DNA of 64,000 nt from Deltaproteobacteria bacterium. GTDB taxonomy: Bacteria; Desulfobacterota; Desulfobacteria; Desulfobacterales; B30-G6. The notes beneath the pieces were generated by a model. The model was not told where the DNA came from. It did not search any database and saw only the letters and a program-made list of their open reading frames with translations. The translations under genes were made by a program, and so were the position numbers. Positions within the stretch are counted from its first letter, which is position 1, and each line of letters begins with the position of its first letter. The DNA is taken from assembly GCA_022340465.1 (NCBI GenBank), contig JAJDNW010000030.1, positions 1-64,000 of the forward strand. The letters run 5' to 3'. Shown here piece by piece: positions 1-64,000 of the stretch.

Positions 1-59
1 CCATAACCCGCCTAAATAATTATATAAAACAGCTTTTATGACGTATAGCTCCAACAAAT

Positions 60-584
60 ATGAACAAAAAGCTAATCATACAACTTGCAGAACCCTTCGA
101 CGCTAATTCTTTATCTAAACTGGCTGAAAAAACCTTTAGAGGGGCCTTCGCCAAACTGAATGATAAAGAGAATTTTGAAAATTATGTTGCTCGTTCATTT
201 ACGGAGAATCAGATTAGATCAGAAATCCTTGATAGTGCTTCCACCTTTTTCATAGCCAATTTGAACGATCAATGGGTGGGATACGCTAAACTAAACCAGG
301 GCGTTCCACCGGATTGTGTAAACCAAATCCCATCTATTGAACTTGCCCGACTCTATTCTGTGCAAGAATATTTAGGTTGCGGTATAGGTCCAGCTTTGAT
401 GAAGGCTTGTTTAAACTATGCCCGCGAAAAAGATTATAAATCAATCTGGTTGAGCAGCTGGAAGAAAAACAACAGAGGAAATGCATTTTATACCAAAATG
501 GGGTTTCAAATCATCGGTAACGCAACCTTTGCTTTAGGATCCGATATCCAAAACGATTATATTCTCTCAAAATCGTTAATTTGA
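60..584 (+). CDS. GNAT family N-acetyltransferase
   Basis: A 174-residue single-domain protein with the GNAT acetyl-CoA fold. The central region (about residues 95-150) has the expected motif-A pattern, ARLYSVQEYLGCGIGPALM, where the GCGIGPAL loop would bind the CoA pyrophosphate, followed by the AFYTKMGF motif typical of the last helix and strand. The length matches the family norm. Substrate is unknown; such proteins acetylate small amines or protein N-termini. There is no clear ribosome-binding site before the ATG and no obvious operon partner. The gene is visibly AT-richer than most of the window, which suggests recent acquisition. The fold is secure, the specific role is not. Confidence 0.85.
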   Translation: MNKKLIIQLAEPFDANSLSKLAEKTFRGAFAKLNDKENFENYVARSFTENQIRSEILDSASTFFIANLNDQWVGYAKLNQGVPPDCVNQIPSIELARLYSVQEYLGCGIGPALMKACLNYAREKDYKSIWLSSWKKNNRGNAFYTKMGFQIIGNATFALGSDIQNDYILSKSLI

Positions 585-951
585 TATAAAGAGAGCCGAT
601 AATGAATGCGTTTGGTAATGATAATCCCAATGATATTTGTACTGCCGGTCACGAGTCGAACCTTACAGGGTGTACTATTTCAGGCAAATTAAAATGTAAA
701 TTAAATGTGGCTGATAGGTGTGTATCGTGTTGATCATGATGGGGTCGAATAGACGTTTGGAGAATACGCAAGACAAACGATATGGGGACCGGACAGCATA
801 CCAGAAATACATTCGTACAGTGCCGGTCCTTTTCCCCCTCATTCCAGTTTATAGTTTGAAGAACATTCGCGTATTTTTAGAGTGAGAGGTGGCTTAAGCC
901 TATAATCAAGTGATAGATGCAAAGAGATAATATTTTGAAATGCCTAATGTT
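585..951. other. intergenic, no gene seen
   Basis: No credible coding sequence. It contains a weak inverted repeat (GGACCGG near 785 and CCGGTCC near 823) with a long loop and is otherwise AT-rich. It leads directly into the dispersed palindromic repeat. Confidence 0.5.
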
Positions 952-1070
952 GAACCGAGATAGCGAGCGTATTCCCTGCAGCTTGCTGCAGGGTAAGCGA
1001 GCGAATCATAATTGATAGAATTCCTTACGGTGAAGATTCCCCTTGCGTTTGCTGCGGGGAGCGTTCAATT
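952..1070 (+). repeat. 118-bp dispersed palindromic repeat, copy 1
   Basis: Begins TTGAACCGAGATAGCGAGCG and ends GTTCAA, so the ends are inverted. It contains a perfect internal hairpin, CCCTGCAG/CTGCAGGG at 974-993, flanked by direct AGCGAGCG repeats. Nearly the same sequence recurs at 30114-30234, a shortened form at 13271-13356 and a diverged inverted copy at 34684-34775. All copies are intergenic and none encodes a protein. Confidence 0.85.
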
Positions 1071-1116
1071 GTGAAATTTCTCGTTCCAAAGACTGTCCCA
1101 AGCCTGGATCAATGCT

Positions 1117-1755
1117 ATGAGTTACAAATTTCAGCATACGATATTCTTATGCATTTTAATGGCAGCTTCAATCATTTCAATGGGACCACAAGCTATGGCA
1201 ATAGAAAAGCCTTCCTATAGTGTGATAGCAACCGAAGGCAACTTCGAATTACGTAAATATTCAGCCTATATCGTGGCAGAGACCTACGTGGAAGGCGACT
1301 TCGAAGCGGTTGGAAGTGAAGGCTTTAGACGTTTGGCGGATTATATCGGCGGAAAAAACCGAAAGAAGGCATCCATTTCAATGACTGCACCCGTCAGCCA
1401 GAAGCCGGCATCCGAAAAAATTGCCATGACTGCCCCAGTCAGCCAAGCACAGGAGAATGGTCGCTGGCGAATAGCATTCATGATGCCATCCGCTTATACA
1501 ATGGAGGCGCTGCCAATTCCTGATGATGACCGGATTGCGTTGAAGAAGGAGAAAGAGAAAACAGTCGCAGTTCTTCGTTATTCGGGGACGTGGGGAAAAA
1601 AACGATATATGGACCATGAAAACAAACTGATGGACTGGATATCCACAAAAGGCTGGGAAATTATCGGAGCTCCAGTGTGGGCGCGATACGATCCACCTTT
1701 TATGCCATGGTTTATGAGAAGAAACGAAATTTTGATTCCGGTGCAAATCCAATAA
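1117..1755 (+). CDS. SOUL family haem-binding protein, exported
   Basis: A 212-residue protein with a signal peptide (hydrophobic stretch about residues 8-28, ending at an AMA cleavage-like site), followed by a SOUL/HEBP domain from IEKPSYSVIATEGNFELRKY to near the C-terminus. The family signature MTAPV appears twice, around residues 89 and 104. SOUL proteins bind haem or other tetrapyrroles; export suggests a periplasmic role. The gene stands alone, downstream of the dispersed repeat. GC is lower than in the main part of the window. The physiological role is not known from sequence. Confidence 0.85.
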   Translation: MSYKFQHTIFLCILMAASIISMGPQAMAIEKPSYSVIATEGNFELRKYSAYIVAETYVEGDFEAVGSEGFRRLADYIGGKNRKKASISMTAPVSQKPASEKIAMTAPVSQAQENGRWRIAFMMPSAYTMEALPIPDDDRIALKKEKEKTVAVLRYSGTWGKKRYMDHENKLMDWISTKGWEIIGAPVWARYDPPFMPWFMRRNEILIPVQIQ

Positions 1756-1893
1756 ATCATAGAAGAATATCGATATTATTCTTAAATCAGGTTATACTGT
1801 TTATGATGTCAATCAAGACTAATTATAATGCGGTTTAAAATTGGAGGATTGATAATTGGAAACTCTAATTAAGGGTCGAATGGGGATTGCATT

Positions 1894-2649
1894 ATGCCGG
1901 GAGTAGCAGGACGTGTGGCGTTGGTTACGGGTGCTGGACGTGGAATTGGGCGGGTGGCGGCTGAACTGCTTGCCTCACGAGACGCAAGGGTAATGGCTGT
2001 TGCGCGCAGCGAGAATGAATTACAGACGCTGGGTCTCGAATATGTTGTCGCTGATCTGGGTACACCTGAAGGTTGTTCACTCGCGGTGAAGGAGACGCAT
2101 GATCGCCTGGGTCCAGTTGAAATTCTAGTGTGTAATCATGGTATTGGTTCGGCTCTTGAGCGTGTGATCTGGGAGCAGGATCCGGCACTCTGGCGGGAAA
2201 CGATGCAAATCAATCTGGATGGACCTTATTTTCTCTCAAAGCTAGTTGTCAAAGATATGATTGAGCAGAAATACGGTCGGCTTGTATTTACGAGTTCGAC
2301 AGCAGGTCAAGTTGCGGAATACGCCAGCAGTGCTTACAACAGTTCAAAACACGGCCTTTTAGGCCTGATGCGTTCAGTTGCACAGGATGCCGGGCCGCAT
2401 GGCGTAACGTCCAACGCTGTGCTACCCGGCTGGGTACGAACACAAATGGCTGAGATTTCTGCCCAAGCCGAAGCTGAGCAGCGCGGTGTCACCCCGGATG
2501 AGGTGTGGGCGGAAAGAGCTGCGCTCTATCCCGCGGGCCGGGTGGTAACACCCGAAGAAGTGGCCGAGGTGATCGCCTTTCTGGCTTCTGAAGAATCCAG
2601 TGGTGTTAATGGGGAAGCCATTACCGTAGCCCTTGGAAGCATATGGTGA
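1894..2649 (+). CDS. SDR family NAD(P)-dependent oxidoreductase
   Basis: A 251-residue classical short-chain dehydrogenase. The cofactor loop TGAGRGIG is at residues 12-19 and the catalytic triad is present: Ser134/135 in TSSTAG and Tyr148-x3-Lys152 in YNSSK. The usual NNAG motif is altered to CNHGIG (residues 80-85). ARS after the second strand suggests NADP preference, as an inference. Likely a 3-oxoacyl or hydroxyacid reductase-type enzyme with unknown substrate. It is monocistronic, with a weak GGGG ribosome-binding site before the ATG. Confidence 0.88.
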   Translation: MPGVAGRVALVTGAGRGIGRVAAELLASRDARVMAVARSENELQTLGLEYVVADLGTPEGCSLAVKETHDRLGPVEILVCNHGIGSALERVIWEQDPALWRETMQINLDGPYFLSKLVVKDMIEQKYGRLVFTSSTAGQVAEYASSAYNSSKHGLLGLMRSVAQDAGPHGVTSNAVLPGWVRTQMAEISAQAEAEQRGVTPDEVWAERAALYPAGRVVTPEEVAEVIAFLASEESSGVNGEAITVALGSIW

Positions 2650-2967
2650 AATAAAATTGGCGATTGCGTGTACGGCCCTGATAAAAAGTTGCTGGGGCAC
2701 TCGAGAAAAGTAACTCTCCCTTTTTTACAAAATTGTGATTAAAATACTATCTGTACCGGTATATGGAGGTTGTTCCGTGCCAAAAATGCGCAAATATCAC
2801 AGATGTTTTGGCAGGCTGATTACCTTAGGAAATCTCCATAATTACAGATAACACAATCATTGGTCTTGTGTTTTCGAAGCCGGTGTCGAACTTGTGATAC
2901 CACGATTGTTGAGAAAGAAGAGCTGGGCCTAAATACAATAGAATGTTTCTAACGAAAGGTCGCTGCC
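2650..2967. other. intergenic, no gene seen
   Basis: A 318-base spacer before the TIGR03546 gene. No convincing coding sequence, repeat or terminator was recognised. The promoter of the downstream pair presumably lies here, but no clear -35/-10 pair stands out. Confidence 0.4.
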
Positions 2968-3489
2968 ATGGTTGAAGCTATTGCCAAACTGTTGAAGGTG
3001 TTGAACTCGGAAAACGAACCCGGCCAGATCAGTCTGGCGGTTTGCCTCTCCATGATAGCCGGACTTACGCCGTTTTACAGCCTGCACAACTTGTTGGTTC
3101 TGCTCCTGGTTTTTCTCATCAGGGTCAATGTCAGTTCTTTCATACTCGGATTTATTGTTTTTTCCGGAGCGGCATTTCTGCTGGATCCCCTCTTCCACAA
3201 ACTGGGCCTATGGGTGCTGACCCTCCCTGGCCTTGAAGGGCTCTGGACCGTACTTTACGGGCAGGTACTCTGGCGTATGGAGGGATTCAACAACTCCATT
3301 GTCATGGGAAGCATCCTGGTGTCGCTGTTGCTTGCGGTTCCGCTGTTTTTTGGCCTCAATGTGATCATCCGCAAATATCGTCAACACATCCTTGAACGGA
3401 TCCGAAAATTCAAAATCGTCAAAATCCTCAAAGCATCTAAATTTTATGAAATATACGAATCGGCTACGGCCTGGGGAGGAAAAGCATGA
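2968..3489 (+). CDS. TIGR03546 family membrane protein
   Basis: A 173-residue protein with about three hydrophobic segments: residues ~20-60 including PFYSLHNLLVLLLVFLIRV, ~65-95, and ~110-135. The sequence and its coupling to the next gene match the TIGR03546/TIGR03545 pair known from several Proteobacteria; TIGR03546 resembles DUF2062 membrane proteins. It ends inside the next gene with a 4-base ATGA overlap, so the two are translationally coupled. The function is uncharacterised; an inner-membrane envelope role is inferred. Confidence 0.8.
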   Translation: MVEAIAKLLKVLNSENEPGQISLAVCLSMIAGLTPFYSLHNLLVLLLVFLIRVNVSSFILGFIVFSGAAFLLDPLFHKLGLWVLTLPGLEGLWTVLYGQVLWRMEGFNNSIVMGSILVSLLLAVPLFFGLNVIIRKYRQHILERIRKFKIVKILKASKFYEIYESATAWGGKA

Positions 3490-5207
3490 AAAAATGGATC
3501 CGCTGGCCTGGCCTGATAGCATTTGGTGTGGTCGTCTTTATCCTGGTTGGCTTTTGGTGGCTGCTGATCGACAACCTTATTAAGGGCTGGATCGAAAAAG
3601 GCGGCACCCGGCTGGTGGGAGCCAAGGTCGAGCTCGGCAAGGCTGATCTTAAACTTGCCCCGCTTGGTTTGGTACTGGAAGACCTTCAAATCACCAACCC
3701 CAAACAGCCCATGACTAACATCCTGGAAGCCGGCAGCATCGGCCTATCCATCGAAGCGAGCCACTTGTTGCGGCGCAAGCTGATCGTCAGCCTCATGACT
3801 GCGGATAATTTACGCTTCGATACAAGCCGTAAAACGTCGGGCGTTGTTGCCCAAAGGAAACCCTCTTCAGAAACGTCGGAGCAGGCAGGGGACACAACGT
3901 CCGATGCCTTTAAAATGCCGTCCCTGGCCGTGCCGGACGTCAAGGAAATCCTCTCAAGAGAGGAACTCCGGACCGTGATAGCTGCCAAAGAACTAAAAAG
4001 AGGCCTTGATGATTTCAAGGAAAAATGGCAGAAGCGCCTGGACGAACTGCCGGACCAGGACACTTTCGAACAGTATGAAAAAAGGCTCGACAAAGTCAGC
4101 AGCGCCAAAAAGAGCATTACGGGCGTCCTGGCCGCAACCGGAGAAGCCAAAGCCGTATACGATGACGTCAACCAGGACCTGCAGGAACTGAAAAAAGCTG
4201 AAAAGGATTTCGAGAAGGAGCTTGCATCCCTGAAAAAGCAGGCTGCCCGGTTAAAGAACCTGCCCGCGGAGGACTTTCGGCGTCTCCGGGACAAATACAG
4301 TCTGTCATCCCAAGGGGCCGTCAATATCACACAGATGCTTTTCGGCGACAAAGCCGGCCGCTATCTGAAACTGTTTCTCGATGGGTATCACATCATCAAA
4401 CCCCTTCTGGAAATGCGGCCCGCGACTCCGGAAAATCAAAAAGTTGTACAACCTGCCCGAAGTAAAGGCGTGGACGTTCATTTTGCCACCGACAATCAAC
4501 CCCCGCCCTTCCTGGTGCGTCTGGCCAAGGTTTCCGCCACCATCCCGTATGGAGACATTTCCGGTGAAATCCAAAACCTGACACCCTTCCAGGCTTTTTT
4601 GGGGAAACCGCTTATTTTTTCATTTTCAGGTCAAAACCTTCAGGACCTGCAAAAGGTAAACATCGATGGCGTGTTGAACCACGTCGACCCCTCAAAGGCG
4701 TCCGACAGGGTTACGGCGGTAGTCGAGGGGCTTAAGGTTGGTGAAAAGAACAAACAGCAGCCCGTCTACCTTGAAAAAGGACTGGCTGACCTGGAGCTTG
4801 CAGTGGCAGTGGTCAAAGGCCGTATCGATGCGCAGCTCCAAGCTGATGTTTCTTCGGCAAGCATCGCAACCGCCAATTATTTTGGTGAAGGACAACTAGC
4901 GCAGACCCTTCAAAAGGCTCTGTTAGGCATTTCTGCCTTTAATGTGCAGGCTGACATCGAGGGCAACATCGACGATTACCGCGTCAGCCTTTCCTCGAAT
5001 ATTGACGACGTGCTGAAAGACGCCATGGGTAGACAGCTTAAAAAGCGGGCAGGCGCATTCGAAAAAAGCCTCAACGATGCCATTGCTGAAAAAACAAAGG
5101 AACCCTTGGCTGAAAACAGCCGTCGGATATCAGGCCTGGATTCGATTGAAGATGAGTTGACATCCCGCCTGGGTCAGGGGGTCGCCGTGCTAAAGGGCGC
5201 CAATTAA
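3486..5207 (+). CDS. TIGR03545 family protein, AsmA-like membrane-anchored
   Basis: 573 residues. An N-terminal membrane anchor (about residues 9-30) is followed by an AsmA-like segment in which short beta strands (KVELGKADLKLAPLGLVLED) resemble the start of AsmA/TamB-type lipid-bridge proteins. A long charged coiled-coil region runs from about residue 150 to 275, and a second beta-rich region from about 345 to 530. It overlaps the upstream TIGR03546 gene by 4 bases. The family has no established function; the AsmA resemblance suggests intermembrane lipid or envelope maintenance, as an inference. It is followed by a short 7-bp repeat spacer. Confidence 0.8.
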   Translation: MKKWIRWPGLIAFGVVVFILVGFWWLLIDNLIKGWIEKGGTRLVGAKVELGKADLKLAPLGLVLEDLQITNPKQPMTNILEAGSIGLSIEASHLLRRKLIVSLMTADNLRFDTSRKTSGVVAQRKPSSETSEQAGDTTSDAFKMPSLAVPDVKEILSREELRTVIAAKELKRGLDDFKEKWQKRLDELPDQDTFEQYEKRLDKVSSAKKSITGVLAATGEAKAVYDDVNQDLQELKKAEKDFEKELASLKKQAARLKNLPAEDFRRLRDKYSLSSQGAVNITQMLFGDKAGRYLKLFLDGYHIIKPLLEMRPATPENQKVVQPARSKGVDVHFATDNQPPPFLVRLAKVSATIPYGDISGEIQNLTPFQAFLGKPLIFSFSGQNLQDLQKVNIDGVLNHVDPSKASDRVTAVVEGLKVGEKNKQQPVYLEKGLADLELAVAVVKGRIDAQLQADVSSASIATANYFGEGQLAQTLQKALLGISAFNVQADIEGNIDDYRVSLSSNIDDVLKDAMGRQLKKRAGAFEKSLNDAIAEKTKEPLAENSRRISGLDSIEDELTSRLGQGVAVLKGAN

Positions 5208-5208
5208 T

Positions 5209-5229
5209 CAGAGGCCAGAGATCAGAGGA
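5209..5229 (+). repeat. three 7-bp tandem words (CAGAGRN)
   Basis: CAGAGGC, CAGAGAT and CAGAGGA in tandem, two bases after the TIGR03545 stop codon. This is a short member of the 7-bp-period spacer class also seen at 27460, 30279 and 57894. Confidence 0.6.
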
Positions 5230-5373
5230 GGTTAAACTAAAAAAAGCGTTGCTTGATGTGGCATTCAACGGGCTTCTCTGATGTTCGGGTATACGGCATT
5301 CTGAGAAGTCCTTTTTGTTATAGCCAGTCTTTTAATCTCTATGAAAATAACACGAATTATTGAAGGGTGACAG

Positions 5374-5643
5374 ATGTCTAATGAAAGAACTTCAAAGCTT
5401 TGGGTTGTCAATGTAATGTGCTTCATCCTCTTTGTGGCGTTAACTTTTACTGGCTTGCTAAATTGGCTTGTTTTGCCGAGAGGGTATGAAGTGCGGGGCA
5501 GTTTTTTGGTTTCTTTAAGGCATTTTTTCATTGCTATTCATGAGTGGGCTGCACTGATGTTCATAATTTTAACCGCAGTTCATATCGTCTTGCATTGGAC
5601 CTATATAAAAATTAATTTGAAAAAATATGGTATCATGAATTAA
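5374..5643 (+). CDS. DUF4405-like small membrane protein
   Basis: 89 residues with two to three hydrophobic helices. Histidines lie at the membrane faces (LRHFF, IHEWAA, HIVLHW), as in DUF4405 and cytochrome b561-like domains that hold haem in the membrane. The length fits a single DUF4405 domain. A GAAGGG site precedes the ATG. It is an isolated gene in an AT-rich stretch with no redox partner beside it. Haem binding and electron transfer are inferred from the family. Confidence 0.7.
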   Translation: MSNERTSKLWVVNVMCFILFVALTFTGLLNWLVLPRGYEVRGSFLVSLRHFFIAIHEWAALMFIILTAVHIVLHWTYIKINLKKYGIMN

Positions 5644-6006
5644 CGAACATTTTTAAAGTGCTAGAGATTTCTTGCAGATTAAAAACATAAAGTACCTGTC
5701 CCTAAAATTCTCCTACATGAATACGGCGGTTTTTTTCCTGATTGTGGTGGTGGGGTGCCATCTGATTTCTAAAACAGCGTCCAGAGGCGTGAAAATTGAA
5801 GATTCATACAACATATTGTTTGTTTAATGTCGATGGCCGCTATATGGTGTGGAAAGGGATTGACAATTTCTACCTTGAGTTGTAGGTATTTTGGACCGTT
5901 TACGATATGTGCAACAGACTGTTTGCCTGAAACATCCCGTTGTTTTTGAAATTGCGTTAAAAAAGTGCTTCGCTTTAGTAATCCTTTATGGAGAGGATAG
6001 CCCATC
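5644..6006. other. intergenic, no gene seen
   Basis: A 363-base AT-rich spacer. A possible small reverse-strand frame (5769-6014) has no recognisable domain and overlaps the parA start. A good ribosome-binding site for the next gene (GGAGAGGA) lies at its right end. Confidence 0.4.
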
Positions 6007-6732
6007 ATGATCATAAGTTTCGTTAATCAAAAAGGCGGAGTCGGCAAAACCACCACGGCAATCAATCTGGCCTCTAGCCTGGTCAGGAGAAACCTTAGAT
6101 TGGTACTGATAGACGCCGATCCCCAAGGCAGTGCCGCCACCTGGCGTGGCATCGAGAATAACCAGGCATTTGAGGTCTTGTACCGTCCAGATGAATTGAC
6201 CCAGGGCGACATCGCGGCTTTGGAAAGCGCCTATGATAATGTCCTTATCGATGCGCCACCAGTGGCGGTTGAAAAAGTGGAGGCCGTTATTAGGGCCTCA
6301 GACCTGGTCATTTTGCCAGTGACTCCGAGTTCTCTGGATCTATGGTCCTGCAAGGAGATCTTGGACCGGATGAGCACCAAACCGGAGGTGCGGCTTAACA
6401 ATAAGGTCAGGCTCCTTATCAACCGGAAGATCCCGGGCACCCGAGTCGGTCGAGAGATGCGTCAGGCCTTGGGCACATTTGACAGGCCCGTCTTTGAAAC
6501 AGAGTTGTGTCAAAGGGTGGCCTATATCGATGCCATGATATACGGTGTGTCGGTGATGCAGTTCGCACCCGGTAGCAAGGCCGCCAGTGAAATTGAGCAA
6601 TGGAGCCAGGAAGTAGTCGCGTTAATAAATGAGGAAATGACCGGGGAAGATGACAGTGACAATTCCATTGCAGCGCTTTATCGGGAAGAGACCGACAATA
6701 TACTTTTTCGCAGTTTTCAGAATCGTTTATAG
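6007..6732 (+). CDS. ParA family ATPase
   Basis: 241 residues with the deviant Walker A box KGGVGKTT (residues 10-17), the Walker A-prime VLIDADPQGSAATW and the LIDAPP Walker B region, all typical of ParA/Soj/MinD ATPases that position DNA or protein complexes. There is no adjacent parB gene and no obvious parS, so a protein-positioning ParA (of the MipZ or ParC type) is as likely as a plasmid type. The gene is 23 bases upstream of the fibronectin-III-like gene, probably in one operon. The start is supported by GGAGAGGA. Confidence 0.9.
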   Translation: MIISFVNQKGGVGKTTTAINLASSLVRRNLRLVLIDADPQGSAATWRGIENNQAFEVLYRPDELTQGDIAALESAYDNVLIDAPPVAVEKVEAVIRASDLVILPVTPSSLDLWSCKEILDRMSTKPEVRLNNKVRLLINRKIPGTRVGREMRQALGTFDRPVFETELCQRVAYIDAMIYGVSVMQFAPGSKAASEIEQWSQEVVALINEEMTGEDDSDNSIAALYREETDNILFRSFQNRL

Positions 6733-6755
6733 ATCTGTCGATACAGGAGGTAGGG

Positions 6756-7238
6756 ATGGCCAAGTTAAAAAAACGCAAACTGCGCTGGAACGCTTCGGAA
6801 TCCCAGCAAGTAGTTGGGTACCGGATCTATTGGGCAGAGGCCGGAGAGGTGGGATACGACTCCCCTTTTGCGGATTTGGGCAATGTTACTGAGGTGGTAC
6901 TGCCGGATGAAGTGGAAGGCTTTTCACCCAAAGGTGATCCTGTGGAATTTGGAGTCGCGGCTGTAGATGAATTGGGAAACGAATCAGACCTTGTTATTTT
7001 AAAGGCACCCTATCAATTCAGAATCCCCTCGGCACCCGGAGATTTGCGGATTGAGCCCTTGAATGAATTTCACACGAAGGGGGAAGAACCTGAAGTTGAA
7101 AAGCCGAACGATTCCAAATTCTTGATCGCTAAGGGTGGTGACTCCATGACTGAAAGTGGAGCGTCGTCCTCGCCCATTGACGCAAAAGACGAAACGAAGC
7201 AATATTTTGCGAAACTTTACGAGAACCCCGAAATCTAA
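6756..7238 (+). CDS. unknown protein with fibronectin type III-like domain
   Basis: 160 residues without signal peptide or membrane segment. Residues 1-90 look like a single fibronectin-III-type beta sandwich: LRWNASESQQVVGYRIYW, then VEFGVAAVDELGNESD, the usual F/G-strand signature. The rest (about 95-160) is polar, Glu/Lys/Ser-rich and probably disordered. A strong AGGAGG lies 12 bases before the ATG. It follows parA closely, so a partner or cargo role for the ATPase is possible, but that is inference. Confidence 0.65.
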   Translation: MAKLKKRKLRWNASESQQVVGYRIYWAEAGEVGYDSPFADLGNVTEVVLPDEVEGFSPKGDPVEFGVAAVDELGNESDLVILKAPYQFRIPSAPGDLRIEPLNEFHTKGEEPEVEKPNDSKFLIAKGGDSMTESGASSSPIDAKDETKQYFAKLYENPEI

Positions 7239-7387
7239 GAACTTCCAAAATGACACCGCCCCAATATTTTGCGGCTTCTATAATTGAGGTGTTCGGCCAC
7301 TAAACGAAGTAGCAGCCTTCTTATTCAAGTGCCGTTTTTATTCGGAAAGATGTTAATGTATCTATTTTATATCGCATCGAAATCATT

Positions 7388-8137
7388 ATGACCACTAGCT
7401 TGAGTTTCGACATACGCAGGCAGCCGGATGTCACCACCTGTGGCCCCACCTGTCTGCACGCCCTTTATCGGTACTACGGCGACTCAATCGAGCTGGATGA
7501 CGTCATTGCGAGGGTATCACCGTGGCAGAAGGGCGGCACCTTGGCAGTCTACCTGGCCATCCACGCCATACGCCGGGGCTATGGCGCGACCATTCTGCCT
7601 TACAATTTGACCGTGTTCGACCCGACATGGCGTGATATCGGTTCACGACAGATGGCACGAAAACTGGAAGCCCAGTTGCTTGACAAAAAGGGGTTGCCCG
7701 GTTTTGAGGAAGTTACCCATGCTTATCTGGAATACCTGGCCCTGGGTGGTCGCATCCAGTTCAGGGTGCTCACTCCGGCCTTGATTCGTAAATACCTCAA
7801 AGCGGGTATTCCCATTCTCACCGGATTGAGTGCCACCTATCTCTATGACTGCCCCCGTGAACGAGAGCACAATGGCGGCTTGGTGTACGACGACGTTAGG
7901 GGCGACTCCTGTGGACACTTCGTGGTCCTGTCGGGCTACAATAAGGAGAGCCGCCGCGTTCGGGTGGCCGACCCGTTGGTGCCTAACCCCATAGCCGACG
8001 GCCGCTACTACGACGTGGATATCTATCGCCTGGTGTGCGCCATCATGCTGGGCATTCTGACCTATGACGGCAATATGCTGATCATAAAAAAAAGTAAGCA
8101 CCCACCGGCCAAAGGCAGGCGGACGCTTACTTTTTAA
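7388..8137 (+). CDS. C39-like cysteine peptidase family protein
   Basis: 249 residues. Expected catalytic elements are present in order: Cys in DVTTCGPTC (around residue 18), His in CGHFVVLSGY (about 178) and Asp in RVADPL (about 197). There is no transporter domain and no signal peptide, so this is a stand-alone C39-like protein, not a bacteriocin exporter. Such proteins are often found beside ATP-grasp or GNAT genes, which are not adjacent here. Substrate is unknown. No clear ribosome-binding site. The gene is convergent with the LPP20 lipoprotein gene. Confidence 0.75.
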   Translation: MTTSLSFDIRRQPDVTTCGPTCLHALYRYYGDSIELDDVIARVSPWQKGGTLAVYLAIHAIRRGYGATILPYNLTVFDPTWRDIGSRQMARKLEAQLLDKKGLPGFEEVTHAYLEYLALGGRIQFRVLTPALIRKYLKAGIPILTGLSATYLYDCPREREHNGGLVYDDVRGDSCGHFVVLSGYNKESRRVRVADPLVPNPIADGRYYDVDIYRLVCAIMLGILTYDGNMLIIKKSKHPPAKGRRTLTF

Positions 8138-8139
8138 AA

Positions 8140-8152
8140 GCGGCGCAGCCGC
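8140..8152. terminator. GC hairpin between convergent genes
   Basis: GCGGC-GCA-GCCGC, located three bases after the C39-like gene stop and preceded by a T run on the plus strand (AAAAA on the other strand). The same GCGGCTGCGCCGC palindrome recurs in the 113-bp tandem repeat at 16028-16268. It may act as a bidirectional terminator or be a REP-like element. Confidence 0.4.
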
Positions 8153-8181
8153 GGTTCACAAATGCGTCTCAGGCGGATTTA

Positions 8182-8748
8182 TTATTTGTTCTCCATTTTC
8201 TCCAGTTCACCGTGCATCTTTTCGGCATTGTTCCTGACATAGTCGCGCACCTTGGAGTCCAGTTCCTTGTAGTTGTCCAGGGCTTCCTTGAAGGCCATGA
8301 GGTCCAGTTCACACAGGGAGTACATGGTTTTGTCATCGGGATCCTGCCAGTGGTCGACGATGGTAGCACCGTGGAGGGTCGTTTTCGAAAAAGTTTTCAG
8401 GGCCTGCTCCACGTGCTGCTCTTCCGAGGAGGCGGACATGTCCCCGGCCGTGGTGGAGGCCATGTAATCCTTGGCCAGCACCGCCACATAGGTTTCGAGG
8501 GTTTTGGCGATTTCGGCACGCGCCCGGTTGTCGGCCGTGGAGAAAAGCAGGGCCTTGTTGCTGATACCCGAGGCTATGCCCACGCCGTAAAAAACCTGCC
8601 CCTTTTCAACGTCAAATGCACCGCTGCCTTTGTAAACCCACTCGGGCATCTCAGGCGCGTTCATTTTGGGAGTCGATGAACATCCCACCATGAGGAACAG
8701 TCCAACCGTCAACAGAACGCCAAGCGTCAACACATGTTTTGTTTTCAT
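8182..8748 (-). CDS. LPP20 family lipoprotein
   Basis: 188 residues with a lipoprotein signal: hydrophobic stretch 8-21 and lipobox VGC (Cys23), so probably an outer-membrane lipoprotein. The mature part carries an LPP20-type fold: VFYGVGIASGISNKALLFSTADNRARAEIAKTL is the family hallmark (substrings only given). The C-terminus is helical and charged. LPP20 proteins include Helicobacter Lpp20 and Vibrio FlgP. The gene overlaps the upstream protease by 4 bases and has its own AAGGAGA site, so the two form an operon. Confidence 0.82.
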   Translation of the reverse strand: MKTKHVLTLGVLLTVGLFLMVGCSSTPKMNAPEMPEWVYKGSGAFDVEKGQVFYGVGIASGISNKALLFSTADNRARAEIAKTLETYVAVLAKDYMASTTAGDMSASSEEQHVEQALKTFSKTTLHGATIVDHWQDPDDKTMYSLCELDLMAFKEALDNYKELDSKVRDYVRNNAEKMHGELEKMENK

Positions 8749-9932
8749 TTTTTTCTCCTTTTTTTGAAATCATCCATCATGTTCTTCATTTCATCCATCA
8801 TATCTTCCATCTCCCGCATCCCTTCGAGCAACTCATCCATGCGGTAGGGTTTTTTCTCGGTCAGAATTTCTCCCTCTTTCGGGTTTTGAGCGATCAGATC
8901 ATCTGCCGGCTCCTTTTCAATCGGCTGGGCTTGATCCGCCTTGCCGGGTTCGGATTTTTTTGGAGACGGCACCGGCTTTTCATCCTGCTTGACAAGGGGG
9001 GCGGGTTCTTCGGGCTGCTCTTTTTTTCCCTCGTTCGGCTCCGCTTCCTTTTCGGGGGGAGCTGCAGCCGTCTCGGGCATGCTCGTGGCTTTCTCTTCCG
9101 GTTCCACCGGCGTCGTCGTCACTTTTTGGGGTACGGCCGGCGCGGCATTGGGTTGCTTGGCGCTTTCATCCGGCTCTGGCTGTACGGCCGCGAAGCGGTA
9201 TCCCTCTTTCTTGAGCCAGTTGAGGGCGACGCTGGAGCGGATGGAAAAATTGACATCCGTTATGGTGAGGCCGTCCGCTGCCTTGCGAGCGATCATGGAA
9301 TTGATTCCGATCATGTCACCGGAACTGTCCAGGAGGGGGCCGCCGGAGTTACCCCGGTTGATGCTGGCATCCGTCTGGAAGAGATTTTTGCCGGAAACGC
9401 CTCCGTAGTTGGACCAGTAAGCGCTGATGACACCGCTGGTAAGGCTCCATAAACCTCCTTGTTCCGGATGGCCGATGGCGTAAACCTGTTCACCGATGTC
9501 CACCTTTTCCGAATCGGCGAAATTGACGGTTTTCAACGGTGTGTTGAAGCCGATAATTTTGATGAGCGCCAGATCCAGGGGAATGTCGTACGCCAGAATT
9601 TTTCCCCTGTAACCGTTGGCCAGGTCGGTTTTATGATTGCCGGTGACACGTTCGGGTTTCAGGAAAACGGAGATCTCCGTCAGGAGTTGAGTGGAGCCTT
9701 GCGGTTTGAAGAGGTGCGCATTGGTTATGACGAGGCCGTCTTTGCTGATAATGGAGCCGGTGCCGCCGCTGCCCTTGCTGCCTCCTTTGGAAGCAAAAAT
9801 AAAAACAACCCCCGGTCCGGCTTTCTGGTAGATCTGTTTGGGGGAGTAAGCCAGCGTTTTCGGAGCGCCAAGCCAGCCGGCATAAATTACAAAAAACGTA
9901 AAAAACCATACCACCAAGCGTTTTGTCGTCAC
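8745..9932 (-). CDS. exported trypsin-like serine protease (S1C/HtrA-like)
   Basis: 395 residues with a signal peptide (about 1-28) and a trypsin-like domain up to about residue 245. The triad is visible: His in TNAHL, Asp in PLDLALIK and Ser in GNSGGPLL. No PDZ domain follows; instead there is a Pro/Glu/Lys-rich disordered linker (about 255-350) and a charged Met-rich C-terminal helix. It starts at GTG with AAAGGAGA upstream. It is co-transcribed with the LPP20 lipoprotein gene (ATGA overlap). A periplasmic quality-control or processing protease is inferred. Confidence 0.85.
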   Translation of the reverse strand: MTTKRLVVWFFTFFVIYAGWLGAPKTLAYSPKQIYQKAGPGVVFIFASKGGSKGSGGTGSIISKDGLVITNAHLFKPQGSTQLLTEISVFLKPERVTGNHKTDLANGYRGKILAYDIPLDLALIKIIGFNTPLKTVNFADSEKVDIGEQVYAIGHPEQGGLWSLTSGVISAYWSNYGGVSGKNLFQTDASINRGNSGGPLLDSSGDMIGINSMIARKAADGLTITDVNFSIRSSVALNWLKKEGYRFAAVQPEPDESAKQPNAAPAVPQKVTTTPVEPEEKATSMPETAAAPPEKEAEPNEGKKEQPEEPAPLVKQDEKPVPSPKKSEPGKADQAQPIEKEPADDLIAQNPKEGEILTEKKPYRMDELLEGMREMEDMMDEMKNMMDDFKKRRKK

Positions 9933-10061
9933 CAGCCGTCTCCTTTAATTGCGAATCACGGACCCGGGCGGGTCCATGTGTAAAGGGAATCGATATCCCA
10001 AGGAAGATTGCTCAGCCGCCGCCCTTATAAAATAGTATTAAATGCAATTGAAGTCAACCTT

Positions 10062-10084
10062 CATAGTTGCAACGGTGAGGTCAA
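10062..10084 (+). repeat. short dispersed motif CATAGTTGCAACGNTGAGGT, copy a
   Basis: A ~20-bp sequence that also occurs in intergenic DNA at 19837-19860 and 44086-44105 with one to four changes. Here it lies between the divergent protease and CsgG-like genes. Confidence 0.5.
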
Positions 10085-10108
10085 TTGAAAAGGCATACAT
10101 CAAAAGGA

Positions 10109-10138
10109 TTGACTGAACAGGCGATTTTTTGGTACTAA
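10109..10138 (+). promoter_or_regulatory. candidate sigma70 promoter of CsgG-like gene
   Basis: TTGACT, an 18-base gap, then TACTAA, 45 bases upstream of the GTG start codon. The spacing and -35 match are good, the -10 is moderate. Confidence 0.35.
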
Positions 10139-10182
10139 TTAATATCATTGTAAATACAGCCAAATATTGATCGGGAGGCACG

Positions 10183-11328
10183 GTGAAGGCACTATCCATC
10201 CTTTTTTCGATTTTTCTGGCGCTGATTATGGCTGCATGCGCCTCGTCCCCTCAAAAAAATAACCGGGAAATGTCCGAGACGGTGACCCGGCCTGCGGAGA
10301 AGCGCACGCCCCGTTTTGCACGCTTTACCGATGTCGTGGATTATCTGGGGAATTCCTTGAACGAGGAACTCTACAGGCTGAAGGTGTCTGATGGCTTCTC
10401 GGCAACAGTCGGCACCGGCACCACAGGCGGTGCTCAGAAAACACCGGAGGAAGAGACCCGCGAGCGTGCCGACGACGTCATGGACGAACTGGACAGGGAA
10501 ATTGCATCCCAAGACGGAGACGGCGGCCGGTCGGTTACCTCCAGTGAAAGCTATACATCGGAGGAAACATCCAACGTGGCCGGTGGCGGGGCCGCGGCAA
10601 ATGAAAAGATGGTGATCGCCGTTGCCGATTTCGTCAACGATGACGGCAAGGTGTCCAAACTGGGGCGCAATGTTGCCGAGAGACTGACGCCCTATCTGAC
10701 GCGGTCGGGACAGTTTCAGGTTCTTGAAAGGGCACTGATCGACAAGGTCATCGAGGAGCAGCAGTTCCAGGTGTCCGCCTTTGTGGACGAATCGTCCACC
10801 CGGGAATTCGGCAAGCTTTTGGGTGCCGAAGCCATCATTTCGGGGACGGTTTCGGAATTGGGACAAGCCTACTATTTCAATGCGAAAGTGGTCGACATCG
10901 CCTCCGGTCGACTGCTGACGTCCATCGATGTGGAGGCGGACCGCAGCGCGAGGCTGGCATCCCTGTATGCGGCCCCGCTGCCCCAACCCACCAGGAAAAA
11001 ATCGAAAGCGAGAATTTTCCGCGCCAAAGGTATCGGCGTTCCCTCCGCCAAACACACCAATCCCACCCTGGCACGGACAATGGCGGCGCGGGCGGCCCAA
11101 GCGGATGCCATGCGCAACCTTGCTCAGGAAATCGAAGGGGCCAAAGTGAGTGCCCAGACCAAGGTCAAGGACTATATGACCGAGAGCGATGCCGTTTCCA
11201 TCAACGTCAATTCCTATTTGAGGGGGGCCAGGGTCATCGGCAAAAACGAAATGCCCGACGGCGCCGTGGAAGTTGAAATGGAGGTGGAAGTCCCCGGGGA
11301 ATTTTTTGACAGTTTACAAAAGGATTGA
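10183..11328 (+). CDS. CsgG/FlgO-like lipoprotein with C-terminal LPP20-like domain
   Basis: 381 residues, GTG start with GGGAGG at good spacing. Signal peptide with lipobox MAAC (Cys19). After a polar linker, about residues 145-250 form a CsgG/FlgO/TolB-N-type domain (VIAVADFVNDDGKVSKLG, then LLGAEAIISGTVSELG). The last ~110 residues resemble LPP20 (KGIGVPSAKH, then ARTMAARAAQADAMRNLAQEI). This CsgG-plus-LPP20 combination resembles Vibrio FlgO/FlgP/FlgT outer-membrane ring proteins. It is divergent from the protease operon and convergent with the next LPP20-like gene. Confidence 0.78.
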   Translation: MKALSILFSIFLALIMAACASSPQKNNREMSETVTRPAEKRTPRFARFTDVVDYLGNSLNEELYRLKVSDGFSATVGTGTTGGAQKTPEEETRERADDVMDELDREIASQDGDGGRSVTSSESYTSEETSNVAGGGAAANEKMVIAVADFVNDDGKVSKLGRNVAERLTPYLTRSGQFQVLERALIDKVIEEQQFQVSAFVDESSTREFGKLLGAEAIISGTVSELGQAYYFNAKVVDIASGRLLTSIDVEADRSARLASLYAAPLPQPTRKKSKARIFRAKGIGVPSAKHTNPTLARTMAARAAQADAMRNLAQEIEGAKVSAQTKVKDYMTESDAVSINVNSYLRGARVIGKNEMPDGAVEVEMEVEVPGEFFDSLQKD

Positions 11329-11347
11329 TTCCAACGAACCGTTGGCA

Positions 11348-12877
11348 TCAGTCCTTTTGCTTTCCGAAGAGGAGGCGCTCGATTTCCGCTTCCACGGCAT
11401 CGGAGGCCTGGTAAGATATTTTTTCGAGGCTGCGGCGGCCCGCCTCGTCCCGGTCGGGGCCCGCTTCCTTCAGGGAAAGGTCTGCCCCACCCACCCTTTC
11501 TTGCGTTGACAGGTCGAAGATGGAAACGACGGCGCGGGATCGCGCGAAGATGAGACCCGAACCGGCGCTGGTGTCCAGCAGGGTGGCTTTCACTTCGCCG
11601 ACGATGGCGATATCGGCGATTCCGGCCAACCCCTGCAGCTTTTTGTTCAGTCCCGGTCCGCCTCCTATGTCGTATGCATCCGGCATGCTGGAGCGGGGGA
11701 TCTTCCTGACGACTTGAAGCTTGAGCTTTTCAAGCGACTGCACGATGCCGTTTTCAAGATACGAAGCGTGCCTCTGGGTGCCCAGGTTGTATTCGTTGAT
11801 CACCACGGCGACGCGAACCTCTTCCACCGGCGGCAGCTCATAGGTAAAAAGGGCATAGGCCGGCGCGACAACGCTTTCCAACTCCTTCTGAATGGCGGGA
11901 TCGGAGGGGTAGATGTTAATGACGGCCTTGATCTTGTTGAGCCGCTTCCCGGTGGGCCCCAGGTTGCTGACGGATGTTTCCACTATTCCGGCCTTGTCCG
12001 ACCGGGTGCTCCGGTCAAGGTTGCCGGAACCGTCGAGCCAGACGAACCTTATGCCGACATCAGGCGCCGGCGCGTTGTCGTACAACACCTTCACCCGCAG
12101 GGGGTCACGCAGGCTGCCGCCGACGATGCCATGCTGGTGGTCTCCCTCGAGTTTTTGAATCGAAAAACCGGCCATCAAGCGGGTGGCGTCTTCCTGGGCA
12201 CTTGACAAGGCGGTGGAGAGGTTCCTGTGGGTAAGCTCCGGGGCAATGACATTCAGATACTGGTTTTTCCTGACTGCAAGGATCAGCTTTTTAAAGGCCA
12301 GACCGTAGGCGGCAACCGCCCGATGGACCCCGGCAAGGGACTGCCCGCTTTTTTCTGCCTCGGCGATCAGGGTCGCCGCGTTGGCCTCCAGAACGGATAT
12401 CTGCTCCGATATGCTGCTCCCCCTGGCCATGCGGTCCAGCGAGGCGAATGAGTAGATGCGGTTGCCGGCTTTGTCGTGGTAACGGTCCTCGATACGGGCC
12501 CCCTCCACCTTGACCTTCACATAAGCGGCGGTTTTTTCCCATATATCCTTCTGATTCAGGGACTCACCCGCTGCCGATGACACCTCGCGTTCGAAACTGG
12601 AGGATTGCTGCTGGATGACGACCTCGATCTGCTTGGCCACCTGGGCAATCGCCCTCGAGTCGGCAGCCGCCTGGGCTGCAGCCGTGTCGTTGTATTTGAT
12701 TTCGGCACTGCCGACACCGTTGATATGCAGGTCGGCCGGAAAGTCGGGCCGGCTGCCGGTAACGGTCCACTCAGGCGGGGCCGGGGCCGTTGCGCCATGT
12801 TTTGCGGACGGGGCCGCACAGGATACGGTCAGCAAAAGAAAAACCGTAAGCCACAGGGTGAAAATACCGTGTTTCAT
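11348..12877 (-). CDS. large LPP20-like lipoprotein
   Basis: 509 residues, lipoprotein signal with lipobox VSC (Cys20). Residues about 45-150 carry an LPP20-type domain (INGVGSAEIKYNDTAAAQAAADSRAIAQVAKQ in outline). A middle helical part follows, then a beta-rich region, and about residues 355-480 resemble a CsgG/TolB-N domain (VRVAVVINEYNLGT, IADIAIVGEVKA). Domain order is thus the reverse of the 10183 gene. It is convergent with that gene, 19 bases apart. Probably part of the same outer-membrane assembly; function unproven. Confidence 0.7.
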   Translation of the reverse strand: MKHGIFTLWLTVFLLLTVSCAAPSAKHGATAPAPPEWTVTGSRPDFPADLHINGVGSAEIKYNDTAAAQAAADSRAIAQVAKQIEVVIQQQSSSFEREVSSAAGESLNQKDIWEKTAAYVKVKVEGARIEDRYHDKAGNRIYSFASLDRMARGSSISEQISVLEANAATLIAEAEKSGQSLAGVHRAVAAYGLAFKKLILAVRKNQYLNVIAPELTHRNLSTALSSAQEDATRLMAGFSIQKLEGDHQHGIVGGSLRDPLRVKVLYDNAPAPDVGIRFVWLDGSGNLDRSTRSDKAGIVETSVSNLGPTGKRLNKIKAVINIYPSDPAIQKELESVVAPAYALFTYELPPVEEVRVAVVINEYNLGTQRHASYLENGIVQSLEKLKLQVVRKIPRSSMPDAYDIGGGPGLNKKLQGLAGIADIAIVGEVKATLLDTSAGSGLIFARSRAVVSIFDLSTQERVGGADLSLKEAGPDRDEAGRRSLEKISYQASDAVEAEIERLLFGKQKD

Positions 12878-13562
12878 AGCAGGCTACCTCATGCTTGAAA
12901 TGGATGTTTGTGTTTTTTACGGCCGGTACCGTATCACCCCTCGGATGAGAGGCCTACCTTGTTCTGGTTTATAGGACCATCTTTTAATAAGCACAACAGC
13001 CTTGTATAAACAAGCCCAAGGTTGCATAAACCTCGAGGTTGCGACGCTGAAATTGGGGCTTTATCATGCTATCCCTTTCCGGATCCATTCAGGTGGTTTT
13101 ATCCGGTCAACCAAGAAAGCCGTATAAATATTACCCGTCATTGCCTCTCAAACTTATCGGCAAAATGTATTCACTTTTATCAAGAAAAAACTGAGGAAAG
13201 TCAATTTAGCTGCGGCGGCAGCATCTTCAAAGCGGGTGAAAATAACGCTCTCAAAGCAAGACAGCTACGGTTGAACCGAGATAGCGAGCGAATCATAATT
13301 GATAGAATTCCTTACGGTGAAGATTCACCTTGAGCTTGCTGCGGGGAGTGTTCAATAAAAGGAAGATTGATATGAACGATATTAGACAGAAAGCTGAAAT
13401 CCGGGCGTCTAAATAGAAAGAAATAACAAATTCCCGTATTACTTCGGACAGTATCGACACATTCGAACGAAACCTTCGAATTATTGACTATTATAATTGT
13501 CGGCGGGGGCCAGGGCAACTATACCTTGCGCTACGAAGGTGAATTGGGGTAATGTGGGCGGC
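12878..13562. other. intergenic with shortened dispersed repeat
   Basis: 685 bases without a credible gene. A 103-codon frame at 13022-13333 has no domain and runs into the repeat at 13271, so I do not accept it. The rsmI promoter is presumably in the right half. Confidence 0.5.
13271..13356 (+). repeat. dispersed palindromic repeat, copy 2 (internal deletion)
   Basis: Same ends as the copies at 952 and 30114, but the internal CCCTGCAG hairpin segment is missing. The deletion runs exactly from one AGCGAGCG direct repeat to the other, leaving a single copy. Confidence 0.8.
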
Positions 13563-14450
13563 ATGAATAAGGCCGCTGACACCCGATCGACCACCGAATT
13601 TCCGGGGAGGCTGTACGTGGTCGGCACGCCGATCGGGAATCCCGGGGATATCAGCTTGAGGGCATTGGAAACCTTCGGCAAAGTCGATCTGATAGCGGCC
13701 GAAGACACGCGCAACACGCGCCGGCTCCTCGCCGGCCACGGCATCGACCGCCCCCTTATCTCTCTGCACGAGCACAACGAAGACCGGCGGACGGAAGAGC
13801 TGATCGCTAAACTTTCTACCGGATTGTCCATCGCCCTGGTGTCCGACGCCGGTACACCGACGCTCTCAGACCCCGGATACCGCCTGGTCACGGAGGCTGT
13901 CGCGGCTGACATCCGGGTGGTGCCCATTCCGGGCCCCTCGGCCGCGGTCGCAGCGCTCAGCGTTTCCGGGCTACCCACCGATACATTCCTGTTCCTGGGC
14001 TTTCCACCCCGCAAACCCGCGAAGAGAATCGCTTTTCTCCAGGGACTCGCCGAGGAAAACAGGACGCTCATTTTTTACGAGTCCCCTAAAAGGCTGGCCG
14101 GTCTTCTGTCGGATCTCTCCGACATCGTGGGGGAAAGGCGGGCCGTACTTTCACGGGAAATGACCAAGCCGTTTGAAGAGTTCATTCGCGGTACGCTGAG
14201 CGACATCCACGGGGCGATTCAACGGAAAAAGGCGCTCAAGGGCGAGTGCACGCTGTTGGTGGAGGGGAAAAAAAAGAGTGAAGACGTGTCGCAAAAAGCC
14301 CTGCGCGAGATTGTCGTCGGAGAGTTTGACGCCGGCGAGACGGGCGTGTCGGCCCTTTCCAAAAAGATTGCCGAACGCTACGGCATTTCCAAAAAAAAGG
14401 TTTACGAGGAAGTGATCCGCATGAAGAAGGAACGCGGTGAGGCAGGATGA
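13563..14450 (+). CDS. rsmI: 16S rRNA (cytidine1402-2'-O)-methyltransferase RsmI
   Basis: 295 residues from the ATG at 13563; an upstream TTG extension is less likely. SAM-dependent tetrapyrrole-methylase fold: RLYVVGTPIGNPGDISLRALE in outline at the N-terminus, LIAAEDTRNTRRLL, VSDAGTPTLSDPG and PGPSAAVAALSVSGLP, all diagnostic of RsmI. It modifies the ribosomal P-site nucleotide C1402. The C-terminal ~45 residues hold the usual Lys/Arg-rich helical extension. The stop overlaps the next gene start (ATGA), coupling it to the phosphopantetheinyl transferase gene. Confidence 0.95.
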   Translation: MNKAADTRSTTEFPGRLYVVGTPIGNPGDISLRALETFGKVDLIAAEDTRNTRRLLAGHGIDRPLISLHEHNEDRRTEELIAKLSTGLSIALVSDAGTPTLSDPGYRLVTEAVAADIRVVPIPGPSAAVAALSVSGLPTDTFLFLGFPPRKPAKRIAFLQGLAEENRTLIFYESPKRLAGLLSDLSDIVGERRAVLSREMTKPFEEFIRGTLSDIHGAIQRKKALKGECTLLVEGKKKSEDVSQKALREIVVGEFDAGETGVSALSKKIAERYGISKKKVYEEVIRMKKERGEAG

Positions 14451-15046
14451 CTCCCGGCATCGGCAGATGTATTACCCCCGTTATTCTGGCCGTTCCCGAC
14501 AGGGTGCGGCGCCTGCCGATCAGGGAAAGGGTCCGGGCGCTGAGTGCTCAGGCGCGCGAGGCGTTGCGCATTTGTGCGGTCGAAAGCGGTGTCGAACTGG
14601 GGCCGCTGGAAAAGAAGCCCAACGGGGCACCTGTTCCCTTTGACGGCCACCACTGGTCGCTGACCCACAAGCCGGCGTATGTGGGGGCGGTGATAAGCAG
14701 GCAGGCGGCCGGCATCGATATCGAGGCCGTCAAGGAGGTATCGGATGGCCTGATCCGTAAAACGGCCGGCGAGCGGGAATGGCGCCTTGCAGCGGTCGAT
14801 CCCGCGGAAGTGTTCTTCAGATACTGGACGGCCAAAGAGGCGGTGCTGAAAGCCGCGGGTTCAGGCATGGCGGGGCTTTCCGACTGCCGTGTCGTGGAGA
14901 TTCCCGATGCCGGGCATCTGGGGCTCGAGTATGGGGAAGCGTCTTACCTGGTGGAGCATTTTTTCTTTGACGGCCACGTGGCTTCCGTGGTTAAAAACAG
15001 GCTTCAGGTCGACTGGAAATTGTTCCAAAAAGTACGCGATGTTTAG
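14447..15046 (+). CDS. 4'-phosphopantetheinyl transferase superfamily protein
   Basis: 199 residues. The Mg-binding motif GIDIE (about 88-92) and the WTAKEAVLKA motif (about 127-136) identify the Sfp/AcpS/HetI superfamily, which moves phosphopantetheine from CoA onto carrier proteins. WSLTHKPAYVGAVI upstream matches the motif preceding the first Asp. The size is between AcpS (~125) and Sfp (~225) types, so the target may be acyl carrier protein or a specialised carrier. No carrier gene is adjacent. Translationally coupled to rsmI. Confidence 0.85.
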   Translation: MTPGIGRCITPVILAVPDRVRRLPIRERVRALSAQAREALRICAVESGVELGPLEKKPNGAPVPFDGHHWSLTHKPAYVGAVISRQAAGIDIEAVKEVSDGLIRKTAGEREWRLAAVDPAEVFFRYWTAKEAVLKAAGSGMAGLSDCRVVEIPDAGHLGLEYGEASYLVEHFFFDGHVASVVKNRLQVDWKLFQKVRDV

Positions 15047-15123
15047 AAGCGGTTTCAAAACCGGTTTATGGGTGCCTGGGTCATTCAGGCATATCAGCCT
15101 GGTGAAAGGGCGGTGGACGCAAC

Positions 15124-15999
15124 ATGCTTGTGAACAGAATCATTATTGCGGACGATGAAGTGATCATTTCAACCCAACTGGAGGAATTTCTATCCACCAA
15201 GGGATTCGACATCATCGGGATAGCGACTTCGGGAGTTCAAGCGGTAGAGATGGCCATGGAGCTGAAACCGGACCTGATGCTGATGGATATCGTGATGCCC
15301 GGAGAACTCGACGGGATTTCCGCAGCCGAGAAAATCAATGCAGCCCTGAAAATTCCGGTGATTTTCCTGACGGCCTACGCCGATGAGGAAATGATTCAAC
15401 GGGCCAAACCCATAGGCCCCTTCGGCTATGTACTCAAGCCGATTCAGGAACGGCAGATACTGGCCGCCATTGAAATCGCGCTCCACAAAGGGGATATGGA
15501 AAGAAAACTTCAGGAGGCCCATGATATGCTGGAACAGCGGGTGGAGGAGCGCACCCGGGAACTGCGCCTAAAAACCGAGAATCTGGAAGAGATGAACACG
15601 GCTTTGAAAGTGTTGCTGAAAAGAAGGGAAGAAGATAAAAACGAACTGGAAGAAAAGGTGATTTACAACATCAAGGAGATGGTGCAGCCTTTTCTGGAGA
15701 AGCTGGCGGGGACGCGGTTGGATGAGCGGCAAAAGACATTTCTTGAAATTTTGTCCTCCAACCTCAACGATATCGTTTCACCGTTCGCCAAGACGCTCTC
15801 CACGCGTTATCTGAATCTGACCCCTTCCGAAATTCAAATCGCCAACCTGGTGAAGCACGGGAAAACCACCAAAGAGATCGCCGGCCTGCTCAACCTTTCC
15901 ACGAGGACCGTAGAGTCCCACAGGGACAGCATCCGGAAAAAGCTTGGCATTAAAAATCAGAAGGCAAATTTGAGGACGTATCTCATGTCCTTCGAATAA
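15124..15999 (+). CDS. response regulator with coiled coil and LuxR-type HTH
   Basis: 291 residues. Receiver domain (1-120): acidic pair Asp10-Asp11, phospho-acceptor Asp55 (LMLMDIVMP), Thr83 and Lys105 (LKPIQE). Residues about 125-185 form a charged coiled coil, a helical segment follows, and the last ~65 residues are a LuxR-type HTH ([20 protein letters not shown], then [19 protein letters not shown]). It therefore likely binds DNA when phosphorylated. No histidine kinase lies nearby, so it is an orphan in this window. The coiled coil between the domains is an unusual linker. Confidence 0.9.
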
Positions 16000-16000
16000 T

Positions 16001-16021
16001 AATTTTTGCGGAGCAAAAATT
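16001..16021. terminator. AT-rich hairpin after response regulator
   Basis: A perfect 9-base stem (AATTTTTGC/GCAAAAATT) with loop GGA, two bases after the stop codon. It has no T tract after the stem, so termination is possible but not certain. Confidence 0.4.
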
Positions 16022-16027
16022 ATGAAA

Positions 16028-16268
16028 CGCGGCTGCGCCGCTATTAACCTGTCAACTAAATAGGGTAACCTGTTATGCCGGACTCGACAAGCGGGCCGGG
16101 GCATGTTTCCAGCCGGTGCATCTCGGGGAAAAATAGGAACCGCGGCTGCGCCGCTATTAACCTGTCGACTAAATAGGGTAACCTGTTATGCCGGACTCGA
16201 CAAGCGGGCCCGGGCATGTTTCCAGCCGGTGCATCTCGGGGAAAAATAGGAACCGCGGCTGCGCCGCT
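16028..16268 (+). repeat. 113-bp tandem duplication, 2.1 units
   Basis: Unit 1 (16028-16140) and unit 2 (16141-16253) differ at two bases (GTCAACT/GTCGACT and GGCCGGGGC/GGCCCGGGC); a partial third unit (16254-16268) repeats CGCGGCTGCGCCGCT. It ends just before the AGGAGAAAGG ribosome-binding site of the next gene. Each unit starts with the GCGGC-TGC-GCCGC palindrome that also occurs at 8140. Confidence 0.95.
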
Positions 16269-16287
16269 AGGAGAAAGGATCTGAATC

Positions 16288-17871
16288 GTGGAAGTGACAT
16301 TTTACGGAGCGGTGAGGGAAGTGACGGGATCGATGCACGTGCTGTCGGTGAATCATGACCGCATCATGCTGGACTGCGGCATGTTTCAGGGACGCCGCAA
16401 GGAATCCTTCGAAAAAAACCGGACCATGCAGGTAGATCCCGGCAGCATAACCAACCTGGTACTTTCTCACGCCCACATCGATCATTCCGGCAGAATCCCG
16501 GTGCTGGCGAAGAGCGGTTTCGCCGGGCGCGTCGTCTGCAACCGTGCCACTGCCGACGCCTGTGAATATCTTCTGCTGGACGCCGCCCACATTCAGGAGT
16601 CCGACGCCGCCTACCTGAACTACAAAACCGTCAGGTCCCATCTCACGCACATGAAAAATGCTTCCACAGGAAAAAAAAGAGGACGGGGCGCGAGCAGGGA
16701 TATCAGGCAGGTGTTGAAAAAAAGCGGGCATCAGATCGATGTGGAAGTCGTCGCCGATTTGATCAAGAAATACAAACTCGAAAACGTGGAGCCTCTATAT
16801 ACGATGCCCGAGGCGGAGCAGGCGCTGACATGTTTTGACGGCATTCCTTACCGGCATACCGTCGACATCGGGGACAACGTCGTTTTAACGCAATATGATG
16901 CCGGGCATATCCTGGGATCGGCCATCAGCCTCATCAGAGCGCAGGAAAAGGGCCGGGACCTCACCGTGTGCTACTCCGGAGACATTGGGCGCTTCCACAA
17001 GCCGATCATTCAGGATCCTGAAACCGACTTCGACGAAGTGGACCGGGATGTGGACCTGATGATTATGGAAAGCACGTACGGCAACCGCTTGCACGAGCCT
17101 GTCCAGGACCTGAAGCCGGGATTGAGAAACGTGCTGGCCGAGACATTCGACCGTGGCGGGTCCGTTCTGATCCCTGCCTTTGCCTACGGGCGCACCCAGG
17201 AGCTTCTCTACACGCTGCACGAACTCTACGATGAGGGGGCCGTTCAGAAGGTGCCTATCTTCGTGGACAGCCCCCTGGCGACCAAAATCACCAAAGTCTT
17301 CGGTGAACACCCGGAAACCTACGACGAAGAAACGCATGAAACCTTTCTGATGCAGGGGCGGAATCCGTTTCGCATGAAGGAGCTCCGTTTCGTGGGGTCG
17401 GTGGAGGAGTCCATGGCGTTGAACCGGGAGCAAACGCCCCACATCGTCATTGCGGCCTCGGGTATGTGTGAAGCGGGACGCATTCTGCACCATCTGCGCT
17501 ACAAGATACACAACCCGAAGCACACCGTACTTATCGTCGGCTACATGGCGGCACACACGCTGGGTCGCAGGATGCTGGAACAGGGCACGGCATATGCGGA
17601 AGCGGGCCGCTCGGGTGAAGCGCCGATAATCAAAATACTGAACAAGGAATACCCGCTCAAGGCGCATGTGGTCAAACTGGGCGGCTTCAGCGCACATGCC
17701 GACAGAAACGAGATGCTTCGATTTCTGAAAACGTCGAACCTGAAGATCAAGCGGATAGCGCTTGTCCACGGCGAAGAGGAGCAAACCCTCTCCTTTGCCG
17801 AGCACCTGAAGGACAACGGGTTCGACGTGGTAGTGCCGGAGCCGGGGGAGACAGTGCAAATCCTAAGTTGA
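16288..17871 (+). CDS. beta-CASP metallo-beta-lactamase RNase-type hydrolase
   Basis: 527 residues, GTG start with AGGAGAAAGG. The metallo-beta-lactamase core has HAHIDHSGRIP (about 58-68); a beta-CASP domain follows, and C-terminal motifs GGFSAHADR and LVHGEEEQ belong to the RNA-specificity domain. Family members include archaeal CPSF-like and bacterial YbcI/TTHA0252-type RNases, so cleavage of RNA is likely; the exact target is unknown. Length fits the family (430-560), with an insert around residues 115-160. Monocistronic. Confidence 0.9.
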   Translation: MEVTFYGAVREVTGSMHVLSVNHDRIMLDCGMFQGRRKESFEKNRTMQVDPGSITNLVLSHAHIDHSGRIPVLAKSGFAGRVVCNRATADACEYLLLDAAHIQESDAAYLNYKTVRSHLTHMKNASTGKKRGRGASRDIRQVLKKSGHQIDVEVVADLIKKYKLENVEPLYTMPEAEQALTCFDGIPYRHTVDIGDNVVLTQYDAGHILGSAISLIRAQEKGRDLTVCYSGDIGRFHKPIIQDPETDFDEVDRDVDLMIMESTYGNRLHEPVQDLKPGLRNVLAETFDRGGSVLIPAFAYGRTQELLYTLHELYDEGAVQKVPIFVDSPLATKITKVFGEHPETYDEETHETFLMQGRNPFRMKELRFVGSVEESMALNREQTPHIVIAASGMCEAGRILHHLRYKIHNPKHTVLIVGYMAAHTLGRRMLEQGTAYAEAGRSGEAPIIKILNKEYPLKAHVVKLGGFSAHADRNEMLRFLKTSNLKIKRIALVHGEEEQTLSFAEHLKDNGFDVVVPEPGETVQILS

Positions 17872-17877
17872 GCGTTT

Positions 17878-17946
17878 CAAATTTTAAGAATGATCAAAAT
17901 AAAAATATCTTCAACGGATTAAATCTGTTTGAATTCTTAAAATTTG
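17878..17946. terminator. AT-rich inverted repeat after beta-CASP gene
   Basis: Perfect 14-base arms CAAATTTTAAGAAT (17878-17891) and ATTCTTAAAATTTG (17933-17946), extendable with one bulge. It starts six bases after the stop codon. The long loop and lack of GC make ordinary intrinsic termination uncertain. Confidence 0.4.
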
Positions 17947-18119
17947 TAACCCTTCGGGATTTCCGGGTTCACCGCACCTGCGGTGTCAAATGTCATCACG
18001 CATAGACCACTATAGCGAAAAGACATTTTCCTTGCATCTGCGGCAAACCCGAAAATCGCTCAATTTAGGCAAATATAACAGCAATCGGCCGCACGGCCAC
18101 GCCTTGCGGACGAGTGGTT

Positions 18120-19754
18120 TCATGGGAATGCAAGCGACTTGATAAAGATCTCCTGGAAGTCAGGGTGCAGAGCCAGTTCGAGCACTTCGGTCTGCTGGGA
18201 CAGCTCAAGGGCTTTCTGACGGTAGCCCTCGTCAAACAGGGTGAGGACCGCACCGGCGCCGGCTGCATTGCCCACGATTTCAATGGCGTCCGGATCGAGA
18301 GCGGGAAACATGCCGATGGCCAGGGCGTCCGTTTTTTCGATGTAGCTTCCGAAGGCGCCGGCAATCAACAGCCGCCCGGGCTGTTCGTACCCCTTTTCTC
18401 TGCAGAGCATCTGAATGCCCGCATAGAGGGCCCCTTTTGCCAGCTGAATGGCCCGGATGTCTTTCTGGGCCAGTGTCACGGCCCTGCCCGACAAGGTTTC
18501 AGCTCCGGATGCGAGAATATATTCGGGCAGTTCTTCTTCATATTGAAAAAGATCGGGATGGTTTTCCATATTGAAGCGGCCGTCGCTCAGGATGAGGCCG
18601 GCCCTGTATAGTTCCGCCACGGCGCTGACAACCCCTGACCCGCACAATCCGGATATTTTTTTAGGCTGCCTGGGATTTTTCTGGATGACCGAGCATTCGG
18701 CTCTGCCTGTTTTCCGGTCGACCCGGACAGCATCGATAGCCCCGGATATGGCATGCATGCCGTGACGAATGGAGGCGCCCTCGAATGCCGGCCCCGTGGC
18801 ACAGGAGGTGGCTGCAAAGCCGTCTTTTCCAATGAAGATGAGCTCCCCGTTGGTGCCCACGTCCACCAGCATTGTGCCTTCGGCTTTGTTTTCCATGTCG
18901 GTCGCCAGGGCGGCACCGACGATGTCGGCGCCGAGAAAGCCCGATATGAGCGGCAGGGTGCGGACTTCCGCATCCCGGTTGAACCTGAGGCCCAAATCGC
19001 CCGCCCGCACCACCCGTTCCTCCTTGAACAGGGGGTCATAGGGGAATACGCCGATGGAAGTGGGATCTTCACCGAGAAACAGGTGAAGCATGGTGCTGTT
19101 GCCCACGATCACCATTGTTCCGACGCCTGCCGGGTCTGTCTGCGTCGAACGGCATAGGGAGGCGGCACCCCACTCCATGGCCTGAACAGCCATTTTCTGC
19201 AGACGCTTCAGGGCTCCGGCATTTTGTGAAACCGCGGTGATGCGGCTCATGACATCGTCGCCGAGCATTACCTGGGGGTTTCTCAACGATATGGAGGCAA
19301 CAACCCGGCCGCTATTGAAGTCACACAGGTAAAGGGCGATGGTGGTTGTCCCCAGATCGACGGCAATACCGTAGGGCCACGACGAGACCCGCGAAACGGG
19401 GATCACATCCGGCAGGGCCGTGGGACCTTTCTGGGCGACTTCGGGTGCCAGCAGGGAGGATTCGGGAATATCGACCGCCATGTCTCCCGTGATTTCGGTC
19501 CGGCAGGCCAATCGGTAGCCGGCATCGATTTCCTCCCGGGTGAGAACCCCGGATTCGTCGGGCATTTCGCCGTCACCGATTTGCGGGGGTGCAACTACCC
19601 GGATCTTGCATTTGCCGCAGCGGCCACGGCCGCCGCAGTCGGCCCGCAGCAGCACGCCCGAGCCCACTAGCGCTTCGAGAAGGTTCTGTCCTTTTTCGGC
19701 TGAAATTTCTCTGTCTTCCGATATGAGGCGGATATTGCATCTATCTTTATTCAT
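18120..19754 (-). CDS. RACo-like corrinoid activation ATPase with [2Fe-2S] domain
   Basis: 544 residues. Residues 1-95 form a plant-type [2Fe-2S] ferredoxin domain: Cys40, Cys46 and Cys49 in CGGRGRCGKC, and a fourth Cys in YRLACRT. From about residue 135 on, an ASKHA (actin/hexokinase) ATPase domain of the DUF4445 type follows: AVDLGTTTIALYL, VGNSTMLHLFLG, LVDVGTNGELIF, CGSGVVSAVAELYR and AGAFGSYI. Such proteins use ATP to reduce Co(II) corrinoid proteins to the active Co(I) state. The usual middle domain between ferredoxin and ASKHA is nearly absent. No corrinoid protein is adjacent. Compare the paralogue at 44203. Confidence 0.9.
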   Translation of the reverse strand: MNKDRCNIRLISEDREISAEKGQNLLEALVGSGVLLRADCGGRGRCGKCKIRVVAPPQIGDGEMPDESGVLTREEIDAGYRLACRTEITGDMAVDIPESSLLAPEVAQKGPTALPDVIPVSRVSSWPYGIAVDLGTTTIALYLCDFNSGRVVASISLRNPQVMLGDDVMSRITAVSQNAGALKRLQKMAVQAMEWGAASLCRSTQTDPAGVGTMVIVGNSTMLHLFLGEDPTSIGVFPYDPLFKEERVVRAGDLGLRFNRDAEVRTLPLISGFLGADIVGAALATDMENKAEGTMLVDVGTNGELIFIGKDGFAATSCATGPAFEGASIRHGMHAISGAIDAVRVDRKTGRAECSVIQKNPRQPKKISGLCGSGVVSAVAELYRAGLILSDGRFNMENHPDLFQYEEELPEYILASGAETLSGRAVTLAQKDIRAIQLAKGALYAGIQMLCREKGYEQPGRLLIAGAFGSYIEKTDALAIGMFPALDPDAIEIVGNAAGAGAVLTLFDEGYRQKALELSQQTEVLELALHPDFQEIFIKSLAFP

Positions 19755-19836
19755 GGGTCTCTACTCTCAAATGTGTTGCAGGCTGTCAACAGCATAGTTG
19801 TCCGGCACCGGGGTCTGCAGCACGTATTTTCACCCT

Positions 19837-19860
19837 CAACGTTGCAGCGATGAGGTCAAC
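19837..19860 (+). repeat. short dispersed motif, copy b
   Basis: TCAACGTTGCAGCGATGAGGTCAAC, related to the copies at 10062 and 44086. It lies at the end of the cyclase gene and reads into its stop codon. Confidence 0.45.
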
Positions 19861-19861
19861 C

Positions 19862-21466
19862 TCATAGCAGGCGGTACACCGTTACCGGTTTCGAATACCC
19901 CTTGAGGGTCTGTGGTTTTTCCGGCTGCATGTCGAAGGGTTTGGTCAGGCCGGCCACGGTCGCTTCGCTGATCAGGATATCGCAGCCGATCACTTTGGTC
20001 ATTTGTTCTATTCTGGAGGCCAGGTTGACGGTGCTGCCGATGAGGGTGTAGGACTGCCGGTCTTCACTTCCCGTGATGCCCGCCAACACCTGACCGGTGC
20101 AGATGCCGATGCCGTGCCTGAAAGGCGGCTTCCCCTCCTCACGCCGCTGACCGTTCAGTCGATCCAAATAATCGCGCATTTCCAGGGCGGCGAAAACGGC
20201 CTTGTCCGCGTGGCCGGGCTCTTCGATGGGCACGCCGAAGGCCGCCTCGATCTCATCCCCTACAAACTGGAGCACCAGGCCGTTGTGCCGGCGGATGGCA
20301 TGCTGCATGGCCGTGAAATAGGAGCGCGTGCTTCTGATCACCTCCTCGGGCGGGTTTTTTTCCACATAGGGCGTGTAGCCGCGGAGGTCTGAAAACAGGA
20401 GCGTTGCGGTGCGCAGCTCGCCGTCCACGGGGATGTCCCCGCTCAATATGCGATCCCTGATTTCAGGAGTGGCATAGCGTCCGAAACTGTCCCGGATGCG
20501 TTCCCTGTCGGCAAGCCCCCGGATCATGGTGTTGCCGGTGTCGCCGAGAACGCCGATTTCGTCATTGGAGACGACGCTCACCCGTGGGTTGAAGTCGCCT
20601 TTTTTTACCTCTTTAATGACACGCAGCATGTCTTTGATGGGCAGCACGATCGAGTTGCTCACCAGGCTGTTCAGTCTGATAACGATGCCCAGAAAGACGG
20701 CGCTCAACAGCAGGGTGAAGATGAGGATTTCCCGGCTCAGCATTACTGCCGAGATATCCGTCCCTTCGACCTCCCACGCAATGAACGCAACGGTGACAAG
20801 CAGGAGCACCAGGGGGTTCAGTGTCCCGGCCATGTTGAGCAGCCGGATCCGCCTCAGGACGGAGAGCCTGATCGTCCCGGAAACAGCCGTGAGCCGCCCT
20901 TTGGGGAAAAACAGGGGCACCAGCTTTCGGCGGGCATAATCTTCGATGAGGAAAAACGACAGCCAGGCGGCGATCATACCGAGCATGAAGGTTCGGAAAA
21001 ACAGAAACAGGCCTATTTCGAAGGAGATGCCCTCGAAAAAATCGAGGGTCGTCATGACCGTGAGGGGGACAATGACAAACATGGACAGGTCGATTACGGC
21101 GATGATGAAGGGAAGGTTGAGCAGCCGTGCCCGGGCTTTGTCCTGCAGGACCGTGCCGATGCCGTGGTTTTGGTTGAGCGCTGCCGCCATTCTCACAATC
21201 GGGAGCTGGAACCAGTATTGCAGCGCCAGCACCAGCAGGCTGGCGGCCATAAAAAACAACAGAAGGATCGCCCAGCCTCCCTGCAACAGAAAAAAGTCGA
21301 TTCTCAGTTTAAAGAAGTTCAGGGGAGTAAACGCGTTCAGAAGCATGATGGCCGCGAAGCTGAACAGGTTGGCTCCAAGGTTGCGGAGGTACAGCCCCAT
21401 GAGCAGCGAATCATGGGACGTTGCCGGATTGCCGTTGCGCGCCCGATTTGTCGATGCGTCCGCCAT
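19862..21466 (-). CDS. membrane class III adenylate/guanylate cyclase with HAMP-like linker
   Basis: 534 residues. The first ~270 residues contain about six hydrophobic segments, followed by a HAMP-like stretch (around 275-325: LPIKDMLRVIKEVKKGDF, then NDEIGVLGDTGN). The catalytic domain (~345-534) has both metal Asp residues (FSDLRGYT and FVGDEIEAAFG) and the GICTGQVLAGITGS and IGSTVNLASRIEQ signatures. It should make cAMP or cGMP in response to a membrane signal. AGAGG lies before the ATG. No cyclic-nucleotide receptor is adjacent. Confidence 0.9.
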   Translation of the reverse strand: MADASTNRARNGNPATSHDSLLMGLYLRNLGANLFSFAAIMLLNAFTPLNFFKLRIDFFLLQGGWAILLLFFMAASLLVLALQYWFQLPIVRMAAALNQNHGIGTVLQDKARARLLNLPFIIAVIDLSMFVIVPLTVMTTLDFFEGISFEIGLFLFFRTFMLGMIAAWLSFFLIEDYARRKLVPLFFPKGRLTAVSGTIRLSVLRRIRLLNMAGTLNPLVLLLVTVAFIAWEVEGTDISAVMLSREILIFTLLLSAVFLGIVIRLNSLVSNSIVLPIKDMLRVIKEVKKGDFNPRVSVVSNDEIGVLGDTGNTMIRGLADRERIRDSFGRYATPEIRDRILSGDIPVDGELRTATLLFSDLRGYTPYVEKNPPEEVIRSTRSYFTAMQHAIRRHNGLVLQFVGDEIEAAFGVPIEEPGHADKAVFAALEMRDYLDRLNGQRREEGKPPFRHGIGICTGQVLAGITGSEDRQSYTLIGSTVNLASRIEQMTKVIGCDILISEATVAGLTKPFDMQPEKPQTLKGYSKPVTVYRLL

Positions 21467-21560
21467 GCCTCTTTCTATGCCACGATTTTATTCCTTTTTC
21501 AATGCGTCCTTATGGCGGGGGTATGGGCGACACTTTCCAAACGTCGCCGCGGCAATTTTA

Positions 21561-21596
21561 TTTACATTAACCTTTACATTGACATTTACATTTTGG
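21561..21596 (+). repeat. six 6-bp words (TTTACA/TTRACN) upstream of lexA
   Basis: TTTACA, TTAACC, TTTACA, TTGACA, TTTACA, TTTTGG in tandem. The word TTTACATTAAC recurs at 24405-24415 between imuB and dnaE2. TTGACA inside it (21579-21584) could also serve as a -35 element. Confidence 0.6.
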
Positions 21597-21606
21597 CGGC
21601 GTATGC

Positions 21607-21660
21607 TTGGTTTCGTTGGTTTCATTGAGTTTGTTGAGTTTATTGAGCTCGTTGGGTTCA
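21607..21660 (+). repeat. six 9-bp tandem words upstream of lexA
   Basis: TTGGTTTCG, TTGGTTTCA, TTGAGTTTG, TTGAGTTTA, TTGAGCTCG, TTGGGTTCA in perfect register, ending 25 bases before the lexA start. Degenerate, consensus TTGRGTTYR. Any lexA operator must lie in or next to it. Confidence 0.75.
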
Positions 21661-21685
21661 TTTGTGGTTTTTGCGGGAGGGGGGC

Positions 21686-22318
21686 ATGCGGATCAAGTTG
21701 ACAACCAAGCAGATGCACCTGCTCACGTACCTGCAGCAGGTCATCAACCGGGAGGGACGGTCGCCAAGCCTCCGGGAGGCCGCCGCCGATCTGGGCGTAA
21801 GCCACGCCGCCGTTGCGCAGCGTCTGAGAGCCCTGGAGGAAAAGGGGTATGTCAGACGGGAAGGGCGCTACAGCCGGACGATTCATGTGCTGAACCGCAT
21901 CCGCGAAACCGCCGGCCTCCAGCGCTGGCGCGAAATTCCGGTGGTGGGGCGGGTGACGGCCGGTTTGCCCATGTATGCCCAGGAAGAGTGGGCGGGCAGC
22001 ATCGTTCTGGACGCCGATCTCTATCGGGGACAGCTTCTCTTCGCCCTGCGCATCCAGGGGGACTCCATGCAGGGGGCGGGCATTCTGGACGGCGACCTGG
22101 CCATCTGCGAACCGCGCCAGTACGCCCGGAACGGGGAGATCGTGGTCGGGCTGATCCGCGGCGAGGAGGCGACGGTCAAACGGTTTTTTCTGCACGGGGA
22201 CTGCATCGAGCTGCGCCCGGAAAACCCGCGCTACCAACCCGTGCGCTATGCCTTCGACGAAATTCTGATCCAGGGGCGGGTTGTCGGCATACAGCGCGGG
22301 AAGAGGGGGATCCGCTGA
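21686..22318 (+). CDS. lexA: LexA family transcriptional repressor
   Basis: 210 residues from the ATG at 21686, preceded by GGGAGGGGGG; an in-frame TTG at 21662 is unlikely. The N-terminal winged HTH (about 5-60) contains SPSLREAAADLGVSHAAVAQ. The autoproteolysis elements are all present: cleavage site Ala92-Gly93 (GRVTAGLP), nucleophile Ser127 (GDSMQGAG) and Lys165 (EATVKRFF). It should repress SOS genes and self-cleave with RecA. Its stop overlaps the start of the DUF72 gene (TGATG). It is probably the dedicated regulator of the downstream cassette. I found no copy of the known LexA boxes. Confidence 0.95.
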   Translation: MRIKLTTKQMHLLTYLQQVINREGRSPSLREAAADLGVSHAAVAQRLRALEEKGYVRREGRYSRTIHVLNRIRETAGLQRWREIPVVGRVTAGLPMYAQEEWAGSIVLDADLYRGQLLFALRIQGDSMQGAGILDGDLAICEPRQYARNGEIVVGLIRGEEATVKRFFLHGDCIELRPENPRYQPVRYAFDEILIQGRVVGIQRGKRGIR

Positions 22319-23127
22319 TGTCAAGATACCCCTGCTCCATCCGGGTGGGCACGAGCGGCTACTCGTACGCGGAGTGGCTCGACGCCGGGTTTTATCCCCC
22401 GGACACGAAGCCGGGACAGATGCTTTCCGCTTATGCCCGGCGCTTTACGGTTACCGAGCTGAATTATACCTGGTATCAGATGCCCAGGGCGCCGGCGATC
22501 GAGCGGATGATCCGGCAAGTTCCGCCCGATTTTCATTTCGCCGCGAAGTTGACGCGCTACCTGACCCACGAGATCGACCCCGACCAGTGGCGGGTGCACG
22601 CGGCCCAATACCGGGACGGCATTGCCCCCCTCATACAGTCCGGACAGCTCGCCGCCGTGCTGCTGCAGTTTCCGCCTTCATTCCGGCGGACGCCCGGCAA
22701 CCGGCAATACCTGGCCGAACTTCTGGATGCGCTCGAGGGCCTGCGGACGGCCGTGGAGTTCCGGCATGCGTCCTGGGCAACCGACAGGGTTTTCGTGGGG
22801 CTGGAGCGGCGTCGAACGGCACTGGTGTCGGTGGACGCCCCCGATGTGAGAGATATTTTCCCCCGGCTGGCCATCGTCACCAGCCCGGATCTTTTTTACG
22901 TGCGCTTCCACGGACGCAATGCCCGCGGGTGGCGTTCCGGCAACATGCAGAAGCAGTTCAACTACGACTACACCGAGGCCGAACTGCGCGAATGGACGGC
23001 GGAAAAGATCGAGCAGATGGCCGGGCAGGCCCGCAGCGGACTGCTTTTTTTCAACAACCATGTCCGGGCCCAGGCGCCTAAAAATGCCCTCGCCATGCTT
23101 CGCCTGCTGGCGGCGCAGGGCTTATAA
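22318..23127 (+). CDS. DUF72 domain-containing protein
   Basis: 269 residues from the ATG at 22318, which shares one base with the lexA stop codon. DUF72 (YecE-like TIM barrel) signatures: IRVGTSGYSYAEW, LNYTWYQMP, FAAKLTRYLTH, VLLQFPPSF, AVEFRHASW and LLFFNNHVRAQAPKNAL. The family's biochemical activity is unsettled; it resembles sugar isomerase/AP-endonuclease barrels. In this position (lexA, this gene, imuB, dnaE2) it occupies the slot of imuA, so a role in damage tolerance is a reasonable inference. Confidence 0.9.
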   Translation: MSRYPCSIRVGTSGYSYAEWLDAGFYPPDTKPGQMLSAYARRFTVTELNYTWYQMPRAPAIERMIRQVPPDFHFAAKLTRYLTHEIDPDQWRVHAAQYRDGIAPLIQSGQLAAVLLQFPPSFRRTPGNRQYLAELLDALEGLRTAVEFRHASWATDRVFVGLERRRTALVSVDAPDVRDIFPRLAIVTSPDLFYVRFHGRNARGWRSGNMQKQFNYDYTEAELREWTAEKIEQMAGQARSGLLFFNNHVRAQAPKNALAMLRLLAAQGL

Positions 23128-23223
23128 TACATGTTCTTCCCAGCGGATGCAGTGTGCGGGCAACAACACGTTGATTCTAAATATCCCGGCGATTTTTTAA
23201 AGATTACGCTAAAATTTATTATT

Positions 23224-24396
23224 ATGGATCGATCCATCATTCATCTGAACGTCGCCGACTTCGCCGTGGCGGTCGAGCGGGTGGTGAACAGCGGGCTTAA
23301 AGGGCGGCCGGTCATTGTCGCCCCCGGGGGCTCGGCCCGGTCGGTGGTGTACGACATGAGCGAAGAGGCCTACCAATGCGGTGTGCACAAGCACATGCCC
23401 CTGCGTGCGGCCCGGCGCCTGTGCCGCGACGCTTTTGTTCTTCCGCCGCGGCCGGACCGCTACGAACGGGCCATGCGGGCGCTGTTCAAGCAGGCCCTGC
23501 CGTATTCGCCGCTGGTGGAAGCCGGCGATGTGGACGGGCACCTTTTCATAGACATCACCGGGACGAGCCGGCTTTTCGGACCGCCCGTCGATGTCGCCTG
23601 GCGGCTGCGCCGGCGGGTGAAGACGGACCTCGGCCTGGATCCCATCTGGTCGCTGGCGCCCAACAAGCTGGTGGCCAAGGTGGCCACGCGGGTGGTGAAG
23701 CCCACGGGCGAGTGTGTCGTGGGCGCCGGCGATGAAGCCTTTTTCCTGTCCCCCCTGCCGCTGCGGCTCGTGCCCGGCATCGAGGCGGATGACCTGCAGC
23801 GCCTGGAGGCGTTTAACTTCACCCGGGTGTCCCAGGTCGCGGCGCTGCACCTGGCACACCTGCGGATTCCCTGCGGGCGCCGCGCCCGGTTTGTGTACGA
23901 GACCGTGCGGGGGGTCGACCCCTCCCCGGTGCTGCCGGCGGGCCGGCAACGGCCGGTGGTCGCCTGCGACCACGATTTTGACGAGGACACCAATGCGCGT
24001 GCACCACTGGAGGGCGCTCTTTATCGCATGGTGGAAAGCGCCGGCGCAAACCTCCGCCGGCAGCGGCGTGCGGCCCGGCGCATCAGCGTAACGCTCGACT
24101 ACTCGGACGGCATTCGCTGCACCCGCCAATCGAAGGTGAGCCCGGCGACGGCCGGTGATCCGCTGCTTTTCGAGGCGGCCCGGCGGGCGTTGAACCTGGC
24201 CCGGTTTCGCCGGGTGCGCATCCGCCACATGCGCCTTGTGTGCGACCGGCTGGTGTTCCCGCCGGCCCAGCTGCCGCTTTTTCCGGAGGAGCGGCTCAAG
24301 CGAAAACGCCAGGACGACATCGTCGCCGCCATCGACCGCGTGCGGGGCCGTTTCGGAAAGGATGTGATTAGGGTGGGGCGTACGTTGGCGGCGTAA
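23224..24396 (+). CDS. imuB: ImuB-like Y-family polymerase homologue, catalytic site degenerate
   Basis: 390 residues from the ATG at 23224. A Y-family fold with IIHLNVADFAVAVE at the N-terminus, where the canonical first catalytic Asp is Asn9, and GDVDGHLFIDITGTSRLFG where the canonical Asp-Glu pair is Asp-Gly. This is the ImuB pattern: a non-catalytic scaffold. A clamp-binding motif QLPLF is at residues 349-353. It is shorter than many ImuB proteins. It is followed by dnaE2 after 67 bases, and likely recruits DnaE2 to the beta clamp. No good ribosome-binding site is visible. Confidence 0.85.
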   Translation: MDRSIIHLNVADFAVAVERVVNSGLKGRPVIVAPGGSARSVVYDMSEEAYQCGVHKHMPLRAARRLCRDAFVLPPRPDRYERAMRALFKQALPYSPLVEAGDVDGHLFIDITGTSRLFGPPVDVAWRLRRRVKTDLGLDPIWSLAPNKLVAKVATRVVKPTGECVVGAGDEAFFLSPLPLRLVPGIEADDLQRLEAFNFTRVSQVAALHLAHLRIPCGRRARFVYETVRGVDPSPVLPAGRQRPVVACDHDFDEDTNARAPLEGALYRMVESAGANLRRQRRAARRISVTLDYSDGIRCTRQSKVSPATAGDPLLFEAARRALNLARFRRVRIRHMRLVCDRLVFPPAQLPLFPEERLKRKRQDDIVAAIDRVRGRFGKDVIRVGRTLAA

Positions 24397-24424
24397 CGTA
24401 TCGTTTTACATTAACAACCCGGAT

Positions 24425-24455
24425 AAACCGGAAATTCCAATATCGAATATCTAAA
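24425..24455 (+). repeat. 31-bp dispersed word just upstream of dnaE2
   Basis: Starts AAACCGGAAATTCCAATATC and ends CTAAA. The same 31 bases with one change occur at 37783-37813. It occupies the place where a ribosome-binding site of dnaE2 would be expected and shows a 9-bp internal rhythm. Confidence 0.8.
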
Positions 24456-24463
24456 ACGACTGC

Positions 24464-27457
24464 ATGGTTCCCTTAAACGTCAAATCCCACTACTCCCTGA
24501 TGTGGGGCGTCAATTCCGTGAAGCGGTTGTGCCGGGCGGCCGTCCGGATGGGGTACGAGCGTCTGGCCCTGACCGACAGGAACAATCTCTACGGCATGTG
24601 GCCGTTTATCAACGCCTGCCGCCGGGAGGGTCTGCAACCCATTATCGGGGCGGAGGTGAGCGATCCCGCGACCGGGGCGCGGGCCGTCTGCCTGGTGGAG
24701 AACGATGCCGGGTATCGCAACCTGTGCCGCCTTTTGACGCGCCGGCACATGGTCGAAGCCTTCGCTCTGAAAAGCGATCTGCCGGCCATGGCCGAAGGCC
24801 TGGTGGTGCTGGCGCAGGATGCCGGCCTGCTGGCGGCATGGCACGCCGCCGGGGTTACGGTTGCCGCCGACATGCCCCGCCGGCCGCTCGCCGGCATCCA
24901 CCCGCTGCGCAGCGCGGCGCAACGTCTGGGGGTTCCCCTGGTGGCGACGCCGGGCAGCTTTTTTCTCCATCCCGGGGAGCATGCCGTCCATCGCCTGTTG
25001 CGGGCCATTGACCGCAACACCGTCCTGTCCGGCCTGCAGGCCGGGGAGTTGGCACCGCCCGATGCGTATCTTGCAGATCCGGCTGCGTATGCAGAACGTT
25101 TTGCCGTCTGCCCTGCGGCTCTGCGGGCATCCCGGGAAATAGCGGAAAGGCTGGTCTTCAGGGGGCCCGATTTCGGGTTGGTGCTGCCGCCCTGGCATGA
25201 CGAGGGCGGGCGGGGCAGCGACGCCTGCCTCAGGGAAGCGGTCTATGCCGGAGCCGTCGAACGCTATGGACAGGAGCTGCCGGAGCCCGTGGTGGAAAGG
25301 ATCGAGCACGAACTACGCATTGTTGCCGCTATGGGGTTTGCCGCCTATTTTTTGGTTGTGCAGCGTATCGTGGGAGACAGCCCGCGCACCTGCGGCAGGG
25401 GATCGGGCGCCGCCTCGATTGTTTCCTACTGCCTCGGGATCACCAATGTCTGTCCACTCAAGCACAACCTCTACTTCGAGCGCTTTTTGAACCCCGGACG
25501 GCAGGACCCGCCGGACCTGGACATCGATTTTTCCTGGGACGAGCGCGACGCCATTCTGGAGAAGGTGTTGCGAGAGCACGCGGGCCATGCGGCCATGGTT
25601 TCCAGCCACGTGTTTTTTCAGCCGCGCATGGCCCTGCGGGAAGTGGCCAAAGTTTACGGCCTGACTGCCGGGGAGATCGGCAGGATAGCCAAGCGCCTGC
25701 CCCGCCATTTTCGTGTCCGGGAAGCAGATGCCGAGCTGGCGAAAAGTCTCGAGAACCGGCCCGAGTCAGGCCATCTGGACTATCCGGACCCATGGCCGGC
25801 AGTCATACGTCTCGCCCAGCGCATCATAGGCATCCCCCGATATATATCCGTGCACCCCGGCGGGGTGGTCATCACCCCCGGGCCCATCGACGCATATGTC
25901 CCTCTGGAGCGGGCGCCCAAGGGCGTACCCGTCATCCAGTGGGAAAAGGAGGGGGCGGAAGATGCCGGCCTGGTCAAGATCGACCTTCTGGGAAACCGCA
26001 GCCTGGGGGTCATCCGCGACGCCCTGAACAATGTACGCGCGAACGGCGTCTCTTTCGATGAATCCGGCTGGGAGCCGGAGGATGATTTCGCCACCCAGGA
26101 AGCCCTGGCCAACGGGCACACCATGGGCTGCTTCTACATCGAAAGCCCGGCCATGCGGCTCCTGCAGAAAAAAGCGGGTGTGGGCGATTTCGACCACCTG
26201 GTCATCCACAGCAGCATCATCCGCCCGGCAGCCAACGAGTTTATCCGGGAATATGTCCGGCGCCTCCACGGCGGGGGGTGGGACCCGATACACCCGCTTC
26301 TGGCGGACGTGCTGGATGAGACCTTCGGCATCATGGTTTACCAGGAGGACGTGTCCAGGGCGGCCGTGTCGGTGGCCGGATTTTCGCATACCGAGGCTGA
26401 CGGGCTGCGCAAAATCATGTCCAAGAAGGATCGCGAGCACAAGTTGCGGGACTACTACGGGCGGTTTCACAAGGGTGCCGGAAAACGCGGCGTTGAAGAA
26501 AAGAAGATCCAGGAGATGTGGACGATGATGATGAGTTTCAACGGCTACTCCTTTTGCAAACCGCACAGCGCCTCCTACGCCCGCGTTTCCTTCCAGGCCG
26601 CCTATCTCAAGGTCCACTTCCCGGCGGAATTCATGGCCGCGGTCATCAGCAACCAGGGCGGCTTTTACAGCACGTTTGCCTATGTTTCCGAAGCGCGGCG
26701 ACTGGGGCTTGCCATCCGCAAACCCGATGTCAATCGGAGCGATACTGCCTGGAAGGGCGTCGGTCGCACCGTACGGGTCGGCCTGCTCTCCCTCAAAGGC
26801 CTCTCCGCGGGGTGCAGGGAACGCATCGTTGCCCGCCGGCGGGAAAAGCCGTTTGAGAGCCTGAACGACTTTTTGGAACGGGTGCGCCCGGATGAGGCCG
26901 AGGCGCGGGCCTTGATCGACGGCGGGGCGATGGACGCGTTCTGCAGCGGGGGAAACCGGGGAACGCTCATGTGGGTGCTGGCCCAATGGCTTAACGCGCG
27001 TTCGGAAAGGTCGTCGAACGGGGTGCTTTTCAGCGACGCCGGCAGCCCGCCTTCTTTGCCGGTTCTCCCGCCGCAGGACGAGCGCCGGCGTTTGCGGCGG
27101 GAATTCGCGGTGCTTGGTTTTCTGTGCGACCGCCACCCCATGACCCTTTACAGGGCTGCTCTCGCAAGACTGCGGTCCGTAAAGGCTGTGCACCTGGGGC
27201 GGTACGTGGGCCGGCGCGTCTGCTTTGCCGGCTGGCTCATCACCGGGAAAAAGGTGCAGACCAAGCACGGGGACGCCATGGAGTTCTTGACCTTCGAAGA
27301 CGAAGGCGGCATTGTGGAAACGACGTTTTTCCCCCGGGCATACCGCCGCTTTTGCCGCATGGTGGAACGCAACCGGCCGTACATCCTTTACGGCAGGGTT
27401 GAGGAAGATTGGGGGGCGGTAACACTGACCGTGGACAGAGTGGAAACACTGCAATGA
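24464..27457 (+). CDS. dnaE2: DnaE2-type error-prone DNA polymerase III alpha subunit
   Basis: 997 residues, slightly short for the family. PHP domain (1-~200), polymerase core with PDLDIDF (catalytic Asp residues, about 347-353), GRGSGAASIVSYCLGI, and HPGGVVITPG, helix-hairpin-helix region and a C-terminal OB fold (from about 905: VCFAGWLITGKKVQTKHG). The PHP metal ligands are lost: LNVKSHYS in place of HxHSxYS and TDRN in place of TDHN, so proofreading by PHP is unlikely. It should perform translesion synthesis with ImuB. No ribosome-binding site is visible; a 31-bp repeat lies upstream. Confidence 0.92.
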   Translation: MVPLNVKSHYSLMWGVNSVKRLCRAAVRMGYERLALTDRNNLYGMWPFINACRREGLQPIIGAEVSDPATGARAVCLVENDAGYRNLCRLLTRRHMVEAFALKSDLPAMAEGLVVLAQDAGLLAAWHAAGVTVAADMPRRPLAGIHPLRSAAQRLGVPLVATPGSFFLHPGEHAVHRLLRAIDRNTVLSGLQAGELAPPDAYLADPAAYAERFAVCPAALRASREIAERLVFRGPDFGLVLPPWHDEGGRGSDACLREAVYAGAVERYGQELPEPVVERIEHELRIVAAMGFAAYFLVVQRIVGDSPRTCGRGSGAASIVSYCLGITNVCPLKHNLYFERFLNPGRQDPPDLDIDFSWDERDAILEKVLREHAGHAAMVSSHVFFQPRMALREVAKVYGLTAGEIGRIAKRLPRHFRVREADAELAKSLENRPESGHLDYPDPWPAVIRLAQRIIGIPRYISVHPGGVVITPGPIDAYVPLERAPKGVPVIQWEKEGAEDAGLVKIDLLGNRSLGVIRDALNNVRANGVSFDESGWEPEDDFATQEALANGHTMGCFYIESPAMRLLQKKAGVGDFDHLVIHSSIIRPAANEFIREYVRRLHGGGWDPIHPLLADVLDETFGIMVYQEDVSRAAVSVAGFSHTEADGLRKIMSKKDREHKLRDYYGRFHKGAGKRGVEEKKIQEMWTMMMSFNGYSFCKPHSASYARVSFQAAYLKVHFPAEFMAAVISNQGGFYSTFAYVSEARRLGLAIRKPDVNRSDTAWKGVGRTVRVGLLSLKGLSAGCRERIVARRREKPFESLNDFLERVRPDEAEARALIDGGAMDAFCSGGNRGTLMWVLAQWLNARSERSSNGVLFSDAGSPPSLPVLPPQDERRRLRREFAVLGFLCDRHPMTLYRAALARLRSVKAVHLGRYVGRRVCFAGWLITGKKVQTKHGDAMEFLTFEDEGGIVETTFFPRAYRRFCRMVERNRPYILYGRVEEDWGAVTLTVDRVETLQ

Positions 27458-27459
27458 TG

Positions 27460-27501
27460 GACATTGAACATCAAACGTCCAACATCCAACGTCGAACATC
27501 T
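27460..27501 (+). repeat. six 7-bp tandem words (AACRTCN)
   Basis: GACATTG, AACATCA, AACGTCC, AACATCC, AACGTCG, AACATCT in register, starting three bases after the dnaE2 stop codon. This is one of several 7-bp-period spacers in this window. Confidence 0.8.
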
Positions 27502-27524
27502 GACAGTTTTGGTTGTCATAACGC

Positions 27525-27561
27525 GCGTCAGCGCAAATATCGGGCGAAGCCCTAATGACGC
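27525..27561. terminator. branched hairpin between dnaE2 and helicase gene
   Basis: Outer stem GCGTCA/TGACGC (27525-27530, 27556-27561) encloses the tight hairpin GGGC-GAA-GCCC (27542-27552). A further GTGC-AAA-GCAC hairpin follows at 27574. There is no T tract, so its role could be RNA processing rather than termination. Confidence 0.35.
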
Positions 27562-27586
27562 TGAGTAAATGACGTGCAAAGCACAA

Positions 27587-29968
27587 ATGGCATCAAGTTA
27601 TATGGAAATTTTAGCAGAACCCAATACGTCTCCGGAAAGGCATTTCAGTGTTTCCGTGCGTTTCCTGGTGGAAACGTTTGTCCGCGGCCAGGATCTGTCC
27701 GGCACCTTCGCCGCTTCCGACCGGGCGGTGGCGGGCACCCGCGCCCACCAGCGCATCCAGGATATGAGGCCCGCATCGTACCAGCGTGAGGTGGCCATCG
27801 CGCACACCGCCGAAGTGCGCGGCCGCACCATCGAGATCAGCGGCAGGATAGACGGCATCCTTCACCAGGAGAACGGGGATGTTCTGGAGGAGATCAAAAG
27901 CACGGCGCGCGATCTTGCGGTGCATCAAGAACGGCAGAATCCCCGGCACTGGGCTCAGCTCAAGGTATATGCCTACATGCACGCCGTACGCCACAACCTG
28001 AGCCGTGTGGCTACCTGTCTGACCTACGTCCGGCTCGGTTCGGATGCCGTCATTGAAATCCGCCGGGATTTCGAATTCGATGAGCTGGCAAGCTTCTTCG
28101 ATGCGCTCCTCTCCCTCTTCCTGGATCGGGTCGATGCGGACAGCGCATGGCGGTCTCTACGCGGGCAGTCCATCCAGGCGCTTGACTTCCCCTTTGCCGC
28201 CTATCGCCGGGGGCAGCGGCGGATGGCTGTCGAGATTTTTCGCGCCGTCCGGGAAAAACGGCAGTTGCTGGTGCAGGCCCCCACGGGGATCGGCAAGACT
28301 ATGGCGGCGGTTTTTCCGGCCATCAAGGCCCTGGGCGAGGGGCTTGTCGACAGGATTTTTTTCCTGGCGGCACGGACTACCGGCAAACAGGTGGCCGAGG
28401 AAACGGTTGCCGTTCTTCATGGCCGGGGGTTGCGCTTCAGGTGTTTGACGCTGACCGCCAAGGAAAAAATCTGCTTCAATCCCGGGGCGGCCTGCAACGG
28501 CGAGGAGTGCGAATTTGCCAGGGGCTATTACGACCGTATCGACGATGCCCTGGCTTACGCCCTCGGGAATGATCTGCTGAACCGGCACCTTGTGGAAACC
28601 GTGGCCCGGCAGCACCGGGTCTGCCCCTTCGAGTTCTCCCTGGACCTGGCGCTGCATGCCGACGGCATTGTCTGCGACTACAACTACGCTTTCGATCCTC
28701 AGTCCTACCTGCGGCGCTTCTTTCAGACGGTGGAGGAGGCCTACCTTTTTCTGGTGGACGAGGCGCACAACCTGGTGGAACGGTCCAGGGACATGTTCTC
28801 GGCCCGTATCGAACGGCGGCTGTTTGAGGATACGGCCAGGGAGACAGCCGGGGCCCTGCCGCAGCTCGAGGCGCTCATAGGGGCCGTGGTTGAATGGATG
28901 GACGCCTTCAGGGCGGCCCATGCCGAACTGGATTTCCTTTCCACCCGGGAGGCGCCGGAAGACCTCCTGGCCGTTTTGCGGCGACTCGTCAGGGAGAGCG
29001 ACGCCTGGCTGTCGCTCGACAGAAAGGCGCTTTTTCGCGACGCGCTTCTCGAGCTGCATTTCAGCGTGTCCCGGTTCCTGAAAGTGTCCGAGATGTTCGA
29101 CGAACGCTATGCCGCCTGCTATGACATGTCCGGTCGAAACTTCCTCCTCAATTTTTTCTGCATCGACCCCTCTTTATACCTGCAGCGGACATTGGCGGCG
29201 ATAAGTGCCACGATTTTCTTTTCGGCCACGCTGACGCCCACGGACTATTTCAAGGAAATTTTCGGTGGTGGGGAGAAGACCGGGGAGTTGATCCTGCCGT
29301 CGCCGTTTCCAAAAAAAAACTTTTCGCTTTCCGTTGCCGGGGGGATCTCTACCGTGTTCGCGCAGCGTGACGTGACCAGGCGGAAAGTTGCCGGAACGAT
29401 CAGCGCCTTCGTCAATGCCAAGCGGGGCAACTACCTTGTCTTCTTCCCGTCCTACGACTACCTGGTGAAGGTGACTGCCGAATTTATCCCGGCCAATCCT
29501 GAAATCAGGGTTCTTTGCCAGGCGCCGGGCATGAGCGAGCACGAGCGGGAAGACTTCTTGAGGCAGTTTTCTTTTGAAAACCGGGAAACATGCGTTGGAT
29601 TCGCCGTATTGGGGGGGGCCTTCGGTGAAGGAATCGACCTTGTGGGCGACCGCCTGGCCGGGGCCGTGGTGGTCAGCGTGGGGATGCCTCCGCCCACGCC
29701 CGAAAGGGAACTGATTCGCGAATACTTCGATATGCACCGCCAGGCCGGCTGGGAATTCGCCTATGTTTTTCCGGGATTCAACCGGGTGTTGCAGGCCGCG
29801 GGCAGGGTCATTCGCACGGAAGTGGACAAAGGCGCGGTGCTTTTGATCGACAAGCGGTATGCAAGTCGGCGATACAGGTCCATGTTTCCTTTTGAATGGC
29901 GGCCGTCGTATATAACCGGCCGAAAAGACCTGGCAAGGGTGTTGGGCGCATTCTGGGATGAGCCTTAG
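27587..29968 (+). CDS. XPD/DinG-like DNA helicase fused to N-terminal PD-(D/E)XK nuclease
   Basis: About 793 residues from the ATG at 27587 (27569 and 27602 are alternatives; none has a ribosome-binding site). Residue numbers below use the 27569 start. A RecB/Cas4-type nuclease motif at the N-terminus: Asp95 (GRIDG), Glu108-x-Lys110 (LEEIKST), then Gln130-x3-Tyr. A DEAD_2/XPD helicase follows: Walker A APTGIGKTM, four Cys residues for a 4Fe-4S cluster (KICFNPG, AACNGEEC, HRVCPFE), DEAH (VDEAHN) and a C-terminal helicase domain. Likely unwinds and cuts DNA at lesions. It lies downstream of dnaE2, possibly in the same LexA unit. Confidence 0.9.
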   Translation: MASSYMEILAEPNTSPERHFSVSVRFLVETFVRGQDLSGTFAASDRAVAGTRAHQRIQDMRPASYQREVAIAHTAEVRGRTIEISGRIDGILHQENGDVLEEIKSTARDLAVHQERQNPRHWAQLKVYAYMHAVRHNLSRVATCLTYVRLGSDAVIEIRRDFEFDELASFFDALLSLFLDRVDADSAWRSLRGQSIQALDFPFAAYRRGQRRMAVEIFRAVREKRQLLVQAPTGIGKTMAAVFPAIKALGEGLVDRIFFLAARTTGKQVAEETVAVLHGRGLRFRCLTLTAKEKICFNPGAACNGEECEFARGYYDRIDDALAYALGNDLLNRHLVETVARQHRVCPFEFSLDLALHADGIVCDYNYAFDPQSYLRRFFQTVEEAYLFLVDEAHNLVERSRDMFSARIERRLFEDTARETAGALPQLEALIGAVVEWMDAFRAAHAELDFLSTREAPEDLLAVLRRLVRESDAWLSLDRKALFRDALLELHFSVSRFLKVSEMFDERYAACYDMSGRNFLLNFFCIDPSLYLQRTLAAISATIFFSATLTPTDYFKEIFGGGEKTGELILPSPFPKKNFSLSVAGGISTVFAQRDVTRRKVAGTISAFVNAKRGNYLVFFPSYDYLVKVTAEFIPANPEIRVLCQAPGMSEHEREDFLRQFSFENRETCVGFAVLGGAFGEGIDLVGDRLAGAVVVSVGMPPPTPERELIREYFDMHRQAGWEFAYVFPGFNRVLQAAGRVIRTEVDKGAVLLIDKRYASRRYRSMFPFEWRPSYITGRKDLARVLGAFWDEP

Positions 29969-30008
29969 ATCGCCCTATCCTGCACGATTACAGGGAGGGC
30001 GTAATAAA

Positions 30009-30035
30009 ATTCCAAGCACGACATCCGAAATTCCA
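30009..30035 (+). repeat. 9-bp-period spacer words
   Basis: ATTCCAAGC, ACGACATCC, GAAATTCCA in tandem, related in wording to the sequences at 24425, 37783 and 55379. Confidence 0.5.
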
Positions 30036-30113
30036 TATGTGGGGTAACGTGTTCTTTTGGGGGATCCTCCGGGGACGCGTACGGTTGCATCCATCCCCGT
30101 CTGAAAACCGTCT

Positions 30114-30234
30114 TTGAACCGAGATAGCGAGCGCATTCCCTGCAGCTTGCTGCAGGGTAAGCGAGCGAATCATAATTGATAGAATTCCTTACGGTGAAGA
30201 TTCCCCTTAAGCTTGCTGCGGGGAGTGTTCAATG
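30114..30234 (+). repeat. 118-bp dispersed palindromic repeat, copy 3
   Basis: Almost identical to copy 1 at 952-1070, with the intact CCCTGCAG/CTGCAGGG hairpin (30138-30157), AGCGAGCG direct repeats and inverted TTGAAC/GTTCAA ends. Confidence 0.85.
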
Positions 30235-30278
30235 GTTGCCTATAAGGATTCCAGGAGCCAAGGGGTCAAGGGGAAAAA

Positions 30279-30320
30279 AGCGCATAGCGCATAGCTTATA
30301 GCGTGCCATGAGCTATGAGC
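30279..30320 (+). repeat. six 7-bp tandem words (AGCGCAT type)
   Basis: AGCGCAT, AGCGCAT, AGCTTAT, AGCGTGC, CATGAGC, TATGAGC in register. They are flanked by GGATTCC (30246) and GGAATCC (30345) in inverted orientation. Confidence 0.75.
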
Positions 30321-30431
30321 CCATCTTATGTTTCACTCGGTCCCCGGAATCCTCGGCTCTCTGGACCCTGTTTAACGGATCCGGATATCTACTGCTACCG
30401 GCAGCCCGGACCTCGTCCTCGACGTCGAGGT

Positions 30432-30881
30432 TCACGCTTTGTTGGGGATGACCAGAACGGGACAGGGGGACGCGTTGATGACATGTTCGGTAGTGGAGCC
30501 GAGAACGAAATCCATGAGATTATCCTTTCCGTCCGTGCACATGACGATCAGATCTGCAGCCAGGTTTTCAGCGACCTCCACGATGGCTTTGTCCGGTTTG
30601 CCTTTGTGCAATAGATAGTCGATTTCAATATCCTCGGCATGCAGCTTATGGATGACGGCCCTCATCTCTTTTTTTGAATCGGAAGCGATGTGCTTATATT
30701 TTTCCTTCATTTTGTTGACACTGATGCGCAGCATTTCCCGCTCCTCCTTATCCATAAACTCTTCGTGAACATTGAGCAGCGTGATTTTTGAGCCGAACTG
30801 ATGGGCCAGTTGCACGGCTTTTGCGACAGCCAGATCGGAACGTTCCTTCAAGTCGGTTGGGCAAAGAATTTGAGTGAACAT
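30432..30881 (-). CDS. universal stress protein, UspA family
   Basis: 149 residues from the ATG at 30881; an open upstream frame to 31118 is Cys/Arg-rich, intergenic-looking and rejected. Usp fold: FTQILCPTDLKERSDLAVAKAVQLA in outline at the start, DLIVMCTDGKDNL, and the ATP-binding-type GSTTEHVINASPCPVLVIP at the end, consistent with the G-2x-G-9x-G(S/T) motif in altered form. It acts in the cytoplasm in stress survival. No operon partner is close. Confidence 0.88.
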   Translation of the reverse strand: MFTQILCPTDLKERSDLAVAKAVQLAHQFGSKITLLNVHEEFMDKEEREMLRISVNKMKEKYKHIASDSKKEMRAVIHKLHAEDIEIDYLLHKGKPDKAIVEVAENLAADLIVMCTDGKDNLMDFVLGSTTEHVINASPCPVLVIPNKA

Positions 30882-31124
30882 GCAAACCATCCATTTCGGT
30901 TGAGTTACGTTAAACCGCTTCAGCGAGCGCATTCCCTTTCGCCCGCAGCGGGCGGCTTCCAAAGATGTCACTATGCTTACACATTTCCGCTGCCATGGCA
31001 AGCTGTTAGCGTGGTTGCCAGAAAAGCATTCCGCCTGTCTTCGCACGTCACAGCCGAAGGCGAAGACGGGCAACGGCGGGGACCACGGGTCTATGCATGG
31101 GGCGCCATGCCTTGGCACAGGCGG

Positions 31125-32090
31125 TTACTGAACCGGCTTCGCCAGGTATGCCTTCCACCGGTCGAACATGACCTCCATGGTGCGAAAATCCCTGTCGTTG
31201 TCGATGTCGAGGGCGGCGCCCGGGTAGGGCACCTCCAATCCTCGGAAACGCGTATTCATCAACCCCGATACGGCCTTTTCCAGTTCCTCCTTCGGTGCCC
31301 ACCGGCTGAAAAAAACGGCCAGCTTCGGCAGGTTGAGCCGACTGCAAGCCATGGCGAGCTGGAGGCAGGCGAAATACTGCAGGCTCTTGGGTTGTTCCCT
31401 GCCCATGAGATAGATCGCCAGAAGAATGGCGTTAATGATATTTTTCTGGTAGCGATAGGCATACATGGTGTTGATGTGCTTGCGCTGAATTACCCTGAGG
31501 GGCTTGACCATGTGGAGGTTGTTGATGCGGTAGTTTTTCTCTTTCATGTGGAGATAGGCCATTTTAATCCCCGGACGGCCGTCTTGAGGATAAAAGTGGG
31601 TCATGGCCTGTTCCGGAGTCAACCCGATGACGTAATCGTAGTTTTCCAATTCGCTATGGGCGATGAAATGCGCCACCTCATCGGGGGTTATCAGCGGTGC
31701 GTCACAGGGAACGATCAACACCGCCTTATCCCTGTGCGCATGCAGATCGACCGTGGAATCCCCCCCGCCACGCGCCGGCAGAGAGGCTATAAAGGCGTGC
31801 CAGGCATTTTCGAAAAGGTTCGCCCGCTGCTCGACGAGGTGTATGGCTTTCGGCGTGCGCGTGTCCAGGCCGATTTCCTGAAAAACGGCGGAGAGTTTGG
31901 GCACAGGTCCGGCGACATATATGTCCCCGATCACCGGGACCTGCCGGATGGCTTCCAGGACACGCTGGATGATATACTTGCCCTTGATCTTCAGAAAGGC
32001 TTTGTGCCGCCGGTAGACGCGGTGGCTGTCTTCCCCCTCCCCGGCAACCAGAATGGCGTCAAATTGTTTGGGTTGTTTTTCAGTCCCCAT
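31125..32090 (-). CDS. nucleotidyltransferase-like protein (MobA-type NTP transferase fold)
   Basis: 321 residues from the ATG at 32090, which has AGGA seven bases upstream; an ATG at 32105 is less likely. The N-terminus AILVAGEG and the downstream KIKGKYIIQRVLEAI and LIVPCDAPLITPDEV segments match the NTP_transf_3/MobA/GlmU-N fold. The usual GGxGxR loop is changed to GEGEDSHRVYR. The C-terminal half has no recognised domain. The substrate is unclear: cofactor or sugar nucleotide synthesis are possible. Confidence 0.7.
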   Translation of the reverse strand: MGTEKQPKQFDAILVAGEGEDSHRVYRRHKAFLKIKGKYIIQRVLEAIRQVPVIGDIYVAGPVPKLSAVFQEIGLDTRTPKAIHLVEQRANLFENAWHAFIASLPARGGGDSTVDLHAHRDKAVLIVPCDAPLITPDEVAHFIAHSELENYDYVIGLTPEQAMTHFYPQDGRPGIKMAYLHMKEKNYRINNLHMVKPLRVIQRKHINTMYAYRYQKNIINAILLAIYLMGREQPKSLQYFACLQLAMACSRLNLPKLAVFFSRWAPKEELEKAVSGLMNTRFRGLEVPYPGAALDIDNDRDFRTMEVMFDRWKAYLAKPVQ

Positions 32091-32605
32091 CACCCGTTCC
32101 TGCATGCCGCTGGAAGCGTACGGATATGTTTCCGGCGGCCCTCGGCGGTCCCGATGCGTGCCAAAGCGAACATTGATTGGTTCTTTAATTGTTTCTAATA
32201 GTTATAAATATTATGGTTATGAGGAATCGTTGAAAAATCACGATGGATTTCGATAGCATAGTCGCAAGGGAACTTCAACTGAGTTGAATAATATTTTTCA
32301 AATTCCGCCACGGGCTCCGGTCGGCCGCACCACGGATAGTTGGCCTTTTTTCGGCACCCGCATCCTTTCCCGAAATGGCATGCAAGCGGCAATTGATGCT
32401 TGCCATCGAACAAGCGATGACTATAATTTACATCAGATCTACGCAAATATAATGAACCGCTTACAGGATCTGAAAAATGTTGTTGTAAACCGCGGTTCAA
32501 ATTTTAAGTAGAAAAAGATGGAATTTTCATGTCCGGAAAAAGAGTGTCAATATGACGGTGGCGGGACCTATGTCCTCAGGGTCCCCCAGGAAGCCTGCCT
32601 GAACG
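32091..32605. other. intergenic, no gene accepted
   Basis: About 500 AT-rich bases between divergent genes. Two overlapping small open frames (32284-32511 plus, 32195-32500 minus) have no domain, no ribosome-binding site and no convincing codon pattern. The promoters of both flanking genes are presumably here. Confidence 0.4.
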
Positions 32606-33286
32606 ATGACAACTGCTGTTGAGAGCGGCGGGCGGTATCAAAACGCCTGCATATTGGGCGCAGGGCGGTTCGGCCGCCGCGCTTTTGTGCGTCTGCAAAC
32701 CGTATTCCCCCCGGCGAACTTGACCCTGGTGGATAGCGAACCCGCTGCCGTGCAAGGGATACAGGCCGCCGGCGGCCGGGCGGTGACGATGGACGCCATA
32801 CGCTTTCTGGTTGCGTCCCATGCGCGTATGGCGCCCGATGACTGGATTGTTCCCGCGGTGCCCATCCACGTGGCCTATGAGTGGCTGCACCATCAACCGG
32901 ACCTCGACATGGCCGTCGAGGCATTGACGGTTCCCCGGGAACTCGATGACATGCTCCCGAATTCTTTTCGGGGGCCGGAGGGGCAGCTCTATGTCAGCAA
33001 CGCGGATTTCCTCTGCCCGGATGATTGCCCCGAACCGGAGGGCTTGTGTACCGTGACCGGCGAACCCCGTCCCCGGGTTCTCCACGAAACCCTTTCCAGG
33101 CTCGTGCTGCCCGGCTTTCAATCGATCTGCATTGTCAGCGAACAGCTGGCTCCGGGGGTCGGTGGATACCGTCTGCGGGCGTTAGACGCTGCGCTGGAAA
33201 CGGTTTTAAACAACACCGGCAGTTTTCTGGTTAGCACCGCCTGCAAGTGCCACGGCGTCGTGCACGCCCTCCGCAAAGCCGAATAA
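32606..33286 (+). CDS. unrecognised protein with Rossmann-like N-terminus and Cys clusters
   Basis: 226 residues. ILGAGRFGRRAF (about 15-26) is a dinucleotide-binding-like loop, followed by NLTLVDSEPAAV, as after the second strand of TrkA-N-type NAD domains. Two Cys groups follow: FLCPDDCPEPEGLC (about 134-147) and STACKCHG (about 210-217), which could bind metal or an Fe-S cluster. No catalytic signature. AGGAAG lies upstream of the ATG. It is convergent with the proline dehydrogenase gene, four bases apart. I cannot assign a function. Confidence 0.6.
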   Translation: MTTAVESGGRYQNACILGAGRFGRRAFVRLQTVFPPANLTLVDSEPAAVQGIQAAGGRAVTMDAIRFLVASHARMAPDDWIVPAVPIHVAYEWLHHQPDLDMAVEALTVPRELDDMLPNSFRGPEGQLYVSNADFLCPDDCPEPEGLCTVTGEPRPRVLHETLSRLVLPGFQSICIVSEQLAPGVGGYRLRALDAALETVLNNTGSFLVSTACKCHGVVHALRKAE

Positions 33287-33290
33287 ATTT

Positions 33291-34493
33291 TCATGCCCTT
33301 TTTTGTTTGGCTTTTTTTCTGCGACGGCATTCTCTGGTGATAATTTCGAGCTCCTTGCTCATCTGGCCCGCGATGGCTGTATTCTCCTCCGCCCTTCTGA
33401 CCAGGTAGGGCAGGGTTGCGGCCACCGGGCCGAACGGGAGGTATTTGCTGACATTGTAGCCGGCATCGGCCAGGTTGTAGCTGATATGGTCGCTCATGCC
33501 GTAGAGCTGAGAGAAATAGATGTGCGGGTGATCGTTGGGGATGCGATGGTCGGCCATGTACTGGGTCAGCAGCGTGCAGCTGTGTTCATTGTGCGTGCCC
33601 ACGCATATCTCCACGACGTCGATGTTTTCGACAAATATCTGCAGGGCCTGATTGTACTCCGCATCCGTTTCGGCTTTTGTCGCGTTTACCGGAGACGGAT
33701 ACCCGAGCGCATTTGCTCTTTCGCGTTCCTTCTCCAGATAGGCGCCACGCACGATTTTGATGCCCAGCCGATAGGACCCGGATCTGGCGGCTGAGATCAA
33801 TCGCTTAAAGTAGTCGATCCGATCCCAGCGATAGAGTTGCAACGTTGTGAATACAATGGCGTTTTCCTGATTATATCTGGCCATCATTTTTTCGGCAAGA
33901 TCGTCTACGGCTTTCTGAATCCAACTCTCCTCCGCGTCGATATAGATGGGTTTGCCAGAGCTGGAAGCGGCTTTGCAGATTTCATCGAGCCGGTTTTCCA
34001 CTTTTTCGAAGGCCTGTTTTTCCTGTTTGGACAGGGGGGTGCGCGCGGTGACCTTTTGAAACAACGCCGGCAAGCCGATGGCGGTCATTTTCATGCAGGT
34101 GCAGGGGATGTCCGGATTCGATTGGGATTTCTCGATTATCTTCAACAGCTGCGATTTGGTGGCCTCGAAACCGGCTTCATCTTCCCCCCCTTCTACGCTG
34201 TAATCCAGGATGGAGCCGATGTGGGCGGCGCCCAACTTTTTGATCACCTTTGCGTATTCCGTTTCTTTTTCGCCGCCGCAGAACTGTTTGAAAACGGTTG
34301 CCTTGATCAGCGGCTTCACGGGCAGTCCCATGGACAGGGCCAATTTGACCGCCCGTGACAGAAATTTTACCAGGAAGGGACTCTTTGTCAGGCTGAATAT
34401 CACGAAGGATAAAAACAGGTCCCCTTTCGATTTATCTTTAAAGGCGATAGCGGTGTTTTGAAATGACACGGGATTTTTTCTGTTTTTTTTCAC
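33291..34493 (-). CDS. proline dehydrogenase family protein
   Basis: 400 residues with the FAD-dependent proline dehydrogenase TIM barrel: IYIDAEESWIQKAVDDLA, LGIKIVRGAYLEKERERA, VCVGTHNEH-like VEICVGTHNEHS and the C-terminal RRAEENTA motif that binds the substrate carboxylate. It would oxidise proline to pyrroline-5-carboxylate. The N-terminal ~100 residues are PutA-like helices. No P5C dehydrogenase gene is adjacent. Monocistronic. Confidence 0.9.
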   Translation of the reverse strand: MKKNRKNPVSFQNTAIAFKDKSKGDLFLSFVIFSLTKSPFLVKFLSRAVKLALSMGLPVKPLIKATVFKQFCGGEKETEYAKVIKKLGAAHIGSILDYSVEGGEDEAGFEATKSQLLKIIEKSQSNPDIPCTCMKMTAIGLPALFQKVTARTPLSKQEKQAFEKVENRLDEICKAASSSGKPIYIDAEESWIQKAVDDLAEKMMARYNQENAIVFTTLQLYRWDRIDYFKRLISAARSGSYRLGIKIVRGAYLEKERERANALGYPSPVNATKAETDAEYNQALQIFVENIDVVEICVGTHNEHSCTLLTQYMADHRIPNDHPHIYFSQLYGMSDHISYNLADAGYNVSKYLPFGPVAATLPYLVRRAEENTAIAGQMSKELEIITRECRRRKKAKQKRA

Positions 34494-34683
34494 GGTGCCT
34501 CGGTTAACGCTTCTAAGATTTTCCCTAGAAAATTTGTTGAATAGCGGTTGTCATGTTATTCGCCTGCCTTACTGCTTCGGAAAAAGTATTCCTTATCTTG
34601 GACATCGTTTGTATCGGAACATATATACGACAACCGGCATAGTCCATAACGTAAAGCCGCCCCATGGTCAACCGCTGGAGAGG

Positions 34684-34775
34684 GGGCAGCAAGCCCAAGG
34701 GGAATCTTTACCGTTAGGAGTCGGTCTGTTTCGATTGTCGAGGACCCCCTGCAGCAAGCTGCAGGGGGTGCGTCC
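34684..34775 (-). repeat. dispersed palindromic repeat, copy 4, diverged and inverted
   Basis: Reading on the minus strand it matches copies 1 and 3 in two blocks: GCAGCAAGCCCAAGGGGAAT (plus-strand sense, around 34690) and the hairpin ACCCCCTGCAG-CAAG-CTGCAGGGGGT (34744-34769), a perfect 11-base stem. The stretch between is diverged. The hairpin is downstream of wrbA and may act as its terminator. Confidence 0.7.
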
Positions 34776-34805
34776 GCCAGGCGAGACGGTATGCAGTCAA
34801 ATGCC

Positions 34806-35417
34806 CTAAGCGGCCAGCTTGGCCGCAATGGTTGCGACGTGTTTGCCCTGGTAACGGGCGCCGTCCAGGTCGTTTTCGCTGGGCGTGCGTTCACCGGCTG
34901 GGCCGGCCACGGTCGAGGCGCCGTAAGGCGAACCGCCCGTGATTTCATCCACGCGCGTCTGCCCTTCAAACGCATACGGCAGGCCGACGATCACCATTCC
35001 GTGGTGCAGAAGGGTTATATGGGAAGAGAGGATGGTGGATTCCTGGCCGCCGTGCTGGGTGCCGGTGCTGGTGAATACGCTGCCCACCTTGCCGACCAGG
35101 GATCCTTTGGCCCACAACTGAACGGTCGAGTCCAGGAACTGCCGCATTTGGCCGCACATGTTGCCGAAACGGGTAGGGGTGCCGAAAATGACGGCATCCG
35201 CCCCGGCCAATTCCTCCAGGGTAGCCTCCGGTACATCGGCAAAGGCGGCTTGCGCCTCCAGGGCGCCGGTTTTTTCCAACACCTCCCGGGGAAGGGTTTC
35301 CGGCACCCGGCGCAGCAGCACCTCGGCGCCATCCACCTGGGAAGCGCCCTGGGCAACCGCCCGGGCCATTTTGTCGATATGACCATAACTCGAATAGTAG
35401 ATAATCAGAATTTTCAT
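34806..35417 (-). CDS. wrbA: NAD(P)H:quinone oxidoreductase WrbA-like
   Basis: 203 residues from the ATG at 35417, preceded by AAGGAGG; the upstream in-frame ATG at 35465 is not used. Flavodoxin-like fold: [16 protein letters not shown] (FMN phosphate loop), [31 protein letters not shown] and the C-terminal [10 protein letters not shown] are all WrbA signatures. It makes two-electron reductions of quinones, avoiding radicals. It lies 28 bases downstream of the marR gene, in one operon. Confidence 0.93.
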
Positions 35418-35445
35418 AGGGTATCCTCCTTGTTCACCAATGGGG

Positions 35446-35919
35446 TTATTTATTTTCATTTGCAACCATGCCGGCTGCAGTGCGGCCCAAACAATTCAAG
35501 AGACCGCCGAGCCGATCCAGTTCAAGGGGGTTGAGGACTGCGAATACGCTTTCGGCGATCATGGCATGACGGGGAAACACCCTGCTGATGAGGTCGTTTC
35601 CTTTTTCCGTCAGGCTGACACGCAGGTAGCGCCGGTCATGGGGATCCTTTTTACGTATCACCATGCCCCGTTTCTCCAGATTGTCGATGACCATGGTCAT
35701 GTTTCCGCCTGTTTTGAGAATTTTAGCGCCCAATTCATGCTGGCACATGGGGCCCAAGTGGTACAGCGCTTCCAAGACACCGAACTGACTGGCTGTGAGA
35801 CCGTCGTCTTTCAAGTGCCGGTGCATGGCGGCGGTGACGCTGCCGGTGGCGCGCATCAGCTTGGTGTAGGCGTTCAGTGCGTTGCGCTGGGTTGCCGGTA
35901 TTTTTGTTTTTGCACTCAC
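35446..35919 (-). CDS. MarR family transcriptional regulator
   Basis: 157 residues from the GTG at 35919, chosen because GAGG lies five bases upstream; a GTG at 35925 is inside the ribosome-binding site. Winged [40 protein letters not shown], and [16 protein letters not shown] (wing) identify MarR. It likely senses a phenolic or quinone compound and represses its own operon with wrbA. The operator candidate is at 35932-35953. Confidence 0.92.
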
Positions 35920-35931
35920 AATCACCTCAAT

Positions 35932-35977
35932 GTTTAACTATTAAATGTTAAACTAATGCACCAAATTCCGATGTCAA
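35932..35977 (-). promoter_or_regulatory. marR-wrbA promoter and candidate MarR operator
   Basis: On the minus strand, TTGACA (-35 position, 35972-35977) is followed 18 bases later by a perfect inverted repeat GTTTAAC-N8-GTTAAAC (35932-35953). The repeat covers the expected -10 and start region, as in autoregulated MarR promoters. Confidence 0.6.
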
Positions 35978-36025
35978 CCATCAATCGGTCGGCATGCCGG
36001 ACGGTGGCGTAAGGCATGCGACCGG

Positions 36026-37723
36026 TTACAGGCTTCCCTTTTTCAAAATGGCCACCAGGAGCCAGATGCCCATGATGGCGGCAGCCAAAAAACCGATGAT
36101 GCCAATCATTGATATGCCGTAAAAAAGGGGGGGGATGTTGGAAATGACGATGAGGGCCGAGCCGATGATCAGGGCGGCAATCACGATGGAGAAGGAGATC
36201 CGGTTGCTGATCTGGTCGTGGGTGGAAAGCATCCGGTCGAGCCCCTCGAGTTCGTGTTTGAAAGACAGCTTCTGCTGTCTGATGAGCCGGGTGACCTCCA
36301 GGAGGTCTCTTGGGAACTCCTGAACGAATTTGTAGGACAGGGAAAACAGTTTGACCAGATCGCTTTCGATCCGTTTGGGTGACAGCCGCTCTAATTTCAC
36401 CCTGGCGATAAAGGGCGTCGCCTGGGCCACCATGTCGAAATCGGGGTCCAGTTTCTCGGCCACACTTTCGACGGTAGCCAGGGCCTTGAGCATGAGAAAT
36501 ATATCGGGATAAATTCTGAGACGGTGCACCGCGGCGAGTTCCAGAAGATTTTGCAGCAGCCTGCCGAGGTTGATCTCCTTGAGCGGTTTGTAGAGGTGCC
36601 GGCCCATGAATTCGGCGACATCCCTTTCGAAAGCTCGCACGTCCGGTTCTTCTTCCCAGGATGTCAACTTCAACACCTGGTGGGCCGCCCTGGTTTCATC
36701 CCGGCGAACGATACTGTCCACCAGTTCGACAAAACTTTCCCTGGTGTTCCTGTCGATGGAGCCGACCATGCCGAAGTCAAGCAGGCAGATGACGTTGCCG
36801 GGCAGCACGAAAATATTGCCGGGATGGGGATCGGCGTGGAAAAACCCGTGGTTGAATATCTGGCTGAGACAAATGTCCGCCCCTCGCCGGGTGATCAACT
36901 TTTTGTCGTAACCGCCGGCTTCGAGCCGTTCCAGGTGCGACACCTTGATACCGTTAACGAATTCGGCGGTCAGCACCCGTTCCGTAGAGATCTCCCCGTA
37001 CACCTTCGGAATGTAAACGTAGGGTTTATCCAGGAACTGCCTGGCGACGCGTTCCATACTGGCGATTTCAATCCCGTAATCCAGCTCTCTCTCGAGCGTT
37101 TTGGCGAATTCTTCTACAACTTTAACCGGGCGGTGAAAGGACAGCCCTTCGATGTGTTTCTCTGCCAGCGTGGCAAGGTGCAGCATGATTTCGAGATCCA
37201 CCTCGATGGTCTTCTTGATTCCCGGGCGCTGGACTTTAACGGCCACCACGTCGCCATCCAGCAGGGCGGCCTTGTGAACCTGGCCTATGGACGCTGACGC
37301 CAGCGGCTTTTCGTCGAAAGAGGCGAATATTTTTTCCAGAGGGCTTCCCAGTTCGGATTCGACGATCCTTTTGGCGGCGTTGAAGGGAAAAGAGGGGACT
37401 TCGTCCTGGAGTTTGGCAAGTTCACTGATGAAATCAGGCGGCACCAGATCGGGCCGCGTGGACAGGATTTGTCCTAGTTTGATATAGGTGGGGCCCAACT
37501 CTTCAAACGCCATTCTGAGGCGTTCCGCCCGTGTCGATTTTTCGATCCGGGCCTTCTTGTTTCTGGAGAACATTTGCAGGCCGATTTCCAGATACTGGTC
37601 GATCTTGAGGGTTTCGACAAGATCCCCGAATCCGTATTTGAACAGAACCCCCAGAATCTGTGAATAACGGTTCAGGTTCCGATAGGTCCGGCCGATGACA
37701 CCTATTTTTCTTATGCTGAGCAT
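36026..37723 (-). CDS. AarF/ABC1/UbiB atypical kinase family protein
   Basis: About 565 residues from the ATG at 37723 (a GTG at 37732 is in frame). Signatures: YIKLGQILSTRPDLVP (KxGQ motif), ASASIGQVHKA, VAVKVQRPG (lysine), and HADPHPGNIFVLP/CLLDFGMVG (metal sites). Two hydrophobic helices at the C-terminus anchor it in the membrane. The family supports ubiquinone or other isoprenoid lipid metabolism by ATPase activity; here menaquinone is more likely. It is 168 bases downstream of a phasin-like gene on the same strand. Confidence 0.92.
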   Translation of the reverse strand: MLSIRKIGVIGRTYRNLNRYSQILGVLFKYGFGDLVETLKIDQYLEIGLQMFSRNKKARIEKSTRAERLRMAFEELGPTYIKLGQILSTRPDLVPPDFISELAKLQDEVPSFPFNAAKRIVESELGSPLEKIFASFDEKPLASASIGQVHKAALLDGDVVAVKVQRPGIKKTIEVDLEIMLHLATLAEKHIEGLSFHRPVKVVEEFAKTLERELDYGIEIASMERVARQFLDKPYVYIPKVYGEISTERVLTAEFVNGIKVSHLERLEAGGYDKKLITRRGADICLSQIFNHGFFHADPHPGNIFVLPGNVICLLDFGMVGSIDRNTRESFVELVDSIVRRDETRAAHQVLKLTSWEEEPDVRAFERDVAEFMGRHLYKPLKEINLGRLLQNLLELAAVHRLRIYPDIFLMLKALATVESVAEKLDPDFDMVAQATPFIARVKLERLSPKRIESDLVKLFSLSYKFVQEFPRDLLEVTRLIRQQKLSFKHELEGLDRMLSTHDQISNRISFSIVIAALIIGSALIVISNIPPLFYGISMIGIIGFLAAAIMGIWLLVAILKKGSL

Positions 37724-37782
37724 AAACCCCACGCTAAGGTAAAGGTTCGAGGCAGTTCAGTTCTCTATAGCCCGACCCGGGC

Positions 37783-37850
37783 AAACCGGAAATTCCAATA
37801 TCGAATGTCTAAATCCCAAACAATTTCAAGTGACCCAATACCAAAAACTT
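37783..37850 (+). repeat. 9-bp-period dispersed repeat
   Basis: The first 31 bases (37783-37813) repeat 24425-24455 with one change. The rest continues in 9-bp words: ATCCCAAAC, AATTTCAAG, TGACCCAAT, ACCAAAAAC. It shares AAATCCCAAAC with the sequence at 55380. Confidence 0.75.
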
Positions 37851-37891
37851 GCGCCGCGTTCCGGTTTCTGTATCCCGATTCAGCCGTTCTG

Positions 37892-38203
37892 TCATTCCGG
37901 CGGCGCGTCCCGGCCGATCAGTTTTTTCAGCTCCCTGATCTCATTTCTGAGGGCCTTGAGATCGTCTCCGGTGACGATGTCCGCCCTTTTCAGAAAATCC
38001 CGCACGCTTTTTTCCACCCGCTCCTCGAGTTTGGTCTGGGTTTCTTCGTAGCGTTTCTGGAGTTCCTCGATGAATTTTCTAGCCTCTTCCCGGGGCATTT
38101 TACCTTTTTCTTCCAACTCTTTGCCCAAGGCCTCGACTTCGTCCCAGGTTTTCAAGGCCAGGCCTACACCGGTGAGCATGCTTTTTTTGAAAAAGTCCAA
38201 CAT
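37892..38203 (-). CDS. phasin-like small helical protein
   Basis: 103 residues from the ATG at 38203, with AAGGAGG upstream; earlier in-frame starts have no site. It begins MLDFFKKSMLTGVGLALKTW (a short amphipathic helix), then is almost entirely charged helix with a coiled-coil pattern (about 25-95) and ends in LKALRNEIRELKKLIG. This matches short phasin/PhaF-like or BMFP-type accessory proteins. It lies upstream of aarF, consistent with a shared lipid or quinone-related role. No polymer synthase gene is in the window. Confidence 0.65.
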   Translation of the reverse strand: MLDFFKKSMLTGVGLALKTWDEVEALGKELEEKGKMPREEARKFIEELQKRYEETQTKLEERVEKSVRDFLKRADIVTGDDLKALRNEIRELKKLIGRDAPPE

Positions 38204-38344
38204 GGCGACCTCCTTAACAATGCGTCTCGCATTTGACCGGGTGAACCCGTTCAGAACTTGAATTTCCCCTGCCTGTCGAAACAAGGCGTATATGCCGCCA
38301 GTTGGACAGGACAGGGGCAATATCGATCATCAGGACAGACACAT

Positions 38345-39499
38345 TTATTTTATCTTACCTATGATCGCGCTGGCGATGGTGTTTTTCTGGATTTCTTTGG
38401 TACCCTCGTAAATTTCCGTGATTTTGGCGTCACGGTAGAAACGTTCCACTTCGTATTCCTTCATGTAGCCGTAGCCGCCCAAAAGCTGTATGGCTTCGTC
38501 GGCCACCTCCACGGCGGTTCGGGCAGCATACATTTTGGCCATTGACGTCAGCTTGGGGTCGATCCTTCCCTGGTCGAAATTCCAGGCGGCTTTGTAGGTG
38601 ATCAGGCGGGCCAGCTCAATTTTAGTCGCCATATCGGCCAGTTTGTGCTGGGTGACCTGGAACTGGGCTATTTTTTTGCCGAACTGTTCGCGCTGCTTGA
38701 CGTAATCGAGGGCGCGGTCGTAGGCTCCCTGGGCGGTTCCCAGGGCCTGGGCGGCTATCTGGATGCGGCTTTCGTCGAAGAAATGCAAAACGTGGTAGAA
38801 GCCCTTGCCTTCTTCGCCGATCAGGTTGCCGGCCGGGACGCGTACGTCCTTGAAAGTGACCTCGGCGGTGGCCATCATGCAGATGCCCATTTTCTCGCCT
38901 ACATCCGCGGTGCTGACCCCCTCGCACTCTGCTTCGACCAGAATGACGCTCAAGCCCCTGTAGGGAGGCTTGGCCTCGGGATCCGTCTGGCAAAGGACGG
39001 AATAAAAACCGGCCAGGCCGCCGTTGGTGATAAAGGTCTTCACGCCGTTGACCACCCACTCGTCGCCCTCTTTTACGGCCGTGGTGTCCATGGCGGTGAT
39101 ATCCGAACCGTGATTGGGCTCAGTGAATGCGCCGGCTGAAAGCATTTTCCCCTCGGCCACCTGGGGCAGAAATTTCTGCTTGAGTTCATCGCTGCCGTAG
39201 TGCAGGACCAGTTCCGAGGCGAAGCTGGAGAGGGCGACCGCACTGCCGATAGTCGAGTCTCCGCGGCACAGTTCCTCGACGACGAGGATATCCTCGAGGC
39301 TGCCGAGCCCCTGCCCGGAATATTCTTCGGGAAAGTGGACGCCGATCAAACCGAGGTCCCCGGCTTTCTGCCATATTTTTTTAGGGAATTCATGTTTCCT
39401 GTCCAATTCCAGAGCCAATTCCTTGTCGAATTCGCCTTTGGTGAAATCTCTGACCGCCTTTTGGATGTCCTTCTGTGTTTTGTCGAGCTCAAATTCCAT
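38345..39499 (-). CDS. acyl-CoA dehydrogenase
   Basis: 384 residues from the ATG at 39499, with AGGAGG upstream. FAD-dependent acyl-CoA dehydrogenase: AFTEPNHGSDITAMDTTA, WVVNGVKTFITNG, QLLGGYGYMKEYEVERFYRD and the catalytic Glu365 in IYEGT. This is the short/medium-chain butyryl-CoA-like arrangement. It oxidises an acyl-CoA to the trans-2-enoyl-CoA and passes electrons to ETF. No ETF gene is adjacent. Monocistronic, divergent from cooC. Confidence 0.93.
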   Translation of the reverse strand: MEFELDKTQKDIQKAVRDFTKGEFDKELALELDRKHEFPKKIWQKAGDLGLIGVHFPEEYSGQGLGSLEDILVVEELCRGDSTIGSAVALSSFASELVLHYGSDELKQKFLPQVAEGKMLSAGAFTEPNHGSDITAMDTTAVKEGDEWVVNGVKTFITNGGLAGFYSVLCQTDPEAKPPYRGLSVILVEAECEGVSTADVGEKMGICMMATAEVTFKDVRVPAGNLIGEEGKGFYHVLHFFDESRIQIAAQALGTAQGAYDRALDYVKQREQFGKKIAQFQVTQHKLADMATKIELARLITYKAAWNFDQGRIDPKLTSMAKMYAARTAVEVADEAIQLLGGYGYMKEYEVERFYRDAKITEIYEGTKEIQKNTIASAIIGKIK

Positions 39500-39767
39500 A
39501 TGGTTACCTCCTGTTGAAACTCGCTTAGATTTTCTTGCCGCTATGCGGCTTTCTGCCACTTTTTACGCAAATAATAAAACTAACATAAGGCCGGAGGCAA
39601 TGCAAGCGGATTGCACCTGCGCGACTTGCGCAAAAGGGACTTGACTGCACCGGGCTACTGCCATAAATTCAAGAACGGTCGTTTTGAGATGGAATCTTTG
39701 AGAAATTTGAAATACTGAAATAAGGTGAAGATCGCGTAACAAAGCCACCTGAAAGGATATGAGTTAC

Positions 39768-40517
39768 ATGGCGTATTCTATTGCACTGGCCGGCAAAGGC
39801 GGAACCGGTAAAACCACGGTTGCCGGAATGTTGATTAAATATCTTGTGGAAAAGGGAAAGGGCCCCGTACTGGCGGTGGATGCCGACAGCAATGCGAACC
39901 TGAACGAGGTTTTGGGGCTCGAAGTGAGCGATACGCTGGGCAATGCAAGGGAGGAGATGAAGAAGGGCATTGTGCCCGGCGGTATGACCAAGGATGTTTT
40001 CATGTCCATGAAACTGGAACAGGCCGTCGTTGAAGAGGAGGGCTACGATCTGGTGGTGATGGGGCAGCCCGAGGGCTCCGGCTGTTATTGCGCAGCCAAT
40101 ACACTGCTGACCGGTTTTCTGGAACGCCTGGTCGGTAACTATCCCTACGTTGTCATGGACAACGAAGCCGGTATGGAACATATCAGCCGGTTGACCACCA
40201 GCAACGTGGACGTTCTGCTGATCGTAGCGGACACGTCCCGCCGGGGGTTGCAAGCCGCCCTCAGAATCGATAAACTCAGCAAGGAGCTGAATATCGGTGT
40301 GGGGAAGAGCTTTCTCGTTATCAATCAGTCCAAAGCGGATCCCCCTGAAGCCGTTCTCGACATCATTAAAAAGGGTGGCCTGTCTCTGGCGGGGACCATA
40401 CCGGAAGATACGACCGTTTACGAATTCGACCTGGAGGGGCGCCCTACGATCGAACTGCCCGAGGAGAACGAGGCCGTGAAAGCGGCTTACAGGATATTCG
40501 ACGACATCCTGGATTGA
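39768..40517 (+). CDS. cooC: CooC-type nickel-insertion ATPase
   Basis: 249 residues from the ATG at 39768 (an ATG at 39759 is too close to AAAGGA). MinD/ParA-type P-loop GKGGTGKTT at the N-terminus, switch region AVDADSNANL and the CxC motif in GSGCYCAAN, which binds nickel in CooC at the dimer interface. It matures the Ni-Fe-S cluster of carbon monoxide dehydrogenase or acetyl-CoA synthase. No CODH gene is in the window; it is followed by an HDAC-like gene after 50 bases. Confidence 0.9.
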   Translation: MAYSIALAGKGGTGKTTVAGMLIKYLVEKGKGPVLAVDADSNANLNEVLGLEVSDTLGNAREEMKKGIVPGGMTKDVFMSMKLEQAVVEEEGYDLVVMGQPEGSGCYCAANTLLTGFLERLVGNYPYVVMDNEAGMEHISRLTTSNVDVLLIVADTSRRGLQAALRIDKLSKELNIGVGKSFLVINQSKADPPEAVLDIIKKGGLSLAGTIPEDTTVYEFDLEGRPTIELPEENEAVKAAYRIFDDILD

Positions 40518-40567
40518 GCGTTCCAATCTTCAAACCTATTGATTGACCACAACCGGCTGGGTGAGAG

Positions 40568-41518
<951 letters not shown>

Positions 41519-41648
41519 ATCCAGCCCGGATAACCCGGAGCAAAAAGTCCTGTGCAAACATGATGGGATTTGAACCGATTTCACTTGCTGCAGGGAATGT
41601 ACCATACGCCGTTCATAGACTAACAACCATATATCATTGGAGGACGAC

Positions 41649-42332
41649 ATGTTTGTCAGCAGGTCAATGACAAGTGAGGTAATAACCATAACGGGCGGCG
41701 ACAGTATTTTCGATGCCCGGGAAAAAATGGCCAGACACGGGATCCGCCACCTGCCGGTTATCGATGAAAATCACACCCTCGTGGGAATCGTCACCGACCG
41801 TGACATCAGGAGTGTTCTCCCGTACAGCCTGTCCAAGGACGCCGATTGCGCCGCGGAGCGGGAGAAGGTCGAAGCGCTCAAAATCCGGGATATCATGACC
41901 GCGGATCCCCTTACCATTTCTCCTGCGGATACCATTCAGGATGCGTTGCTGATGATCCAGCAGAAGCGCGTGGGGGCTTTCCCCGTGGTGGATGAGACCC
42001 GGAAGCTGAAAGGCATCATTTCCGTCCGCGACCTGTTGAGAGCCTTTACCAACGTTCTGGGCATCGGAGAGCCCGGGACCCTGCTGTGCATCCTGGTGGA
42101 GGAGAAGATCGGACAGATGAAAAAGATCGTGGATGCCATCACCGAAGAAAACATTTCATTCGGAAGCATTCTGGTGGCCCGCTACTGGGAGGAAGACAAA
42201 AGGGCTGTTTTTCCCTATCTGCTGACGAACAATGTGGGGCGCGTCAAAAAGAAATTGACGGCAATGGGATTCCAACTGCTGGAGCCAATGGATTGGTACC
42301 TGGATCAGCTGCCCAAGCACCCGCATGAATGA
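41649..42332 (+). CDS. CBS-pair domain protein with C-terminal ACT-like region
   Basis: 227 residues from the ATG at 41649, with GGAGG upstream; a TTG 12 bases earlier overlaps that site. Two CBS motifs (residues about 5-60 and 75-130: GIRHLPVIDENHTLVGIVTDRDIR and the second GAFPVVDETRKLKGIISVRDLL in outline). Residues about 140-220 resemble an ACT domain. CBS pairs bind adenine nucleotides. It overlaps the prmA start by 8 bases, so they are co-translated. Confidence 0.88.
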   Translation: MFVSRSMTSEVITITGGDSIFDAREKMARHGIRHLPVIDENHTLVGIVTDRDIRSVLPYSLSKDADCAAEREKVEALKIRDIMTADPLTISPADTIQDALLMIQQKRVGAFPVVDETRKLKGIISVRDLLRAFTNVLGIGEPGTLLCILVEEKIGQMKKIVDAITEENISFGSILVARYWEEDKRAVFPYLLTNNVGRVKKKLTAMGFQLLEPMDWYLDQLPKHPHE

Positions 42333-43182
42333 TCCGGCAGGCAATCCTTACGGGGATCTTTATATTTATTATCTCGAGGGATGCGTCAGGGCCGGTGATG
42401 CTTTCTTCGGGGATCAATTCATCGGTAACTGGGAAGAGGGCGGGCATGCATTTCTTTTTTTTTCCGCTCCTTCGGAAGCGGTTGTCGACCGGCTGATTGA
42501 CAACGAACCGCAGCTCACCGTACTGGACCGATTTCACATGTCCTATGACGACTGGCACGGAGAGCCTGTCACACCGTTCAGCGTCGGGCGCATAACCGTC
42601 GTCCCGCCCTGGTACGACGTATCTTCCTGCTGCCGGCCGGAATCCCGTACCGGATCCCTCCCGAAATCCGGGCAGGTCCTTCTGGATCCGGGGGTCGTGT
42701 TCGGAACCGGCTCCCACCCCACCACCCGTGACTGCCTCGAGGCGCTCGACATGGTCAGTCGGCTGAAGGTGCCGGAAACCGTTCTCGACATAGGTACGGG
42801 AACCGGCGTGCTTGCCCTGGCGGCAGTCCGCCTGGGAAGCAAAAAAGTGCTTGCCGTGGATCTGAACCGGCTGGCTGCCCGCACCACTAGACGCAACGTC
42901 GTGTTGAACGGTATGGATAAACAGGTGTTGGTGGTGCAAGGGGATGCCGAAAATTTTATGGACTTTACGCGTGATCTTGTGATATCGAATATTCATTACG
43001 ATGTCATGAAGCGCCTGATCAGAAATCCGGGGTTCCTGTCGGGCGAGTTTTTCATTCTATCCGGTCTTCTGCGCAGCCAGGCGGAAAAAATTGAACGGAG
43101 CTTGGGAAGCCTGCCTGTAGCAATTATCAAGAAATGGGACACCGGCGGAATATGGCACACCTATCTCGGCCGCATCCAATGA
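42325..43182 (+). CDS. prmA: 50S ribosomal protein L11 methyltransferase-like protein
   Basis: 285 residues. PrmA features: an N-terminal substrate-binding domain, then DPGVVFGTGSHPTTRDCLEAL and the SAM-binding LDIGTGTGVLALAAVRLGS. The catalytic-site motif is ISNIHYDVM in place of the more usual VANILxxxL, so the target may differ from L11. It overlaps the CBS gene. The length fits the family. Confidence 0.85.
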   Translation: MNDPAGNPYGDLYIYYLEGCVRAGDAFFGDQFIGNWEEGGHAFLFFSAPSEAVVDRLIDNEPQLTVLDRFHMSYDDWHGEPVTPFSVGRITVVPPWYDVSSCCRPESRTGSLPKSGQVLLDPGVVFGTGSHPTTRDCLEALDMVSRLKVPETVLDIGTGTGVLALAAVRLGSKKVLAVDLNRLAARTTRRNVVLNGMDKQVLVVQGDAENFMDFTRDLVISNIHYDVMKRLIRNPGFLSGEFFILSGLLRSQAEKIERSLGSLPVAIIKKWDTGGIWHTYLGRIQ

Positions 43183-43242
43183 CAGGATGACGTATCACCT
43201 TGTAAGCCGTTCAACGCGTTCAGGAACACCGAAAGGGAACTA

Positions 43243-44082
43243 ATGGTTATTACGTGCTGGGGTTCCAGAGGGTCGATACCTGTATCGGGAAAAGAGTACA
43301 TCAAGTATGGTGGCGACACCACCTGTCTCGAGATTCGAACCCGCAGTAATGACATCATCATCGTTGATGCCGGCACCGGGATCAGGCGTTTGGGAAACAA
43401 GCTGATCGATGAAACCTGCGACACCTTCAACTTCCTTTTCACCCATGCCCATTGGGACCACCTCATGGGATTGCCCTTTTTCAAACCATTATACGAAGGG
43501 GAAACGCGCATAAAGACCTTCCGGTGCCCTTACTCGGGTTCGTATGCGGAAAGAATGATCACCAGGATTCTCACACCGCCGAATTTTCCTGTCAAATATT
43601 CCGATCTGAGCGCCGAATTTACCTACGAGGAAGGCTGTCCGGAATCCTTTGAAATCGGCTCGGTGCAAGTGGTTCCCATCCACCTGAGCCATCCGAACGG
43701 CGGACGCGGGTACAAGTTTATAGAAGACGGAAAAACGTTCGTCTTCCTGACGGACAATGAGTTGGGATATGTCCACCCCAAAGGCCTTACCAAGGAGACC
43801 TATGCGCAGTTCTGCGCTGACGCCGATCTCCTGATTCACGATGCCGAATACACCCCCGAAGAGTATGAGCAATACATCGAGTGGGGGCACTCGTCCTATG
43901 CCGATGTGCTGAATTTGGCCATCCATGCAAATGTGAAGAAGCTGGGGCTGTTTCACCTGAATCAGGACCGTTCGGATGACGACATGGACGAGATCGTTAC
44001 CGTGTGCCGGCGCCGCATTGCCGATCAGGGGAAGACATTCGAGTGCTTTGCGGTGGGAAGCGACATGACTTTCGAGTTATGA
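43243..44082 (+). CDS. MBL fold metallo-hydrolase
   Basis: 279 residues. The metal motif HAHWDHLMGLPFF (about 67-79) with further ligands His in PIHLSHP, Asp in LLIHDAEY and the preceding VDAGTGIRRLG. This matches the PhnP/RNase Z-like MBL branch, here with unknown substrate (cyclic phosphodiesters or nucleotides are plausible). A hairpin terminator lies 69 bases downstream. No ribosome-binding site stronger than AAAGGGAA. Confidence 0.88.
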   Translation: MVITCWGSRGSIPVSGKEYIKYGGDTTCLEIRTRSNDIIIVDAGTGIRRLGNKLIDETCDTFNFLFTHAHWDHLMGLPFFKPLYEGETRIKTFRCPYSGSYAERMITRILTPPNFPVKYSDLSAEFTYEEGCPESFEIGSVQVVPIHLSHPNGGRGYKFIEDGKTFVFLTDNELGYVHPKGLTKETYAQFCADADLLIHDAEYTPEEYEQYIEWGHSSYADVLNLAIHANVKKLGLFHLNQDRSDDDMDEIVTVCRRRIADQGKTFECFAVGSDMTFEL

Positions 44083-44085
44083 CCC

Positions 44086-44105
44086 CATAGTTGCAACGTT
44101 GAGGT
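44086..44105 (+). repeat. short dispersed motif, copy c
   Basis: CATAGTTGCAACGTTGAGGT, three bases after the stop codon, matching the copy at 10062 in 19 of 20 positions. Confidence 0.55.
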
Positions 44106-44150
44106 GTTGCCCGCCGGAAAAAAATGAGGACATGAGGCTTCAACGGAGCC

Positions 44151-44190
44151 AGCCCGAATATCCATTAGGACTATTCGGGCTTACCTTTTT
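44151..44190 (+). terminator. hairpin terminator or attenuator before RACo-like gene 2
   Basis: Perfect 10-base stem AGCCCGAATA/TATTCGGGCT (44151-44160 and 44172-44181) followed by TACCTTTTT. It resembles an intrinsic terminator, but it lies only 13 bases before the start codon of the next gene, so control by attenuation is possible. Confidence 0.6.
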
Positions 44191-44202
44191 AGGAATTGCG
44201 TT

Positions 44203-45774
44203 ATGGCGGTGCAAAAACCGGTCTTTCGAGATGGTTGGGTCACACACGTCGAACTGCAGCCACCGTCGCTGGCCGACAACACATCCGATGGGGGTCGGCT
44301 GATAGAGGGGTTGAAGGGGAAGCTCGCATCGCGTGCGGTTGCGATCGACCTGCCGCTTTTAAAAAAACTGCCTTTTCTTCTGCGGGAATGGGAATACAGT
44401 GCCGGGTGTGTTGTGGCCCGAGACGCCGACGGCTGGCTGGTGACGGGACTTTTCCCGCCCGGGGATTCTCGGCCGCCGATGGGACTGGCCGTGGACCTGG
44501 GAACTTCCCGGATTGTTTTGAGACTTGTCAACCTCCTGTCTGGGGAATCGCTGGGCGAACGCTCCTTCGACAATCCTCAAATTGCCATCGGGCCGGACAT
44601 TCTGGCAAGAATCCATTATGCCGAGGAACCGGAGGGGTTGTCGACGCTCAAGCGTCTCGTCGTCGACGGGATGAACCTGGAGATTGCGAGTCTTTGCAGG
44701 GCATGCGGCAGGGAAGCGGAAAATATCTTCATGGTTTCCCTGGCAGGCAACACGACCATGACCCATCTGTTCATGGGGCTGGAGCCGCGCTGGATCATCC
44801 GGGAACCCTACATTCCGGTAACCAACCGCCCGGGAATGCTGCGGGCATCGGAACTGGGACTGGCCGTCAACCCTTCCGGCAGAATATTTATCTACCCGAA
44901 CATCGGCAGCTATTTCGGCGGAGACCTCATTGCGGGAATACTGTTTGCGGGCATGCACAGGCAAAAAGAAACAGGCATTCTGGTGGACGTGGGCACCAAC
45001 GCGGAAGTCGTGCTGGGGAACGAGAACTGGCTGATCGCCTGTGCCGGGGCGGCCGGCCCGGCGCTGGAGGGCGGCGTGACCCGCATGGGAATGATGGCGG
45101 GGCCGGGGGTGATCGATAAAGTGAGAATAGATCCGGAAGCAGGCGGATTCGACCTTGCTACCATCGGCGACACGCCGCCCAAGGGGATCTGCGGATCCGG
45201 CCTGATCGATCTGGCAGCCCAACTGTTTCTATCCGGAATGCTGGACGTCAGGGGAAAGTTCGATCCGGCCGTCTGCGGTGAGCTGTTGCAGGATGTGGCC
45301 GGCGTGCCTTCGCTGGTGGTTGTCCCGGCCGACCGGTCGGCCACCGGCCGGGATCTCACGGTAAGCCAGGCAGACATCGACAGCCTGGTGCGTTCCAAAG
45401 CGGCCATGTACACCATCCTGGAGACGATCACGAATTCCGTCGGCATGCTGCCGGGGGACCTGTCCACCTTCTATGTGGCCGGCACTTTCGGCTCATTTAT
45501 CGATCCGGTTTCAGCCATTTCCATCGGGATGCTTCCCGATCTTCCCCGGCAGGCCTTCAAGGTGCTGGGCAACAGCTCGCTTGAAGGGGCCGCCCGGCTT
45601 CTGACCAGTCCGGACAGTCTGGAGGAAATCGACGAGATACGGAACCGGATCACCTATCTTGAACTGAACGTGAACCAGGAGTTCATGAACCGGTTCAGCG
45701 CCGCCAAATTTCTGCCGCACACCAACCCGTCCCTTTTCCCGTCCGTACCCGTAAAGCAATCGGGAAAAAAATGA
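44203..45774 (+). CDS. RACo-like ASKHA-domain ATPase without ferredoxin domain
   Basis: 523 residues with the same ASKHA (DUF4445) core as the gene at 18120: AVDLGTSRIVLRLVN, AGNTTMTHLFMGL, LVDVGTNAEVVLG, CGSGLIDLAAQLF and AGTFGSFIDP. The N-terminal [2Fe-2S] domain is missing; instead residues 1-90 keep a segment like the RACo middle domain (VELQPPSLADNTSDGGRL). It could use a separate electron donor or act as a regulator. GGAA lies six bases before the ATG, after the hairpin. No corrinoid protein is adjacent. Confidence 0.88.
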   Translation: MAVQKPVFRDGWVTHVELQPPSLADNTSDGGRLIEGLKGKLASRAVAIDLPLLKKLPFLLREWEYSAGCVVARDADGWLVTGLFPPGDSRPPMGLAVDLGTSRIVLRLVNLLSGESLGERSFDNPQIAIGPDILARIHYAEEPEGLSTLKRLVVDGMNLEIASLCRACGREAENIFMVSLAGNTTMTHLFMGLEPRWIIREPYIPVTNRPGMLRASELGLAVNPSGRIFIYPNIGSYFGGDLIAGILFAGMHRQKETGILVDVGTNAEVVLGNENWLIACAGAAGPALEGGVTRMGMMAGPGVIDKVRIDPEAGGFDLATIGDTPPKGICGSGLIDLAAQLFLSGMLDVRGKFDPAVCGELLQDVAGVPSLVVVPADRSATGRDLTVSQADIDSLVRSKAAMYTILETITNSVGMLPGDLSTFYVAGTFGSFIDPVSAISIGMLPDLPRQAFKVLGNSSLEGAARLLTSPDSLEEIDEIRNRITYLELNVNQEFMNRFSAAKFLPHTNPSLFPSVPVKQSGKK

Positions 45775-45808
45775 AACGGCAGCCGGAGGGTGGGTTCGCC
45801 GAAGCGGT

Positions 45809-47572
45809 TCAGGGCGCCGCCACCCGGAACAACTGCATAAAACGCGGGTCTATGTTCTTTGCCGATACCCGGGCGTAATTCTCCTCGATTTCCTGAAAGA
45901 GTTCCTCGAAGGCGCTCCCCAGCTCTTGGGCCAGCGTATCCCGCGAAAGTCCGCTGGCAGAGGAGATCCACCCCATGAAGTCGTTTTTTCGGGCGGGTTT
46001 GATGGTCGGTGGGTTGGAAGTCATATCCCACAGCTGCTCGAAAAAGGTTTTGAAAACATCCAACGGCACTGTGGAAATGACGGCGGGGTATTCCTTCAGC
46101 CCCTGACTGTGGGCGGTCCAAAGGGTCAGAAGGAGGTTCTTGTAGTTCAAAAGGGATCCGGCATGCCCGGAAATTTTTTCTAGGGAAAGCCGGCTGAAAA
46201 GCTTGTCAAAAGATATGGTTCTGTCGAGCATTTCTTCGGTACGACGGATGTCTTCGCAGGTTTGAAACTCACGGTAAACGGTGCCGGTGGCATAGTTGTC
46301 GAAGAAAAGCGGTTTTTTAATCAAAAGCCCGCCGACAACCCCCATGAGCGTTTCCCCCCAGAAATGCAGCGGGAGGCCTGCCCGAGCATACCAGCTGCCC
46401 CGCTGCCAGGCATCTGCCTTCCACTTCAGGGCCAGGGCCCGTCCGAAGCCGACACGAAAAATATCCGCCAGCGGATAGGTTTGTATCAGCTGCCTGTGGT
46501 TGTCTTCGAGGCTTTCGAGGCCGACGTTGATATATCCGCAGGCTTTTTTTACGATCTCACCGAGTTCCTCCCGGGTATGAATCGTTTTTCCGTCGGCAAC
46601 GATGATGCTGTTGCACAGACCCGCAATTTCGGACTGCAGCTGCATGGCGACCCGGCTCCGGTCGATTTCAGCCAGCGCTTTGCTAAAGGGGCCGTCCTTT
46701 TCCAGAAGGGCGCCGACGGAAAGAGGGGCGGACAGCAAGGGCTCACCCCCCCGCTCGATGTATTTGACCGGCCGTCCGCGAAGGTCCTGAGGGTCGATGG
46801 GCTGGTAAACGCCGACGGCCTCTTCCAGTGGTAAAAAGCCCTTTTCCGCCAATCTGACATTGCGCATTCGGTATAGCGCTTCTTCGGTTTCGGCGGGTAT
46901 CACCGAGGCAGCCTCCAGCAGAAGATCACGATACAGTTGAACGTCGTGCGTGGCGATCCGTTGAAGCAGTTCCGGAAAAAACGTATCGCGTTGCTCCTTG
47001 AGTCGCTCGTAAGCAGCATCGGCCTCGGACTCGACCTCGGTATCGGATTCGGCCCCGGGCCCCGGGGCGTATTCGGCCGGGAGGTTTTTAACCCGAAAAT
47101 AAAACACGTCGTCAATGGTAATGAAATCCTTGCCCAGGTCGGCCGGATCCTGGTCTTCCTCGCGGGTGGCGACGTCGATATTGCGCTGGAGAAAAAGTTC
47201 GGTGAACACCTTTTTTTCACGGGAACACCAGCGGGCAAAACGGTCGGGGTCCGCGGTCATCAAAACGCTGAACCACTTGGTGGTTGCCAGCGGTTCGACC
47301 GTGTCGCCCTTCCAAACGTCCATGTCCAGCATATATTCCCATTGTCTGGCGGACGCCAGGGCCAGGATGGGCAGCGCGTCCTGGTGGCCGACTTCGTTGA
47401 CCAGGAGGTAGAGATCCTCCTCCGGAAAGGAATGCACCAGCTCCACCGGCCGTTCGGCGTTCAGGATCGCTTCCACGGCCTTTTCCGGCGAACGCCCCAT
47501 CAGTGTTCGCCTTTTTTCCCGGAGTATCATTGCACGCCGCCCGGCGGGTGTGATTTTTTTGTTATCGGGCAT
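45809..47572 (-). CDS. DUF6178 family protein
   Basis: 587 residues, largely helical and without signal peptide or membrane segment. It matches the DUF6178 family, known mainly from Desulfobacterota; recognised from the N-terminus (VELVHSFPEEDLYLLVNEVG) and the conserved WEYMLDMDVWKGD region. An acidic, low-complexity patch occurs at about residues 175-195. No catalytic motif and no known function. Convergent with RACo-like gene 2. Confidence 0.75.
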   Translation of the reverse strand: MPDNKKITPAGRRAMILREKRRTLMGRSPEKAVEAILNAERPVELVHSFPEEDLYLLVNEVGHQDALPILALASARQWEYMLDMDVWKGDTVEPLATTKWFSVLMTADPDRFARWCSREKKVFTELFLQRNIDVATREEDQDPADLGKDFITIDDVFYFRVKNLPAEYAPGPGAESDTEVESEADAAYERLKEQRDTFFPELLQRIATHDVQLYRDLLLEAASVIPAETEEALYRMRNVRLAEKGFLPLEEAVGVYQPIDPQDLRGRPVKYIERGGEPLLSAPLSVGALLEKDGPFSKALAEIDRSRVAMQLQSEIAGLCNSIIVADGKTIHTREELGEIVKKACGYINVGLESLEDNHRQLIQTYPLADIFRVGFGRALALKWKADAWQRGSWYARAGLPLHFWGETLMGVVGGLLIKKPLFFDNYATGTVYREFQTCEDIRRTEEMLDRTISFDKLFSRLSLEKISGHAGSLLNYKNLLLTLWTAHSQGLKEYPAVISTVPLDVFKTFFEQLWDMTSNPPTIKPARKNDFMGWISSASGLSRDTLAQELGSAFEELFQEIEENYARVSAKNIDPRFMQLFRVAAP

Positions 47573-47717
47573 TGCAGGTCGCCTTGTCCGAAGTTCTCAG
47601 GCTTTCCCGGCCTGTGAGGTAAAATGCGATTACGTCGCTATCATACAAAAGATGCCGTATTATTTTTATACTACCAGAGGCACGGACAGATAGGCAAATG
47701 GAAAATATGCCACGGTT

Positions 47718-49001
47718 TCAGCTGTCGGGTGACGAGCCGCCCCCCGCCTTCCACGGTGCAATTCGGCCAAGCAGGACAAGACCCGGGACGGCGAGTCCGG
47801 TACATAGGAGAAAGAAAGCAAACCAACCGAAATGTTTGGCCATGTATCCGGTAGGCGCCGCAGCCAGCACGCGGGGTATACCCATGAGGCTGCTCAGAAG
47901 CGCATACTGCGTGGCGGTAAATTTTTTGTTGGTGATGCTGGCCATGTAGGCCGCGTAGGCGGCCGTCCCCATGCCGGAGCTGAGATTTTCAAAGGCGATC
48001 ACCGCGGACAGCCCCGAGATGCTGTTACCGATCATCGCCAGCAGAGCGAACCCCGATGTGGAAAGCGCCTGCAGGATGCCGAATATCCAGAGGCAGCGGT
48101 TGATACCAGTGCGCAGCATGAGCACACCACCGAGGATGCCGCCGCCGATGGTGGCCCAGAAACCGAACAGTTTGACCACGGCACCGATTTGGGTCTTGGT
48201 GAAACCGATATCCAGGTAAAACGGCGTGGTCATGGCGGCCGCCATGGTGTCGCCGATTTTGTAGAGAAGGATGAAGGCCAAAATCGAAACGGCCTGCCGG
48301 CGGCCGAAGTATTCGGTCAAGGGGGCGATCACGGCTTCAACGAGGGTTTGCGGGGTGCCTTCAGGCAGTTCCGGCTCAGGCGCCAGCAGCGTGACAAGAA
48401 TTCCCGGAAGCATGCAGGCTGCCATGATTTGGTATACCATGGCGTAGGAAATATGGTCCGCCAGGATCAGGCCGCCGCCGGAGGCGAGCAGCATGCCCAC
48501 CCGGTATCCATTGACATACAGTGATGAGCCGAGGCCCAACTCTTCATCGGAAAGGTCCTCCCGCCTGTAGGCATCGACGACAATGTCCTGACTGGCGCTG
48601 AAAAAGGTTACCAGAAAGGCCACCGCCGCGACCATCCAGGGTGCCCTCGAGGGATTGGTGAATCCCAAGGTCGAAATGGACAGCATGAGGGCCGACTGGG
48701 ATAGGAAGAGCCAGCCTCTTCTCCGGCCGAAAAGGGGAAGCGTAAAGCGGTCTAAAAGGGGAGCCCACAGAAACTTCAGGGTGTAGGGAAGACCGACCAG
48801 CCCCATGATACCGATGAGCGTCAGATCGACACCTTCCTCCTTCATCCAGGCCTGGAGGACCGTGATGGTCAAAAGCAGGGGAAGCCCGCAAGAAAACCCC
48901 ATCAGCAGGGCGACCAGCATGCGCGGGCTCAAGGCGGATTGCAGAATGGAGGGGTAGCGGCTTGGTTTCATTGTCCCGGATTTGACAGGTCGGATCGGCA
49001 T
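47718..49001 (-). CDS. ampG: AmpG-like MFS transporter
   Basis: 427 residues with 12 predicted membrane helices. MFS signatures: YTLKFLWAPLLDRFTLPLFGRRRGWL is AmpG-like (substring shown) and DIVVDAYRRE is the AmpG hallmark. It probably imports anhydromuropeptides for cell wall recycling. ATG at 49001 or 48971 (the second is also a good candidate). No recycling enzyme is adjacent. Confidence 0.85.
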   Translation of the reverse strand: MPIRPVKSGTMKPSRYPSILQSALSPRMLVALLMGFSCGLPLLLTITVLQAWMKEEGVDLTLIGIMGLVGLPYTLKFLWAPLLDRFTLPLFGRRRGWLFLSQSALMLSISTLGFTNPSRAPWMVAAVAFLVTFFSASQDIVVDAYRREDLSDEELGLGSSLYVNGYRVGMLLASGGGLILADHISYAMVYQIMAACMLPGILVTLLAPEPELPEGTPQTLVEAVIAPLTEYFGRRQAVSILAFILLYKIGDTMAAAMTTPFYLDIGFTKTQIGAVVKLFGFWATIGGGILGGVLMLRTGINRCLWIFGILQALSTSGFALLAMIGNSISGLSAVIAFENLSSGMGTAAYAAYMASITNKKFTATQYALLSSLMGIPRVLAAAPTGYMAKHFGWFAFFLLCTGLAVPGLVLLGRIAPWKAGGGSSPDS

Positions 49002-49075
49002 TTGAGATGGCTGCTGGCGTCGGTGTCAAAATCCTTCGCAACCATGATGGCGTTGAGCGGGAAGTCAGTGCCCGC

Positions 49076-51037
49076 TCATCCCTTCATCATTTGTTCCGGT
49101 GTCACGACGGGGCCGTACGTCGTTTTAAGCGCCAGGAGACCACTTTTTTGTTCCTCCAGGACTTCGAACAGCTTTTCCGGAATATTTTCTTCCCTGCTGT
49201 AGGCTTCCGTCTGAAGGTCGATTCTGCCGACGATGTTGTCGATGTAGAGTGAAAACTGCCGCGTGTAAAGCTCTTGAGTGTATTCCTTGTCGATAATGCC
49301 GGCAAAGAGATCCCTGAGGTCTTCATATTTTGGCAAGTCACCGATGGGTGTCGGTATGACGGTTACATCGCCGTGGGCCTTTTTTTCAAGCCAGGCCAGC
49401 CATACTTTCACGTCCTTTTTTTCGCCAAGCAGTTTTTTGGATTCTCCGCCACGCGCTTCGTGGGTGAGGAAGTAGTTCAAACCCGCCATGACAGGCTTTT
49501 TGTCCGGTGCCAGTTTCGGGCTGTTGAAGAATTTGAACTGGGCGTCCATATAATCTCCCAGCGCGCCGGGTATAAAGGGTGCATTGGCCCACGGTGCTCT
49601 TTTGACGCCCGTGGCGCCCACTTCCGTCGCGGTTGCCGCCGACACGATGCAGGCGCCGATAACGACGCCGTGGTCGGGATTTTTAGCTGCCCACACAGGC
49701 GGCATGGTGTCGCTGTCCCGGCCGCTGTAGGTGATCACCCGCGTTTCCACCCCCGAAGGGTTTTCCGCCATCTCCGAGTAGTTGGCCAGGGATGTGGATG
49801 CGACCGTGCACCTGGAATTGGGATGGGACATGGGAATTTCTTTGCCGCCGGCATCTTTTTTACCCCGATACCAGTCTCCCTGAAAATTGGTGCCCTTGTC
49901 CGGTGGGGCTTCGCCGTTACCCACCCAGTGGGGCACGCCGTCGGCATCGATGAGTACGTTGGACCAGATCACTTCACTGCCTTCGTTGCGCAGGATATCC
50001 ATCAACATGGGATCGCCTTCCCGATTGACATCTTCGACAATGCCGAAAATGCCGCACTCGGGATTAACGGAGCGAATGCCGCCGTCCTCGGCTATCCACA
50101 TTTGGGCAAGATCGTCACCCACGAAATGGGTGCCGGCCATGGCGGTTGTCGTTTTGCCGCACCCGCTTGGAGCGGCGCCGGTGCACCATGTTGTGCGTCC
50201 GCCGGGCCCATCGATACCCGTGATGAACATGTGTTCGGAGAGTTCGACGCCCCTATTTTCATAGACGGCTTTGTCTACGGAGAAACGGTGATTTCCTTTT
50301 TTCAAGAGCAGGGTATTGCCCGCATAGGTGCAGTTGAAGCTGAAGGTGGTTCTGTACCGCCGGTCCATGAAGACGCGTGCGCTGGGCAGGTCTTCGGGCC
50401 GATTGAGGCCTTCGCTGTGAATATTGGTGTAGAAGTGACCCAGGCGTTTCACTTCCTGATCGAACTGGGCGTAAGCGTTGCGGTACAGGATTTCCGCGCT
50501 GTGGGAAACATAGGCCGAGCTGGTAATTTCGAGGGCGGGATTCGAAACGGGCGCGCCCACCGGGCCGCGCATGTAAAAGCCCACCACCATTGTCATGCCG
50601 CGCATGATGCCGGTCATGATCCGGCCGATTTCATCCAGGGCCTGCGCACGTTCCATGCGGTTAGCCAGGGAACTGATCTGCTCGTCGGGGTCGGCGATGT
50701 AATACGTCCTGTCGATAATCCTTCCCTGTTCGTCCTTCAGGTCGAAGTGGATGGTGTGGTCCTTCATTTTCAAGGGGGCTTCCTCGCCTTTTTCCAATGC
50801 CATGTTGCGTATGAATCGGCGGTCTTCTTCGGAGCCGGTGTTGATGAAAACGGCGTCCGGATCGCACATGACGGCCGCGTTGGCAATGTTGATGAGGATG
50901 TCGGGGTTGGTGATCGGTTTCAACCGGATGAGATGCTCCGGGTCCAGCCTGTCCTTAAAAAATGCCATGGCGTCGTCGTAATTGCGGATGCCGCCGACAC
51001 GTTTTACTATATCGATGCCCCTCTTGTCGCGTTCCAT
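49076..51037 (-). CDS. pckG: phosphoenolpyruvate carboxykinase (GTP), divergent
   Basis: 653 residues, normal for GTP-type PEPCK. The P-loop APSGCGKTTTAM (residues 289-300) differs from the usual FPSACGKTN, and a VGDDLAQMWI segment provides the metal Asp. Active-site region ITGIDGPGG, SHPNSRCT and GVVIGACIVSAATATEVGATG fit the family in diverged form. It makes PEP from oxaloacetate for gluconeogenesis in an acetate- or fatty-acid-oxidising organism. It could use ITP or another nucleotide. Confidence 0.88.
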   Translation of the reverse strand: MERDKRGIDIVKRVGGIRNYDDAMAFFKDRLDPEHLIRLKPITNPDILINIANAAVMCDPDAVFINTGSEEDRRFIRNMALEKGEEAPLKMKDHTIHFDLKDEQGRIIDRTYYIADPDEQISSLANRMERAQALDEIGRIMTGIMRGMTMVVGFYMRGPVGAPVSNPALEITSSAYVSHSAEILYRNAYAQFDQEVKRLGHFYTNIHSEGLNRPEDLPSARVFMDRRYRTTFSFNCTYAGNTLLLKKGNHRFSVDKAVYENRGVELSEHMFITGIDGPGGRTTWCTGAAPSGCGKTTTAMAGTHFVGDDLAQMWIAEDGGIRSVNPECGIFGIVEDVNREGDPMLMDILRNEGSEVIWSNVLIDADGVPHWVGNGEAPPDKGTNFQGDWYRGKKDAGGKEIPMSHPNSRCTVASTSLANYSEMAENPSGVETRVITYSGRDSDTMPPVWAAKNPDHGVVIGACIVSAATATEVGATGVKRAPWANAPFIPGALGDYMDAQFKFFNSPKLAPDKKPVMAGLNYFLTHEARGGESKKLLGEKKDVKVWLAWLEKKAHGDVTVIPTPIGDLPKYEDLRDLFAGIIDKEYTQELYTRQFSLYIDNIVGRIDLQTEAYSREENIPEKLFEVLEEQKSGLLALKTTYGPVVTPEQMMKG

Positions 51038-51056
51038 AGGTGTTCTCCTGTAACAA

Positions 51057-51710
51057 TCACTCCATGCAGTTGAATTTTTGATCCACGGGCATGTGGATTT
51101 CCAGCCACTTCATCACCTTGTCGAATTCTTCCTCAAGTTCCCTGAGGGCCTTGCCCCTGTGGCTGACACGGCTTTTTTCCTCCCGGGTGAGCTGAGCGAA
51201 TGTTTTTTGCAACGGCGGAAAGAAAAAGATCGGGTCATAGCCAAAACCGTTTTCACCCTGCGGCTCTCGGGTAAGCACGCCTTCGCATCGGGCCTCGTAG
51301 GTCAACGCCGGGCCGGTGGGCACGGCAAAGGAAATGACGCAGGCGAAGGCGGCGTTCCTGTTCTCTTCGTCCTGCATCGCCTCGAGCAGCTTTTGGCAGC
51401 GCTCCCGGTCGGTAGCCTCCGGACCGGCAAAGCGTGCCGAGTGAACGCCCGGGGCGCCTTTCAGGGCTTCGACCATCAGGCCGGAATCGTCGGCTATGGC
51501 TGGAAGCCCCAGGATTCTGGCGGTAACGCTCGCTTTTTTATAGGCATTCTCGTCGAAGGTCTCACCGTCTTCCTCCACTTCAGGGATCGGGCCGAAATCA
51601 TCCAGGTTTTTGATCTGTATGGGAAAATCCTTTAAAAGATCTCTTATTTCTGCGGTCTTTCCCCGGTTGCGGGTAGCGATGACGATCGGTATGCAGTTGT
51701 TTGTTTCCAT
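51057..51710 (-). CDS. rdgB: RdgB/HAM1 non-canonical purine NTP pyrophosphatase
   Basis: 217 residues from the ATG at 51710 (open frame extends to 51746). Signatures: IVIATRNRGKTAEIRDLL (SxNxxK-type start), IADDSGLMVEALKGAPGVHSARFAG and the C-terminal REEKSRVSHRGKAL. It hydrolyses ITP, dITP and XTP to monophosphates and so protects DNA. The length is normal. Probably transcribed before pckG on the same strand, 19 bases apart. Confidence 0.95.
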   Translation of the reverse strand: METNNCIPIVIATRNRGKTAEIRDLLKDFPIQIKNLDDFGPIPEVEEDGETFDENAYKKASVTARILGLPAIADDSGLMVEALKGAPGVHSARFAGPEATDRERCQKLLEAMQDEENRNAAFACVISFAVPTGPALTYEARCEGVLTREPQGENGFGYDPIFFFPPLQKTFAQLTREEKSRVSHRGKALRELEEEFDKVMKWLEIHMPVDQKFNCME

Positions 51711-52085
51711 AATGCGGTTAAATAATAGAACCCCTTTAATTGTCAAGCGGACACTATAAAAATATTACCGCCAGATGTCGCATGTCTCCAGCGATGGCAT
51801 GCGGCACGGCCCGTTGGCCGTCCCCTCCCATGGAACGATTGACGACCTGGGTTGTTCTGCCCGGCCGCTTGAAACCCGGGCGCTCGTGGATGTGTCCGCA
51901 CATGGTCACGGGAGGCTGATAGTGCCGGATGAGCCTTACCGGTTTTCTCCTTTGCCGGTTGACTGGTAACCCTTACTAGGCTACCATCACACGGCGCATA
52001 ATTCAACGCTCAACCGGTCGGATGCCGGAGGACAGATTGTCGAAAAGCGGAAAGTGAGGCATAAATTCAGATGGAGGAGGCGGCC
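51711..52085. other. intergenic, no gene seen
   Basis: About 375 bases between divergent rdgB and the SDR gene. No convincing gene, repeat or hairpin. The GGAGGAGG at 52073-52080 is the ribosome-binding site of the SDR gene. Confidence 0.4.
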
Positions 52086-52847
52086 GTGGCTGATATAACC
52101 TATGGATTGGCGGATAATGTTTACGTTGTAACCGGGGGGACGCGGGGCATCGGGCTTGTCCTGGCGAAGATGCTGCTGGCACAGCATGCGAAGGTTGTCG
52201 TTTGCGGAAGAAAACAGGAGGGCCTCGACAGGGCAGTCGCCGAATTGAACGGAGGGGACCGCGTGGTTGCCCTGCCGGCGCACGTTGCCAAGGCCGAGGA
52301 TGTTGACCGCCTCTTCGATCGCACCCTGGATGCCTTCGGCCGTCTTGACGGCCTCATCAACAACGTCGGCATGAACATAATTACCTCTGTCGTCGACGCG
52401 GACCCGTCTCTGTGGCAGAAAATCATCGATTCCAACCTCAACGGGGCGTTTCTGTGTTCAAGGCGGGCCGGGCAGATCATGCGCGAGCAAAAAAGCGGGA
52501 AAATCGTCAGTGTAAGCTCACTGGCGGCGCACAGGTCCGCGCCCGCCATGGGGATCTATGGCATTGCCAAGGCCGCCATGGAAATGATGACCAAGGTGCT
52601 GGCCCAGGAACTGGCGCCCTTCAATATTCAGGTGAATGCCGTGGCGCCGGCGATGGTTCGGACCAAGTTCAGCGAGCCGTTCTGGTCGAATGAAGATATG
52701 CACCGGGAGATTGTCAAAACCATTCCACTGGGCAGAATCGCGGAACCGGATGAGGTGGCCCACCCGATTCTGTTCCTGTGCTCCGGGGCCGCGGATTTTA
52801 TCACCGGGCAGACCTTGATGGTGGATGGGGGCGCCTCGGCTATATAG
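52086..52847 (+). CDS. SDR family oxidoreductase
   Basis: 253 residues from the GTG at 52086, chosen because GGAGGAGG lies five bases upstream and the in-frame ATG at 52071 overlaps it. TGGTRGIG at 16-23, NNVG at about 92-95, Ser144/145 and Tyr158-x3-Lys162 (YGIAK), and PLGRIAEPDEV near the C-terminus. It resembles FabG-like 3-oxoacyl-ACP or hydroxy-acid dehydrogenases. Substrate unknown. Monocistronic. Confidence 0.9.
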   Translation: MADITYGLADNVYVVTGGTRGIGLVLAKMLLAQHAKVVVCGRKQEGLDRAVAELNGGDRVVALPAHVAKAEDVDRLFDRTLDAFGRLDGLINNVGMNIITSVVDADPSLWQKIIDSNLNGAFLCSRRAGQIMREQKSGKIVSVSSLAAHRSAPAMGIYGIAKAAMEMMTKVLAQELAPFNIQVNAVAPAMVRTKFSEPFWSNEDMHREIVKTIPLGRIAEPDEVAHPILFLCSGAADFITGQTLMVDGGASAI

Positions 52848-52935
52848 CCTAAGCGCACGGCAGGGTTGAAACGTTGCGCTACATATGCGGGTTTTAACTT
52901 GATCATTTGACAGTGTTTGGGGCCGGCCAGCGGCG

Positions 52936-53919
52936 CTACCTGTTTTGGTCAAACATGACCACGCCTTCACTCTCGTGACGCTGCAGTTTTCGTTCTTCCT
53001 CGAGGTAGCGCAGATGGGCAATGGCTTCGCCGGTGGCAAACCACTTCTGTGCGACGGGGAACGCCTCCCAGGATTCGGACTTGATATCCCACTTCATCTT
53101 CGAGGCTACTGAAAAAGCGGTCCGTGGGGTTCCATTGCCTGCGATTGCCAGCACTTCCTCGAGCCTCTCCCGATGGTGTTGCTTCAGTTCCCCGATGCGC
53201 TGCCGGAAATGGGTGAAGACGCGCCGATGGCCGGGGAGGACAATATCCACCGCCAGCCCAGACACCTTGTCCAGACTTTCCAGATAAAGTTTAAGGGGAT
53301 TATGCGTGTCATCCCAGCATTGAATGTTGGGGGTGATGTCAATCAGCATGTGGTCGCCGGCGATAAACAGCTTTTCCGAGGCTTCATACAGGCAGGTGTG
53401 CCCCAGGGTGTGGCCCGGGGTCTCCACGCACTGAAAATGATAGTCTCCCACGTCGATGGTTTGACCGTCTTTTAAAATGTTCAGGTCGGGAACCCAGGAA
53501 GAGCCGAACTTATGGCCCGGGTGGGCCTCCAGGGCCGACCTGAGCTCCTCCTGGGGAAAGCCGTTTCGCCCTGCAAAGGCGATCATGGGGCCGAAGCCTT
53601 CCCAGGATTCGATCAATTCGGCATCCGGGCGGTTGAAGTAGATGCGGCTGTCCTCAGTCGCCAGCCTGGCCACCAGGCCGAAATGATCGGCGTGCAGGTG
53701 GGTGATGAAAAAATCGGTTTCGTGGATGTCGATATCGAGTGCTTGCAGTCCTGCCTGCATGGCTGCCAAGCAGGCGCTGCGATTCAAACCGGTGTCCACT
53801 ATCAGGTTGCGACGGTTTGATTTGACGACGTAGGCGTTCAGGTATTTCAACGGGCTGTCCGGCAGGGGGATTTGCAGCCTGAACAGGTTTGGGCGGATCT
53901 CTTCTATCTCTTTTTTCAC
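52936..53919 (-). CDS. MBL fold metallo-hydrolase (glyoxalase II-like)
   Basis: 327 residues. Metal motif THLHADHFGLVARL (about 72-85), second His in ETPGHTLGHTCLY, Asp in FIAGDHML and a last His in VLPGHRRVF. The insert after the first motif and the C-terminal extension of ~90 residues fit long MBL enzymes such as hydroxyacylglutathione hydrolase-like or beta-lactamase-related hydrolases. The substrate may be a thioester; not certain. Confidence 0.9.
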   Translation of the reverse strand: MKKEIEEIRPNLFRLQIPLPDSPLKYLNAYVVKSNRRNLIVDTGLNRSACLAAMQAGLQALDIDIHETDFFITHLHADHFGLVARLATEDSRIYFNRPDAELIESWEGFGPMIAFAGRNGFPQEELRSALEAHPGHKFGSSWVPDLNILKDGQTIDVGDYHFQCVETPGHTLGHTCLYEASEKLFIAGDHMLIDITPNIQCWDDTHNPLKLYLESLDKVSGLAVDIVLPGHRRVFTHFRQRIGELKQHHRERLEEVLAIAGNGTPRTAFSVASKMKWDIKSESWEAFPVAQKWFATGEAIAHLRYLEEERKLQRHESEGVVMFDQNR

Positions 53920-54000
53920 GGGACCTTCCTTTATCTTTTATGCGGGGCTTCAGCCTCGGGAACGTGCGTCTGAAGCCCGGGTCTCTGACAATATCGGCGG

Positions 54001-55086
54001 CTATTCGACAACAGGGCGGCTCTGCCATCGGTCCGTGCGTTCCCATCCGGCACGTTGTTCACCGGCGGTCCTTCGGTCGGACCCTTTGCGCCGCTCCGTT
54101 TTGCCGGATTCGCTCCAGGCGGCGGAGCGGCTTTTACGGCGGTCTCCACACCGGCGGCGGTCATGTCCACTCCGTTGGGTTTTGGCGACGAGACCGCCAT
54201 CGGGATCGTTTTCCATCAGAATATCAATTATTTGGGGAAGATACTGATTCGATAGATCATGGCGAAACCGGCATGCACCGGCACCCTTATGCCCGCCTCC
54301 CTCAAAATAGGAAAGCATCTGTCCGACATTGACATTGCAGGTTCGGTTCAGGATGCTGTGCCCCACTTTGACGACCACGGTTTCCCTGTCGGCTTCCTCG
54401 TAGCCAATTTTAACGTTTACGGAGGTTTCGGGGAACATGGAGTAAACCAGGAACCGGTTGCCGTAGGGGGTTTGCCCCAGGGGTCGGAAGTCGGTAATCG
54501 CAACGTGCCGCCGGGTGGCGGTATATTTTTGGAGCAATGCCCGGTACGTTTTATTTTCACTGATAGCCTCGTCGCAGCGCTTCCTGACTTCCGTGTCGTC
54601 AAGAACCTCATCGATGGTACGGCTGCGCAACAAGCCCACCAAACGATTCCAGTAGGGTTTTTCGTGCTCGAGGTGCGGGTGAATCGTCATGGACAACAGG
54701 ATATACGGATACCTTTCAGGATGCCGGATCTCATCTACCGTCAACTGCGCGGCGTCTATCTTGTCGGTTTCACGGACAAGATCGGCATAATCATGCGTCA
54801 AGCGGTTTCGGTAGTATTCAAAGATGATTCCGGCGGCCGAAGGGGCGATGCGGAACGATCCGGGAACGGCATGCCTGAGTTTGTTGGAAAAATGATGATC
54901 GAACCATAAGCTGCATTTTTCGTTGTAAGGCAGGTTGGCGATGATATCGCCCCGTCGAATGTCGACCCTGCATTTCTGCATGTCGTTGGGGGAAACCCAT
55001 TTGACCGGCGTATCGATATTCTCCGCCGCATACAAAAGCACGGCGCATACGATACCGTCAAAGTCCGGCCGGGTAACTATTCTCAT
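54001..55086 (-). CDS. DHH-type phosphoesterase with Arg/Asp-rich tail
   Basis: 361 residues. Residues 1-~290: a DHH/DHHA1 phosphoesterase with RPDFDGIVCAVLL, FDHHFSNK, RETDKIDAAQL and the DHHA1 loop FEGGGHKGAGACRF, so it may cleave oligonucleotides or cyclic dinucleotides (NrnA-type). After ~295 the tail contains repeated DRR words (GHDRRRCGDRRK, RRKGSDRR), highly basic and likely disordered. Such tails are unusual for NrnA. Function of the tail is not known. Confidence 0.82.
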   Translation of the reverse strand: MRIVTRPDFDGIVCAVLLYAAENIDTPVKWVSPNDMQKCRVDIRRGDIIANLPYNEKCSLWFDHHFSNKLRHAVPGSFRIAPSAAGIIFEYYRNRLTHDYADLVRETDKIDAAQLTVDEIRHPERYPYILLSMTIHPHLEHEKPYWNRLVGLLRSRTIDEVLDDTEVRKRCDEAISENKTYRALLQKYTATRRHVAITDFRPLGQTPYGNRFLVYSMFPETSVNVKIGYEEADRETVVVKVGHSILNRTCNVNVGQMLSYFEGGGHKGAGACRFRHDLSNQYLPQIIDILMENDPDGGLVAKTQRSGHDRRRCGDRRKSRSAAWSESGKTERRKGSDRRTAGEQRAGWERTDRWQSRPVVE

Positions 55087-55609
55087 GGGTATAACCTTCG
55101 CTATGAAACATCCCCACGACAGGCTTGAAGGGGATGTGTCTGCTGTTCCGGTGCAATCGCCTCTTGAGGGGCGACGGCGTTTTTTTTTAATCGCTCACCC
55201 CTTCCCCGTCGAGTCCAAACAAGAATTTTATCAATTTTATTTCAATGATGTCAACAGAATAGATCGCGGCTTTTTATTTGACATCCAAAACGCGATAGCC
55301 TATTTTTAACCGGGTATTGAAATCCTGGTTCTCCGGGACAGGTCGGGGATATCTGGCTGAGCCGGGAATAGGGATAGCAAAATCCCAAACACGAAATCCG
55401 AAATCCTGAACAATATTGAATGACCTAAATTCAATTGAGCCAAACATAGAGGTAGGGTATCGGCGGTTCGGCTTCAGTTTTTGTCATCAGGCCATTTGAT
55501 ATTTGGATTTAGAATTTATATATGCAGAGGTGTCGACCCTTTCAGCACCCCGAAAGGGGTCTTGTCCGCACACCCCAGGGCCGGCCGTTATCGGGAGAGG
55601 ACGTGTCGT
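55087..55609. other. intergenic with 9-bp-period repeat and small hairpin
   Basis: 523 bases without a gene. Holds the repeat at 55379-55445 and the hairpin ACCCC-GAAA-GGGGT (55547-55560). An open frame from 55481 continues into the next gene, but its first 43 codons look non-coding. Confidence 0.5.
55379..55445 (+). repeat. 9-bp-period dispersed repeat
   Basis: Runs of 9-bp words such as AATCCCAAA, CACGAAATC, CGAAATCCT, TGAATGACC, TAAATTCAA. A partial inverted counterpart lies at 55486-55523. The wording matches the sequence at 37812 and 30009. Confidence 0.65.
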
Positions 55610-56506
55610 ATGGAAAAGTCGGTGAAAATCGTCGTTGTGGTTCTGATAGCGGGGATCATTTTATTTTTGGGATACAGCGTGATCGGAAAATGGCATCGCG
55701 GAAAGGTGGAACAGGCGCTGGTCAAGGAGCGCGCCGCATGCTCCGAGAAGCTCGCCCGGCTCCAGGAGCAGGTTTCCACCATGGCCGAGGCCTTGAACCG
55801 GAAGTCCACGGACGAGCTGCCGGAGAAAAGGCTGTCCGAGATATTCGGTGACAGAACCGAATACCTGTCCTACGACACCAAGGTGGACTGCGGGGCTTTG
55901 GAAGCGCAGATCATGACTTTTTTCAAGTACCTGGAAAAGCAGCCGTATATGGGGAAGTACAAGGGTCCGGGCGGTCCCCTAAGACTTTTCCGCGAGGTTG
56001 TGCGGGCCCTTTCCGATTCACCGCCGATGTTGACCGGGGAAATGGAGGATCTGGTCAGCCTGATCCGCAATGTGACGCACCTGTACCGTGTGCTGGGCAG
56101 GGAGCGCATCCGGATCATCGAAGAGATCATAAAAAACGAGGAGGACATCATCGAGTCGGTGATTGCCATCTTCTATATCTACTCGCTTCCGGAAAAACGC
56201 TGCTCCAACAAAGCGGTTAAAGTGCCCTCGCTGGAGGTGTGGTATCAATACAGCGGGTATTTTCTGAATACGCTGGCAGGAAGAAGTTACCTCCTTCGCC
56301 GTGATTCTAAAATCAGGGTGCTGATGAGCTATTATGCGGTGCTGGTGCTGGACCGGGCCAATGACGAGATGTTGAATCCGTCCGGTATCGACATCCGTCC
56401 ATTTATCGACGTGTCCTACTACGAAATAGGCAGTCAGCGGTCCTTGGTGTATCGGAATCAGTATGTAACCGAGTTGGAGCGCCTAAAGGAAAAATATGAA
56501 ATGTAA
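55610..56506 (+). CDS. unknown membrane-anchored protein with coiled coil
   Basis: 298 residues from the ATG at 55610 (GGGAGAGGA upstream). One membrane anchor (about 5-23), then a short coiled coil (about 33-65), then a mainly helical soluble domain (about 80-298) with no recognised motif. Probably an inner-membrane protein with a periplasmic or cytoplasmic helical domain. The AT-rich palindrome AATATGAAA/TTTCATATT spans the stop codon. Function unknown. Confidence 0.65.
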   Translation: MEKSVKIVVVVLIAGIILFLGYSVIGKWHRGKVEQALVKERAACSEKLARLQEQVSTMAEALNRKSTDELPEKRLSEIFGDRTEYLSYDTKVDCGALEAQIMTFFKYLEKQPYMGKYKGPGGPLRLFREVVRALSDSPPMLTGEMEDLVSLIRNVTHLYRVLGRERIRIIEEIIKNEEDIIESVIAIFYIYSLPEKRCSNKAVKVPSLEVWYQYSGYFLNTLAGRSYLLRRDSKIRVLMSYYAVLVLDRANDEMLNPSGIDIRPFIDVSYYEIGSQRSLVYRNQYVTELERLKEKYEM

Positions 56507-56543
56507 TAATTTTTCATATTAGGACATGGATTGATGAGAAAAA

Positions 56544-57575
56544 ATGAAAAATTACAATAGGATCGATCTGCGCAGCGACACGGTGACACGTCCCACGGCG
56601 GCGATGCGCCGTGCCATGGCCGAAGCCGAGGTCGGGGACGATGTCTACGGGGACGACCCGACAGTGAATTGCCTGGAGGCCCTGGCCGCGGACCTTTTGG
56701 GGAAGGAGGCGGCCATTCTGGCAACCAGCGGGACGCAGAGCAACCTGATGGCGGTCCTCAGCCATTGCCAAAGGGGCGACGAGTATATTGTCGGGCAGCA
56801 GGCGCACACGTACCGGTTCGAGGCCGGCGGTGCCGCGGTTTTGGGCAGCGTGCAGCCGCAGCCCCTCGATTTCGAACCGGACGGGTCCATCGACTTGGCG
56901 AAGGTGGCCCAGGTCATAAAACCCGATGATTTCCATTTCGCCCGGACAAGGCTTTTATGCCTGGAAAACACCCAGGGGGGAAAGGTGCTTCCGCTGAAAT
57001 ACCTTGAAGCGGCAAAAGCGACCGCCGAAAAATTCGGGCTGGGGACCCATCTGGACGGGGCGCGCCTGTTTAATGCGGCCGTAAAGCAGAAGGTGCCCGC
57101 TACGGACATCGCCCGCCATTTCGATACCGTATCCATCTGCCTGTCCAAAGGGCTGGGGGCTCCGGTAGGCTCCCTCCTTTGCGGTTCCGACCGCTTGATC
57201 AAGAAGGCGAGACGGTGGCGGAAGATGCTCGGCGGCGGCATGCGCCAGGCGGGCATCATTGCCGCGGCCGGCATTGTGGCCCTGGAGGCGCATGTGGAAC
57301 GCCTGCAGGAGGATCATGAGAATGCATTGCTTCTGGCCCGGAAATTATCCGAGCTGCAGGAATTACGGATTGACCCCGCCCAGGTGCAGACCAACATGGT
57401 GTTTGTCGGGATGGAAAAAGGGGATGCGGCGTCACTGCGGACATTCCTTCTCGAGGAGGGCATTCTGATTAACGCGGGGAATCCCATCCGGATGGTGACC
57501 CACCTGGACGTGAACGGTGAGGATATCCTGAAGGCCGTGGAGAAGATCAAACACTATTTTAAAGCGCTAAATTAA
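56544..57575 (+). CDS. low-specificity threonine aldolase (GntG-type PLP enzyme)
   Basis: 343 residues. Fold-type I PLP enzyme: [48 protein letters not shown] and the PLP lysine in [17 protein letters not shown]. These are threonine aldolase/GntG signatures. It splits L-threonine or similar beta-hydroxy amino acids into glycine and an aldehyde. The next gene starts 15 bases downstream, so they share a transcript. Confidence 0.92.
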
Positions 57576-57590
57576 AGAAAGGCTTTTTAA

Positions 57591-57890
57591 ATGGCCATAA
57601 CATTCGGTGACAACGACTGGGCCTGGGTAGTCGTGCAAGACCCGGGCGGCAACGAGCACTATTTGGGGCAGCAGGAAAAGGATGGCACTGCCTTCATTCC
57701 CGTGTTCGCGAAAAAGGAACACGCCCTCATGTGCTTGAACCTCATGACCCGGGACAGGAAGAAAAAGTATGAGGCCCAGGCGGTGATATATAGTGAACTG
57801 AAAGAACAGGCGGCGAGCAGCGGCTTCATGCTCTATATTCTGGATGAAGAAGGCCGGGTGCTGGACAAAATAGACACCGACCTAAAGTGA
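57591..57890 (+). CDS. hypothetical small protein
   Basis: 99 residues, cytoplasmic, mixed alpha/beta: two beta-like strands (WAWVVVQDPG, TAFIPVFAKKEHAL) then a helix and a final strand. No domain recognised; the pattern is compatible with SseB- or DUF-type small proteins. It is 15 bases downstream of the GntG gene with AAAGAAAGG before its ATG, so operon coupling is likely. Confidence 0.7.
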   Translation: MAITFGDNDWAWVVVQDPGGNEHYLGQQEKDGTAFIPVFAKKEHALMCLNLMTRDRKKKYEAQAVIYSELKEQAASSGFMLYILDEEGRVLDKIDTDLK

Positions 57891-57893
57891 ACG

Positions 57894-57949
57894 GCATCTA
57901 ACGTTTCACATTTCATATTTCACGACTCACGACGTAACTTCCAACTCTC
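57894..57949 (+). repeat. eight 7-bp tandem words
   Basis: GCATCTA, ACGTTTC, ACATTTC, ATATTTC, ACGACTC, ACGACGT, AACTTCC, AACTCTC in register, directly after the preceding gene. A 9-bp series (TTCTTTGTT, TCCTTTGTG, GCTTGGTGG) follows at 57988-58014. Confidence 0.7.
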
Positions 57950-58014
57950 GATCGCCTGGCCCCTCGACCCCTCGGACCCTAAATCTGTTCTTTGTTTCCT
58001 TTGTGGCTTGGTGG

Positions 58015-58704
58015 TTAAACTGCTCTTCCTTCAAAGCGTTTGGACGTGATGCGGCTGTTTTCCGGCGACCACTGCATGCACAGCCCGTGGTCCAGCGCAC
58101 CGCAGGTGATGATGCAAGGCTTTCTGTGGGCAATGTCGATGGCGCATTCAGGGCGGACGCTTTCGGAAACGATGCGCCCGTTGTCGCCCTGCCAGGTGAT
58201 TGCCGGCGCATGACTGTGCCCCCTCAAGAGGATGCGGTCCGGAAAGTCGCGGAAAAATCGCCGGGCATGACCATGATGCATGGCTCCAACCATGCAGGAG
58301 AGCCCCATTTCACTTTCGAAGGGGAGCGAATGGGCCAAAATAATCCCACCGTGATGAATCACCAAGGGAAGCGTTTTCAGGTAAGCCAGTGTTTCCCCCC
58401 CGATGGACAGCTTTTTTCTGCCTGTTTGATTCACGACGATCATATGGTCGTTGTTGCCCTTGACGCTGTGAACCCGATACTTCCGGAGTAATTGCACGCA
58501 GGCATCGGCGGTACCCGGATCCAGGGAGTCACAGATGTCACCCAGGTGATAGATGGTCACGCACCCCTTTTGCCGCAGGTAGGCCAGGGCGGCCGCCAGG
58601 GGTTCCACCTGCCCATGGCTGTCGGCGACAATGCCCACCGGGGTGCCGTCGTCCGGATTTGGGTGCTTGGAGGGGGGACCGGCCATGCCCAGGAGACATA
58701 CCAT
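58015..58704 (-). CDS. metallophosphoesterase
   Basis: About 229 residues from the ATG at 58704 (an upstream TTG is unlikely). Metallophosphoesterase motifs: GIVADSHGQVEPL, HLGDICDS, VKGNNDHMI and GHSHAP, typical of the YfcE/MJ0936 branch of small phosphodiesterases. Substrate unknown; cAMP-like or phosphoprotein targets are known for relatives. The gene is divergent from the acyl-CoA operon and ends in a 9-bp repeat spacer. Confidence 0.9.
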   Translation of the reverse strand: MVCLLGMAGPPSKHPNPDDGTPVGIVADSHGQVEPLAAALAYLRQKGCVTIYHLGDICDSLDPGTADACVQLLRKYRVHSVKGNNDHMIVVNQTGRKKLSIGGETLAYLKTLPLVIHHGGIILAHSLPFESEMGLSCMVGAMHHGHARRFFRDFPDRILLRGHSHAPAITWQGDNGRIVSESVRPECAIDIAHRKPCIITCGALDHGLCMQWSPENSRITSKRFEGRAV

Positions 58705-58785
58705 ACCGACCGGAAATGGACAACTGTCGTGAAAATTTCTGCAGGAAGCGCTTGACAAAAAAAATGGTGAGGATTACTAATCATT

Positions 58786-58815
58786 TTAACATACCGAAAT
58801 AGTATATAATATAAT
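58786..58815 (+). promoter_or_regulatory. candidate promoter of the acyl-CoA operon
   Basis: TTAACA (58786-58791), 18 bases, then TATAAT (58810-58815), in a very AT-rich stretch, 55 bases before the start codon of the acyl-CoA dehydrogenase. ACTAAT (58777) and ATTAGT (58831) around it form an inverted pair that might be a TetR operator. Confidence 0.5.
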
Positions 58816-58869
58816 ATATACATATTTTAATTAGTGAATATTACCAACCCAAAGGAAGGGAGTGCAACC

Positions 58870-60039
58870 ATGGGAGGCCGGTCGAGCAAAGTCGAGCAGA
58901 TCTATTTTACCAGGGACCACGAAATGGTCCGGCGGTCGGTCCGCGATTTTGTCAATAAAGAGATCAATCCCCACGTGGACGAGTGGGAAGCGCAGGGCGC
59001 CGCGCCGCTTAAAGCGTTGTTCCGAAAAATGGGTGAATTGGGTTTTTTGGGGATACGCTACGATCCGAAGTACGGTGGGCAGGGGCTGGACTACTGGTAT
59101 GAAACCGTTTTTTTGGAAGAGCTCGGACACATCAGAGCGCTGGGTCTGCCGGTGGCTATTACGGTCCAGACCAATATGGCCACCCCCGCCATCGACGAAT
59201 TCGGCAGCGAATACCTCAAAGAAACCTATCTGAAGCCCGCCATTGCAGGCGAGAAGGTGGGCGCCATCGCCGTTACCGAACCGGGTGCCGGTTCCGACGT
59301 GGCGGCCCTGGCCACGACGGCGACGAGAGAGGGGGACCACTATGTCATCAACGGGTCGAAAATGTATATCACCAACGGAACCCAGGCCGATTTCTTCACC
59401 CTGATGGCCAGAACCGGTGACGATCCGGGGTACCACTCTTTCAGCCTCATTGTGGTTCCGTCCGACCTGCCGGGGATCACGGTTGGCCGAAAATTGGACA
59501 AACTGGGCGCCCGCATCAGCGATACGGCCGAACTTTTCTTCGACAACGTCAGGGTTCCCGTCGGCAATCTCATCGGCGAGGAGGGCGAGGGGTTCATCTA
59601 TCAGATGAGGCAGTTTCAGCATGAACGCTTTTCCCTGTTGCCATTCGCCTGCACGGCGGCCAGGGACATCGTGGACATGACCGTCGATTACATTCGGGAA
59701 CGGGTCGTGTTCGGGAAGCCGTTGATTAAAAAACAGGTGCTGCGGCATCGACTCGCGGACTGGCTGACGGAAATCGAATGCCTACGGCAGCTGATCTATC
59801 ACATCGTACGCATGAAGGAGGCCGGCATGGACGCGACCCGCGAGATTTCCATGGGCAAACTGGTTGCCGGCCAACTGCTGCACCGGGTCGCAGACGGATG
59901 CCTGCAGATGCACGGCGGCATGGGATTCATGAGCGACTCCGTCATATCCCGCTATTACCGGGATGCGCGCGGGCTCTCCATCGGGGGCGGAGCCGACGAG
60001 GTGATGCGGGACATCATCGCCAAGATGGAAGGTTATTGA
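58870..60039 (+). CDS. acyl-CoA dehydrogenase with relocated catalytic Glu
   Basis: 389 residues from the ATG at 58870 (AAGGAAGGGA upstream; a GTG at 58834 is less likely). Acyl-CoA dehydrogenase signatures: VTEPGAGSDVAALATTA, YVINGSKMYITNGTQ and MHGGMGFMSDSVISRYYRD. The usual IYEGT motif reads SIGGGADEV, so the normal base position is not Glu; Glu252 in QHERF matches the long-chain/isovaleryl arrangement. First gene of the operon with TetR, enoyl-CoA hydratase and others. Confidence 0.92.
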   Translation: MGGRSSKVEQIYFTRDHEMVRRSVRDFVNKEINPHVDEWEAQGAAPLKALFRKMGELGFLGIRYDPKYGGQGLDYWYETVFLEELGHIRALGLPVAITVQTNMATPAIDEFGSEYLKETYLKPAIAGEKVGAIAVTEPGAGSDVAALATTATREGDHYVINGSKMYITNGTQADFFTLMARTGDDPGYHSFSLIVVPSDLPGITVGRKLDKLGARISDTAELFFDNVRVPVGNLIGEEGEGFIYQMRQFQHERFSLLPFACTAARDIVDMTVDYIRERVVFGKPLIKKQVLRHRLADWLTEIECLRQLIYHIVRMKEAGMDATREISMGKLVAGQLLHRVADGCLQMHGGMGFMSDSVISRYYRDARGLSIGGGADEVMRDIIAKMEGY

Positions 60040-60071
60040 TACCCAAGGGGATATCTACAGGTGTTAGGATC

Positions 60072-60713
60072 ATGTCGAAACATATAAACAATATCCGGGT
60101 TGCCGGCGTGCCCGCCGAGAAGGGCTATCCCCCCGGGAGGATCAAAATTGCCGAGGCCCTGCGCCGCCTTCTGGAGCAAAAGGACTTCAACGCCATCACC
60201 ACGGCGGAAATTGCGCAGACGGCCGGGGTTACCGAGGCCTTGATTTACAAATATTTCAAGGATAAAAGAGATTTGTTGCATCAGGTGCTGGGCGAGTACC
60301 TCGAACAGTACCACCAGAGAGTGAGAGAAGATCTCAAAGGGATTCAGGGCGCCCTGAACAAGCTCAGAAAGTTGATCTGGTCCCACATTCACGTGTATGC
60401 CACCAACCGGGTGTTCGCCAGGATTCTGCTCATCGAGGTCAGGAACCATCAGGACTACTATCACAGCGAAACCTATGAACTGGTCAAAATTTACAGCAGC
60501 ACCATACGGGACATACTCGAAGAGGGGGCGGCCACCGGTGAGATCAGGGGGGACATTTCCGTCAACCTCGCGCGGCAGGTCATTTTAGGCAGCATCGAGC
60601 AGGTGTGCCTCACAGGGATTACCTTCGGGCGGGATATCGACCCCGATTCCCTGACGGATGCCATCTGTGATATCGTATTCAAGGGCATAGCGTTGGATGA
60701 CAATTTTAAATGA
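60072..60713 (+). CDS. TetR/AcrR family transcriptional regulator
   Basis: 213 residues from the ATG at 60072. N-terminal HTH: ITTAEIAQTAGVTEALIYKYFKDKRDLL in outline is typical of TetR. The C-terminal half is a ligand-binding helical domain. It lies 32 bases downstream of the acyl-CoA dehydrogenase and 21 upstream of enoyl-CoA hydratase, so it probably controls this operon in response to an acyl-CoA (FadR/PsrA-like), as an inference. Larger frames reaching upstream are shadow frames. Confidence 0.93.
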   Translation: MSKHINNIRVAGVPAEKGYPPGRIKIAEALRRLLEQKDFNAITTAEIAQTAGVTEALIYKYFKDKRDLLHQVLGEYLEQYHQRVREDLKGIQGALNKLRKLIWSHIHVYATNRVFARILLIEVRNHQDYYHSETYELVKIYSSTIRDILEEGAATGEIRGDISVNLARQVILGSIEQVCLTGITFGRDIDPDSLTDAICDIVFKGIALDDNFK

Positions 60714-60734
60714 AGGCATGGGAAGGAAAAGACG

Positions 60735-61535
60735 ATGGAATATGAGACATTGACGTACGATGAGCCCGAAGACGGGCTGGGGCTGATTACCCTCAACCGG
60801 CCGGAGCGTTTGAACGCGATGAACCTGAAAATGCTGGACGATTTTTACGCCCTGTTTGCCGATCTGGCGAAGCGTGATTCCGTACGGGTGTTGATACTGG
60901 CGGGTGCGGGGAAAGGGTTTTGCTCAGGGGCCGACCTGAAAGATGACAGGCTGTCGAGCGAAGAAGGCCTCACATATTTTTCGTCGGCCTCCATTCACCT
61001 TGAAAAGATCCAGAAAATCTATTCCGGCGTCATCGAAGTGATGGTCAGGCAGCCCCAGCCGATCATTGCCGTGGTCAACGGGGCCGCAGCCGGGGGGGGG
61101 ATGTGCCTCGCCCTGGCGGCGGATGTGATCATCGCCGGCCCCAGGGCGCGTTTTATCCCCTCTTTCATCAACATCGGCCTGTCCGGCGGAGAGCTGGGCA
61201 CCACCTACTTTCTGCCCAAAGCCGTGGGGCGCGCCAAAGCGGCGGAAATTTTGTTGACCGGGCGCACGGTGGGTGCCGAGGAAGCGGACAGAATCGGGCT
61301 GGTGAGCCGTCTGGTGGGCGAAGAGGAACTCATGGACACCGCCCTGGAGACAGCCAGAACCATGCTGGGAAAATCGGTCCTCGGGCTCCGGTTGACCAAA
61401 GAGACCATTCGCCAGAACCAGAACGCTCCTTCCCTGGAAACGGCCATCGAATTGGAAAACCGGAACCAGAGCATTTTGTGTTGCGCGCCCGATTTTTTCA
61501 ACGCCGTCAAGGCCTTTGTAGAGGCGGGAAATTAG
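60735..61535 (+). CDS. enoyl-CoA hydratase/isomerase family protein
   Basis: 266 residues. Crotonase fold: GLGLITLNRPERLNAMN at the start, the AGAGKGFCSGADLKDD oxyanion loop, AAAGGGMCLALAADVIIAGPRARF second loop and GELGTTYFLPKAVGRAKA. It hydrates trans-2-enoyl-CoA or isomerises double bonds. GGAAGGAAAAG precedes the ATG. Part of the acyl-CoA operon. Confidence 0.93.
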   Translation: MEYETLTYDEPEDGLGLITLNRPERLNAMNLKMLDDFYALFADLAKRDSVRVLILAGAGKGFCSGADLKDDRLSSEEGLTYFSSASIHLEKIQKIYSGVIEVMVRQPQPIIAVVNGAAAGGGMCLALAADVIIAGPRARFIPSFINIGLSGGELGTTYFLPKAVGRAKAAEILLTGRTVGAEEADRIGLVSRLVGEEELMDTALETARTMLGKSVLGLRLTKETIRQNQNAPSLETAIELENRNQSILCCAPDFFNAVKAFVEAGN

Positions 61536-61578
61536 GCAGGAAGCGGTTGCGACCCTTGAGGTCAACAAAGGCCGCAGT

Positions 61579-61658
61579 AATCACGAAAACAAGAAATACC
61601 GAAAGCACGAAATTTCAGTATACATTTTTGTGTTTTTCTCCTTTCGTGCTTTCGTGAT
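61579..61658. repeat. 9-bp-period inverted repeat
   Basis: A perfect 13-base pair CGAAAGCACGAAA (61600-61612) and TTTCGTGCTTTCG (61642-61654) inside words of about 9 bp (TCACGAAAA, CAAGAAATA, CCGAAAGCA). It may form a hairpin between two operon genes and could terminate or process the transcript. Confidence 0.65.
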
Positions 61659-61705
61659 GAATGTTTTGTAAAAGTAAATAACCAAAGAAGGAAAGGACGC
61701 TAACC

Positions 61706-62677
61706 ATGTTTAAAACCAAGATAACGGAAATGCTGGGAATTCAATACCCCATTCTGTGCGGGGGCATGCAGTGGATCAGCCGGGCCGAGCTGGTGTCCGC
61801 GGTGTGCAATGCCGGCGGCATCGGATTCATCACCGCCGAGAGTTTCGAAACACCGGATGACCTGCGGGCGGAGATCAGGAAGATGCGTGACTTGACGGAT
61901 AAACCATTCGGGGTGAACATCTCCATGGTGCCTGAGTTCGGTCTTCCCGAGCGCAGCCTCCGGTTCTGCGATGTGGTTGCCGAAGAGGGGGTGAAAGTGG
62001 TCGAGACCGCTGGTCGGAGCCCCAAACCGCTGATGCCGAAACTGAAGGAGGCCGGCATCAAGGTCATCCACAAAATGACCTCTATTCGCCACGCGGAATC
62101 GGCCCAGAAACTGGGCGTGGATGCCATCACCCTGATCGGTTACGGTTCCGGCGGTCACATCGGCATGGACAACGTGGCCTCCTTCATCCTGATCCCAATG
62201 GCGGCTTCGCGCCTGCAAATTCCGGTCATCGCCGGTGGCGGAATCGCCGACGGCAAGGGCTTCCTGGGGGCCATAGCCATGGGAGCAGAAGCGGTTCTCA
62301 TGGGCACGGCCTTTTTCGCCACCAAGGAAAGCCCCGTGCATGACGCCATCAAGGAAAGACTCGTAAAGACCCGGGAAACTGAAACCTGCCTGCTGCTGAA
62401 TTCTATAAAAAACCCGATTCGCGTGGTCAAAAACAAGCTGGCGGACGAGTGCCTGGCCCTGGAGGAGAAAGAGGCCTCCTTCGAAGAGATCATCAACGCG
62501 GTGGCCGGCGGCAAAGGCAAGCTGGCCTACGACTGCGGGGACTCGGACATCAGCCCCATCGCCTGCGGCCAGATCGTGGGCGCTATCGATCGCGTCAAAA
62601 CCGCGAAGGAAGTCATCGACGATATCGTGGAAGAGGCCGGTACCCTGATGAAGAGATTGAACGCGATGGTGAAATAA
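61706..62677 (+). CDS. nitronate monooxygenase-like/FabK-like flavoprotein
   Basis: 323 residues. FMN TIM barrel of the NMO family: LGIQYPILCGGMQWISRAEL, NAGGIGFITAE, IHKMTSIRHAESAQKLGVDAI, GYGSGGHIGM and AGGGIADGKG/AMGAEAVLMGTAF. NMO proteins oxidise nitronates with oxygen, but in an anaerobe and inside this operon an enoyl reductase (FabK-like) or other acyl-related flavin reduction is more likely. AAAGGAAAGG precedes the ATG. Confidence 0.88.
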   Translation: MFKTKITEMLGIQYPILCGGMQWISRAELVSAVCNAGGIGFITAESFETPDDLRAEIRKMRDLTDKPFGVNISMVPEFGLPERSLRFCDVVAEEGVKVVETAGRSPKPLMPKLKEAGIKVIHKMTSIRHAESAQKLGVDAITLIGYGSGGHIGMDNVASFILIPMAASRLQIPVIAGGGIADGKGFLGAIAMGAEAVLMGTAFFATKESPVHDAIKERLVKTRETETCLLLNSIKNPIRVVKNKLADECLALEEKEASFEEIINAVAGGKGKLAYDCGDSDISPIACGQIVGAIDRVKTAKEVIDDIVEEAGTLMKRLNAMVK

Positions 62678-62686
62678 GTCCTAAAA

Positions 62687-62719
62687 GCCCAGGACCTATG
62701 CTTGGGCCTTACAGGTCCT
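62687..62719 (+). promoter_or_regulatory. two mutually exclusive hairpins before the ferredoxin gene
   Basis: GCCCA/TGGGC (62687-62691, 62703-62707) and AGGACCT/AGGTCCT (62691-62697, 62713-62719) overlap, so only one stem can form at a time. The second ends 18 bases before the start codon, near the AAAAGGA ribosome-binding site. Suggestive of an RNA switch, not proven. Confidence 0.3.
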
Positions 62720-62736
62720 ATAGAAAAGGAGCTCGC

Positions 62737-63816
62737 ATGACGGATGTTTACAGAAAATTGCAGGAACGGCTGGACGACATGGCCACAGGCTTTCCGGCCA
62801 CGGCGGATGGCGTGGAGATGAAAATTCTGAAAAGGCTTTTTACGGAGGAAGATGCCGCTCTTTTCATCGAGATGTCTCCCCTGCTCGAAAAGCCGGAGGA
62901 CGTCGCCGAACGCCTGGGAAGAGAGCCGGCCGCGTTGTCGGCGCAGTTGGCGGCCATGGCACAAAAAGGCCTTCTGTTTCGGGTGAGAAAGGGCGACCGG
63001 GCCCGCTACGCGGCTCCCCCCTACGTGGTGGGTATTTTCGAATTTCAGCTCAACGAGATGGAGGGGGAGTTCGCACGGGACAACGATGCCTATTTCGAAG
63101 AAGCGCTGGGCAAGGAAATCCAGGCTTTCCAGACGCCGGTATTGCGCTCCATTCCGGTAAAGCGGGAGTTGGTGGCCGAGTGGCCGGTGGCCCCATACGA
63201 GGACGCGCTGGAGATCATCAAATCCCACAAGAAAATTGCCGTGATGCCCTGTATCTGCCGGACGATGAACGCCGCCCTGGACAAGGCCTGCGACAAACCG
63301 CTGGAGGTCTGCATGGCCTTTGGATCGCATGCGGACTACTATGTCGAGAACAACATGGGGCGCTACATACAGGCAGAGGAGGCGCTGGAGGTTTTGAAAA
63401 AGGGCGAGGAGGCCGGGTTGGTGCTGCAGCCGTTCAATTCCCAGAAAGTCGGCGGCATGTGCAGCTGCTGCGGGTGTTGTTGCGGTGTACTGCGCTCCCT
63501 GAAAAAGCAACCCAAGCCGGCCGAGATGGTCAAAAGCAATTATTTCGCCGTGGTGTCTTCAGAAGATTGTATCGGTTGCGAAACCTGCCTCGACCGGTGC
63601 CAGATAGACGCGGTCCGGATGGCGGACGATACGGCGGTAGTCGACCTGGACCGCTGCATCGGCTGCGGCCTGTGCGTGACCACCTGTCCGGAAGAGGCCA
63701 TTCGACTGATGAAAAAACCGGAATCGAACCAGTACCTGCCGCCGAAAACCGGTGCAGAAACATACATCAGGATCGCCGAGGAAAGGGGGAAGTTGGACAA
63801 GTTGATGCCCTCGTGA
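62737..63816 (+). CDS. winged-helix/4Fe-4S ferredoxin domain protein
   Basis: 359 residues from the ATG at 62737 (AAAAGGA upstream). The first ~100 residues are a winged-helix-like domain. Then come a CIC motif (MPCICRT) and a Cys-rich patch CSCCGCCCGVL (about 244-254), and finally two [4Fe-4S] motifs, CIGCETCLDRCQ and CIGCGLCVTTCP. Such proteins are found near acyl-CoA genes in Desulfobacterota. An electron-transfer role with the preceding flavoprotein is inferred. Confidence 0.85.
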   Translation: MTDVYRKLQERLDDMATGFPATADGVEMKILKRLFTEEDAALFIEMSPLLEKPEDVAERLGREPAALSAQLAAMAQKGLLFRVRKGDRARYAAPPYVVGIFEFQLNEMEGEFARDNDAYFEEALGKEIQAFQTPVLRSIPVKRELVAEWPVAPYEDALEIIKSHKKIAVMPCICRTMNAALDKACDKPLEVCMAFGSHADYYVENNMGRYIQAEEALEVLKKGEEAGLVLQPFNSQKVGGMCSCCGCCCGVLRSLKKQPKPAEMVKSNYFAVVSSEDCIGCETCLDRCQIDAVRMADDTAVVDLDRCIGCGLCVTTCPEEAIRLMKKPESNQYLPPKTGAETYIRIAEERGKLDKLMPS

Positions 63817-63940
63817 CGTTAGACTTTCTTCAGCGGTAAACAAACAACATCCTTCCAGGGTGAGCCCAGAGCCGGGTCTTATGGTCCGGATATTTACTTG
63901 TAATATGCGACGTTACCAATTCGGACAGGAGGAAACGGGT

Positions 63941-64000
63941 ATGGATGAAAAGATCTGGCACCAATCCTATGCTTCCGGTGTTTCCAAAACCCTCGACTAT
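63941..64000 (+). CDS. AMP-dependent acyl-CoA ligase, N-terminus only (cut by window end)
   Basis: Twenty codons, starting at ATG with AGGAGG seven bases upstream. The start (KIWHQSYASGVSKTLDY) is typical of long-chain fatty acid-CoA ligases. It would activate the fatty acid consumed by the upstream operon. The rest is outside the window, so the call rests on the N-terminus and context. Confidence 0.65.
   Translation, partial: MDEKIWHQSYASGVSKTLDY

Follow-up and report, generated by a model that had tools for sequence, protein, structure and literature searches.

The window analysed here, a stretch of 64,000 nucleotides from a draft assembly (162 contigs, about 95% complete), carries an operon that we interpret from its sequence, with good confidence, as a LexA-autoregulated, ImuA-less translesion-synthesis operon of the DnaE2B-iPolY-RecA type, in a variant that would have a DUF72 protein as a fixed component. 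The mutasome core as such is already published; the additions made here are the membership of DUF72, a second order lexA-dnaE2-DUF72, and a conserved repeat operator/promoter. The five open reading frames reported in the initial annotation are all present on the + strand, and their family assignments hold by profile matches:

21561..21594, + strand: putative LexA operator, repeats with a 6-bp period (TTTACA TTAACC TTTACA TTGACA TTTACA TTTT)
21579..21607, + strand: sigma-70-like promoter TTGACA-17-TATGCT inside the operator repeats, the top promoter-like site of the region (10/12)
21686-22318, + strand: lexA (LexA model TIGR00498, 9.8e-49; A92-G93, S127, K165)
22318-23127, + strand: DUF72 gene (PF01904, 1e-59)
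23224-24396, + strand: iPolY gene, Y-family polymerase, initially annotated as "imuB" (PF00817 IMS, 1.5e-33)
24268..24282, + strand: beta-clamp-binding-like motif QLPLF (iPolY residues 349-353)
24295..24378, + strand: RecA-N-terminus-like tail of iPolY (residues 358-385, ...RFGKDVIRVG)
24464-27457, + strand: dnaE2, error-prone DnaE (PF07733, 5.7e-66)
27569-29968, + strand: EndoDinG-type helicase-nuclease gene (Helicase_C_2, 1.2e-40, plus a Cas4-like nuclease region)
27728..28060, + strand: Cas4/RecB-like nuclease domain of the helicase (H60, E74, D95, E108, K110)

The genes lexA and DUF72 overlap by one base, and the remaining gaps are short, with 96 bp between DUF72 and iPolY, 67 bp between iPolY and dnaE2, and 111 bp between dnaE2 and the helicase gene.

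The standard order of mutagenesis cassettes is lexA-imuA-imuB-dnaE2. The window operon shares with this cassette the link to LexA, a dead Y-family protein and DnaE2, but lacks ImuA between lexA and the Y-family gene and lacks ImuB-C. The initial calls of lexA and dnaE2 are confirmed, whereas the label "imuB" has to be given up. Of the three acidic residues with which DinB binds metal, the Y-family protein has lost two: the position of D8 is taken by N9 (Asn in 74 out of 79 sequences), and that of E104 by Gly or His. The protein is predicted to be catalytically inactive. The ImuB-C domain (DUF6504) was detected neither on this protein nor anywhere in the window genome and, because of this absence and the loss of active-site acids, iPolY is the better name. 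The clamp-like motif QxxLF is almost invariant among the 79 sequences (Q349 99%, L352 96%, F353 96%), and in the tail behind it G378 (100%) and G385 (92%) are conserved in the same set. Compared with the N-terminus of RecA from its own genome, the tail stands out against shuffled sequences with a p of 0.015 in the window and with p<=0.05 in 64 of the 79 members, a similarity of modest strength with a weak match in some members. DnaE2 retains its catalytic Asp residues (D351, D353 and D507, at least 95% conserved); after the Desulfobacterota, its next relatives are mostly found in Bacteroidota. The reported absence of imuA is in good agreement with our search, in which the narrow model NF033429 matched only recA itself in the whole genome, and this below the cut-off.

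A 2019 paper (PMC6511836) proposed DnaE2 systems that lack ImuA and work with an inactive PolY and RecA; in 2026 these were classed as DnaE2B-iPolY-RecA (PMC12926913). DnaE2s outside the ImuA-ImuB group were described in genomes without ImuA, where RecA is probably used instead (PMC12926913). The gbDinB2-like and scDinB2-like systems of these two papers have in common with the window operon DnaE2, a dead Y-family protein with a RecA-NT-like motif, the lack of ImuA and ImuB-C, and often lexA within the operon. By features matched to the published description, the core found here fits this type, and it is very likely that we are dealing with an ImuA-less SOS mutasome operon. What the main text of both papers does not mention is the constant DUF72, the DUF72-bearing operon of the Desulfobacterota and the repeat operator.

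When the five-gene order was sought in other genomes, the four-gene unit lexA-DUF72-polY-dnaE2 (polY denoting the iPolY gene) turned out to recur widely, whereas the fifth gene is bound to the genus of the window. The DnaE2 protein, used as a query against named genomes, retrieved 23 close loci, nearly all from Desulfobacterota or Proteobacteria records and one from Fibrobacter, and nearly all of those with enough flanking sequence exhibit the four-gene order. Of 291 genomes sampled from the class, 110 possess a polY ortholog. DUF72 is located within 6 kb upstream at 87 out of 112 polY places and downstream at none of the 112, while the chance expectation for such proximity is about 0.003 per genome; the earlier suggestion that DUF72 is an added part is borne out by this widely conserved position directly upstream of polY. 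Of the roughly 80 polY loci that were fetched, 59 have the complete four-gene order; they span 22 or more groups at family level within the class and two outside it. The order also occurs in complete chromosomes and in named isolates of Desulforhopalus, Desulfopila and, with an insertion, Desulfogranum. Variants exist as well. Six loci show lexA-polY-dnaE2 with DUF72 missing, and DUF72 would thus not be strictly needed for the cassette, being absent from some otherwise complete ones. Three loci show lexA-DUF72 with both polymerases missing; given these units, DUF72 may track LexA instead of the polymerase. One lineage (f40/f51) carries the order lexA-dnaE2-DUF72 with a split dnaE2, a divergent DUF72 and no polY.

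Full-length LexA was found in one copy in the genome, at the window operon, and its self-cleavage residues are intact and conserved (cleavage site A92-G93, catalytic S127 and K165). Upstream of lexA we observe the conserved repeat operator/promoter TTTACATTGACATTTACATT. Its 19-mer core, TTTACATTGACATTTACAT, occurs exactly before lexA in 20 of 69 loci and with <=3 mismatches in 36 of 69, while shuffled controls always gave >=6 mismatches. The survey covered 250 bp upstream, and locus L008 scored badly since its operator lies farther out; an exact copy is present in L089, a contig of 14,721 bases that is apparently the same contig as that of L008. In 13 loci of the Desulfobulbales type, the same half-site is arranged as a palindrome, AATGT-N6-ACATT. 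That the repeats are mere low-complexity sequence was rejected, as the motif is conserved across families. The 19-mer includes the -35 box of the region's best promoter. We infer that LexA binds the repeat as its own operator, with part of the conservation owed to the -35 box. At a stringency of <=3 mismatches, the 19-mer is present in the window genome at the lexA operon only, and was found neither near recA nor near the helicase gene. Because the operator is confined to the cassette in this way, the pattern points to a LexA response limited to one operon at this stringency, with weaker or shorter operators possible elsewhere. There is a precedent in Geobacter sulfurreducens, where lexA also forms an autoregulated operon with a Y-family gene and LexA does not bind the recA promoter, according to Jara et al. 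2003 as cited in PMC6511836. The Geobacter operon differs in its composition, lexA-imuB-C-active PolY, and in its motif, GGTT-N10-AACC (PMC8565304).

The DUF72 gene was found in a single copy in the window genome. The family occurs in bacteria and archaea, and solved structures exist. In TIM barrels, active sites are located at the C-terminal strand ends. The predicted structure of the window protein is a TIM barrel (pLDDT 90) in close match to the solved DUF72 proteins 1VPQ and 1VPY, and its conserved polar residues (E47, K77, Q117, E147, D173, H198, N246) lie at these ends, many of them in common with 1VPQ; the active-site residues of the family are intact. Weak fold neighbours include endonuclease IV (5zhz, TM 0.51) and UVDE (2j6v, TM 0.42); since sugar epimerases match about as well, a nuclease function of the modelled protein is to be taken as a lead only. 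A DNA-processing role is plausible, and direct action on DNA is conceivable, with the balance tilting somewhat against it. In a tree, the DUF72s of the cassette, those of the f40/f51 lineage and stand-alone DUF72s fall into three distinct clades, although independent recruitment is not proven by this unrooted tree alone. Outside DnaE2 systems, a DUF72 gene and lexA are enriched near the operons of PolB2 mutasomes (PMC11791011, 2025), which involve another polymerase family and other partners. Among the papers listed by our literature search, supplementary tables aside, none joins DUF72 with DnaE2 or ImuB.

We consider DUF72 probably to be a functional part of the SOS mutasome response. It could also be a separate damage-response enzyme that is merely co-regulated and repairs or trims damage apart from the DnaE2 complex, for instance in the manner of an AP- or UV-lesion endonuclease. 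The units in which either DUF72 or the two polymerases are missing are in good agreement with such independence, as are endonuclease IV and UVDE among the weak fold neighbours. On the other hand, the association of DUF72 with DnaE2-type operons in two orders and with those of polB2 (PMC11791011) suggests that it is linked to translesion synthesis, and we rate the separate enzyme at a little below an even chance. A broader idea is put forward only tentatively: DUF72 might be an unrecognised translesion-synthesis partner of bacteria and archaea that error-prone polymerases of unrelated families (DnaE2 in two orders, PolB2) have recruited and that acts on the lesion or on the primer terminus where synthesis has stalled, with the LexA response possibly shrunk to one operon in these Desulfobacterota.

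The fusion of an XPD-like helicase with a PD-(D/E)XK nuclease behind dnaE2 was correctly recognised at the outset, Helicase_C_2 and the Cas4-like region being located in one ORF. The protein is homologous to the solved 9kqh across nearly its full length (E 7e-149) and shows the features that define EndoDinG (PMC11981726, 2025): an N-terminal PD-(D/E)XK nuclease with the H-E-D-E-K residues H60, E74, D95, E108 and K110, an FeS cluster motif (C302, C309, C314, C352), and a DinG/XPD helicase, the residues being conserved in 31 relatives. It differs from the published EndoDinG in adjoining an SOS mutasome operon. One might regard all five genes as one functional system with EndoDinG as an integral part. 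It directly follows dnaE2, co-oriented, in all three genomes seen of the window's genus (L008, L088 and the window), and the 111-bp gap holds no promoter-like or terminator-like site, so that the gene may be co-transcribed with the cassette. Moreover, helicase and polY occur together above chance in the 291 genomes (48 with both, 62 with polY only, 23 with the helicase only; odds ratio 5.3, p 7e-9, uncorrected for phylogeny), and in six other genomes the helicase lies 18-32 kb downstream of polY on the opposite strand, in convergent orientation. However, this loose linkage resembles a gene order retained by descent. Among the loci fetched, the helicase, present in 71 of the 291 genomes, was never found next to dnaE2 outside the genus and is mostly a separate gene, and the cassette operator was not found near it. 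We therefore consider one five-gene system unlikely; the helicase-nuclease was rejected as a core part on conservation grounds, against the initial annotation, and is by its distribution a genus-specific add-on.

Less probable still is the replacement of imuA by DUF72 in a canonical lexA-imuA-imuB-dnaE2 cassette. The position was described correctly, as DUF72 does occupy the usual imuA slot between lexA and the Y-family gene. Yet ImuB-C is missing from the Y-family protein, the fold of DUF72 is that of a TIM barrel and not of RecA, and several sister cassettes contain neither imuA nor DUF72. Since the core fits the published DnaE2B-iPolY-RecA type, and DnaE2s outside the ImuA-ImuB group are described from genomes free of ImuA (PMC12926913), DUF72 would not have taken over from ImuA. 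Chance neighbourhood, or an artefact in the assembly of a single metagenome bin, as might be feared for a draft of this kind, has a practically negligible probability: the order recurs in named isolates and complete chromosomes, which refutes both for the four-gene unit.

Under the DUF72-bearing DnaE2B-iPolY-RecA reading, DNA damage would lead to RecA filaments, LexA would cleave itself at A92-G93, and the single operon promoter would fire. iPolY would then connect DnaE2 with the sliding clamp as well as with RecA, and DnaE2 would copy past the lesion, while DUF72, with the conserved catalytic face of its TIM barrel, might process or protect damaged DNA or a product of the damage. In the window's genus, EndoDinG would be an addition downstream of dnaE2, where transcription from the lexA promoter probably reaches it. 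The operator motif provides a means to test whether LexA of these sulfate reducers governs one operon only, and the near-constant place of DUF72 within an SOS translesion operon offers a concrete, testable hypothesis on the function of this family.

A second operon order containing DUF72, lexA-dnaE2(split)-DUF72, was observed in another lineage of the class, at the fetched loci L292, L293, L294 (2027-6783), L296 and L301. The Y-family gene polY is absent from these operons, and their DUF72 is only a distant relative of that of the lexA-DUF72-polY-dnaE2 cassette. Two-gene lexA-DUF72 units occur at L299, L300 and L302, with neither polY nor dnaE2 detected behind them. Close dnaE2 relatives (64-65% identical) are located at L010 and L009; lexA, DUF72 and polY were not detected in their available flanks, which in L010 comprise 10 kb on each side. 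In the Desulfobulbales-type loci (L012-L024), dnaE2 is often followed on the same strand by a long signalling-like protein (longest ORF 1052 aa) and an AMP-ligase-like gene.

Intergenic gaps carry low-complexity tandem repeats with a unit of ~6-9 bp, e.g., GAACATCAAACGTCCAACATCCAACGTCGAACATC, which are apparently recurrent in the window's genome:

Window 21612-21676, low-complexity tandem repeats
Window 27456-27510, low-complexity tandem repeats
recA upstream region in locus L230, low-complexity tandem repeats

In six genomes, the EndoDinG helicase is encoded on the strand opposite to the cassette, at a distance of 18-32 kb downstream of it:

Locus pairs L222/L223, L224/L225, L226/L227 and L228/L229, EndoDinG and cassette at this spacing
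Genomes G062 and G077, likewise

This spacing suggests an old, loose neighbourhood of EndoDinG and the cassette.
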